Shown here piece by piece: positions 1 to 43,992 of a stretch of 43,992 nt of DNA. The stretch comes from Pseudomonadota bacterium. Its GTDB lineage: Bacteria > Pseudomonadota > Alphaproteobacteria > SHVP01. The notes beneath the pieces are model-generated. The model was given only the letters and a program-made list of their open reading frames with translations. It was not told the DNA's origin and did no database searches. The stretch spans positions 1-43,992 of the forward strand of contig JAQBYN010000026.1 in the NCBI GenBank assembly GCA_027622715.1. The letters are read 5' to 3'. Position 1 is the first letter of the stretch; every line of letters starts with the position of its first letter. The position numbers were made by a program, and so were the translations under genes.

Positions 1-38
1 TGCGTAAGCAGCCCCTTTTGCGTGACGTAACGCGTTGT

Positions 39-1553
39 CTAGTCGGCGACCTCAATCTCGGACCAACTCGGCACGCGATTGACGAGTTTGTATCCCTTCA
101 CCTTCGGTGAGAGACCATCGATCGCCGGACGTTCGTGGCTGAACACCACCGCCGCATTGTCGTGATAGAACTGAGCAACCTTACGCAGGAGCGGTTCGCG
201 CTTTACCGGATCCATCTCGGCATCCATCGCCTGAATCGTCGGCATAATTTCTTCGAAGCACGTGTGCTTGGCGAAGAACGCGCACGAATGCGTGGCCATG
301 ACGCGCGACAAGTCCGCCATCGGGTGCGCTTCGTACATCATCGTGAAAGCGTCGCCTTCCCATGGCTTCTGTGCCAAGACCTTTTGTACGAAAATCGGAA
401 TCGACAGGTTCACCAATTCGACGTTGACGCCAACCTTCTTGAAGTCCTGCGCCATCGCTTGGAAGGTGTCGCCGAACTCGCCACTCGAGGTGACCAACTC
501 GACCTTCATGTCGAACCCGTTCGGGAACCCTGCCTCTGCCAAAAGCTTTTTGGCTTTTTCAGGGTCGTAGGGATAGGGCTTGATGTCCTCGAAGAACCCC
601 GTCGCCGTGGACTCAGAAGGCTGACCGTTGGTGCGCGTGATCCCGCCCATAACCTCTTTGACGAAGGTCTCTTTGTCGTAGGCGTAATTCAGAGCCTGGC
701 GGACACGGACATCCGAGACCGGACTTTCCTTTTTCTGATGCAACAGGATCATGTTGAGCGTGTCGTGCCGTTTGGACAAAACCACCTTGTTGCCGGCGTT
801 GTCCAACAGGGCAATCGCGCTGTTGTCCAGTGCCCAGGCAATGTCGACCTGGCCGGAGTTAATCGCCTGAATCCGCGTCGCGATCTCATGAATAATAACG
901 ATATCGACGTTCTTCATCTTGGGCTTGCGCCAGGCGTTTTCGTACGCCGTCATGGTGATGCGATCGGCCTTCCATTCGACGATCTTGTAGCTGCCGGCCC
1001 CGACCGGAGTCTTGGAAAAGCCCTCGGCACCGAGGTCTGCCCACGCCTTAGGTTCATGCGCGCGCATGATGTGCAAACGCTTCGGGAACAACGGGTCCGG
1101 CTTTTTGGTCGTCACTTCGACGGTGTAGTTGTCGATTTTCCTCGCGCTGGCCATGGCGTTGAGTTGGCGGCTGGCCTGCTGTTTCGAAACGACTGGATCG
1201 CTCAAAATGGCATTTACGTTTGCGATCATGGCATCGGCGTTCCAGGCCTCGCCGTTGTGGAACGTTACGCCTTGGCGCAGCTTGACGACCCATGTGGTCG
1301 GGCTCGTCAACGTCCATTCAGTCGCGAGCAACGGTTTGACGGACTTGTCGTCATCGACAAACGTCAGCCCATCGAAAATTGCGTAAAGCTGATAGGCCCC
1401 ATTTGCGCCGAAAGTGCCGTAGGGCATGCCGCCCTGCGCCGGATTGTTGTAGTGCGCGACGCGCAACGTATCGCTCGCCGCTTGAGCCACGGTTGCTGCG
1501 CCCAAAAGTGAGACCGCGGCAATCCCGCCCAAGATCATTGACTTGTACTTCAT
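39..1553 (-). CDS. ABC transporter solute-binding protein, family 5 (peptide/opine/nickel type)
   Basis: Predicted periplasmic binding protein that delivers a peptide-like or small organic ligand to an ABC importer. The 504-residue product opens with a classic Sec signal (MKYKSMILGG..., hydrophobic core, AQA cleavage near residue 25). The mature part shows family-5 features: the TLRVAHYNNP start, a WTLTSPTTWVVKLRQGVTFHNGE block, VRQALNYAYDKE, and PEKAKKLLAEAGFPNGFD. The start is set at the ATG at 1553 because GGGAG lies just upstream and the signal peptide follows; a longer open frame to 1676 would bury the signal. No permease or ATPase genes lie beside it in the window; they could lie before position 1. 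The ligand cannot be told from sequence. Family call sure, substrate unknown. Confidence 0.9.
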   Translation of the reverse strand: MKYKSMILGGIAAVSLLGAATVAQAASDTLRVAHYNNPAQGGMPYGTFGANGAYQLYAIFDGLTFVDDDKSVKPLLATEWTLTSPTTWVVKLRQGVTFHNGEAWNADAMIANVNAILSDPVVSKQQASRQLNAMASARKIDNYTVEVTTKKPDPLFPKRLHIMRAHEPKAWADLGAEGFSKTPVGAGSYKIVEWKADRITMTAYENAWRKPKMKNVDIVIIHEIATRIQAINSGQVDIAWALDNSAIALLDNAGNKVVLSKRHDTLNMILLHQKKESPVSDVRVRQALNYAYDKETFVKEVMGGITRTNGQPSESTATGFFEDIKPYPYDPEKAKKLLAEAGFPNGFDMKVELVTSSGEFGDTFQAMAQDFKKVGVNVELVNLSIPIFVQKVLAQKPWEGDAFTMMYEAHPMADLSRVMATHSCAFFAKHTCFEEIMPTIQAMDAEMDPVKREPLLRKVAQFYHDNAAVVFSHERPAIDGLSPKVKGYKLVNRVPSWSEIEVAD

Positions 1554-1674
1554 GGATACTCTCCCAGTGATCCTTTTGCCTTTGTACCGGTGGGTTATAC
1601 CGCACCCGGAGCCCCACCCCCAAACTCTGTAAGCCGGGCCCCGCAATGCTAGGATGGGGTTGCACGGAGGTGCC
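1554..1674. promoter_or_regulatory. divergent intergenic region between solute-binding protein and flavin reductase genes
   Basis: These 121 bases separate two divergently transcribed genes and must hold both promoters. The right-hand gene has a clear GGAGG ribosome site at 1666-1670 and the left-hand gene has GGGAG on the minus strand. I do not see convincing -35/-10 pairs. Confidence 0.45.
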
Positions 1675-2310
1675 ATGTTCTACCGACCAGAAGACGGCCA
1701 CGGCCTGCCCCATGACCCCATGAGCGCCCTGGTTGTGCCGCGACCCATCGGGTGGATTTCCACTCTGGACGCCGCGGGACGCCGCAATCTGGCTCCTTTT
1801 GCCCTGTTCAATATTGTGGCCTATCAGCCGCCCCACGTGATGTTTGCCCCTACCGGGCAGCCCGGCGGGCCATTCAAAGACAGCCTCAACAACGTCGAGG
1901 CGACCGGCGAATTTGTCGCCAACATGGCAACTTGGGCACTGCGCGACGCGGTGTGGCATACCTCGATCCCGGCACCGGCCGACGTCGACGAATTTGAACT
2001 CGCCGGCTTGACCCCGGTGGCGAGCACGATTGTCGCCCCGCCCCGCGTCAAAGAAAGCCCGGTCCACCTAGAATGCCGCCACGTGCAGACCATCAAGCTA
2101 CCGCACGTCGATCCAACCACCGCCAATCACGTTGTCATCGGCAAAGTCGTCGGTATCCACATTGACGATTCGGTGTTGGTCGACGGCGTCGTCGACGAAC
2201 GTTTGCTCGAACCCATGGCACGGCTCGGCTACCTCAACTACACGCGGGTGACAGAGGTGCACACCAAGCCGTTCCCGAAGTGGCCGCCGAAACCGCCCGG
2301 CGCACCATGA
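1675..2310 (+). CDS. flavin reductase-like domain protein (FMN-binding split barrel)
   Basis: A 211-residue protein of the flavin reductase-like / DIM6-NTAB family, which binds FMN on a split beta-barrel and often supplies reduced flavin or acts as a small oxidoreductase. Seen in the sequence: N-terminal MFYRPEDGHG, the PRPIGWISTLDAAGRRNLAPF motif region (about residues 22-43), then NNVEATGEFVANMAT and HLECRHVQTIKL. This N-terminal arrangement is typical of the conserved proteins annotated as flavin reductase family in proteobacteria. The ATG at 1675 is chosen over an in-frame ATG at 1654 because GGAGG sits 4 bases before it. The gene is monocistronic as far as can be seen and divergent from the solute-binding protein. 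Natural partner unknown. Confidence 0.85.
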   Translation: MFYRPEDGHGLPHDPMSALVVPRPIGWISTLDAAGRRNLAPFALFNIVAYQPPHVMFAPTGQPGGPFKDSLNNVEATGEFVANMATWALRDAVWHTSIPAPADVDEFELAGLTPVASTIVAPPRVKESPVHLECRHVQTIKLPHVDPTTANHVVIGKVVGIHIDDSVLVDGVVDERLLEPMARLGYLNYTRVTEVHTKPFPKWPPKPPGAP

Positions 2311-2457
2311 CGCCAGCGGCCGCGTCGGCGATCACAATATTCAGTCCCCGCATTGCCTTTCGGCCGGGCACCACTCACCTAGGAGGCGATCCAGACTAAC
2401 AGCGCGCGTGTACCGGCGTCGCACAAGGGTCAGCGGTTGCGCGCGCTAAACCGAGAG

Positions 2458-2484
2458 AAACTGCGGGCGTTGGCTTTGTTTCGG
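2458..2484 (+). repeat. TTGGCTTTGTTTCGG repeat, copy A
   Basis: A 27-base element, AAACTGCGGG followed by C, then GTTGGCTTTGTTTCGG. It differs from copy B at one position. It begins with AAAC and ends in GTTT(CGG), so the ends can pair. The orientation is the same as downstream glpK. Related elements lie at 43772-43936 on the other strand. Confidence 0.8.
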
Positions 2485-2547
2485 CTTTTTGGGTGTCGTG
2501 GAGCCGCTGAGCGACGGTTCATCAGTGACGACGTCGAGAATCAAGGA

Positions 2548-2574
2548 AAACTGCGGGAGTTGGCTTTGTTTCGG
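2548..2574 (+). repeat. TTGGCTTTGTTTCGG repeat, copy B
   Basis: AAACTGCGGG followed by A, then GTTGGCTTTGTTTCGG; 26 of 27 bases match copy A, and the copies are 90 bases apart. The bases between the two copies are not repeated, so this is an interspersed element rather than a long tandem duplication. It ends 53 bases before the glpK start. Confidence 0.8.
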
Positions 2575-2627
2575 AAAATACATAGTGAGCCGTCGACGCA
2601 AACCAGCTGGGCGGGCGTCACCAACTA

Positions 2628-4106
2628 ATGACCGCCCCCGACCTCCTGCTCGCCATCGATCAGGGCACCAGCAGCACGCGCGCCATCGTGTTCGACCGCG
2701 CCGGTAAAATTGTGTCGTCGGCCCAGCGACCGCTCGTCCAGCACTATCCGCAAGACGGCTGGGTCGAGCATGACGCGGAAGAAATATGGACGGCCGCGGT
2801 CGCGGTCTGCCGCGAGGCCATTGGCGGGATCGCGCCGGGCCGGATCGCCGGCGCCGGAATTACCAACCAGCGCGAAACGTGTCTGCTTTGGGACCGCGCC
2901 ACCGGTCAACCGATCCACCGGGCCATCGTCTGGCAGGATCGCCGCGGCGCGCCGATGTGCCAGACGCTAGCGGACACGGGCCACGGGCCGGCAATCCGGC
3001 GCGCGACCGGCCTCGTTCTCGATTCATATTTTTCGGCGACCAAACTCGCGTGGCTTCTCGACAATGTCCCGGACGCGCGAAGGCGGGCCGAACGCGGCGA
3101 CCTCGCCTTTGGCACGATCGACACCTATCTGCTGTGGCGTCTGACCGGTGGACGCCACCACGCCACGGATGCGACCAATGCATCGCGCACCATGTTGTTC
3201 GACATCCACAACCAATGCTGGAGCGCCGATCTTTGTTCGCTGTTTGGGGTGCCAATGGCGCTGCTCCCCACGGTTTGCGATTGCGTCGCTGATTTTGGGA
3301 TCATCGACGCATCGGTTCTCGGGTTCGATCTCGCGATCGGCGGCATCGCCGGAGACCAGCATGCGGCCCTAATTGGCCAGGGCTGCACCCGACCAGGGCT
3401 CGCAAAAGCAACCTACGGAACCGGATGTTTTGTGCTCACCAATGACGGTGTTGATGCGCCGAGCAATCGAGGCGCTTTGTTGACCACCATCGCCTACCAG
3501 CTTGGCGGCCAGGTAACCTATGCGACCGAGGGAAGCGCCTTCAACGCGGGGACTGCCGTTGCCTGGCTGCGCGACAATCTCGGGATCGTGCAAACCAGCG
3601 GCGAAACCGAATCCCTCGCATCATCCCTTTCAGACAATGGCGGCGTCTACTTCGTGCCGGCGTTCACCGGCCTGGGCGCACCCTTTTGGGAACCCGAGGC
3701 CCGCGGGGCAGTGGTCGGCCTAACCCGCGATACGGGTCGCGCCCACCTCGCCCGCGCGGCTCTTGAGGCGGCGGCCTATCAGACGCACGACCTGCTCGCC
3801 GAATCCGGAAAGCGCGCCACGGCGCTTCGTATCGACGGCGGCATGGCGGCAAATAACTGGTTCGCCCAGTTCTTAGCCGACCTGCTTGGGAGCAATGTGG
3901 ATCGCCCGGCCGTGACCGAGACGACCGCATGGGGCGCCGCCATTTTGGCAGGGCTCCAGACGGGCATGTTTGCGTCGCTGGATCAGGCCGCGGCGGATTG
4001 GCGGGCCGAACGCACCTTCGCGCCGCGCATCGACGATGCCCAACGCGCCAGCCTCATCGCCGGTTGGCGGCGCGCGGTGGCTCAGGTCCGGGCGGGCTAT
4101 GCTTAG
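2628..4106 (+). CDS. glpK: glycerol kinase
   Basis: Cytoplasmic FGGY-family kinase that phosphorylates glycerol to sn-glycerol 3-phosphate with ATP. The 492 residues match the usual length (about 495-500). Family marks in order: DQGTSSTRAIVFD at residue 10, TNQRETCLLWDR near 84, VWQDRR near 105, FGTIDTYLLWRLTGG near 165, HATDATNASRTMLFD, GDQHAALIGQ near 246, KATYGTGCFVLTNDG near 265 and the C-terminal RIDGGMAANNWFAQFLADLL. These fit glycerol kinase better than xylulo- or ribulokinase. No glpF, glpD or glpR is adjacent, so it is an orphan in this window. It starts at ATG with a weak ribosome site, and its leader carries the two TTGGCTTTGTTT repeats. Confidence 0.95.
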   Translation: MTAPDLLLAIDQGTSSTRAIVFDRAGKIVSSAQRPLVQHYPQDGWVEHDAEEIWTAAVAVCREAIGGIAPGRIAGAGITNQRETCLLWDRATGQPIHRAIVWQDRRGAPMCQTLADTGHGPAIRRATGLVLDSYFSATKLAWLLDNVPDARRRAERGDLAFGTIDTYLLWRLTGGRHHATDATNASRTMLFDIHNQCWSADLCSLFGVPMALLPTVCDCVADFGIIDASVLGFDLAIGGIAGDQHAALIGQGCTRPGLAKATYGTGCFVLTNDGVDAPSNRGALLTTIAYQLGGQVTYATEGSAFNAGTAVAWLRDNLGIVQTSGETESLASSLSDNGGVYFVPAFTGLGAPFWEPEARGAVVGLTRDTGRAHLARAALEAAAYQTHDLLAESGKRATALRIDGGMAANNWFAQFLADLLGSNVDRPAVTETTAWGAAILAGLQTGMFASLDQAAADWRAERTFAPRIDDAQRASLIAGWRRAVAQVRAGYA

Positions 4107-4134
4107 GCGTCGGTCAGCTATCCCGCGGCAAATA

Positions 4135-5055
4135 TCACGCGGCCGGGTGCGTTGCGATCCAATGGTGGGCGATGTCTTCGCGCCGGCAAATCCACACGTC
4201 GTCGTGCCGCTGCAAATGATCCATGAACCGAATCAGACCCGCGAGCCGTCCGGGGTGTCCAGCAAAGCGGGCATGCAGGCCGATCGACATCATCCGCGGC
4301 GTCCGCGCGCTTTCGCGGTAATAGACATCGAACGCATCTTTCAGATAGGTCTCGAAATCGCTCGCGGTCCCGAAGCCCGGCGCCGCGGTGAACTTCGCGT
4401 CGTTATTGGTAAAGGTATAGGGAATGACCAAATGGGGACGCCCCGATTCCGCAACCCAATACGGCAGGTCATCGGCGTAGGAATCGGAGTCGTACAAAAA
4501 CCCGCCCTCCTCCACGACCAACCGGCGCGTATGTTCGGACGGCGAATAGCGGCAATACCAGCCAAGCGGACGGGTACCGGTTGTCTTGGTGATGGCGTCT
4601 ATCGCAAGCCGAATGTGTTCTCGCTCTTCGGCTTCGCTCAGAAGGTGATGGCTGATCCACCGCCATCCATGGCTACACACGTCGTGTCCGGCATCGGCCA
4701 TGGCGCGGGCCGCATCGGGGTGGCGCAGCATCGCAAGGCCGCAACCGAAGACCGTCATCGGCAGGCGGCGCTCAGCGAACAAATCCATCAGCCGCCAGAA
4801 ACCGACGCGACTGCCGTACTCGTAGAGCGACTCGGTGACAAAATCCCGTTTGCCCGCGCCGACCGACGCAACCGGGATTTCCCCGATATAGGTTTCGGCG
4901 TGGGCGTCACCGTCGAGAATCGAATATTCCGACCCCTCTTCGTAGTTCAGCACGAAATTGACCGCGAGCCGCGCACCGCCCGGCCACTGCGCATCGGGCG
5001 GATTGCGCCCATAGCCAACCAGGTCGCGCGGATAGTCCTGCCAATTCTCGGTCAC
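4135..5055 (-). CDS. puuE: PuuE-type polysaccharide deacetylase / allantoinase
   Basis: A 306-residue NodB-fold (carbohydrate esterase 4) protein. The PuuE subgroup includes the cofactor-independent allantoinase of purine breakdown, which opens the hydantoin ring of allantoin. Diagnostic segments are YPRDLVGYGRNPPDAQWPGG near the N-terminus, NFVLNYEEGSE, TVFGCGLAMLRHPD, DVCSHGWRWISH (the metal-site HG region, about residues 126-138) and TGTRPLGWYCRYSPSEHTRRL. The start is a GTG at 5055 with GAGG upstream. The DUF1330 gene lies 18 bases upstream on the same strand, so the two are likely one operon. No uricase, HIU hydrolase or OHCU decarboxylase is nearby, so the substrate is an inference from family. 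Confidence 0.82.
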   Translation of the reverse strand: MTENWQDYPRDLVGYGRNPPDAQWPGGARLAVNFVLNYEEGSEYSILDGDAHAETYIGEIPVASVGAGKRDFVTESLYEYGSRVGFWRLMDLFAERRLPMTVFGCGLAMLRHPDAARAMADAGHDVCSHGWRWISHHLLSEAEEREHIRLAIDAITKTTGTRPLGWYCRYSPSEHTRRLVVEEGGFLYDSDSYADDLPYWVAESGRPHLVIPYTFTNNDAKFTAAPGFGTASDFETYLKDAFDVYYRESARTPRMMSIGLHARFAGHPGRLAGLIRFMDHLQRHDDVWICRREDIAHHWIATHPAA

Positions 5056-5073
5056 TGGACACGGCCTCGTCTG

Positions 5074-5367
5074 TTACGAACCTGCGGTCAGAAGATGCAC
5101 TTCGCCGTCGGTATGAAAGATTCGCAACCCTTTGGCGTGGTGATACGCCGGGTCTTCATGGAAGGCCCGCGCCGCCGCTTCGTCAGGAAACTCGATCAAT
5201 GCGCCGCGCTGCCAAATGGGCGCGCGCTCAAGCGCGGCAGGCGCTCCTGCCGCGATGATCTTCCCACCGTGTTTTTCGAGCAGCGGGACGACGAGTTTGT
5301 AATATTGGTCCCGCCAACTTGGATCATCGCCGTGTTGGCTGGAAAACGAAATTACGTATGCCGACAT
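5074..5367 (-). CDS. DUF1330 family protein (ferredoxin-like alpha+beta barrel)
   Basis: A 97-residue cytoplasmic protein of the DUF1330 family, small dimeric alpha+beta barrel proteins related to the NIPSNAP/ABM group, with no fixed function. Visible family features are the N-terminal strand AYVISFSS, QYYKLVVPLLEKHGGKIIAAG, then ALIEFPDEAAARAFHEDPAYHHAK. The start is the ATG at 5367, preceded by GGAAGG at good spacing; an open frame extends upstream but has no family similarity. It lies just before the puuE-like gene, suggesting a shared role, perhaps in handling a purine-ring product. Confidence 0.82.
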   Translation of the reverse strand: MSAYVISFSSQHGDDPSWRDQYYKLVVPLLEKHGGKIIAAGAPAALERAPIWQRGALIEFPDEAAARAFHEDPAYHHAKGLRIFHTDGEVHLLTAGS

Positions 5368-5448
5368 GAGACCTTCCCGCTTGGTCGATCGCGCGCTGCA
5401 AATGCGCGATCGCGTTTCGCTTATGAGCAGTATTGAGGGACGACACTT

Positions 5449-6015
5449 ATGGCCTGGGAACTCCTGGAGCGCAATCTGCCGGAATATCGTTTCGTCGAAC
5501 GGCACCAGCGATTTGTCGCCGCGTCGCCAGCACGGGTGTGGGCGGCGCTTCATACCGCGCAAGTGGAGGGTTCCGGGATCACCCGAGCCGCGGTTGCCTT
5601 GCGCATGCTGCCGGCGCGCCTTTCCGGGCGAGCCCCGGTACCAATCCGCCTGTTCGATCTCGCCGGCATGGCGAACTTCCTCCGCCTTGGTGAAATCCCT
5701 GAACGTGAATTGGTACTGGGCATGGTCGGGCAATTTTGGCGGGCCAAGGGCGGCCTCCTGCCGATCGACCCGGAAGCCTTTGCGACCTTCGCCGATCCGG
5801 CCTATGCGAAACTAGCCTACGGCTTTTTGCTCGAACCGCAGGGCAGCGGAACGCTGCTCAGGACCGAGACCCGGGTGCACGGCCTCAGTGCCGAGAGCGT
5901 GCGCCGGTTTTGGCCCTATTGGATCATGATCCGCCCGATCAGTGGCCTGATCCGACGCGAAATCCTTGCGGGTATCGGGCGCGAAGCGTTAGAGCCCAGC
6001 GAGCCTGCGAATTAG
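5449..6015 (+). CDS. START/SRPBCC-like protein of unknown function
   Basis: A 188-residue soluble protein. Its plan, with VERHQRFVAASPARVWAALHT at residues 16-36, a central variable region, then SGTLLRTETRVHGLSAESVRRFWPYW and a C-terminal helix, fits the SRPBCC helix-grip fold used to bind hydrophobic ligands. This is fold recognition by eye; no catalytic residues are claimed. It diverges from the DUF1330-puuE unit across 81 bases. Its TAG stop overlaps by bases the stop of the lipoprotein gene on the other strand (6012-6015). Function unknown. Confidence 0.7.
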   Translation: MAWELLERNLPEYRFVERHQRFVAASPARVWAALHTAQVEGSGITRAAVALRMLPARLSGRAPVPIRLFDLAGMANFLRLGEIPERELVLGMVGQFWRAKGGLLPIDPEAFATFADPAYAKLAYGFLLEPQGSGTLLRTETRVHGLSAESVRRFWPYWIMIRPISGLIRREILAGIGREALEPSEPAN

Positions 6016-6368
6016 TTCACGCTTGGACGGCGGGGAAGTGTCTCCCCAGCGGCCCCGACCACACGATCCCCGAGCACATCGTCTCTCACAACGGCATAAA
6101 CGAACGCGCTATCGGTGTTGGCATAACAGGTAATGCGAATACGCGGGTCGTCGGCCCGGCCGGTGAGCTTCAAATAAAAGACCGACACCGATTGTGCGGT
6201 GCCGTCCGAAAAATAATGGGTGCGGCTGAGCTCGTAATCGAATTTCGCGGAATCGACCGCGTAGTCAGCGCGGTTGTCCATGACGGCTTGCCGGCAAGCC
6301 TGCTCGTATTCCTCCGAACAACCGACGAGGAGTACCGCCAATCCCAGGACTATGGTCCGGCTGCGCAT
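6012..6368 (-). CDS. small predicted lipoprotein
   Basis: A 118-residue product with an N-terminal basic-hydrophobic signal and a lipobox LVGC ending at Cys17, so probably lipidated and attached to an envelope membrane. The mature part has two more cysteines (CRQAV near 25 and ITCYAN near 100) that could form a disulfide. I do not recognise the family. AAGGA lies before the ATG at 6368. The gene starts 28 bases after the 3' end of tRNA-Pro on the same strand, so it may be read through from the tRNA transcript. It meets the START-like gene tail to tail with a 4-base overlap. Confidence 0.65.
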   Translation of the reverse strand: MRSRTIVLGLAVLLVGCSEEYEQACRQAVMDNRADYAVDSAKFDYELSRTHYFSDGTAQSVSVFYLKLTGRADDPRIRITCYANTDSAFVYAVVRDDVLGDRVVGAAGETLPRRPSVN

Positions 6369-6396
6369 GGCAGACGTCCTTGTTCTGGAGAAAAAT

Positions 6397-6474
6397 TGGT
6401 CGGAGCGAGTGGATTCGAACCACCGACCCCCACACCCCCAGCGTGGTGCGCTAACCAGACTGCGCCACGCTCCG
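6397..6474 (-). tRNA. tRNA-Pro (anticodon GGG)
   Basis: A full 78-base cloverleaf is readable on the minus strand: acceptor CGGAGCG/CGCTCCG, D-stem GCGC/GCGC, anticodon stem CCACG/TGTGG with loop CTGGGGG (anticodon GGG, G37), T-stem GGTGG/CCACT with loop TTCGAAT, then discriminator A and an encoded CCA end. It reads CCC and CCU proline codons. It follows merR by 57 bases, an arrangement common in alphaproteobacteria. A run of five T follows the CCA end. Confidence 0.96.
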
Positions 6475-6531
6475 ACCGTAGGGCGATATATAGCGATTGA
6501 TTATTGGGTCGGCAACGCGCCGTGCGTGACG

Positions 6532-6963
6532 TTAGCGGCGGCGGGCGTCCCGCAGCAGTTTGCGGAGCCCGTCCAGCTCCTCGATCGCGCCTTCAATGGC
6601 GGCGGTTTTGGTTCGGGCTAGACTCGGCCGATCAGCGAGACGGGGTGCCGCTTTAGACGGCCGCGCGATCTCGCCGCGCTTGCCATTTTCTTTGAGGAGC
6701 TTCTGCACACCCTTAATGGTGTAGCCCTCCTCGTAGAGAAGAGAGCGGATGCGACGCAGCAACTCGACGTCTTCCGGCCGATAGTAGCGGCGGCCGCCAC
6801 CGCGTTTCAGCGGCCGGACTTGGGCGAACTTGCTCTCCCAGAACCGCAAAACATGTTGCGGGACATCAAGCTCGCCGGCCACCTCGCTGATGGTCCGAAA
6901 GGCCTCGGGCGATTTTCGATTCCGTGGGCTACCCGTCTCGCCCCCTGCCGTCGTCGTCGCCAT
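6532..6963 (-). CDS. MerR-family transcriptional regulator
   Basis: A 143-residue DNA-binding protein. The winged-helix MerR domain covers about residues 22-95: [25 protein letters not shown], then [34 protein letters not shown]. The C-terminal part is short and basic, without the metal-binding cysteines of MerR, ZntR or CueR, so this is the small orphan MerR type found after ihfA in alphaproteobacteria. It starts at 6963, two bases past the ihfA stop; its GGGAG ribosome site lies inside the ihfA 3' end, implying coupling. Target genes unknown. Confidence 0.92.
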
Positions 6964-6965
6964 GC

Positions 6966-7277
6966 CTACTCCCGATCTTGCGAGGTTTCCGCGTTGATGC
7001 GGTCCTTCAAGACATGCGATGGGCGGAAAACCAGAACACGCCGAGGTAGAATCGGCACTTCTTCGCCCGTCTTGGGATTCCGTCCGATCCGGCGACCTTT
7101 TTCCCGTACATAGAAGCTCCCAAACGAGGAGATCTTAACGGTTTCACCTTTGACCAGACTTTCGCCGATTTCACGCAGAACCGACTCAACGAGATCCGCA
7201 GATTCGTTCCTCGACAGGCCGACCTCTTGGTACACAGCTTCACTAAGCTGCGCACGGGTCACCGTATTCCCTGCCAT
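6966..7277 (-). CDS. ihfA: integration host factor alpha subunit
   Basis: A 103-residue HU/IHF-fold nucleoid protein that, paired with IhfB, bends DNA sharply at specific sites. Seen: [57 protein letters not shown] (with the intercalating proline in RNPKTG), and the C-terminal [13 protein letters not shown]. The alpha-subunit assignment follows from this sequence and the position between fabH and merR. The start is the ATG at 7277 with GGAGGGG upstream; in-frame codons further upstream give a non-homologous extension. Confidence 0.95.
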
Positions 7278-7403
7278 TGCGGACCCCTCCCTCACTGCCG
7301 CGCAAACAGTACTCGCGAGGGAAAAGCCCGTCAATAACAAAGAGATATCAATAGGATAAGACGCGACGCTGATGTTGCATGGAATCCGCAGTAAACAGCG
7401 GAA

Positions 7404-8384
7404 TCACCATCTGACGAGGCAGGCTCCCCAGGTGAAACCACCGCCCATCGCCTCCATCAAGACCAAATCGCCGCGCTTAATGCGGCCATCTTGGACGGCA
7501 ACGTCGAGCGCGAGCGGCACCGAAGCCGCCGAGGTATTGGCATGCAGATCGACCGTCACGACGACTTTGCCAGGATCAATGCCCAGCTTCTTGGCCGTTG
7601 AGTCGAGGATTCTCTTGTTGGCTTGGTGCGGTACCAGCCAATCGACGTCGTCCAATGTCACGCCGGCAGCGGCGATAACTTCCTCAACCACCTGGGCCAT
7701 ATTGACGACGGCGTGGCGAAAAACCTCGCGGCCCTGCATCCGGACGTGTCCCACAGTACCGGTAGCGCCGGGGCCGCCATCGACGTACAGCGCATCGTGC
7801 ATCCGACCGTCAGAATGCAGTTTGGTGGCCAGCACCCCACGGTCCGAAATTAGACCCGCAGACTCCTCGGCCCGCAGCACCACAGCGCCGGCGCCGTCAC
7901 CAAAGAGGACGCACGTGCCACGGTCGTCCCAATCGAGAATCCGGGAAAACACTTCGCTCCCAATGACTAACGCTGTGCGGGCCTGGCCGGTCTGCAACAG
8001 ACTGTCGGCCACGGTCAGCGCATAGACGAACCCCGAACACACGGCTTGGACATCGAATGCTGCCCCACCGGTCATGCCCAGCGCCGCTTGCACGGTCGTG
8101 GCCGTCGCCGGAAACGTCTCGTCGGGGGTGGTCGTGGCAAGGACAATGAGGTCGAGGTCGGTTTCTGCGGCCACGCCCGCCTGGGCCAGCGCTTTTTTGG
8201 CGGCCGCGAGCGCCAATGTGGAGGCGAGTTCTCCGTCTGCCGCGATATGGCGTTGGCGAATGCCGGTACGCGATTGAATCCACTCGTCGGTCGTATCGAC
8301 GGTTTTGGCCAGTTCCTCGTTTGTGACGAGCCGGGGCGGCAGGTACGAGCCGCACCCGTGAATGACCGACCGAATGACGGTCAC
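7404..8384 (-). CDS. fabH: 3-oxoacyl-ACP synthase III
   Basis: Ketoacyl-ACP synthase III, which starts fatty-acid elongation by joining acetyl-CoA to malonyl-ACP in the cytosol. The 326 residues equal the usual length. The Cys-His-Asn triad is visible: Cys116 in [10 protein letters not shown], His253 in [10 protein letters not shown] and Asn283 in [13 protein letters not shown]. It starts with GTG at 8384, overlapping the plsX stop in a GTGA tetramer, so translation is coupled to plsX. This pairing joins acyl-phosphate supply and chain initiation. Confidence 0.97.
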
Positions 8385-9433
8385 GAGACGGCAGCCTCGG
8401 TGCCCGGTGATCCCTGGCTGGAAATGGTCTGCAGATCGCGAACGATTTGCTCGTTGAAACGGCCACGAATGAGGTCGGCTGCCACGCCGATTGCATTGGC
8501 GAAACCAATCGCGTCGGTGCCGCCATGGCTCTTTACGACAACGCCGTTCAACCCGACAAAAAGTGCACCGTTGTATGTCCGTGGATCGACTCTCTTGCGG
8601 ATCGCCCGCAACGCCGGACGCGCCAGTACGTAGCCGACCCGCGACAGGATCGAGCGGCGAAATGCGGTGCGCAACATCTCGCTATAAAACTTGGCGGTTC
8701 CCTCGGCAGTTTTTAACGCGATGTTGCCGGTAAATCCGTCGGTCACAACAACATCGACCGTCCCCTGTCCGATGTCGTCGCCCTCGACAAACCCCTCGAA
8801 TGCCAGTGGCAAACTGGTCGATTCGCGCAGGATTTGGGCCGCAAGTTTGAGGTCTTCGTGACCCTTAAGTTCCTCGGTACCGACGTTTAGCAGACCCACC
8901 ATCGGCTGCCGAACCCCGAGCACGGAGCGGGCGAACTCCGCACCCATGATGGCGAACTGGACCAAGTTGTCCGCCGTGCATTCGATATTGGCGCCAAGGT
9001 CGAGGATCACGCTTTCACCGCGCGTGGTCGGCACAACCCCGGCCATTGCTGGACGATCGATGCCAGCGACAGTCTTGAGCACAAATTTGGACATCGCCAA
9101 GAGCGCGCCTGTGTTACCCGCCGACACGACGCCGCCGCATTCGCCGTCGCGAACGGCATTGATTGCCAGCCGCATGCTGCTTTCCTTGCCACGGCGTAGC
9201 GCCTGCGAGGGCTTGTCTTCGGCAGTAATGACCTGAGGGGCATGCCTAATCTCGCAACGCCCAGCAAGCTTGGGAAACCGTTTTAGAATCGGTCCGACGC
9301 GGCGTTCGTCACCGAACAATAGGAATTTGACGTCGGGGTGACGCTTCCTCGCGATATCCGCGCCCTTAAGAACAATACCGGGGGCCTTGTCTCCGCCCAT
9401 GGCATCAAGCGCGATCGTGATCGGCTGCGTCAA
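8381..9433 (-). CDS. plsX: phosphate acyltransferase PlsX
   Basis: PlsX makes acyl-phosphate from acyl-ACP for the PlsY step of phospholipid synthesis; it is a soluble, membrane-associated enzyme. The 350-residue protein shows [21 protein letters not shown] at the start, [34 protein letters not shown] near 80, [30 protein letters not shown] and [17 protein letters not shown]. The start is taken as TTG at 9433, needed to keep the first beta strand; GGGG lies just before it. It sits 18 bases after rpmF and overlaps fabH. Confidence 0.96.
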
Positions 9434-9451
9434 ACTGAACCCCTGCGCGGC

Positions 9452-9637
9452 CTATGCCGCGTCACTTCCTTCGGTGACTTCCTTGCCATTGTAGTGCCCG
9501 CAGGCCCCACAGACATGGTGGGGGCGCTTCAGCTCACCGCAATTGGGGCATTCCGACGAATTCTGGGGTGCCAGGGCGTCGTGGGCGCGGCGCATATCAC
9601 GCCGCGAGGTCGATACTTTGCTTTTGGGAACAGCCAT
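9452..9637 (-). CDS. rpmF: 50S ribosomal protein L32
   Basis: A 61-residue ribosomal protein of the large subunit. [20 protein letters not shown] is the typical start. A zinc-ribbon set of four cysteines is kept (C30, C33, C43, C46 in [18 protein letters not shown]), so this is the zinc-binding (C+) form. It lies between yceD and plsX as in many proteobacteria. Confidence 0.97.
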
Positions 9638-9677
9638 TACAAACCTACGGGTCCTTTATCTCTCGTTTGCCAAGTAC

Positions 9678-10193
9678 TTAAACCTTGTTTCTCAACTTTG
9701 CCAGACCCGCGAATGGGCCCTGCTCGTCCCGCGGGGCGGCATCAAACGTGAATTCAACACCGCTTTTGCGAGGATAGGGATCGAGCGCCAAAGCAAGGTA
9801 TTCCGCCACCACCGCGCCAAGGTCAATCGAACTACCCTCAAAAGGCTCCACGTCGCTCTCATCGGGCGATATTTCGACCTCGCGCTGCAAATCGGCGGTC
9901 CAGTCGGCAGCAGGAATATAGCGCAACTCAAAGGTATCTTCGAGGTTGCTTTCCACCGGGTCGAGCGTGACCACACAATTTTGGACGACCACGGCCGAGA
10001 ATTTCCCTCGCACCAGGAGGGTACGATCGTCATCGAGGGCGCTGACCTCACCCGAAACGGCGAGTTTCAAGACATCTTGTAGGCCAAGCCGCGCGCCCAA
10101 GGCGAGCCGCTGTCCGTCGTCGGCGGCAAACGCGAAAGTTCGTCCGCCGCTGCCAACATCTGCCATTTCAAAGGGATAGGAGAATTCGTGCAT
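9678..10193 (-). CDS. yceD: YceD/DUF177 family protein (large ribosomal RNA accumulation protein)
   Basis: A 171-residue member of the DUF177/YceD family. Family members lie just upstream of rpmF and have been linked to 23S rRNA accumulation. Visible hallmarks are VSGEVSALDDDRTLLVRGKFSA (about 45-66), the conserved CVVTLDPVESNLEDTFELRY, and acidic IDLGAVVAEYLALALDPYPRK. It starts at the ATG at 10193, and rpmF follows after 40 bases. Function in this organism is inferred from family and position. Confidence 0.9.
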   Translation of the reverse strand: MHEFSYPFEMADVGSGGRTFAFAADDGQRLALGARLGLQDVLKLAVSGEVSALDDDRTLLVRGKFSAVVVQNCVVTLDPVESNLEDTFELRYIPAADWTADLQREVEISPDESDVEPFEGSSIDLGAVVAEYLALALDPYPRKSGVEFTFDAAPRDEQGPFAGLAKLRNKV

Positions 10194-10303
10194 GTTCTCG
10201 GCCCATGGTTGGGCGGGCTAATCAGCCCGAATAGGAGGGGCCCCGGTTGGCCGCGAACGTTAAAGATTGCACGATCTAGGGTCAATTCCTGGGGACGTGC
10301 AAG

Positions 10304-10858
10304 TCAGACGACAGATGGTGCTTCAAACCGCACCTTTCCAGTCAGAATCTCCGCCAAATCTTGGCCATCGAGATTGACGACTTGGCGGCGCACGATGTCC
10401 GCAAGGCGCCCAAGCCCCTCAATGCGCACAGGATCATCGACATAGACGTTCCGCGCCAGTGCCTCCTCAAGCGTCGGGCCCGCCGAATCGATGGCTGCCT
10501 GATAGGCCTTTGCCCGACCGTAGAAGGCGTCCGCCATTTCCTTGATTCGTTTGCCGACTCGCATGTCGCCGGTCCCCATTTCGCGCAGGTTTCGGTCCAT
10601 GTCGGCGAACAAATAGGACATGAATTCTCGGCCAAACTGATCGCTTGGCGGCCCGCGACCCTTTACCCGGCGGACCAACAGGATCGCGTGCAAGGCAATC
10701 ATTTCAAAACGGCCATCGACCGTGTCGGGTACCCCCAGCGATTCGTAGAACGCCGTGTCCCGCGCTTGGGCGACGACCGTAAGATAGGCCTCCCTCGCGG
10801 GGGCGGCGTAGGGCGGCTCGGCGGAGAGGGATCGCCAAATTTTCCGAAGGACACTCAT
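10304..10858 (-). CDS. ubiquinol-cytochrome c chaperone family protein
   Basis: A protein of about 184 residues matching the CBP3/UQCC1-type chaperone domain that helps assemble cytochrome bc1. Seen: AREAYLTVVAQARDTAFYESLGVPDTVDGRFEMIALHAILLVRR and QFGREFMSYLFADMDRNLREMGTGDMRVGKRIKEMADAFYGRAKAY (region about residues 20-135). The ATG at 10858 is chosen; a TTG four codons upstream is possible and neither has a clear ribosome site. It precedes yceD by 110 bases on the same strand and diverges from bamE. Its presence implies a respiratory bc1 complex encoded elsewhere. Confidence 0.87.
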   Translation of the reverse strand: MSVLRKIWRSLSAEPPYAAPAREAYLTVVAQARDTAFYESLGVPDTVDGRFEMIALHAILLVRRVKGRGPPSDQFGREFMSYLFADMDRNLREMGTGDMRVGKRIKEMADAFYGRAKAYQAAIDSAGPTLEEALARNVYVDDPVRIEGLGRLADIVRRQVVNLDGQDLAEILTGKVRFEAPSVV

Positions 10859-10966
10859 GTGCAGGACCAATTGACCATAAAGTTGACAGCCCTGGGCGGC
10901 GGTAGCATGGTCCGCGCTGTTCGTATTGCAAAGTTCATAGCTGAAATGTCACGGAATCGGTTTCCA

Positions 10967-11419
10967 ATGCAGCGTTTCGCCCCGGCATACCGAGCCATGC
11001 TCTTTCTGTGTCTAACACTAGCAGCCTGCGCACCAACCTTCGTCCTCCAAGGTTATGTGCCCGATGATGAGACGCTCGGAACCGTCGAACTCGGAGTCGA
11101 CACAAAAGAGAACGTCTCCACCAAACTCGGGTCGCCCTCAACCATTGCGACGTTCGACGACGACACCTGGATCTACGTGAACAAGCGAACCGAAGTATTT
11201 GCTTTCTTCGAGCCTAAGGTTCTCGGCCAAAGCGTCGTCGCCATTAACTTCGACGGCGAAGGCCGGGTTGAAGAAATCCGACGCTACGCTCTCGAAGACG
11301 GACGCCTGATCGACCCGGTAACACGAGAAACGCCGACCCAGGGCCGAGAGCTGGGTTTTCTAGAACAGCTCTTCGGCAATGTCGGGCGGTTCAACACCGG
11401 ATCGAATGGCGCGAACTAA
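10967..11419 (+). CDS. bamE: outer membrane protein assembly factor BamE (SmpA/OmlA)
   Basis: Lipoprotein of the BAM machine that inserts beta-barrel proteins in the outer membrane. The lipobox LAAC ends at Cys21 with this start. The BamE domain follows: GYVPDDETLGTVELGVDTKENVSTKLGSPSTIATFDDDTWIYV (about 30-75) and then FDGEGRVEEIRRYALED. Another in-frame ATG at 10946 would add seven residues; both keep the lipobox and neither has a strong ribosome site. It diverges from the bc1 chaperone, as is usual in alphaproteobacteria, and ends two bases from the hppA stop on the other strand. Confidence 0.93.
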   Translation: MQRFAPAYRAMLFLCLTLAACAPTFVLQGYVPDDETLGTVELGVDTKENVSTKLGSPSTIATFDDDTWIYVNKRTEVFAFFEPKVLGQSVVAINFDGEGRVEEIRRYALEDGRLIDPVTRETPTQGRELGFLEQLFGNVGRFNTGSNGAN

Positions 11420-11421
11420 AT

Positions 11422-13494
11422 TTAGGCCAGCACCGCCAACAGCAACAACGCGACGATATTGGTGATCTTGATCATCGGGTTAACGGCTGGGCCCGCCGTG
11501 TCCTTGTAGGGGTCACCAACGGTATCGCCGGTCACAGCAGCCTTGTGCGCTTCCGAGCCCTTGCCGCCGTGATTCCCGTCTTCGATAAACTTCTTCGCAT
11601 TGTCCCAGGCGCCGCCACCCGCGGTCATCGAAATGGCGACAAAAATCCCGGTGACGATTACGCCGAGCAACATCGCGCCAACTGCAGCGAACGCTGGACC
11701 CTGTCCGGCAATCGCCCAAATAACGAGGTACAGCACGATTGGCGCAAGAACCGGCAGCAACGACGGGATGATCATTTCCCGGATCGCCGCTTTGGTCAGA
11801 ATGTCGACCGCCCGTCCGTAATCAGGCTTGCCGGTCCCCTCCATAATGCCGGGGATCTCTTTGAACTGACGACGCACCTCGGTGACGACGGCCCCGGCGG
11901 CACGGCCAACGGCCGTCATACTCATGGCGCCGAACAGGTAGGGCAGCAGGCCGCCCATGAACAGGCCAATCACGACAAACGGATTGCTGAGCGAAAAATC
12001 GACCTGAACGTTCGGGAAGAACAGCCTCAGATCTTCGGTGTAAGCGCCGAACAAGACCAGCGCCGCAAGCCCGGCCGAACCAATCGCATAGCCTTTGGTT
12101 ACGGCCTTGGTCGTGTTGCCGACGGCGTCCAAAGCATCGGTCGTCTTGCGGACATCGGCATCCATATCGGCCATCTCGGCGATGCCGCCGGCGTTATCGG
12201 TCACCGGGCCGTAGGCATCGAGAGCAACGACGACACCGGCCAGCGCGAGCATCGTTGTGACCGCGACAGCGATGCCAAAAATACCAGCCAACATAAAGGT
12301 CGAGATAATGCCTGCGACAATGATCAATGCAGGTACGGCGGTCGCCTCCATCGAAATGGCCAACCCTTGGATCACGTTGGTGCCATGACCGGTGGTCGAC
12401 GCCTGGGCGACGCTGCGCACAGGGCGATAGTTGGTCCCGGTATAGTACTCGGTGATCCACACCAGTCCGCCGGTGACGGCAAGCCCGATCAGGCCGCAAT
12501 AAAATAGCATGCGGCCGCTAAATTCAGTCCCCGTCGAAGTGGTGTACACGGTGGATGACCCCAAGACGTATTCGGTCACCACCCACAACCCAATCGCGGA
12601 CAAAATGCCGGAAACAATGAGTCCGCGGTATAGCGCACCCATGATGTTCTGGCTTGCGCCGAGCCGGACGAAGAACGTGCCGATGATCGACGCGAAGATG
12701 CAGATGCCGCCAATCGCCAGCGGATAAACCAGGAAGTCGGCATTGCCGGAGAACAGAATCGAGCCCAGCACCATGGTCGCGACCATCGTTACTGCGTAGG
12801 TCTCAAAAAGGTCGGCGGCCATGCCCGCGCAGTCGCCCACGTTGTCGCCGACGTTATCGGCAATCACCGCGGGATTACGCGGATCGTCCTCAGGAATACC
12901 CGCTTCGACCTTGCCTACGAGATCGGCCCCGACGTCGGCGCCCTTGGTGAAAATGCCGCCCCCAAGACGGGCAAAAATCGAAATCAGTGAGCCGCCAAAG
13001 CCAAGTGCCACCAGCGGGTCGATGATTTCGCGGCCTTCGGCGCCGATTGCCAACAAGATCCCGTAGTAGCCAGCGACGGAGATGAGCGCCAGGCCAACGA
13101 CGAGCATGCCAGTGACGGCGCCCGCTTTGAACGCAACTGCAAGACCCTCGGCGAGGCCGCTGCGTGCCGCCTCGGCGGTACGAACGTTGGCCCGCACCGA
13201 GATGTTCATCCCGATATAGCCGGTCGCGCCTGATAGGAATGCGCCGATCACGAAGCCGACGGCCTCTTTCCACCCAAGCAGGAACAGGAGGATGACCGCG
13301 ATCACCACACCAACGAGTGCGATCGCACGGTATTGGCGGTTCAAGTACGCATTTGCGCCGACCTGAATGGCCCGGGCGATCTCCTGCATCCGCTCGTTAC
13401 CGGGGCTGCGTGCGAGAACGGACCGACTAGCGTAAACGCCATAGAGAATGGCGAAGACGCCCGAAATGATCGCGAACCATAACCAGTTTGACAT
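11422..13494 (-). CDS. hppA: membrane-bound proton-translocating pyrophosphatase, K+-independent type
   Basis: An integral membrane pump of 690 residues with about 16 helices that hydrolyses pyrophosphate and moves protons outward. Active-site acidic motifs are visible: [39 protein letters not shown] (about 187-224) and [16 protein letters not shown] (426-441). The residues that separate K+-dependent from K+-independent enzymes read [10 protein letters not shown] with Lys463 and Thr466, the K+-independent set (established for the family). The start is the ATG at 13494. It is monocistronic, with 147 bases before the MFS gene's stop. Confidence 0.97.
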
Positions 13495-13581
13495 GGGATC
13501 GGCCCTCTTAATCCTGCTGATACAGATAATGGGCGCGAACCGCGCGCAGTGGCGCGGCCCGGCTGAAAATCGCGCGGAACA

Positions 13582-13600
13582 TGCCAGAACTACTCTGGCA
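13582..13600. promoter_or_regulatory. inverted repeat upstream of hppA
   Basis: A perfect 7-base inverted repeat, TGCCAGA-ACTAC-TCTGGCA, 88-106 bases upstream of the hppA start and 42 bases beyond the MFS stop. It has no T-run on the minus strand, so it fits an operator at least as well as a terminator. Role unproven. Confidence 0.35.
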
Positions 13601-13641
13601 ACGCAACAAACTGGGGTTTTTTTCGGTGGATGGCCTGAGCG

Positions 13642-14832
13642 TTAGGCTTTGGCCGGTTCCGGCTGGCGCAACATCAGCCAGATGAGCGCCAGCGTGACAA
13701 CGATCAAGAATGGGACCGCGCCAAAACTCACGGCCCGCCAACTGAGAAGCTGAAGCAAGGCCCCCGATGACAGTGACGCGACCGCCACAAGGCCAAAGAC
13801 CATGAAATCGTGGAATCCTTGGGCCTTGGCGCGCTCCGCCGGTTCATAGGTTTCAGTAAGCAAAGTCGATCCGCCCACGAACATGAAGTTCCAACCGAGA
13901 CCCAGGAGGAAAAGCGCCGCCCAGAAATTCAGGAAGGCGACACCGGTCACCGCGAAGGCGACCGCACCGATCATGAAGACAACGCCGACGGCAATGATGT
14001 TGAGGACGCCAAACCGCGCAATAAGGGCACCAGTAATAAACGACGGCGCAAACATGGCGAGGGCATGCCATTGGATAACAGTCTTGGCATCGCTCAGGGC
14101 GTGATGAAACTGTTCAATCATGGCGATCGGCGTTGCGGTCATCAGCAGAACCATGACCGCAAACCCGATCATGCTGGATAGGACCGCCACGACGAACTTC
14201 GGCTGGCGCGCAATCTCGGACAATGGGCGCCCGGTCTCGTTCCGCTCCTGGACGGTCGGCGCAGGAATCCGAATAAATTGAATCAACCCTATTGAGATTG
14301 CGACCAGGACGATCACCGCTAGGTAGGTCCCGAGGAACTGGGCGCCCGGCACAAGATCAGCCGTACGCAGGGCAATCTCCGGCCCGACATACGCGGCCAC
14401 GACTCCGCCGAGCAGCACGAGAGAGATCGCCTTCCCGCGAAATTTGTCCGACGCGACGTCGGCCGCTGCGAATCGATAGTAGTGGGCGAAACCGTTGTAC
14501 ATGCCCATCAGCAAGATGCCGAAAGCAAATCCCCAAAAACTGAATTGCCAAACCGACAGGGCCGCGATGCCAGCCCCGACCATGCCGATCCCGGCGCCGA
14601 TCGTGAACCCGGCGCGACGCCCGACACGCTTCATGATCATCGACGCCGGCACCGTCGCCAGCGCTGTGCCAATGACCATCGCCGACACCGGAACCGTCGC
14701 CAGCGTCGTGTCTTCTCCCAGGAACTGAAAGCCGACCAATCCGGTGGTCAGCGCCATGATCGAACTGGAAGACGCAAAAAACGCCTGGCAAAGGGCCAGC
14801 AGCCCAACGGTAGCTTTCGGATTGGTCGACAA
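13642..14832 (-). CDS. major facilitator superfamily transporter
   Basis: A 396-residue, roughly 12-helix permease. MFS marks include MKRVGRRAGFTIGAGIGMVGAG (loop 2-3 type basic motif, about 64-85), DKFRGKAISLVLLGG near 130 and ERAKAQGFHDFMVFG in the second half. The start is taken as TTG at 14832 because helix 1 (VGLLALCQAFFASSSS) begins immediately and the next ATG would cut it; GGGG lies upstream. It starts 9 bases after the FliL-like gene's stop, so the two are co-transcribed. The substrate cannot be inferred. Confidence 0.88.
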   Translation of the reverse strand: MSTNPKATVGLLALCQAFFASSSSIMALTTGLVGFQFLGEDTTLATVPVSAMVIGTALATVPASMIMKRVGRRAGFTIGAGIGMVGAGIAALSVWQFSFWGFAFGILLMGMYNGFAHYYRFAAADVASDKFRGKAISLVLLGGVVAAYVGPEIALRTADLVPGAQFLGTYLAVIVLVAISIGLIQFIRIPAPTVQERNETGRPLSEIARQPKFVVAVLSSMIGFAVMVLLMTATPIAMIEQFHHALSDAKTVIQWHALAMFAPSFITGALIARFGVLNIIAVGVVFMIGAVAFAVTGVAFLNFWAALFLLGLGWNFMFVGGSTLLTETYEPAERAKAQGFHDFMVFGLVAVASLSSGALLQLLSWRAVSFGAVPFLIVVTLALIWLMLRQPEPAKA

Positions 14833-14841
14833 ATTCGCCCC

Positions 14842-15363
14842 CTAGTGGCCGCCGCCGCTTGATTTTTTCGGCGGCGGTGGCGCGGCCGCGGCGGGCGCGG
14901 GCCGACCGGCCTTCGCTGCGCCGGCTTCGACGCTTTGGACGATCCCACTGGGAAATACTTTCTTGGCGGACGCCAGAAAACGCGCTTCAAGGTCGTGCGC
15001 GTCGACCGAACCGTCTTCGGTAAGCTTGAGCGGTCGGGCGTGCACGTCGCGCACAATCGCATCGCGCAGCAGGGGCCGGTTTTCTTCGGCGAGGCTGGCC
15101 TGGTCGGGCCTTGCCAACAGATCGTAGCGGCCGACGACGATGAGATATCGACTGACCTTGTCGCCCCGGATCAACGGCACGCTCAGTGGGCGGATTTGGT
15201 AAACGATGGGCGTCGCAGGCTCGAGGGGCGTTTCGACCTTGGTTTCGGCGACGTCTTCTTCCTCGCCACCACCGCCGCTCACGAGAGACATGCCAATCGC
15301 CGCGACGACGACCAAAAGGACAATGCCTCCGACGAGAATCAGTAATTTCTTCAATGGGTTCAC
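14842..15363 (-). CDS. single-pass membrane protein resembling FliL
   Basis: A 173-residue protein with a short basic start, one transmembrane helix (about residues 7-28, LILVGGIVLLVVVAAIGMSL), a Gly/Glu linker, a periplasmic domain (about 50-140) and a low-complexity Ala/Pro/Gly tail. The domain pattern YQIRPLSVPLIRGDKVSRYLI followed by a LLRDAIVRDVHARPL helix resembles FliL, the flagellar stator-associated protein, but no other flagellar gene is in the window. It lies 90 bases after thiL and 9 bases before the MFS gene. FliL-like is a fold-level suggestion only. Confidence 0.6.
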   Translation of the reverse strand: MNPLKKLLILVGGIVLLVVVAAIGMSLVSGGGGEEEDVAETKVETPLEPATPIVYQIRPLSVPLIRGDKVSRYLIVVGRYDLLARPDQASLAEENRPLLRDAIVRDVHARPLKLTEDGSVDAHDLEARFLASAKKVFPSGIVQSVEAGAAKAGRPAPAAAAPPPPKKSSGGGH

Positions 15364-15453
15364 TCGGTTTCTAGTATTGCGGCACGCTACGCCGTCAGGG
15401 AGCCGCGAACAAGATATGGGATAGGGCTGGACGGCAGCTGCCCGCTTCGGACC

Positions 15454-16428
15454 TCAAAAGTGCGTGTGGCCCGGGTGATCTATTCTGATCGTTGCGCCGG
15501 CGTGATCAAGGACCTGGACGCCGGAACCAGGCCCGATCTCACCGATCGCGGTCAACGGCAGCGCGAGGCGCGCGGCAAGCCGGTTCAGGACATCGCGAGC
15601 CTCACGCGGCGCACAGAAGAGAATCTCGTAATCGTCGCCGCCGCCGAATGCGTCCAGCTTGGTCAGTAGGCCATCGGCAATCGCCGCCTCTATCGCGGGC
15701 GACAATGGAACCAGATCGGCACCCACGAGGGCGGAGACCCCGGACGTCTGGCAAATGTGATTGAGGTCGGCGATCAACCCGTCCGAGACATCGATCGCGG
15801 CGGTTGCCAGGCCAACGAGCGCCGGCCCGAGCGTGGTCCGCGGCCGCGGCAACCGGTACCGGTCGATCAGGGTCGCCGCATGGCTAGGGTTCAGCTCATT
15901 TGGGGCAGTAAGCAGACGCAGCCCGGCGGCGGCATCGCCGATGGTTCCGGATACATAGATATCGTCTCCGACCCTGGCGCCGGAGCGCAACAGGGCTCGC
16001 CCGACGCGCACTTCACCAATCGCCGTAATCGAAATCACCCCAGGACCGGGCGTGCGTACGGTGTCGCCACCGAGCAGCGCTATGTCGAATTCGTGCTGAT
16101 CCGCCGCGAGCCCGGCAGCAAACCCGTTAAGCCAGTCGTCGGTGGCGGAGTCCTGGATGGCCAGGTTGAGAAGGTACCCGCGCGGCGTCGCGCCCATCGC
16201 GGCGAGATCCGACAGATTTACACGCAATGCTTTGCGCGCAAGCTCTCCGGGCGGATCGCCCGGCAGGAAGTGTATCCCAGCGACCAGTGTGTCCGTTGTC
16301 AGCACGGCGGTATGCCCGGCGCGCGGCACAAAAAGAGCCGCATCATCGGTTAGTCCCAATCCCTGGTGTTTATCGCTCAGCGGCGCGAATAGCTGCGCGA
16401 TTAGGTCGAATTCGCCGCGCCTACCCAT
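15454..16428 (-). CDS. thiL: thiamine-monophosphate kinase
   Basis: ThiL phosphorylates thiamine monophosphate to the active cofactor, thiamine diphosphate. It has 324 residues, the usual length. Seen: GEFDLIAQLFAPL at the start, LTDDAALF (Mg/ATP site, near 28), TTDTLVAGIHFL, ALRVNLSDLAAMGATPRGYLL, LLGGDTVRTPGPGVISITAIGE, and a C-terminal GGGDDYEILFC. It lies 12 bases after nusB at the end of the riboflavin operon, a widespread order (ribH-nusB-thiL). Confidence 0.96.
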   Translation of the reverse strand: MGRRGEFDLIAQLFAPLSDKHQGLGLTDDAALFVPRAGHTAVLTTDTLVAGIHFLPGDPPGELARKALRVNLSDLAAMGATPRGYLLNLAIQDSATDDWLNGFAAGLAADQHEFDIALLGGDTVRTPGPGVISITAIGEVRVGRALLRSGARVGDDIYVSGTIGDAAAGLRLLTAPNELNPSHAATLIDRYRLPRPRTTLGPALVGLATAAIDVSDGLIADLNHICQTSGVSALVGADLVPLSPAIEAAIADGLLTKLDAFGGGDDYEILFCAPREARDVLNRLAARLALPLTAIGEIGPGSGVQVLDHAGATIRIDHPGHTHF

Positions 16429-16440
16429 GCCACGATTTTC

Positions 16441-16935
16441 CTAAGCCGCCCCTTTTTGGCTTCGCTTCGCTGCCATCTCATCGGCCCGTATTTGTTTGGC
16501 GATTTGATCGAGGACGCCGTTGACAAAGCCAGGCTGCGGACCCTCGAAGAACGCGTGGGCGACATCCACGTATTCGCTGATGATTGCGCGCGCCGGAACG
16601 TCAACCCGGGCGAGAAGTTCGTAAGCCCCTGCCCGCAGTGCCGCAGCGAGGATCTTTTCCAGGCGTCCCAGCTCGCGATCTTTCGACAAGGCTTCGTGGA
16701 CAACGGCGGCGATCTCGGTTTCGCGCGCTGCTACACCGCGGACAATGTCTTCGAAGAATGCCCGATCGGCCCCTTCGTAGATGAGTCCGTCGAATTCGCG
16801 GCCGAAGCGGTGCTCAATGAACTCGCCAATAACTGCCTCGGGCGATACACCGGTGACCCACATCTGATACAGCGCCTGAACCGCCGCAAGGCGCGCCGCC
16901 GACCGCGCACCGGTGACAGGTTTAGAAGCGGTCAT
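16441..16935 (-). CDS. nusB: transcription antitermination factor NusB
   Basis: A 164-residue all-helical RNA-binding protein that joins NusE and BoxA RNA for rRNA antitermination. Seen: SAARLAAVQALYQMWVTG near 13, DRELGRLEKILAAALRAGAYELLARVDVPARAIISEYVDVAHAFFEGPQPGFVNGVLDQIA covering the C-terminal half. It lies 13 bases after ribH and 12 before thiL. Confidence 0.95.
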   Translation of the reverse strand: MTASKPVTGARSAARLAAVQALYQMWVTGVSPEAVIGEFIEHRFGREFDGLIYEGADRAFFEDIVRGVAARETEIAAVVHEALSKDRELGRLEKILAAALRAGAYELLARVDVPARAIISEYVDVAHAFFEGPQPGFVNGVLDQIAKQIRADEMAAKRSQKGAA

Positions 16936-16948
16936 TGCGGAACCTGGG

Positions 16949-17407
16949 TCACTGGCCAGCGAGGAGCGACTGCCTCAACTCGACCAAATCGAGCGCCGCA
17001 TTTGCTGCGGCCGCACCCTTGTTGCCTTGATCGACTGCAGCGCGGCGCCAAGCCTGGTCACGGTTTTCGCAGGTGAGAATACCTGTGCCGACAGCGAGCG
17101 AGTAACGCAGCGCCAGGCGGTGCAGGCCGCTGATGCTTTCCGTACAGACATGATCGTAGTGCGTTGTTTCGCCCCGAATCACGCAGCCCAGCGCCACGTA
17201 CCCGTCGAATGAGTGTCCATTTCCGGACTCTGATCGTACCACCGCGTAACGCACGACCTGAGGGATTTCGAGCGCGCCGGGCACGGCAATCCGGCGATAG
17301 GTACCACCGCGCTTTTCCACGGCGGCAATGGCACCGGCGGCGAGCTGGTCGGCGATGTCCTCGTAGAACCGTGCCTCGACGATAAGGATCGACGGCGCGC
17401 CGGTCAT
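16949..17407 (-). CDS. ribH: 6,7-dimethyl-8-ribityllumazine synthase
   Basis: The penultimate step of riboflavin synthesis, joining the RibD product (after dephosphorylation) and dihydroxybutanone phosphate. The 152-residue protein shows ILIVEARFYEDIADQL, VPGALEIPQVV, the catalytic-loop region LGCVIRGETTHYDHVC (about 73-88) and SLAVGTGILTCEN. It starts with an ATGA overlap with the preceding ribB(X) stop. Confidence 0.96.
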   Translation of the reverse strand: MTGAPSILIVEARFYEDIADQLAAGAIAAVEKRGGTYRRIAVPGALEIPQVVRYAVVRSESGNGHSFDGYVALGCVIRGETTHYDHVCTESISGLHRLALRYSLAVGTGILTCENRDQAWRRAAVDQGNKGAAAANAALDLVELRQSLLAGQ

Positions 17408-18549
17408 GAAGTCGACCGCACCCCGGCAATGGAGCGGCGCTCGACGATCGACAGACCGTAGCCCTCAATCCCCACCACCGGCCTCGGCTTGTTGGTGAGC
17501 AAGATCATGTTGCGCACGCCGATATCCCGAAGGATTTGTGCGCCTACCCCGTAATCCCGCAACGGCCCTGGCGCGTCTTCGCCAAGCTCAAAGCGAATTC
17601 TGTCGGCCATACTGGTCGGGTGCGCTTCGCGAATGATGATGACAACACCGCGCCCCTCTTCGCCAATTAGACGCATCGCCGAATAGAGGATTCCCCCGCG
17701 GGCACTCACTTCGCCCAAGAGGTCATGGACCACGTTGAACGGGTGCACACGTACCATGACCGGGTCTGATCCGGAGATCTCGCCTTTGACCAGCGCGATA
17801 TGTTCCGCGCCGTCGACGCTGCTGGTGTAGACCGACACCGTCCATTCGCCGCCGTGGATCGACGTGAGCGGACGGGTTACGGTGCACCGCACCATCTGCT
17901 CAGTGCGTCGGCGATGCGCTATGAGGTCAGCAATGCGCGCGACCTTGAGACCGTGTAACTGAGCGAATTGCACCAGATCCGGTAGGCGGGCCATCGTCCC
18001 ATCGTCATTCATGATTTCGCAAATAACGCCGGACGGATTCATCCCGGCGAGACGGGCAATGTCGACCGCTGCCTCGGTATGACCGGTACGCACCAAGACC
18101 CCGCCTTCGCGCGCCATCAGCGGGAAGACATGACCAGGCGAGCCGATATCTTGTTTGCCCATGGCCGGATCGATCGCCACCTTGATTGTTTGCGCGCGGT
18201 CCGCTGCCGAAATCCCGGTAGTCACGCCTTCACGCGCTTCGATCGAAACAGTGAAAGCGGTTTCGTGCCGCGACTGGTTCTTGCGCGTCATCAACTCGAG
18301 GCCTAGCTCATTGCAGCGTGCCTCGGTCAGCGCGAGGCAGATCAAACCGCGCCCATGCTTGGCCATGAAATTGACCGCCTCCGGCGTGGCCTTCTCCGCC
18401 GGTATGATCAGGTCGCCCTCGTTTTCACGATCCTCCTGATCGATGAGGATGATCATCTTGCCCTTTTGGACGTCGTCGATGATTTCGTCGATCGACGACA
18501 GATAGTTGTCGAGCGATGCCGTCGTCAGCGAATCCTGGGCGATGCTCAT
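17404..18549 (-). CDS. ribB: 3,4-dihydroxy-2-butanone 4-phosphate synthase with degenerate GTP cyclohydrolase II domain (RibBX type)
   Basis: The N-terminal RibB half (residues 1 to about 210) is intact: [12 protein letters not shown] at 38-49, [23 protein letters not shown] and [33 protein letters not shown]. It makes dihydroxybutanone phosphate from ribulose 5-phosphate. The C-terminal RibA-like half (about 215-381) lacks the three zinc cysteines: the stretch expected to hold them reads [20 protein letters not shown] (267-285), and the catalytic HRQEGRGIGL-like motif is replaced by [14 protein letters not shown] (304-317). It is therefore probably not a GTP cyclohydrolase II, as in the RibBX variant described in proteobacteria; a separate ribA is needed elsewhere. 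It overlaps ribE and ribH by four bases at each end. Confidence 0.93.
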
Positions 18550-19133
18550 AGGGTTTCCCGCAGCCGGTCGACATACCGCGCCAAGACGTCAACTTCGAAA
18601 TTGACATGGTCTCCTGGCGCCAGAGCGCCGAACGTCGTTGCCGTCTGCGTGTGAGGAATGATGTTCACCCCGAACCGGTTACCGTCGACCTCGTTGACCG
18701 TCAGCGAAACACCATCCAGGGCTAACGACCCCTTGGACGCAACAAAACGGGCGAACGATTCAGGCACTTCTAGCACGAAACGCTGCGAGTCCCCTTCCGG
18801 CGCAACGCTAACCAACAGCGCGAGGCCATCGACGTGACCGGTCACGATGTGTCCGCCCATTTCATCGCCGACACGCAAGGCGCGTTCAAGATTGACCGAC
18901 GTGCCCTCTTTCCAGCCGCCAAGCGTGGTCTTCGACAGCGTTTCGGCGGACGCATCAACCGCAAACCATCCTTCGTCCTTGTCGACGACGGTCAGGCACG
19001 GCCCGGCGCAGGCGATCGACGCGCCGATGACGATTTCGCTGGTGTCGTAGTGCGTCTCGATAACAAGGCGGGTATCCCCGGCCTTCGTGATCTTACGCAC
19101 CCGACCAATGTCGGTGATGATGCCGGTAAACAT
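18546..19133 (-). CDS. ribE: riboflavin synthase alpha chain
   Basis: The last step of riboflavin synthesis: dismutation of two lumazine molecules. The 195 residues are built of two lumazine-binding domains, the first starting MFTGIITDIGRV and the second at about residue 98 with GHIVTGHVDGLALLVS. Also seen is SIACAGPCLTVVDKDEGWFAVDASAETLSKTTLG. It starts 10 bases after ribD and overlaps ribB(X) in ATGA. Confidence 0.96.
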   Translation of the reverse strand: MFTGIITDIGRVRKITKAGDTRLVIETHYDTSEIVIGASIACAGPCLTVVDKDEGWFAVDASAETLSKTTLGGWKEGTSVNLERALRVGDEMGGHIVTGHVDGLALLVSVAPEGDSQRFVLEVPESFARFVASKGSLALDGVSLTVNEVDGNRFGVNIIPHTQTATTFGALAPGDHVNFEVDVLARYVDRLRETL

Positions 19134-19143
19134 GAGCCGATAC

Positions 19144-20226
19144 TTAGTTCTGCAAACGAAAAGTTTCCACTACATCGTCGCCGACCGCCCGGAGAGCGGT
19201 CCGATGCAGGGCGATTTTCTGATCCAAGGTATCCACGCCGAGCGGCCCTGTCATCGGGATACCGTCCCCGCCGATCAGCGCAGGCGCCCGGAAAACCACC
19301 AATTCATCAATGAGGCCATCACGCAGGAGGGCACTGGCGAGCGCGCCGCCAGCCTCAGCGAGGAGCCGGGTGATGCCGCGCTCAGCGAGGTGGGTGAAGG
19401 ACTGCCGCAAATTGACCCCATGCCCCGAGCCATCGGGTGCAACGGTTACCACATCGGCCCCGGTCTGGCTGCGCTGCGTGACGCGCTCGTCATCCGCGGC
19501 CACAGAGCAAAACACCCAGAGCGGGATGTCGTGCGCCGTCGCATAAAGTTTCGCCTCGAGTGGTACCCGGAGGTGTGCATCGAGCAGAACCCGGACTGGT
19601 GACCGGTTGGTCATCCCAGGTACTCGGCACGTCAGCGACGGATCGTCCGCGATCGCGGTTGCCGAGGCGACGACGATGGCGTCATGGTCGGCCCGCATCC
19701 GGTGCCCCTCCGCGCGAGCCTGATCACCCGTAATCCATTGGCTGTCGCCACCCGCGGTCGCGATCCGGCCGTCCGCCGAGACTGCCGTTTTCAGCGTCAC
19801 GAACGGTAGATTTTCCGAAACCTTCTTCAGAAACCCGCGGTTCAATGTGCGCGCTTCGTCGGCATACAGGCCGATGTCGACATCAATGCCGGCGGCGCGC
19901 AGGGCCGCAATCCCCTTTCCGCTGACGCGCGGATCGGGGTCCTCGATGGGTACAACAACGCGCTTCACGCCCGCCGCAATCAGTGCCTCGACGCAGGGCG
20001 GCGTTTTCCCGTGATGGCTGCAGGGCTCAAAAGTGACATAGGCGGTCGCGCCGTGAACCGTCCCACCGGCGCGGCGAATTGCTTCGGTTTCCGCATGGGG
20101 GCGCCCGCCTAGTTGGGTCCATCCGCGTCCCACAACGCGGTTGTCTTGGGCCAGAACGCAGCCCACGGCCGGATTCGGCCACACCTGCCCAAGCCCGCGA
20201 CGTGCTAGGGCCAGGGCGGCCCGCAT
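19144..20226 (-). CDS. ribD: bifunctional diaminohydroxyphosphoribosylaminopyrimidine deaminase / 5-amino-6-(5-phosphoribosylamino)uracil reductase
   Basis: The second and third steps of riboflavin synthesis. With the start at 20226 the product has 360 residues. The deaminase half has MRAALALARRGLGQVWPNPAVG, the zinc site HAE (44-46) and PCSHHGKTPPC (Cys69, Cys78). The reductase half begins near 145 with FVTLKTAVSADGRIA and includes ADHDAIVVASATAIADDPSLTCR. The ATG at 20226 is chosen: the frame is open further up but the longer form would overlap nrdR by about 90 bases and adds unrelated residues. It follows nrdR by 16 bases. Confidence 0.95.
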   Translation of the reverse strand: MRAALALARRGLGQVWPNPAVGCVLAQDNRVVGRGWTQLGGRPHAETEAIRRAGGTVHGATAYVTFEPCSHHGKTPPCVEALIAAGVKRVVVPIEDPDPRVSGKGIAALRAAGIDVDIGLYADEARTLNRGFLKKVSENLPFVTLKTAVSADGRIATAGGDSQWITGDQARAEGHRMRADHDAIVVASATAIADDPSLTCRVPGMTNRSPVRVLLDAHLRVPLEAKLYATAHDIPLWVFCSVAADDERVTQRSQTGADVVTVAPDGSGHGVNLRQSFTHLAERGITRLLAEAGGALASALLRDGLIDELVVFRAPALIGGDGIPMTGPLGVDTLDQKIALHRTALRAVGDDVVETFRLQN

Positions 20227-20242
20227 GTGGGCGCCGTCGTGT

Positions 20243-20710
20243 TCAGTAGTCGTTGTCGCTGCTCCCGCCCATCTCGCCGATGAAGGCTTCGAAGTCGCGG
20301 GCCTCGCGGAAGTTCTTGTAAACCGAGGCAAAGCGCACGTAGGCGACCTGGTCGAGATTGGCCAAAGCCTCCATGACGAGTTCGCCGATCGTGGTGCTGG
20401 AGATCTCGGATTCGCCCAGGCTTTCCAGGCGGCGAACGATGCCGTTGATCATGCGGTCGACACGCTCGGGCTCCACCGGGCGCTTACGTGTCGCGGTGAT
20501 GATCGACCGCGCCAGTTTGTCGCGGTCGAACGGAACACGCTGGTCATTCTTTTTGACGACGGTTAGTTCGCGCAGTTGAACGCGCTCGAATGTGGTGAAC
20601 CGCGATCCGCATTCGGGACAAAACCGGCGCCGACGAATTGCTGAATTGTCCTCGGCAGGCCGCGAGTCCTTGACCTGGGTATCTTCATTTCCACAAAACG
20701 GGCAGCGCAT
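20243..20710 (-). CDS. nrdR: transcriptional repressor NrdR
   Basis: NrdR senses ATP/dATP and represses ribonucleotide reductase genes. The 155-residue protein has the zinc ribbon [17 protein letters not shown]...[14 protein letters not shown] (Cys3, Cys6, Cys31, Cys34) followed by an ATP-cone (about 49-139, [20 protein letters not shown]). It lies between glyA and ribD as in many alphaproteobacteria. A sequence resembling an NrdR box lies upstream of this operon at 22658-22673. Confidence 0.96.
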
Positions 20711-20746
20711 TCAAATTCCCCCAGCCAAACGAACGGCGATCAAATA

Positions 20747-22051
20747 CTATCTCGGATAAATCGGAAAACGGGCACAAAGCGTCAGCACGCGTTCTTTGAC
20801 ATCGGCTTCAACGGCAGCGTCCCCGCCGGGGTTTGCCGCGAGCGCATCAAGTACCTCGACGATCATCGCACCAACTTCGCGAAATTCCGCGACACCAAAT
20901 CCGCGGGTTGATCCGGCCGGCGTGCCGAGGCGCAAGCCGGACGTGACCATCGGTTTCTCCGGATCGAACGGAATGGCGTTCTTGTTACAAGTGATGAAAG
21001 CGCGCTCGAGCGCTTGTTCGGCATCGCGACCCGTTAGCGACTTTGGTCGAAGATCGACCAGCATCAAATGGGTGTCGGTCCCCCCGGTAACGATGTCGAG
21101 CCCGCCCTCGACCAACCGCGCCGCCAGCGCCTGCGCATTGTCGACGATCGACCGCGCATAGATCTTAAAATCAGGTTGCAGCGCTTCTTTGAAGGCGACC
21201 GCCTTGGCTGCAACGACATGCATCAAGGGGCCGCCCTGGATCCCCGGGAATATCGCCGAGTTGACCTTTTTTGCGATGCCATCGTCATTGGTCAGGATCA
21301 TGCCGCCGCGCGGGCCGCGTAGGGTTTTATGAGTCGTCGTGGTCACGACATGGGCATGGGGAAACGGACTGGGATGGACCCCGCCGGCGACCAGCCCGGC
21401 GAAATGCGCCATATCGACCATAAGAAGCGCGCCGACTTCGTCGGCGATGGCGCGGAACCGCGCGAAATCGATGATCCGTGGAACGGCCGACCCACCCGCA
21501 ATAATCAGCTTTGGTCGGTGCTCGGCGGCCAGGGCCGCTACCTCGTCATAGTCGATAAGCGCGTCCTGGCGGCGCACCCCATACTGAATGGCGTTAAACC
21601 ATTTGCCCGATTGGTTGGGTTTGGCGCCATGGGTCAAATGACCGCCGGCCGCCAGCGACATACCAAGAATGGTATCGCCCGGCTTGATTAGTGCTTGAAA
21701 CACGCCTTGATTGGCCTGCGATCCGGAACTCGGCTGCACATTGGCAAAGTCACATCCGAACAAACGCTTAGCCCGGTCGATCGCAAGATTTTCGGCAACG
21801 TCAACAAATTCGCAACCGCCGTAGTACCGATTGCCGGGGTACCCCTCGGCATATTTGTTGGTAAGAACCGAGCCCTGCGCCTCGAGAACAGCGCGACTGA
21901 CGATGTTCTCGGATGCGATCAGCTCGATCTGGTTTTGCTGGCGGCCCAACTCATTTTGGATGGCGTCGTAGAGTTCCTTGTCTTCCTCAGCCAGAGTCGT
22001 GGTGAAAAACCCGTTATCTAGACTGCTTTGCGCCGCACTCGCACTCGTCAT
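20747..22051 (-). CDS. glyA: serine hydroxymethyltransferase
   Basis: PLP enzyme that interconverts serine and glycine and supplies one-carbon units on tetrahydrofolate. It has 434 residues, the usual length. Seen: [21 protein letters not shown] (41-61), [17 protein letters not shown] (65-80), and the PLP lysine Lys242 in [16 protein letters not shown]. It overlaps the rpiB stop in ATGA and is followed by nrdR after 36 bases. Confidence 0.97.
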
Positions 22052-22509
22052 CGAACCGCCTCTTTCGTCCGCACATGATCAATTTTCGCCACCCGGCTTT
22101 CGTGCCGCCCGCCGCCGAACGGTGTCGCCAGAAAGGCGCGCAGGCAATCGCGTGCGACTTCGGTGCCAACAATGCGGGCGCCGAGGGCGAGGATATTTGC
22201 GTCGTTGTGTTCGCGGGCCAACCGCGCCGTCGTCACATCCTGGCAGAGAGCGGCGCGAATCCCGCGATGCTTGTTGGCGGCCATGCTGATCCCGATGCCG
22301 GTGCCGCAGCAGATCACGCCGAGCGCGGCGCGACCCTCGAGCACAGCCACGGCAGCGGCGTGGCCAAAATCCGGATAGTCGACCGAATCGAGGCCGTGCG
22401 TCCCCAAATCCAAAGGCTCGTATCCGAGCGCGCGCAGTTCATCGCCCAAGACCTCCTTCAGGGGAAATCCGGCATGATCGGCGGCCAGCGCGATAACGGT
22501 TTTGGTCAT
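22048..22509 (-). CDS. rpiB: ribose 5-phosphate isomerase B
   Basis: Interconverts ribose 5-phosphate and ribulose 5-phosphate; the latter is the substrate of RibB in the same operon. The 153-residue protein shows [16 protein letters not shown] (active-site Asp11-His12 region) and [24 protein letters not shown] with the catalytic cysteine at 68. It is the first gene of the run rpiB-glyA-nrdR-ribDE-ribB(X)-ribH-nusB-thiL. Confidence 0.95.
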
Positions 22510-22563
22510 AATAATCGGGTTTTGCGGCGCCCGTTTCGGGGCAGCCTACGTACCATATGTGGC

Positions 22564-22590
22564 AGCGCCGTACCAGCGCCGTACCAGCGC
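22564..22590. repeat. short tandem repeat (11-bp unit, about 2.5 copies)
   Basis: AGCGCCGTACC repeats twice exactly and is followed by AGCGC, 55-81 bases upstream of the rpiB start. It lies where the promoter or leader of the rpiB-glyA-rib operon should be. It could be a slippage product or paired protein sites. Confidence 0.6.
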
Positions 22591-22657
22591 TCTACAACCA
22601 CTCGGCGGCAGTTGAGTTCAACCTTAGAATCTGAGGCACATCTAGTAAATGTATTAT

Positions 22658-22673
22658 TTTCAATATCTTGTGG
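22658..22673. promoter_or_regulatory. possible NrdR box
   Basis: TTTCAATATCTTGTGG fits the core of the published NrdR-box consensus (acaCwAtATaTwGtgt) at 11 of its central and right-hand positions; the left outer arm does not match. It lies about 150 bases upstream of rpiB, the first gene of the operon that contains nrdR. I found no good second box at the usual spacing, so this is tentative. Confidence 0.35.
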
Positions 22674-22723
22674 GAAGAGCCCCAGATATTGGGCGGGCCG
22701 TTTGGCCTTTTGGGCGTCGCGCT

Positions 22724-23704
22724 TTAGGTCGCCCGGGCCCGCCGCCGGGCCATTTTTTTGACCAAGGTTTCGGCCACGCCCGGCCGGCTCCAGGGACAGA
22801 CCGCAATACAGATTGCGCATCCTTTGTTCTCATTGAAAAACGGCAAACACTTATCGAAATCGACGTACCATTTCTCTGTGCCGCGCACCCACTGCTTGTG
22901 ATCCGCAATCGCTTGCGGCGGGCAGGCATCCGAGCAAACCCGGCAACTGGTGCAAAAGTCGTCGGCGCCAAAGACATCCGCGCCATCCGCGGCGAGCGGT
23001 AAATCGGTCAGCACCAACGCCAAGCGAAAATTTGCCCCGAACGTGCGATGGATCATCGATCCGTGCCGCCCGAGTTCGCCGAGCCCGGCTTCAATCGCGG
23101 CGGGGATCATCACCATCGACCCGGCCATGGGGCCGCCCTTTAGGTCGGCCGCCCACCCTTGATCGCGAATCCAGCCGGTGAGGTCTTTAACCACCTTGAG
23201 GGCGCGACCGTATTGGTTGACCACTTCGGTTGCCGCGGCATCGCCCGGTGCCGTCTTCAAGGCTTCGTAGTCATGGGCGACGGCGATCACGACCGCCCAT
23301 TTCCATTCTCCCTGGTCGCGACCCTCGAAAATCCAACTCGCGTCCATGCGGGCGATACCAGCATCGTCCGCGCCAAACGTTTTCGCCATGTCCCTGATCA
23401 ACGCGGACCATTGCGCAGGAGATTCAAGCCGCTGAACCGGCGCGATGTCGGGCAACGGGCGATCGATAATCTCTTGGCGGCGCGCCCGCGCAGCGACAAC
23501 GTCCGCTGACTGGGTGTAGCGGCTGTAGAACCAATTCTGGAGCGGGCCGTGCGGAATCGTGTCCGGCTCATGCCAATAGACTGGACTGGGCCGGCGTGGT
23601 GCGGTTTCGCTCAAGCCGTTAATGGCATTGCCCGACACGTCCGGCCACAACGCCATCTGGTCGGGATCGGGCGTATACCGGCCTTGATCTGCTCGCGCGC
23701 TCAT
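22724..23704 (-). CDS. reductive dehalogenase-like corrinoid/Fe-S protein (RdhA family), soluble
   Basis: A 326-residue protein with the RdhA core: GPMAGSMVMIPAAIEAGLGELG (191-212), GSMIHRTFGANFRLALVLTDLPLAAD (215-240) and two iron-sulfur motifs, C-x2-C-x2-C-x3-CP at Cys251/254/257/261 and C-x9-C-x2-C-x3-CP at Cys286/296/299/303. KWYVDFDKCLPFFNENKGC is typical of RdhA-like proteins rather than QueG. It has no twin-arginine signal, no rdhB-type anchor gene nearby and no reductase module, so it should be cytoplasmic and use an outside electron donor. The ATG at 23704 is chosen since upstream sequence is unrelated. It diverges from livH. The substrate is unknown; dehalogenation is not proven by sequence. 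Confidence 0.78.
   Translation of the reverse strand: MSARADQGRYTPDPDQMALWPDVSGNAINGLSETAPRRPSPVYWHEPDTIPHGPLQNWFYSRYTQSADVVAARARRQEIIDRPLPDIAPVQRLESPAQWSALIRDMAKTFGADDAGIARMDASWIFEGRDQGEWKWAVVIAVAHDYEALKTAPGDAAATEVVNQYGRALKVVKDLTGWIRDQGWAADLKGGPMAGSMVMIPAAIEAGLGELGRHGSMIHRTFGANFRLALVLTDLPLAADGADVFGADDFCTSCRVCSDACPPQAIADHKQWVRGTEKWYVDFDKCLPFFNENKGCAICIAVCPWSRPGVAETLVKKMARRRARAT
22736..22759 (+). terminator. terminator-like hairpin on plus strand, antisense to the dehalogenase-like gene's 3' end
   Basis: GGCCCG-CCGC-CGGGCC followed by A and seven T on the plus strand (T-run 22753-22759). It looks like an intrinsic terminator, but no plus-strand gene lies upstream and the minus-strand reading codes for the Arg-rich C-terminus (KKMARRRARAT). 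It may be chance from codon composition or may stop antisense transcription. Confidence 0.35.
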
Positions 23705-23852
23705 CGCGCAATCATAACGCCGAATGCCCGGCGACGCGGCGCCTAACCGCCGCCAGCAGGTGTCGTGCCCACGCGGCATATCCGCTAAACTCCCGGGGCG
23801 CCATGAAAAATCACCCAAAATTGGCTGGAAACTGGCCGTCGCGGGCCGTGCG

Positions 23853-24749
23853 ATGATTGAGTTCATCAACTTTTACCTGATTCCCGGGCTAGTGCTTGGC
23901 TGCATGTATGCGCTCGGCGCGATCGGCATTTCGATGCTGTTCGGCATCCTGCGCTTCGCCCATTTCGCCCATGGCGACGTGATTACACTAGGCGCGTATT
24001 TCGCGTTGCTGTTCGTTACGACGTTGGGCTTTCCGGTTTTGCTCGCACTGCCGGTCGCGATGGTCCTGACGGCAATTGTCTCGATCGGACTCGATCGCGC
24101 CTTTTACAAACCGTTTCGCAATAGTCCAACCATCTACCTGGTCATCGCGTCGTTTGGCGTGGCGCTGATGGTCCGCTCTTTGGTCCAGCTGGCGTGGGGC
24201 GTGAAGGTCGAATCGTACGCGGCTGGTACCTTCAGCAAGCCAATCATCTTTTTTGACACACTGCGCATTGCCGACAAACACATGTGGATCGCTGGCTTGA
24301 CGATCGTTGTTGTCGTAGCGCTGCACTATTTCCTATCGCGCTCGAAACTCGGCAAGGCCATGCGCGCGATGGCGGACGAGCCCGACCTCGCGCAGGTCAG
24401 TGGCATTCCCACCGAAAAAGTTGTGCGGGCAACCTGGATCATCGGCGGCGGACTCGCAGCCACCGCCGGCGTCTTCCTCGGGATGGACAGCCAGCTTCAT
24501 ACGAACATGGGATGGGATCTGCTGCTGCCGATTTTTGCCGCCGCGATTCTCGGCGGCATCGGCAGCCCCTACGGCGCGATCGCCGGCGGACTTGTCATCG
24601 GTATGGCGGAGGAGCTTTCCAGTTACCCCTGGATTGGCGATGCACCACTGCTGTCGCCCGGCTACAAAACGGGGGTTGCCTTTGCCCTGATGGTCGCCCT
24701 GTTGATCTGGCGCCCGAGCGGCCTGTTTCGCGGGCGGACGTTTACATGA
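23853..24749 (+). CDS. livH: branched-chain amino-acid type ABC transporter permease (LivH family)
   Basis: A 298-residue inner-membrane permease. Typical segments: FYLIPGLVLGCMYALGAIGISMLFGILRFAHFAHGDVITLGAY (7-49), RAFYKPFRNSPTIYLVIASFGVAL, a cytoplasmic loop SKLGKAMRAMADEPDLAQVSGIPTEKVV, and GGIGSPYGAIAGGLVIGMAEE near the end. The start at 23853 fits the first helix; upstream in-frame sequence is not homologous. Its stop overlaps the livM start in ATGA. It works with LivM as the channel dimer. Confidence 0.94.
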   Translation: MIEFINFYLIPGLVLGCMYALGAIGISMLFGILRFAHFAHGDVITLGAYFALLFVTTLGFPVLLALPVAMVLTAIVSIGLDRAFYKPFRNSPTIYLVIASFGVALMVRSLVQLAWGVKVESYAAGTFSKPIIFFDTLRIADKHMWIAGLTIVVVVALHYFLSRSKLGKAMRAMADEPDLAQVSGIPTEKVVRATWIIGGGLAATAGVFLGMDSQLHTNMGWDLLLPIFAAAILGGIGSPYGAIAGGLVIGMAEELSSYPWIGDAPLLSPGYKTGVAFALMVALLIWRPSGLFRGRTFT

Positions 24750-25744
24750 GCGATTTGGTATTGGGCCTCATGCTCTACGGGGTGTCGCTCCTAACGATGG
24801 CGGGCATCTACAGCGTACTCGCTATCGGACTGAACATTCAGTGGGGCTATACCGGTCTGTTCAATGCGGGCATCGCTGGCTTTTTTGCCGTCGGCGCCTA
24901 TGTCAGCGCCATTTTGACGTCGAGTCCGTCGACCAGTTTTATCGGCGGACTAGATTGGCCGTTCCCGGCCGGCCTGCTTGCCGCCATGGTCGTGGCTGGC
25001 GCCATCGGCTACCTCGTCGGCCGCTTGTGTATCCGGCTCCGAGCAGACTATTTGGCCATTGCGACGATCGGCGTTGCCGAGATTTTGCGTCTGATCCTCA
25101 AGAACGAAATATGGGCGACGAACGGGCCGCGCGGTATTTCCAACATTCCGCGCCCCTTTGAGGACCTGAGCCAGCCGTGGTCGCAATTGGCGTTTCTTGG
25201 TGTGGTGGCATTTGTCGTTCTTATCGCCTATCTGCTCGCCGAGCGCGCCGGCAAGTCGCCATGGGGCCGCGTGATGCGTTCGATCCGCGACAACGAAGCG
25301 GCGGCGGCGGCAATCGGTAAGGACGTCGTCGGGTTTCGGCTGCAGGGCTTCGTTATTGGCGCCGCTTTGATGGGTTTGGGGGGCGCGCTCACGGCACATT
25401 TCTTCAAGTTCATCGGGCCTGAAGCGACCGAGCCACTGCTGACGACCTTTCTGGTCTGGGTGATGCTGATTATCGGCGGCAGCGGCAATAACCGCGGCGC
25501 GATGTTAGGCGCCCTCGTGGTATGGACCTTGTGGTCCGCAACGGAGCTTCTGACCTCGCAGCTCCCCCCGGATTGGGCCGTGCGGGCGACGTTCCTACGT
25601 ATCTTCCTGATTGGGCTCGGCCTTCAGATCGTGCTTCAACGCTATTCGAAGGGTCTTCTTCCGGAGCGACCACCGAACTCGAGGACCGACGACATGGTCC
25701 CAAGCGTCGACCCCGCGCAAGAAAAAGCCCCGCCCGCGGAATAA
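24746..25744 (+). CDS. livM: branched-chain amino-acid type ABC transporter permease (LivM family)
   Basis: A 332-residue permease partner of LivH. Seen: IYSVLAIGLNIQWGYTGLFNAGIAGFFAVGAY (21-52), IRLRADYLAIATIGVAEILRL, SPWGRVMRSIRDNEAAAAAIGKDVVGFRLQGFVIGAALMGLGGAL. It starts in ATGA overlap with livH. The C-terminus (from about residue 300) is a hydrophilic tail, and its last codons overlap the intrinsic terminator of the opposing binding-protein gene, with the TAA stop in the hairpin loop. Confidence 0.94.
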   Translation: MSDLVLGLMLYGVSLLTMAGIYSVLAIGLNIQWGYTGLFNAGIAGFFAVGAYVSAILTSSPSTSFIGGLDWPFPAGLLAAMVVAGAIGYLVGRLCIRLRADYLAIATIGVAEILRLILKNEIWATNGPRGISNIPRPFEDLSQPWSQLAFLGVVAFVVLIAYLLAERAGKSPWGRVMRSIRDNEAAAAAIGKDVVGFRLQGFVIGAALMGLGGALTAHFFKFIGPEATEPLLTTFLVWVMLIIGGSGNNRGAMLGALVVWTLWSATELLTSQLPPDWAVRATFLRIFLIGLGLQIVLQRYSKGLLPERPPNSRTDDMVPSVDPAQEKAPPAE

Positions 25745-25757
25745 CCGCAGGCGAGGC
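25722..25757 (-). terminator. intrinsic terminator of the liv binding-protein gene
   Basis: On the minus strand a 13-bp stem (two G-U pairs) with arms at 25745-25757 and 25727-25739 and a 5-base loop is followed by five T (25722-25726) then C. It lies 20 bases past the binding-protein stop. On the plus strand the stem has two C-A mismatches, so termination should favour the minus direction. It overlaps the last codons and stop of livM. Confidence 0.75.
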
Positions 25758-25777
25758 GATTTCGCCGAGATCATCGA

Positions 25778-27004
25778 CTAGTTGATGCCGATGATGCCGA
25801 TTTCCTTGAAGGTTTCGCCTTCGATCCCGTACTCGCCGATGACACCGGCAACATCGCCTGCGGCATCGAAGTCGAGGGAACCTGCGGCACCGTCGTAATC
25901 GATATCCTGCCCGCTTGCGAGCAAATCAACGGCCTTCTTCCAATCGCCAGGGCCGACCTTGACGCCCGGCGGTCCCGCTACAAAGCGCAGCGCATCCTTG
26001 ATTTTAGTGCGGTCGGTGCTGCCGGCCTTTTGAATCGCCAGCGCGATCAACATGGTCGAGTCATAGCTCTGCTGCACGAAAATCGAATTGGGATCGCCGC
26101 CCGCCGCTTTGAACGCGGCATCAAAAGTGTCTTTGGCGGAATTGGCTTTTGACGTCGGCTGCGTAATGAGCAATTTGCCCTTCAATGCACCGGCGCCCAA
26201 CTGTTGAATAAGGATATCGTCACGCATCCCATCGGCGCCGACGAACATCTTGAAAAAATCGTTTTCAAGACTCTGTCGCAAAATCGTCACGCCAGACGTC
26301 CCGGCATAGGCAAGCACTACGAGCGCGTCGGGTTTGCCCGCAGCGAGTGTCGCCAACTCGGCCCGGTATGAGGTTTTTTTGTCCTCGTGGACTTGATCGC
26401 CGGTGATCTTGCCGCCTTCTTTGACGAAGGCCTCACGGAAGGCCGAGGCCAGACCAACGCCATAGTCGTTGTTGACGAAGGTCAACGCGACACTGTTGAT
26501 CCCCTTGGATTTCACATACTTCGCGAGCACGACACCCTGATAAGCATCAGACGGCGCGGTACGGAACACGAGGTCTTTATCTTCTAGACCGGTGATTTCC
26601 GGCGACGTCGAGGCCGGTGACACCATCACAACGCTGGCTGGGATGGCGACATTGCTGGCGGCGCCGATTGTTGCGCCAGAGCAAAGCGCGCCCACGATGG
26701 CCACTACTTGCTCGACGTTGACCAATTTGCCGGCCGCGTCGACCGACGCCTGGGCGTTGCACTGGGTATCGCCAACAACCAGTTCGAGTTTACGGCCGCC
26801 GAGGATGCCGCCGGCATCGTTGACTTGTTTGATCGCGAGTTGTTCGGCCTCGATGATCGGTGGGACGAGATTCGCGATCGGGCCGGTGACCGCTGAAAGC
26901 GAACCGATTTTGACGTTCTGCGCCATTGACGCCTGGCTCATGCTGGCCGCAAGCGCCGCACCCAGCACAATCGGCAACGAGCGCCGAAGAATAGAAGATT
27001 TCAT
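25778..27004 (-). CDS. branched-chain amino-acid type ABC transporter substrate-binding protein (LivJ-like)
   Basis: A 408-residue periplasmic binding protein of the LivJ/Leu-Ile-Val family. The Sec signal is MKSSILRRSLPIVLGAALAASMSQASMA. The mature part shows VKIGSLSAVTGPIANLVPPIIEAEQLAIKQVNDAGGILGGRKLELVVGDTQC and VAIVGALCSGATIGAASNVAIPASVVMVSPASTSPEITGL. The start at 27004 has GGAGG upstream. It should serve LivHMGF. The true ligand may be an amino acid, urea, amide or aromatic acid; sequence alone does not decide. It reads against livHM and is followed by a strong terminator. Confidence 0.93.
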   Translation of the reverse strand: MKSSILRRSLPIVLGAALAASMSQASMAQNVKIGSLSAVTGPIANLVPPIIEAEQLAIKQVNDAGGILGGRKLELVVGDTQCNAQASVDAAGKLVNVEQVVAIVGALCSGATIGAASNVAIPASVVMVSPASTSPEITGLEDKDLVFRTAPSDAYQGVVLAKYVKSKGINSVALTFVNNDYGVGLASAFREAFVKEGGKITGDQVHEDKKTSYRAELATLAAGKPDALVVLAYAGTSGVTILRQSLENDFFKMFVGADGMRDDILIQQLGAGALKGKLLITQPTSKANSAKDTFDAAFKAAGGDPNSIFVQQSYDSTMLIALAIQKAGSTDRTKIKDALRFVAGPPGVKVGPGDWKKAVDLLASGQDIDYDGAAGSLDFDAAGDVAGVIGEYGIEGETFKEIGIIGIN

Positions 27005-27201
27005 GGGACTAGCCTCCCTGGTTAGGTCTTCGTTTTTTGTCCGTTTCAATTGCATCGTCGGTTTGCCGCAAATGCAAGAGATGATCATTGCATAGGTGCA
27101 AGGGCCGTCCTACGGGAGATCGGTGCCAACCCAGCCATCACAAAGTGTTTCCGCCATTTTTTGACGCGGTGGCCCGGCACCGCCATGACGCAAGGTCAAC
27201 G
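27005..27201. promoter_or_regulatory. intergenic region upstream of the liv binding-protein gene
   Basis: 197 bases between livF (ending 27202, minus) and the binding-protein gene (starting 27004, minus). It probably holds a separate promoter giving extra binding protein; only the GGAGG site near 27013-27017 is clear. I see no convincing -35/-10 pair. Confidence 0.35.
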
Positions 27202-27906
27202 TCAGCCGCCAAGAAACATCTCCGCAACCTCGCGATTCGCGAGCAGATTGGCGCCGGTGTCCTCGTAGCGATTGCGACCCAGCGCCAGAACGTAGCCTCT
27301 ATCCGCCAAAGCGAGCGCGTCCTTGGCATTTTGCTCGACCATGAGGATCGCAACGCCGGTGGCATTGATCTCTTTGACCTTGTCGAAAATCATATCGGTG
27401 AACAGCGGTGACAGACCCGCCGTCGGCTCGTCGAGAAGCAAGAGCTTGGGCTCGAGCATGAGGGCGCGTCCCATCGCAACCATCTGCCGCTGGCCGCCGG
27501 AAAGACTTCCGGCCGCCTGTCGGCGTTTTTCGACCAGCGGTGGAAAGATTTGGTAGACCGCCTCTAGCTGCGCCGAGAAATCGTCGTTGCGCAAGAACGC
27601 ACCCATCTCGAGATTTTCGTGCACCGTCAGCGTCGGAAAAACATTCTTTTCCTGCGGCACATAGCAGACCCGCAGCCGCGCCACCTCGTCAGGACGCTTC
27701 CCCGTGATCTCGTTGCCATCGAACCGGACGCAGCCTCTACGTATTTTGACCAGGCCCACAACAGCCTTCATCGCGGTCGACTTGCCAGCCCCGTTTGGGC
27801 CAACCACGACAACGATTTCGCCGGGCGCAACTTGCAGATCAACGCCGTTCAGGATGTCCGCGCCGCCGTAACCGCCGTACGCGTCCTCGACCTGCAACAA
27901 ACTCAC
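27202..27906 (-). CDS. livF: branched-chain amino-acid type ABC transporter ATPase LivF
   Basis: A 234-residue ATPase subunit. Walker A GPNGAGKST (38-46), Q-loop region VCYVPQEKNVFPTLTVHENLEMG, signature LSGGQRQMVAMGRALM and Walker B LLLLDEPTAGL are all present. It starts with GTG at 27906, in a GTGA overlap with the livG stop. It energises import through LivHM. Confidence 0.95.
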   Translation of the reverse strand: MSLLQVEDAYGGYGGADILNGVDLQVAPGEIVVVVGPNGAGKSTAMKAVVGLVKIRRGCVRFDGNEITGKRPDEVARLRVCYVPQEKNVFPTLTVHENLEMGAFLRNDDFSAQLEAVYQIFPPLVEKRRQAAGSLSGGQRQMVAMGRALMLEPKLLLLDEPTAGLSPLFTDMIFDKVKEINATGVAILMVEQNAKDALALADRGYVLALGRNRYEDTGANLLANREVAEMFLGG

Positions 27907-28730
27907 GTCGCGCTCTCCGCTGGAATTCTGGCACTGCGACCGCCGCCGAGATAGGCGTCAAGAACCTCTTGGTTCTTGCGAATGTCTTCCATTGAACCCT
28001 GGGCGAGAACGGCACCCTCGGCCATCACCACAATTGGATGGCAAAGTTTGGCAACAAGATCCATGTCGTGATCGATGATGCAAAAGGTGTAGCCGCGCTC
28101 TTCGTTCAAACGGCGAATGTCATCCGCCAGCTTCACCATTAGCGTGGGATTGACGCCGGCGCCCGGTTCATCGAGAAGCACGATGTCGGGATCGCTCATC
28201 ATGGTGCGGCCCAGTTCGAGAAGTTTCTTTTGGCCGCCCGACAGGTTCCCCGCGTACTCGCCGGCGACATGCGTGAGGCCGAGGAAGTCAAGAACCTCCT
28301 TCGCCTTTTGCCGTACGTGTACTTCCTCGCTGGTCACCCGACCCCATAAGAACCACGACCGCAAAACGTTCTCGCCCGACTGGCCCGCCGGAACAACCAT
28401 AAGATTGTCGAGCAGCGTCATGCGCTCGAACGCCGCTGGGATTTGGAACGTCCGCATCAAGCCGCGCGCAAAAAGACGATGTGGGGGAAGCCCGGTGACA
28501 TCTTGCCCGTTGAGAATCACTTGCCCCGCGTCGGGTCGGAGGAATCCAGCAACGATGTTGAAGAGAGTCGTTTTTCCCGCGCCGTTAGGGCCGATCAGCG
28601 CCGTGATGGTCCCTTTGTCGATTTCGAACGACGCATTATTGACCGCGCGAATGCCGCCAAAGCTCTTGCTGATGCCCCGAATCGACATCATCGCCACATT
28701 GTCGACTTGCGCGACGCCACCCGCAGTCAT
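27903..28730 (-). CDS. livG: branched-chain amino-acid type ABC transporter ATPase LivG
   Basis: A 275-residue ATPase. ISKSFGGIRAVNNASFEIDKGTITALIGPNGAGKTTLFNIVAGF (Walker A near 47), the LivG-type FQIPAAFERMTLLDNLMV, signature NLSGGQKKLLELGRTMM and Walker B IVLLDEPGAGVNPTL are visible. The ATG at 28730 adds about 13 residues before the usual start; an internal ATG near 28691 is also possible. First gene of the livGF unit. Confidence 0.94.
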   Translation of the reverse strand: MTAGGVAQVDNVAMMSIRGISKSFGGIRAVNNASFEIDKGTITALIGPNGAGKTTLFNIVAGFLRPDAGQVILNGQDVTGLPPHRLFARGLMRTFQIPAAFERMTLLDNLMVVPAGQSGENVLRSWFLWGRVTSEEVHVRQKAKEVLDFLGLTHVAGEYAGNLSGGQKKLLELGRTMMSDPDIVLLDEPGAGVNPTLMVKLADDIRRLNEERGYTFCIIDHDMDLVAKLCHPIVVMAEGAVLAQGSMEDIRKNQEVLDAYLGGGRSARIPAESAT

Positions 28731-28793
28731 CCTAAACCCCTGTTTTCACTCAGCTTAGCGGCCTGGTGGACGGCGCACAAACGGGCCGGCTCG

Positions 28794-28991
28794 TCAGCCT
28801 TTCCCCTCGCCGCGTTTCTTTTTCATGACGTATTCAAGCTTGCGCACGGCAACGCGCGTCAGCTCGGCTTCGCTGGCCCGCGGGTCGCCAACGATCGAGG
28901 CTTCAATGTTGGTCGCCGGATCGATGATCGAGACCTTCACGTAGGCACCGATTCGGTAGAACTCGATCAGGTAATTTGGGCGTTGGTTCAT
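28794..28991 (-). CDS. small conserved protein, DUF6898-like
   Basis: A 65-residue protein: LIEFYRIGAYVKVSIIDPATNIEASIVGDP, then a helix ASEAELTRVAVRKLEYVMKKK. This beta-hairpin plus helix plan matches what I recall of DUF6898 proteins in Rhodospirillales, found near transporter or housekeeping genes; the family name is from memory. It lies 63 bases upstream of livG on the same strand, so may share its transcript, and diverges from the MFS gene. Confidence 0.7.
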   Translation of the reverse strand: MNQRPNYLIEFYRIGAYVKVSIIDPATNIEASIVGDPRASEAELTRVAVRKLEYVMKKKRGEGKG

Positions 28992-29100
28992 GGCAATTCA
29001 GGCTGCCAGATTGCCCCCTCCACGGCCAACCTGCAAATCCAACTTGACGGGTGGCCGTGCGCCGATTCCATTAGCAGGTGAGAGAGAGGCGAGTACCCTA

Positions 29101-30351
29101 TTGACCGACGAACCAACGCTCGACGCGGCTCCCGCGCCGCAAGACACATTCGGCCAGCGCTTCGCCCTGATCCGCGAGCCGAACTTCCGGCGGATGTGGA
29201 TGGTTGGCGGCGCCAGCATGGCGCTGCAATGGCTTGAGATGCTGGCCGGGAGCATCTTTGTTTTGAACGTTACCCAATCCGGGTTTGCCGTCGCGTTGGT
29301 GACACTGGCACGGGCCTCGCCGATGGTCCTGTTCGGGTTGATCGCCGGCGCCCTGGCGGAGCGGGTCAGCCGGCGTAACCTGCTGATCGCCGGCTACAGC
29401 ATGCTGATCGTGACGTCCTTCGTGCTTGGCACGTTGGGGATCACCGACACGCTGACGCCTTGGCATGTCGGCATCGGCATGTTCATGACCGGCACGGTGT
29501 TTTCGATGGAGTTCCCGATCCGCCGCAACATGCTGGGCGAGTTCGCCGGCATGGACCGGATCGCCACCGCCATGGGCCTGGATTCGGTAGTCCGCAACGG
29601 CATGAGAATCGTGGGCCCGCTGGCGGGTGGCGCGCTCATGCAGTTCGTCGGGATCGAGGGCGCCTATTACCTCGCGACGCTGACCTACATCTATATTGTT
29701 TACCTGTTGCTCCGGGTCGACAACCCGCGCACGCCATCTGAAACGCTGCGCCCGTCACTTGTGACGACAATTGTCGAAGGGGTGCGTTTCGCGCGCAGCG
29801 ACAAAGCTGTCCTCGGGCTTTTGGCCGTCACGATCGTTATGAACATCTGGGCATTTCCTTACATGGCGATGGTGCCCGTGATCGGCCAACAGCAGCTCGG
29901 CCTGTCGGAATTGCCGATTGGCATTCTGGTGGCGACCGAGGGTTTTGGTGGATTGCTCGGCGCCATGCTGATCGCCAACGGGGGCGGCGCTTGGTCGGGC
30001 GCCTACCGGAAAATGTACTTCTTTGGGTCGTGCATCTTTATGGCGGCGATCGTGGGGTTTTCCCTGTCGCTGTGGTTCGAACTGTCGCTCGCCATCGTTC
30101 TGCTAGGGGGATTGGGCGTTGCCGGGTTCTCGACCATGCAAGGCACCCTGCCCTTCGTCGTCGCCCCGCCGGAAATGCGTGCCCGCGTACTCGGATTGCT
30201 GTCGGTCTGTATTGGGACGGGACCGCTGGGCATTCTCCATCTTGGTCTGATGGTCACCCTGCTCGGAGCGCCGTTGGCGACCACCGTCATCGGGCTCGAA
30301 GGCCTACTCGCGATGGGCGCGCTCTACTATTGGATCAAAGAGGTCCGTTAG
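29101..30351 (+). CDS. major facilitator superfamily transporter (EntS/MFS_3-like)
   Basis: A 416-residue 12-helix permease. It opens with a cytoplasmic [27 protein letters not shown], typical of MFS_3/EntS-like exporters, followed by [28 protein letters not shown] (loop 2-3 motif) and [21 protein letters not shown]. The TTG at 29101 is chosen because AGAGAGG lies upstream and an ATG at 28990 would overlap the divergent small gene and add a Pro/Gly-rich stretch unlike the family. Exporter role inferred; substrate unknown. Its stop overlaps that of hemA by bases, tail to tail (30348-30351). Confidence 0.87.
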
Positions 30352-31565
30352 GCGGCGAGGTAGCGCTGGATATCGTGCGCCGACCAAACGTGTTTCAACG
30401 CCGCCACCAAATCGTCCATCATCGCATCGGTATGGAGCGGCGACGGCGTGAAGCGCAGCCGCTCGGTGCCGCGGGGGACGGTGGGATAGTTGATCGGCTG
30501 AACGTAAACCCCGAAGTCATTCAGCAACATGTCTGATGCCCGCTTGCAACAGGGCGCATTGCCGACCATCAGGGGCACGATATGCGTCGCCGATTCCAGA
30601 AGTGGCAAGCCGGCGTTGCGGAACCGGTTCTTGAGCGATGCCGCACGCTCTTGATGCCGGACGCGAAGCGCATTGTGAACCTTCAGATGTTGCACGCTGG
30701 CCAAGGCGCCTGCCGCGATCGCGGGCGAAAGAGACGTGGTAAAAATGAAGGAGGCTGCGTAGCTCCGTACCACATCGACGATCGTCGATGACGCCGCGAT
30801 ATAGCCGCCCATCACACCGACCGCTTTGCCCAATGTGCCTTCAATTACGGTGACGCGGTGCGCCAGACCTTCGCGGTCCGCGATGCCACCGCCGCGGGGC
30901 CCATAGAGGCCAACCGCATGCACCTCGTCGAGATAGGTCATCGCACCGTATTTGTCGGCCAAATCGCATATTTCCGCGATCGGGGCGATGTCGCCGTCCA
31001 TCGAGTAAACCGATTCGAAGGCGATGAGTTTTGACACCGCCGGATCGCACTCTTTGAGCAATTGCTCAAGATGGTCGACGTCGTTGTGCCGGAAGATCCT
31101 CTTTTCGGCGCGGCTCGCGCGAATCCCCGCGATCATCGACGCATGGTTCATGGAATCTGAAAAGATCACACAGTCTGGCAGAAGGCCCGCCAAGGTACCG
31201 ATCGTCGCCTCGTTCGAGATGTAGCCCGAGGTGAACAGCAGGGCGGCCTCTTTGCCGTGCCAATCGGCGAGTTCTCGCTCTAACAGCACGTGATAGTGGT
31301 TAGTGCCGGAAATGTTGCGGGTGCCGCCGGCGCCCGCGCCAACGGTATGCAGCGCTTCCTCCATCGCCTTAATGACGACCGGATTTTGGCCCATCCCGAG
31401 GTAATCGTTCGAGCACCAAACAACCACCTCATCTTGCTGGTTGCCATGGTGATAGGTCGCGCGCGGAAAATCGCCAGCGCGGCGCGCCAAATCGGCGAAG
31501 ACGCGATAGCGGCCTTCCTCTTTCAGGGCCCCGATCTTGCGGGCAAAGAATGCTTCATAATCCAT
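30348..31565 (-). CDS. hemA: 5-aminolevulinate synthase
   Basis: The first committed haem-pathway step in alphaproteobacteria (Shemin pathway): glycine plus succinyl-CoA to 5-aminolevulinate, PLP-dependent. The 405-residue protein shows [54 protein letters not shown] (213-222), the PLP lysine Lys247 in [10 protein letters not shown] and [13 protein letters not shown]. The ATG at 31565 is preceded by AAAGG; a TTG two codons up is less likely. hemB lies 3.6 kb away on the other strand. GlyA at 20.7 kb can supply the glycine. Confidence 0.96.
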
Positions 31566-31742
31566 GGGCAACCGACCTTTGCGGCGACTTTACGGTCACT
31601 TGAGCCGCCGGGCAAACATACAAGATGTCGCACCACACGCTTTGCGGCATCTCAAATACCTGGGTATAAGGGGCAAATTCAGCCCGCCTGGTAGGTTAAC
31701 CCCGATTGGGCGCGGTCTATTCCGGGACTTCGGAGGATTTTC
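31566..31742. promoter_or_regulatory. divergent promoter region hemA / gcdH
   Basis: 177 bases between divergent genes. GGAGG at 31732-31736 is the gcdH ribosome site. A weak hairpin GATGTCGC...GCGGCATC lies at about 31624-31651. No firm -35/-10 pair or Fnr-type site was recognised. Confidence 0.35.
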
Positions 31743-32960
31743 ATGACTGTTACCGCACGGGCCGATAGCCAGGGCCAAGGGAAATCTTCAGCACCGGTGT
31801 TCCAGTGGGACGACGCCCTGCGCCTCGACCGGCAGCTGACTGAAGAGGAGCGGATGATCCGGGACACTGCCCGGGACTACGCCCAGGAAAAGCTCATGCC
31901 CCGCGTCATCGAGGCGAACAGGCATGAAATATTCCACCGCGAAATCTTCAATGAAATGGGCGAACTCGGCCTGTTGGGCCCCACCATCGACGGCTACGGC
32001 TGCGCCGGGATCGGCTACGTCAGCTACGGCCTGATCGCCCGCGAAATTGAGCGCGTCGATTCCGGCTACCGCTCGGCGATGAGCGTGCAGTCCAGTCTGG
32101 TCATGCATCCGATCCACGCCTATGGCACCGAGGAATTGCGCCAGCGTTTTCTGCCGGGGTTGGCGACGGGCACGCTTGTCGGTTGTTTTGGACTTACTGA
32201 ACCCGACCACGGGTCGGACCCGGGCGGGATGACGACACGCGCCAAAAAAGTCGACGGCGGCTATGCGGTCACTGGCAACAAGATGTGGATCACCAACTCG
32301 CCGATCGCCGATGTGTTTGTGATCTGGGCCAAGGACGACGCCGGTAAGATCCGGGGTTTCGTCCTCGAGAAAGGCATGGAGGGACTGTCGGCCCCTAAGA
32401 TCGAGGGGAAGTTCAGTCTGCGTGCCTCGATCACCGGCGAGATCGTGATGGACAACGTTTTCGTGCCAGAAGCCAACGCCTTTCCCGATATTCGCGGTCT
32501 GGGCGGGCCGTTTGGCTGCCTCAACAACGCACGCTATGGGATTGCTTGGGGCGCGCTCGGCGCGGCGGAATTCTGCTGGCATGCTGCGCGCCAATACACA
32601 TTGGACCGCAAGCAATTCGATAAGCCGCTGGCGGCCAACCAACTGATCCAAAAAAAGCTTGCCGATATGCAGACCGAAATCAGCATTGGCTTGCAGGCCT
32701 GCCTCCAGGTTGGTCGGCTTAAGGACGACGGCCTCGCGGCGCCGGAAATGATCTCGCTGATAAAGCGCAATTCCTGCGGCAAAGCGTTGGATATCGTACG
32801 CATGGCGCGCGATATGCACGGCGGCAACGGGGTTTCGGATGAGTTCCACGTGATCCGTCACGTGATGAATCTCGAAGCCGTCAATACCTACGAAGGCACG
32901 CACGACGTCCACGCGTTGATCCTAGGCCGCGCCCAAACGGGCATTCAAGCATTCAAGTAG
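31743..32960 (+). CDS. gcdH: glutaryl-CoA dehydrogenase (acyl-CoA dehydrogenase family)
   Basis: FAD enzyme that oxidises and decarboxylates glutaryl-CoA to crotonyl-CoA in lysine and tryptophan breakdown. It has 405 residues. Marks of the glutaryl-CoA subgroup are [24 protein letters not shown] (about 95-120, with the substrate-binding Arg), [36 protein letters not shown] and [20 protein letters not shown] with the catalytic Glu at about 384. Strong GGAGG before the ATG. No CoA-transferase or regulator follows directly; a dienoyl-CoA-reductase-like gene is about 0.9 kb downstream. Confidence 0.95.
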
Positions 32961-32981
32961 GCGCGCGGCACTGGGCGCGCG

Positions 32982-33163
32982 ATGACCGTCACTTGCGTCA
33001 AAGGACCGATTGTCAGTTCTTCTGATCTCGACGCCCACATCGCGTTGTTTTGCGGCGTCTTCCTTCATGAGATCGCGGCGCGGTAGAGCCCTACGGCGAC
33101 CTGAAGGCCGCGATGATCACCAGCCCGTTTGGCGTCACCTACCACCTCGTCCAGCAGTCTTAG
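32982..33163 (+). pseudogene. remnant of a VOC/glyoxalase-type gene
   Basis: Two short reading pieces lie in different frames. The first (32982-33086) reads VTCVKGPIVSSSDLDAHIALFCGVF then stops at TAG; this looks like the start of a VOC-fold metalloenzyme. The second (33089-33163, shifted frame) reads YGDLKAAMITSPFGVTYHLV then stops, like a VOC C-terminal strand. The middle and the metal residues are missing, so it is best read as a decayed gene with a large internal deletion. The assignment is by eye and modest. Confidence 0.4.
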
Positions 33164-33190
33164 ATCGTTCGGAAATTGGTGGGATCAGTC

Positions 33191-33685
33191 CTACCGGGTG
33201 CCGCCGTAGCGGATTTCGTCGCTCCAGAAACGTTCGAGCGCCTGAAGCGTCCCGTTCATCTCGCCGAGCGTCGCCGCACCGAGTGGGCCGCGGGCGAGGG
33301 TGACGACGTGCGTTTGGTAAAGGGCATTGATCTTTTCGTACAGCTCCAACCCCTTTGGCGATAGCCGTAGCCGGATCGAACGGCGATCATGCGGCGAGCG
33401 CTCTTGCTCGAGATAGCCGTTTTCAACCATCTTCTTGACGTTGTAGGACACGTTTGACCCAAGGTAGTACCCACGACTGGTGAGTTCTCCCACCGTCATT
33501 TCATCGCGCCCAACATTGTACAGAATGAGCGACTGAATATTGTTGATATCTTGGATGCGCAGACGATCAAGCTCGACCTTGACCACGTCGAGGAAGCGCC
33601 GATGCAGGCGCTCAATAAGCTGCAACGAGTCCAAGTAAACGCGCTTGAACTCCTCAATACTCTGTTCGTCAGCCGTGTCCGCCAT
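33191..33685 (-). CDS. MarR-family regulator, LdtR-like
   Basis: A 164-residue winged-helix DNA-binding protein. The core reads FLDVVKVELDRLRIQDINNIQSLILYNVGRDEMTVGELTSRGYYLGSNVSYNVKKMVENGYLEQERSPHDRRSIRLRLSPKG (31-112). This is very close in plan to LdtR, the alphaproteobacterial MarR-type regulator first studied in Liberibacter for L,D-transpeptidase control. The start at 33685 has AAGGA upstream; the longer open frame is not homologous. It diverges from the SDR gene and may control it or itself. Confidence 0.85.
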   Translation of the reverse strand: MADTADEQSIEEFKRVYLDSLQLIERLHRRFLDVVKVELDRLRIQDINNIQSLILYNVGRDEMTVGELTSRGYYLGSNVSYNVKKMVENGYLEQERSPHDRRSIRLRLSPKGLELYEKINALYQTHVVTLARGPLGAATLGEMNGTLQALERFWSDEIRYGGTR

Positions 33686-33857
33686 TATTTTTCGTTCCTT
33701 GCGGCGAAGCGCGCAGACACCCCATGGTCCTCGCGCAACGGAAAGTAACGCGACCGGGACCCGACTGCCAGTATTTTCTATAATATCAAGGCGCAAGGGC
33801 GTTATCGTGCTAAACGCCCTCAACCCAATACCCCCTTTCGCAAATACGTTGGTTGAC
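33686..33857. promoter_or_regulatory. divergent promoter region MarR / SDR
   Basis: 172 bases between the two genes. An exact TATAAT lies at 33779-33784 on the plus strand within an AT-rich patch (33771-33788) unlike its surroundings, but no good -35 lies 17 bases before it. The same patch could be an operator for the MarR protein. The SDR start has no clear ribosome site. Confidence 0.4.
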
Positions 33858-34700
33858 ATGTTTCAGCGCGATCTCCTCCAAAACAAGCGGGTGCTCATTA
33901 CCGGCGGCGGGACCGGGCTTGGCAAATCCATGGGTCGCCGACTCGTGGAACTGGGCGCCGATGTCGTTATCTGTGGCCGGCGAGAAGAGGTCCTTGCCGC
34001 AACCGCGGCAGAATTCAATGATGTGCGCAAGGGCGCGGCGCGCTGGCATGTGTGTGATATCCGCGACCCCGAAGCGGTAGCCGCCATGGTCGACGCGGTT
34101 TGGAAAGTTGCCCCACTGGACGCCCTTCTCAACAACGCCGCCGGCAATTTCATCGCCAAATCCGAGACACTGTCGCACCGCGCCGTCGACGCAATACTCA
34201 GTGTCGTCCTACACGGAACGGCATACGTGACCCTCGCGTGCGGCCGCCGCTGGCTCGCCGACAAGCGCCCCGGGAACGTGCTATCAATCCTAACGACCTA
34301 CGCCATGACCGGATCGGCCTATGTCGTGCCATCCGCGATGGGCAAAGCGGGGATATTGGCGATGACGCGGTCGCTCGCTGTCGAGTGGGGCTCGCAGGGC
34401 ATCCGGCTTAACGCGATCGCGCCGGGCCCGTTCCCGACCGAGGGCGCCTGGAAGCGTCTTTTCCCCGAGGGCATGGCAGAGAAGCGCATGCTGTCACGTA
34501 TCCCCTTGGGGCGTGTCGGGGAGCATCAAGAGCTTGCCGATCTGGCAGCGTTTCTGCTGGCTGATCAGTCAGGCTTTATCAACGGCGAAACCATCGCGAT
34601 CGACGGCGGCGAATGGCTAAAAGGCGCCGGGCAATTCAGCATGATGGAAGAACTCAGTGACGACATGTGGGAACAGATGAAGCAGCAGGGCAAAGGTTAG
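33858..34700 (+). CDS. short-chain dehydrogenase, 2,4-dienoyl-CoA reductase-like
   Basis: A 280-residue Rossmann-fold oxidoreductase. NADP(H) binding is shown by RVLITGGGTGLGKSMGRRL (11-29) and the CGRRE after strand 2. LLNNAAGNFIAKSETLSHRAVDAILSVVLHGT matches the dienoyl-CoA reductase (DECR) subgroup. The usual SDR YxxxK is altered: the stretch reads YVVPSAMGKAGILAMTRSLAVEWG, keeping the Lys but not a Tyr four before it, as in DECR-type enzymes. It would act in unsaturated fatty acyl-CoA breakdown. The ATG at 33858 is chosen; a TTG three codons up is possible. The hypothetical gene at 34703 follows directly. Confidence 0.87.
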   Translation: MFQRDLLQNKRVLITGGGTGLGKSMGRRLVELGADVVICGRREEVLAATAAEFNDVRKGAARWHVCDIRDPEAVAAMVDAVWKVAPLDALLNNAAGNFIAKSETLSHRAVDAILSVVLHGTAYVTLACGRRWLADKRPGNVLSILTTYAMTGSAYVVPSAMGKAGILAMTRSLAVEWGSQGIRLNAIAPGPFPTEGAWKRLFPEGMAEKRMLSRIPLGRVGEHQELADLAAFLLADQSGFINGETIAIDGGEWLKGAGQFSMMEELSDDMWEQMKQQGKG

Positions 34701-34702
34701 GC

Positions 34703-36143
<1,441 letters not shown>

Positions 36144-36147
36144 AAAC

Positions 36148-36342
36148 ATGGCCGATCCCGCCACACCCAACCAACGTCGGCATCCCAATATGATGGGCGC
36201 AGGCCTCGTCGCCGGTCTGCTTGCCGGACTGGCCCTAGGCGGGGCGTTCGACAATTTTGGCCTCTGGGTCCCCGTCCTCGGCGCCCTCGGCTTCATCACT
36301 GGCGGCCTGCTGCATTCCTCGCGCCGGGACGACGCCCCCTAG
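36148..36342 (+). CDS. small membrane protein of unknown function
   Basis: A 64-residue product with a polar start, then two short Gly/Ala/Leu-rich hydrophobic segments (about 16-33 and 39-54), and a charged end (SSRRDDAP). It starts 4 bases after hemB and is surely co-transcribed. The GxxxG-like spacing (GLVAGLLAGLALGG) suggests helix packing. No family recognised. Confidence 0.65.
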   Translation: MADPATPNQRRHPNMMGAGLVAGLLAGLALGGAFDNFGLWVPVLGALGFITGGLLHSSRRDDAP

Positions 36343-36415
36343 AATCATTGGGCCTGCCTCAATCTCGTTTGCAGCCTTTACGCTTCACCGAACGAGACGT
36401 GTCTGCCACCGGGGT

Positions 36416-36436
36416 CCAGGGCAACTTTGACCCTGG
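36416..36436 (+). promoter_or_regulatory. hairpin upstream of the TRAP operon
   Basis: CCAGGG-(9 bases)-CCCTGG, a perfect 6-bp stem in the 163-base gap between the hemB unit and dctP. No T-run follows, so it may be a dyad operator or a weak Rho-type end signal. Confidence 0.35.
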
Positions 36437-36455
36437 TGCCGGGCTCGACTAAACT

Positions 36456-36491
36456 GATCGGCCCCCATTAGGTAGTCGAAGGGGGCAGATC
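36456..36491 (+). promoter_or_regulatory. leader hairpin just before the dctP ribosome site
   Basis: GATC-G-GCCCCC pairs with GGGGGC-A-GATC (10 pairs, one mismatch, 14-base loop). It ends directly at the AGAGGGAG ribosome site of dctP. It could stabilise the mRNA end or control access to the ribosome site. Confidence 0.45.
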
Positions 36492-36505
36492 AGAGGGAGT
36501 TAGCC

Positions 36506-37603
36506 ATGAAACGGCGAGAGTTTCTAACAGGTGCGGCAGCGGCCGGCGTCGCAACCGCGGCAGCAAGTGCGTTCCCGACCCCGGCGATTTCACAGGGTCT
36601 CATTGAAATTAAGATGGTCACGACGTGGCCAAAGAACTTCCCCGGATTGGGCACCGGCGCGCAACGCCTTGCCGACCGCATCACGAAGATGACCGAGGGC
36701 CGAATCACGGTCAAACTTTTCGCCGCTGGCGAACTGGTTGGTGCGTTCGACTCGTTCGACGCTGTTTCGCAGGGCAATGCGGAGGCCTATCACGGCGCCG
36801 AGTATTATTGGCAGGGCAAATCCAAGGCGTTCAACTTCTTTACCGCCGTGCCCTTCGGTCTAACCGCCACTGAGCTCAATGCGTGGATTTACCATGGCGG
36901 CGGGCAGGAACTGTGGGATGAGTTGGCGGCCGACTTTGGGCTCAAGTCGTTCCTCGCCGGCAACACCGGTGTGCAGATGGGCGGCTGGTTCGCCAAGGAA
37001 GTGAATTCGGTCGACGATTTCAACGGCCTGAAGTTCCGCATGCCCGGCCTGGGCGGCGAAGTACTTCGGCGCATGGGGGCCGCGGTCGTGGCATTACCCG
37101 GCGGCGAAATCTTTCCGGCACTGCAGTCGGGCGCGATCGACGCCACCGAGTGGGTCGGCCCGTGGAACGACTTGGCCTTTGGCTTCTACAAGGTCGTCAA
37201 ATACTACTATTTCCCCGGCTTCCACGAACCCGGCTCGGGGCTTGCGTTCTCAATGAACAAGAAGGTCTGGGACGCATTGACCGACAGCGATAAGGAAATC
37301 GTCAAGGCTGCCTGTGCAGCCGAGAACGATATCATGTTCGCTGAGTTCACCGCCCGTAACAACGATTCGCTGACGACTTTGGTTCGCGACCATGACGTTA
37401 AGCTACGCAAGATGAACGACGGCATTCTCAACGAGATCGGCCGTCTTTCCGGCGAAGTAATGGTCGAGACCGCAGCCGAAGGCGGCATAACGAAACGGGT
37501 CTACGACAGCTTCCTCGACTTCCGCAAAGGCGCGATCAGGTGGTCACGCATTTCGGATCAAGCTTACTGGAACGCACGCCTGTTACCGTTCAAGTACGGC
37601 TGA
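36506..37603 (+). CDS. dctP: TRAP transporter substrate-binding protein, TakP-type
   Basis: A 365-residue periplasmic binding protein. It starts with a twin-arginine signal (MKRREFLTG, then an Ala-rich core and cut near residue 30), as seen in TakP-type proteins. Mature marks: MVTTWPKNFPGLGTGAQRLADRI, GRITVKLFAAGELVGAFDSFDAVSQGNAEAYHG, GNTGVQMGGWFAKE, LKFRMPGLGGEVLRRMG and GAIDATEWVGPWND. This pattern matches the alpha-keto-acid-binding TakP subgroup, so 2-oxo acids are a fair ligand guess. GGGAG before the ATG. It is followed by an intrinsic terminator, then dctQ and dctM. Confidence 0.93.
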   Translation: MKRREFLTGAAAAGVATAAASAFPTPAISQGLIEIKMVTTWPKNFPGLGTGAQRLADRITKMTEGRITVKLFAAGELVGAFDSFDAVSQGNAEAYHGAEYYWQGKSKAFNFFTAVPFGLTATELNAWIYHGGGQELWDELAADFGLKSFLAGNTGVQMGGWFAKEVNSVDDFNGLKFRMPGLGGEVLRRMGAAVVALPGGEIFPALQSGAIDATEWVGPWNDLAFGFYKVVKYYYFPGFHEPGSGLAFSMNKKVWDALTDSDKEIVKAACAAENDIMFAEFTARNNDSLTTLVRDHDVKLRKMNDGILNEIGRLSGEVMVETAAEGGITKRVYDSFLDFRKGAIRWSRISDQAYWNARLLPFKYG

Positions 37604-37623
37604 GCGCACTAACAAGTCCTAGG

Positions 37624-37667
37624 GAAAGCCCGTACCAGCATCGACTGGTCGGGCTTTCTCGGTTTTT
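37624..37667 (+). terminator. intra-operon intrinsic terminator / attenuator between dctP and dctQ
   Basis: The stem GAAAGCCCG-(T)-ACCAG pairs with CTGGT-CGGGCTTTC around a 6-base loop (37624-37658, one bulge), then TCGG and five T at 37663-37667. It lies 20 bases past the dctP stop and 12 before dctQ. It should let part of the transcripts end after dctP, giving more binding protein than permease. Confidence 0.75.
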
Positions 37668-37679
37668 GTAGGTAATCGT

Positions 37680-38228
37680 TTGCCCACGCTCTTAATCTTC
37701 ATCCGTTTCGTTGACGGCCTGAACGAACGTATCGGGCGCACCGTCTCTTGGATCGCGCTGGCGATGGTTCTTGTCCAGTTTCTAGTCGTCGGCATGCGCT
37801 ACGTCTTTGGCATCGGCTCGGTGTTCTTGCAGGAATCCGTGATCTACATGCACGGCACCCTGTTCATGGTAGGCGCGGCCTATACGCTGGTGCACAACGG
37901 CCACGTCCGCGTCGATATTTTCTACCGTGAGGCCTCGCCGCGGCGGAAAGCGATGGTCAACCTCGTGGGCGTATTCCTCTTTCTTCTACCGATCACCTTC
38001 CTGGTTTGGATCGTCTCCGAGCCCTATGTCGCGCAATCCTGGGCGATCCGCGAGGGCTCGAAGGAAACCAGCGGCATCCAAGGCTTGTTCCTACTCAAGA
38101 GCATGATTCTGGTGTTTGCGGCGCTGATGTCGCTCCAAGGTCTGGCACTCGCTGCCCGGTCGGTTCTGACGTTGTTGGGCAGGCCCGCGCCGGAACATGG
38201 AGATGGACCCGTTCAGGACGGCATCTGA
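37680..38228 (+). CDS. dctQ: TRAP transporter small permease (DctQ)
   Basis: A 182-residue, four-helix small membrane subunit. Seen: FVDGLNERIGRTVSWIALAMVLVQFLVVGMRYVFG, the conserved QESVIYMHGTLFMVGAAYTLVHNGHVRVDIFY, and a REGSKETSGIQGLFLLKSMILV stretch near 120-140. The start is TTG at 37680; the residues before helix 1 are conserved in the family, so the later ATG codons are too late. It is followed by dctM after 3 bases. Confidence 0.92.
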   Translation: MPTLLIFIRFVDGLNERIGRTVSWIALAMVLVQFLVVGMRYVFGIGSVFLQESVIYMHGTLFMVGAAYTLVHNGHVRVDIFYREASPRRKAMVNLVGVFLFLLPITFLVWIVSEPYVAQSWAIREGSKETSGIQGLFLLKSMILVFAALMSLQGLALAARSVLTLLGRPAPEHGDGPVQDGI

Positions 38229-38231
38229 GCC

Positions 38232-40031
38232 ATGAAGGAAACGCTCGATATCCTGATGTTCCTCGTGGCCATCGTGTTCCTGATGGCCGGGTTTCCGGTT
38301 GCCTTCACGTTGGCCGGAACAGCGTTGATTTTCGGGCTAATCGGCTTCGCCATCGGCGTATTCGACCTTTCCTTCCTCGGACTCTTCCCCCAGCGCATCT
38401 TTGGCACCATGACCAACGAGGTGCTGATCGCGGTGCCGTTGTTCATCTTTATGGGCGTGATGCTCGAAAAGTCCCGGGTTGCGGAAGAGCTCTTGGACAA
38501 CATGGGAAAACTCTTCGGCACGCTGCGCGGCGGCCTTGGCATTTCGGTGACGATTGTCGGCGCTTTGCTCGCGGCGTCTACCGGTATCGTCGGTGCGACG
38601 GTCGTGACGATGGGGTTGTTGTCATTGCCGACAATGCTGCGGCGCGGTTATGACCCGGCGTTGGCCACCGGGACAATTGCCGCGGCGGGCACGCTGGGAC
38701 AGATCATCCCGCCATCGATTGTCTTGGTCCTACTGGGCGACGTCATTTCGTCGGCCTATCAAAACAGCCAATTGTCGCTCGGCATCTTTTCGCCGGAAAC
38801 GGTATCCGTCGGCGACTTGTTTGCCGGTGCGCTGCTGCCCGGTCTCGGCCTAGTCGCCATGTACATTCTGTATCAGATCGGTGTGGCGTGGTTGCGGCCG
38901 GCGGCGTCCCCGGCAATCCCGCGCGACGAACTTGGGGCTGGCGACGCCTCGCTGCTGATCGCCATCCTAAATTCTCTGGTGCCGCCGATCGCGCTGATCA
39001 TCGCCGTATTGGGGTCAATCCTGGCGGGCGTTGCAACACCGACAGAGGCCGCGGCGGTCGGCGCCATCGGCGCGACGCTATTGGCCGGGCAACGATTGCG
39101 GCGCGATAGGTCGCTGCCGATCTATGTCGGCGCGTTGTGTATTGCGGGCCTGTTCATCCTCAACGGATTATTCGATCTGCGCCTCAACCGCGAACGTCCC
39201 TTGGTCGACGACCTTGGGATCATCCTCGCTTTCATCATGACGGCCGGTGTGGTGTGGGGCGTGGCAGTAAGCTTGTGGCGGACATTCGGCGCCGATGTAC
39301 TGCGCCCGGTGATGCGCTCGACCACGCAAATTACCTCGATGGTCTTCATCATCCTGGCCGGCGCCGCTTTGTTTTCCTTGGTCTTCCGCGGACTCGGCGG
39401 CGACGAAACGGTGAAGAATATCCTGACCGACATGCCGGGTGGGGTCATGGGCGCGATGATCACCGTCATGGTGGTGATGTTCATTCTTGGTTTCTTCTTG
39501 GACTTTATCGAGATCACGTTTGTCGTCGTGCCGATCGTCGCGCCAGTGCTGCTGACGATGGGGCTGGACCCAGTGTGGTTGGGTGTAATGATGGCGATGA
39601 ATTTGCAAACGTCGTTCTTGACGCCGCCTTTCGGGTTCGCACTGTTCTACCTGCGCGGCGTGGCGCCTGATTCGGTACGCACCATGCAGATCTACAAGGG
39701 CATCGTTCCGTTCGTGATTATCCAAGTGGTGGCCCTGGGACTATTGGCGACGTTTCCGCGGATCGCGACCTGGTTGCCCGAGGTCATCTACGGTGACGGA
39801 TCCGTCACCCGGTCGATCGAGGGCGACGACACATTGCGGCAGTTGGACGGCCAGCGCCGGGAACCCGGCAGCAGCGAGTCCGAACAGAAAGATCTCGACA
39901 AACTATTCGACGAAGACCGCAAGTCCGATGGCGACACGCAGGACGAGGTCGACCAACTGTTCAACGAGGATTCAAAATCCGAGGCGGACACGCAAAAAGA
40001 AATCGACGACCTGTTCAAGGAAGACGACTAG
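38232..40031 (+). CDS. dctM: TRAP transporter large permease (DctM) with acidic repeat tail
   Basis: A 599-residue, about 12-helix Na+-coupled permease. Family segments: LFPQRIFGTMTNEVLIAVPLFIFMGVMLEKS (about 53-83), GIVGATVVTMGLLSLPTMLRRGYDPALATGTIAAAGTLGQIIPPSIVLVLLGD, NPVWLG-like DPVWLGVMMAMNLQTSFLTPPFGFALFYLRG near the end of the core. A middle insert with extra helices (about 280-345) makes it longer than typical 430-residue members. The C-terminus from about 520 is hydrophilic, ending in an 18-residue repeat (553-599), an unusual addition. The stop directly abuts the purN-like stop on the other strand. Confidence 0.93.
   Translation: MKETLDILMFLVAIVFLMAGFPVAFTLAGTALIFGLIGFAIGVFDLSFLGLFPQRIFGTMTNEVLIAVPLFIFMGVMLEKSRVAEELLDNMGKLFGTLRGGLGISVTIVGALLAASTGIVGATVVTMGLLSLPTMLRRGYDPALATGTIAAAGTLGQIIPPSIVLVLLGDVISSAYQNSQLSLGIFSPETVSVGDLFAGALLPGLGLVAMYILYQIGVAWLRPAASPAIPRDELGAGDASLLIAILNSLVPPIALIIAVLGSILAGVATPTEAAAVGAIGATLLAGQRLRRDRSLPIYVGALCIAGLFILNGLFDLRLNRERPLVDDLGIILAFIMTAGVVWGVAVSLWRTFGADVLRPVMRSTTQITSMVFIILAGAALFSLVFRGLGGDETVKNILTDMPGGVMGAMITVMVVMFILGFFLDFIEITFVVVPIVAPVLLTMGLDPVWLGVMMAMNLQTSFLTPPFGFALFYLRGVAPDSVRTMQIYKGIVPFVIIQVVALGLLATFPRIATWLPEVIYGDGSVTRSIEGDDTLRQLDGQRREPGSSESEQKDLDKLFDEDRKSDGDTQDEVDQLFNEDSKSEADTQKEIDDLFKEDD
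39888..40028 (+). repeat. 54-bp (18-residue) direct repeats in the dctM C-terminus
   Basis: Three units encode [K/D][D/E]xDxLFxEDxKS[D/E]xDTQ: residues 553-570, 571-588 and a shortened 589-599. The DNA copies have diverged at many third positions while the protein pattern is kept, which suggests selection on the peptide rather than a recent slip. Confidence 0.75.
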
Positions 40032-40640
40032 TCAGCGCGGCAAAGTCAGTTCGCCAGCCCCTAGCCTGCGCAACGTTTCGATCAGGAATGGTTTTTCGCA
40101 GGCCTGGACCCGCGCCGCCAGCGACTCAGGTGTGTCATTAGGATCCACTAAGACCTCGGCCTGGGCCAAAATCGGCCCACGATCGTATTCTTCCTCGACG
40201 AGATGCACCGTTACGCCAGTTACCGTTTCGCCCGCCGCCAGCACAGCCGCGTGAACTAGGTTTCCATACATCCCGGGGCCGCCAAATTTGGGCAGCAGCG
40301 CCGGGTGGGTGTTGACGATGCGCCCGCCAAAGGCCTGAAGAACGCGCGGACCAATCTTCTTGAGATAGCCCGCCAATACCACCAGATCGACTTGCGCCGC
40401 GGTCAGCGCCGTCATGACCGCGATGTCGGCGGCGTCTTCACCCCCTGCGGATTTGGTGCTGATATGGCGCGCGGTAATGCCGAGGCGGCTGGCACGTTCG
40501 AAGGCGCCGGCCCTAGGGTTATTGCCGATCAAGATGACGGGGTCGAACGGCAAAATGCCGGCGCGACAGGCTTCGGCGACGACTTCGAACGTCGTGCCGG
40601 CGCCCGACGCGAGGAAGCCGATCCTGCGGATCACCGCCAC
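40032..40640 (-). CDS. purN: phosphoribosylglycinamide formyltransferase-like protein (PurN family)
   Basis: A 202-residue formyltransferase fold. It should move a formyl group from 10-formyl-THF to GAR in purine synthesis. Catalytic residues are kept: Asn110 and His112 in IVNTHPALLPKFGG and Asp153 in VEEEYDRGPIL. The folate-site motif region VDLVVLAGYLKKIGPRVL is present. The N-terminal loop ASGAGTTFEVV differs from the usual SGxGSNLQ, and the gene is not beside purM, so it may be a second formyltransferase. GTG start at 40640. It follows parC after 7 bases. Confidence 0.85.
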   Translation of the reverse strand: MAVIRRIGFLASGAGTTFEVVAEACRAGILPFDPVILIGNNPRAGAFERASRLGITARHISTKSAGGEDAADIAVMTALTAAQVDLVVLAGYLKKIGPRVLQAFGGRIVNTHPALLPKFGGPGMYGNLVHAAVLAAGETVTGVTVHLVEEEYDRGPILAQAEVLVDPNDTPESLAARVQACEKPFLIETLRRLGAGELTLPR

Positions 40641-40647
40641 CGTGCGA

Positions 40648-42915
<2,268 letters not shown>

Positions 42916-42948
42916 GTCTTACGTCCAAATCCTGGGGTTGAAGAAGGC

Positions 42949-42974
42949 CCCTCCCCCAGCACGCTGAGGGAGGG
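42949..42974 (-). terminator. GC-rich hairpin between recO and parC
   Basis: On the minus strand a 12-base stem CCCTCCCTCAGC / GCTGGGGGAGGG with one G-U pair closes a tiny loop, followed by GGCCTTCTTC. The T content after it is low, so it is a weak terminator or an RNA-stability hairpin between recO and parC. Confidence 0.45.
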
Positions 42975-43012
42975 AGAGAAACGTCTCTGAGAAGTACCTT
43001 TGCAACGGGAGC

Positions 43013-43759
43013 CTATATACCAGATGTTGTGGCAGAAAGCGAAAGACGATCTACAAGTCGTAGACGGGCCGGGGGAAGGTGGCCGCCATGCGGTTCCAGC
43101 ACATGATGGCTGAGAAAATGCCCGGTCAGCACCAGGCCCGCCGTGAGCGCCGCCGCATCGGGCGGCACGCCGCCGGCGTCGGCGCGCAAAAAATCGGGTA
43201 ACGCCAACAGCTTATCGCGGTAGGGCGCGCCTGCGTCTGCCGACACCGCGCGGCCCGACTTGGGCGAGACGTAGATCAGATTGTCGGTGACACCGGTTGA
43301 GGCGCAATGCCCGAGGTCGAGGCCGTAGCCCAGATCGGCCAGAAGGGCCAGTTCCCAGCGCACATAGGCCCGCGCCCATTCGGGGTCTTGGTCGAGCGCG
43401 TCGAGCAGCGCGCAAAAATCGCCGTAGACCTCGGGGTGGCTTTCGCGTTCGGGCAACGCCGCCTCGACCACCGCCGCCGCCGCGGTCAGCGCACCAAGGC
43501 GGCCGGGGTCATCGAGCCAATGGGACGCGCGCGCCGCCGTCATCTCCACGGTGAAGCTGCCCAACTGTTCGTCGAGCCGGCCGCGCCAGGTCACCGCGAG
43601 CTGATTGCCCGCCTGCAAATTGCCGCGCTGCCGCCGCCCGGCGCCACCGCGCACCAACCCGGCATGGCGACCGTGCTCGGGCGTCAGCACATGGAGGATC
43701 GCGGCGCTTTCACCGTACTTGCGCGCCGACAGGACGATGGCGTCGTCAGTCCACTGCAT
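43013..43759 (-). CDS. recO: DNA repair protein RecO
   Basis: A 248-residue RecFOR-pathway protein that loads RecA on SSB-coated DNA and anneals strands. Seen: the OB-fold start WTDDAIVLSARKYGESAAILHVLTPEHGRHAGLVRGG (3-40), a helical middle and YVRWELALLADLGYGLDLGHCASTG (about 135-160). Alphaproteobacterial RecO proteins often lack the zinc-finger cysteines, as here where only one Cys of that region is kept. The ATG at 43759 is chosen; a TTG at 43774 would overlap the leader repeat. No Shine-Dalgarno is visible: the leader reads TAAAAAAACTT before ATG. Confidence 0.93.
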   Translation of the reverse strand: MQWTDDAIVLSARKYGESAAILHVLTPEHGRHAGLVRGGAGRRQRGNLQAGNQLAVTWRGRLDEQLGSFTVEMTAARASHWLDDPGRLGALTAAAAVVEAALPERESHPEVYGDFCALLDALDQDPEWARAYVRWELALLADLGYGLDLGHCASTGVTDNLIYVSPKSGRAVSADAGAPYRDKLLALPDFLRADAGGVPPDAAALTAGLVLTGHFLSHHVLEPHGGHLPPARLRLVDRLSLSATTSGI

Positions 43760-43771
43760 AAGTTTTTTTAC

Positions 43772-43795
43772 CAAACGAAGCCAAAAAAGTGTTTG
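43772..43795 (-). repeat. TTGGCTTCGTTTG repeat, copy E (recO leader)
   Basis: Minus strand CAAACACTTTTTTGGCTTCGTTTG. One base further out at each side gives inverted ends CCAAAC...GTTTGG (43771-43796). It ends 12 bases before the recO start codon. It matches copy D at 20 of 24 bases. Confidence 0.75.
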
Positions 43796-43822
43796 GACTC
43801 AACGGTCCACCTGTGGATGAGA

Positions 43823-43846
43823 CGAACGAAGCCAAATCGGTGTTTG
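43823..43846 (-). repeat. TTGGCTTCGTT repeat, copy D
   Basis: Minus strand CAAACACCGATTTGGCTTCGTTCG. It shares CAAACAC and TTTGGCTTCGTT with copy E, 51 bases away. Confidence 0.72.
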
Positions 43847-43909
43847 TTTTCACAGGGTTAGCCCGGACTCGGGGTCGGGCGCGCCGGTCCGGCGCAAAAG
43901 TACGTTCCG

Positions 43910-43936
43910 CCGAAACAAAGCCAACTGCCGCGGTTT
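43910..43936 (-). repeat. TTGGCTTTGTTTCGG repeat, copy C
   Basis: Minus strand AAACCGCGGCAGTTGGCTTTGTTTCGG. It is nearly the same as copies A and B at 2.5 kb (24-25 of 27 bases). The rest of 43775-43992 holds no gene I can support; the gene upstream of recO would lie past the window end. Confidence 0.78.
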
Positions 43937-43992
43937 GCTTGGGGTTTGAGTACCCCTTGTCGCGGCGGAAGGTGTCTCCTCCCCCTGCGGGC

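Follow-up and report, generated by a model that had tools for sequence, protein, structure and literature searches.

A compact RdhA-like protein, probably a small cytosolic B12 enzyme, encoded beside a split liv transporter

The window, by which we mean the whole stretch of 43,992 nucleotides that was analyzed, carries on its minus strand an RdhA-like gene (22724-23704) that begins with an ATG at 23704, has its stop codon ending at 22724 and encodes a soluble, compact corrinoid/2x[4Fe-4S] protein of 326 amino acids. Downstream on the same strand, after a gap of 214 bp, lies rpiB (22048-22509), which forms a housekeeping block with glyA (20747-22051, minus strand). On the other side a livH-type permease gene (23853-24749, plus strand) diverges from the RdhA-like gene. 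With the livH start at ATG 23853 the divergent gap is 148 bp, in agreement with the distance of about 150 bases given in the earlier note, which was also right in calling the liv transporter split: livH and the livM-type permease gene (24746-25744) are on the plus strand and the genes for the liv-type periplasmic binding protein (livK, 25778-27088) and the LivF and LivG ATPases (27202-28730) on the minus strand.

Orthologues of the window protein in three related genomes are 82, 80 and 72% identical to it, and comparison of the gene with the orthologue of G001 gave a pN of 0.103 against a pS of 0.701, with synonymous sites near saturation. We conclude from this that the open reading frame is a real gene, and it is under strong purifying selection. 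The eight cysteines of the protein all fall within two Fe-S motifs, C251-C254-C257-C261 (22922-22954, minus strand) and C286...C296-C299-C303 (22796-22849, minus strand). No Tat motif was found in the protein, where RR occurs at 37, 75 and 320 only, and the N terminus contains no hydrophobic stretch (best 19-residue Kyte-Doolittle mean of 0.21 in the first 50 residues). A scan of positions 21500-24300 for ATG-started open reading frames of 50-140 amino acids with two hydrophobic segments (mean >1.6) returned no membrane-anchor candidate. In the protein Pfam detected domains of the ferredoxin type and, weakly, an LdpA Fe-S match, and no reductase domain; the adjacent genes are rpiB, glyA and the liv genes, no redox partner was recognised near the gene and no catabolic neighbour at the locus. 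The picture drawn beforehand, of a protein with two Fe-S motifs and with neither a twin-arginine signal, a membrane-anchor gene nor a fused reductase, therefore stands, and the product is probably an unusually small vitamin-B12 enzyme of the cytosol, resembling in its build the reductive dehalogenases, which remove halogens from organic compounds.

The host genome encodes COX1, contains three B12-binding-domain matches and gave no match to cobS or cobN, from which we infer an apparently aerobic organism that probably imports B12. The earlier description of the host as apparently aerobic, and of the protein as soluble, RdhA-like and without a Tat signal, is thus supported. Several corrinoid enzymes are predicted in this genome despite the lack of a cobS or cobN match, and the window itself contains a tetrapyrrole gene, encoding 5-aminolevulinate synthase (TIGR01821, above cut-off), at 30351-31571.

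When the protein was compared with the PDB by phmmer, it matched 8q4h (5.8e-31), NpRdhA (4ras, 2.9e-26) and PceA (4uqu, 4.1e-25), and QueG (5d6s) far more weakly (1.8e-7). Among the curated models, PF13486 gave no match (Pfam, E up to 1), TIGR02486 scored 120.4 bits, under its cut-off of 160.35, and the QueG model TIGR00276 scored 50.2 bits (1.8e-13) against a cut-off of 200. None of the 19 family members scanned matched PF13486 at E 0.01 and all 19 matched TIGR02486; as the best E-value (2.4e-35) is only a few bits above the score of the window protein, probably none of them reaches the TIGR02486 cut-off. A structure model, as suggested in the earlier note, was built from a 19-row alignment (A1) and had a mean pLDDT of 91.8 and a pTM of 0.90. 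VIA-align compared this model with RdhA chains at Z 26.5-29.0, over a model range starting at residue 31-35 and ending at 307-326, versus Z 14.9-15.4 over 94-311 for QueG and 7.4 at best for MMACHC. With NpRdhA the Z was about 28, and only residues 277-594 of NpRdhA were covered. Foldseek TMq values were up to 0.75 with NpRdhA and, among the matches listed, at most 0.48 with QueG. The different starting points of the RdhA and QueG ranges indicate that residues 31 to about 93 align with RdhA and not with QueG. The model thus shows the fold of the solved corrinoid-binding RdhAs. The RdhA core ascribed to it earlier is backed by homology, catalytic residues and fold but not by the curated models, and we are highly confident that the protein belongs to the class of compact RdhA-like corrinoid enzymes.

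Residue equivalences were counted along the aligned PceA and NpRdhA chains, and conservation was counted in 103 family sequences, made up of 97 anchors drawn from 93 loci, five further sequences and the window protein itself. These sequences were picked by similarity to the window protein and repeated species were kept; locus L022 was dropped, its contig being identical with that of L036, and further repeats between loci were retained. Four rows (L135 and L138, first labelled 'short', and L147 and L150, first labelled 'ros') were relabelled 'other' between the tree described below and the residue counts, and set aside. Tyr165 (codon 23210-23212, minus strand), which aligns with the catalytic Tyr of NpRdhA (Y426) and PceA (Y246), and Arg227 (23024-23026, minus strand), which aligns with PceA R305 and NpRdhA K488, are present in all 103 sequences, as are the first seven cysteines, C303 being present in 102. 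Position 227 is Lys in nine NpRdhA/BhbA-type rows, Arg in the Ros-like (four) and Tat (one) rows and Phe or Leu in eight QueG rows, although the catalytic Tyr is common to the QueG rows. The NpRdhA/BhbA-type rows, labelled 'fused', are proteins of 463-1098 amino acids, some of which lack a reductase. For the roles of the catalytic Tyr and Arg/Lys we follow the available parts of PMC10463259 and PMC4646009, and our counts agree with the latter, as far as its available text goes, on a QueG Tyr without an RdhA-type Arg/Lys. The comparison of these positions that had been proposed in the earlier note thus came out on the RdhA side, and judged by alignment the predicted proton-donating pair of the family is that of RdhA.

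The substrate side of the pocket, also judged from these counts, seems to be the family's own. Gly191 (23132-23134, minus strand) takes the place of PceA N272 in 101 of the 103 sequences, a position occupied by Asn in the Ros-like and Tat rows and in five of nine NpRdhA/BhbA-type rows. Position 290 is Phe in 97 of the 103, Arg in the NpRdhA/BhbA-type rows (the place of NpRdhA R552) and Trp in the Ros-like rows. Arg274 (22883-22885, minus strand), the invariant Arg of a VRGxxKWYVDFDKC segment, Trp279 and Asp284 are each found in all 103.

The window genome (G000) holds four relatives in all: the window gene, a paralogue of 51% identity (C6:18434-19375), a second RdhA on C1 and a QueG-type gene at C86. 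The RdhA on C1 (L001 988-2214) is a 408-amino-acid open reading frame, 37% identical to the window protein. It scores above the cut-offs of PF13486 and TIGR02486 (184.5 bits), and its cluster motifs resemble those given for Ros_A3X954 in the available text of PMC13101508. The C6 paralogue (L026) has near it a gene weakly like AurF (under the Pfam cut-off) and one for an FAD_binding_4 protein, and clustering places ABC exporter-like genes close by. Screening of 41 near and same-class genomes, own genome included, gave some match at E <= 0.001 in 25 and a match below 1e-90 in eight (G000-G003, G010, G016, G031 and G034). At E <= 1e-40, and with the own genome counted, 3 of 398 genomes of the phylum and 21 of 385 of the class matched. 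In GTDB contigs at least 588 stretches matched the patterns used and at least 519 encode a relative at E <= 1e-3, other RdhAs possibly being among them. The best 80 of these at least 519 all have E <= 1e-100 and come, by record title, mainly from Alpha- and Gammaproteobacteria; some are from Betaproteobacteria, two from Gemmatimonadaceae, and Chloroflexi and Saprospiraceae contribute one bin each, although bins may be wrong; many record titles of relatives are marine and some are from soil. Family proteins are mostly about 315-360 amino acids long. By these matches the window protein belongs to a widespread compact RdhA-like subfamily below the standard family models. We recognised no published account of it in the open-licence literature, although the screen of 36 RDases by Ng and Silver, cited in the available part of PMC13101508, might include a member.

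No operon partner kept across the family was found in the 93 loci: neighbour clusters 1-4 (16-62 of the 93 loci) overlap the anchor and are therefore read as shadow open reading frames, and the largest other cluster comprises 12 of the 93. Close neighbours numbered 120; they are same-strand genes within 150 bp, followed for at most three steps, and divergent genes no more than 300 bp away, all called by an in-house codon score, so that individual calls may err. Among them we found seven UbiE-type and seven ABC1 domains. The window and 12 family loci contained no cobalamin riboswitch that reached the gathering score. In all six of the scanned loci L028, L046, L060, L063, L069 and L104 the compact gene directly follows an ABC1 (UbiB-type) gene; five of the six are labelled Rhodobacteraceae or relatives, and in both of the two checked further a UbiE gene precedes the ABC1 gene. 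At L042 2281-3240, on a contig labelled Gemmatimonadaceae, the compact RdhA-like gene has a QueG gene about 1.1 kb upstream of it.

The phylogeny of the family was reconstructed with IQ-TREE from 64 core sequences and 247 columns. The QueG rows form one separate clade (100/100), which holds the window genome's own QueG and from which the window protein is absent. A second group (96/98) of 18 rows unites the NpRdhA/BhbA-type, Ros-like and Tat rows with L135, L138, L147 and L150, which grouped together beside the RdhAs. The window protein and its three close orthologues (100/99) are placed in the remainder of the tree, outside both groups. In AU tests, a branch with both QueG and the window protein on one side was not rejected (p-AU 0.546), and neither was a single clade of the 38 core family rows (p 0.607), which the free tree had not resolved. 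Since we read the p of 0.546 as showing that the attachment point of QueG is not fixed, we claim no branching order among QueG, the compact family and RdhA. A place of the window protein inside QueG is disfavoured by the tree, although the tree does not fix the point at which QueG attaches.

The best functional clue comes from a gene cluster away from the window locus, in another alphaproteobacterial genome, G430 (G430:C11:32000-51500; L032, 2-19161). Five compact RdhA-like genes stand there in tandem on one strand, and their products are 36.6-40.3% identical to the window protein; a sixth copy, on C1 of the same genome, is 40.9% identical and has different neighbours. On the strand of the tandem genes are also encoded a TonB receptor, a catechol 2,3-dioxygenase (378 bits, NCBIfam cut-off 320) and a stand-alone reductase of 320 amino acids, which matches residues 757-1071 of the RdhA of Comamonas 7D-2 plasmid pBHB at 36% over its length. 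We take this plasmid-encoded RdhA to be BhbA. No homologue of the reductase was found at 1e-15 in the other family loci searched. Past a gap of about 1.8 kb follow an intradiol dioxygenase, whose best NCBIfam match is chlorocatechol 1,2-dioxygenase (under cut-off), a 3-oxoadipyl-CoA thiolase (666 bits, cut-off 597) and, on the same strand, an Fe-ADH and two CoA-transferase-domain genes. The Fe-ADH is named by no model and we would guess it to be a maleylacetate reductase. Tail to tail with the dioxygenase gene stands the gene of a sigma-54 regulator whose nearest match is MobR, known from phenol degradation, at 466 of the 999 bits of the cut-off. This layout is the one expected if the compact proteins dehalogenate phenolics and a separate reductase replaces the fused domain of BhbA. 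The halogenated substrate put forward in the earlier note is accordingly plausible, with support coming from the G430 genome and none from the window locus.

The function that we consider most likely for the window protein, with somewhat better than even confidence, is that of a cytosolic corrinoid-dependent reductive dehalogenase. It would represent the RdhA type reduced to its catalytic unit and would depend on a corrinoid and two [4Fe-4S] clusters. The enzyme may bind base-off cob(II)alamin; as neither cobS nor cobN turned up in the genome, the corrinoid is probably imported. Electrons from a soluble ferredoxin, a flavodoxin or a PDR-type reductase would pass through the two clusters to form Co(I), and the enzyme would then dehalogenate a small organohalide, the proton coming from Tyr165 under the tuning influence of Arg227. 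Its likely role would be to detoxify a halogenated compound or to open it for aerobic catabolism, a compound that is probably aromatic, although this is unproven for the window protein. The dehalogenase reading is supported by PDB matches of 1e-25 to 1e-31 against 1.8e-7 for QueG, by the invariant Y165/R227 pair and the RdhA fold, by the aromatic cluster of G430 with its BhbA-type reductase, by the debromination of 2,6-dibromophenol by another Tat-less RDase, Ros_A3X954, and by three B12-binding-domain matches in a genome without cobS or cobN matches. Against it count that the catabolic cluster occurs in one genome only, with copies 36.6-40.9% identical to the window protein, that the pocket differs at G191 and F290, that TIGR02486 stays below cut-off, that no partner gene is conserved, that no catabolic or redox-partner neighbour and no cobalamin riboswitch was found (window and 12 loci), and that the attachment of QueG is not fixed (p-AU 0.546). 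We know of no activity for any compact-family member found here.

Several other explanations have to be weighed against this. One, from the earlier note, is that the enzyme acts on a substrate taken up by the adjacent liv system. The order glyA-rpiB-gene-livHM-livK is indeed kept in four of four close-clade genomes (the window genome, G001, G002, whose contig ends before livFG, and G003), so that the pairing with livHM is conserved at this range; across the family a liv-type permease domain is present in only 3 of the 120 close neighbours, where the livH genes are those of the same close clade. Moreover, in G004, a 90% complete genome of the same GTDB family with only a QueG-strength match to the window protein, ribD-nrdR-glyA-rpiB is followed directly by livK, livM, livH, livF, livG and a homologue of window 28990, with identities of 42-86% across these genes, and no RdhA-like gene lies between rpiB and liv, which indicates that the liv cluster can adjoin the housekeeping block without it. 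The nearest solved structures to the liv binding protein are branched-chain amino acid binding proteins (3td9, 4.1e-27; 1z15, 1.8e-25). From these three lines we conclude that the liv neighbourhood is positional and the place of livH incidental by all appearances; the transporter is probably not a partner, we set that partnership aside, and an enzyme coupled to it is improbable. A QueG paralogue whose substrate would be tRNA or a queuosine-like base is a very unlikely reading indeed. The weak TIGR00276 match (1.8e-13) and the joint placement that was not rejected (p 0.546) would fit such a paralogue, but all eight genomes with a strong family match also show a separate, weaker QueG-type match (four of these, from G000, G001, G003 and G031, were placed in the QueG clade), and membership of QueG itself, for which the earlier note had named phylogeny as the test, is rejected on the separate 100/100 clade, on R227 in place of Phe or Leu and on a Z of 15 against 26.5-29 for RdhA.

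What a corrinoid reductase of this fold removes might instead be a leaving group other than halogen, such as an epoxide oxygen, an ether or sulfur, and the enzyme might then belong to central or secondary metabolism. At the places of the RdhA Asn and of R552 the pocket differs from that of RdhA; for most members no catabolic neighbours are recognisable; UbiE-type and ABC1 domains are each found in 7 of the 120 close neighbours, and an ABC1 gene stands directly upstream in six of six scanned loci; and QueG shows that other reductions are within reach of the superfamily (PMC4646009, available part). Given the invariant RdhA Tyr-Arg pair and the aromatic catabolism of the one richly informative cluster, in G430, we regard this as unlikely, if still to be taken seriously. 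A degenerate RdhA that performs no substrate chemistry, and instead carries electrons on its Fe-S clusters or acts as a corrinoid chaperone, would suit the small size of the protein and a fold that weakly matches MMACHC (Z at most 7.4); such a role is hardly probable for a family with both active-site residues in 103 of 103 sequences and a gene under strong purifying selection. Respiratory-type PceA enzymes are among the closest PDB matches, yet with no Tat motif, no membrane-anchor open reading frame found and COX1 in the host, an exported, energy-conserving respiratory dehalogenase is extremely improbable.

Returning to the dehalogenase reading, we think it possible, at slightly less than even chances, that the family represents a fifth, minimal RdhA architecture, single-domain and cytosolic, with a Tyr-Arg pair and Gly for Asn, and missed by PF13486/TIGR02486. 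Hidden reductive dehalogenation in the cytosol would then occur in many aerobic members of the Proteobacteria and perhaps in some of the Gemmatimonadota and Chloroflexota, and the G430 lineage would have expanded the enzyme fivefold beside a split-off BhbA-type reductase in a haloaromatic pathway. Because both models miss it, the compact family is probably absent from dehalogenase surveys built on them, and if its members dehalogenate, such surveys would overlook a broad set of aerobes with B12-dependent halogen removal. Being small and built of a single domain, such a protein would also make a convenient RdhA for studies of mechanism, and through Gly191, which is nearly invariant, and Arg274, which is invariant, one can test directly what determines substrate choice across the superfamily.

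The window protein shares with the RdhA superfamily a Tyr and an Arg at the places of PceA Y246 and R305, two [4Fe-4S] motifs and the RdhA fold, and differs in having no PF13486 or TIGR02486 match above cut-off. Like QueG epoxyqueuosine reductase it belongs to the corrinoid/2x[4Fe-4S] superfamily with a common Tyr (PMC4646009, available part), but it lies outside the QueG clade and below the TIGR00276 cut-off (50.2 of 200 bits), and QueG lacks an Arg at 227 and reaches about half the Z. With respiratory RdhA (PceA) it has in common the fold and the Tyr246/Arg305 pair, whereas PceA has a Tat signal, a membrane partner and a role in respiration and no Tat motif or anchor open reading frame was found for the window protein. 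In its available part, PMC10463259 distinguishes four RdhA subfamilies by domain organisation (catabolic with reductase, catabolic without, respiratory and transmembrane), describes a vestigial duplicated domain in catabolic RdhAs and gives ortho-halogenated phenols as the substrates of those characterised so far. The catabolic enzymes (NpRdhA, BhbA, JtRdhA) resemble the window protein in having no Tat signal, an RdhA core and the catalytic Tyr and Lys/Arg, but they carry the duplicated vestigial cobalamin domain and mostly a fused reductase; the window protein has neither, being 326 amino acids long and aligned with NpRdhA 277-594 only, and a fused or adjacent reductase is likewise missing from it, in G430 being a separate gene. 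It therefore fits none of these four subfamilies as the available text defines them. Also close are two proteins in the available part of PMC13101508, A0A2T7UTL8 of Pararhodobacter aggregans, a Tat-less RDase, and the Tat-less Ros_A3X954 of Roseobacter sp. MED193, which was chosen through PF13486, a domain that the window protein lacks, and debrominates 2,6-dibromophenol. The Ros-like rows have Asn and Trp in all four cases where the window protein has Gly191 and Phe290, and what the window protein shares with Ros_A3X954 and A0A2T7UTL8 is the absence of a Tat signal, the two [4Fe-4S] motifs and the RdhA relationship.
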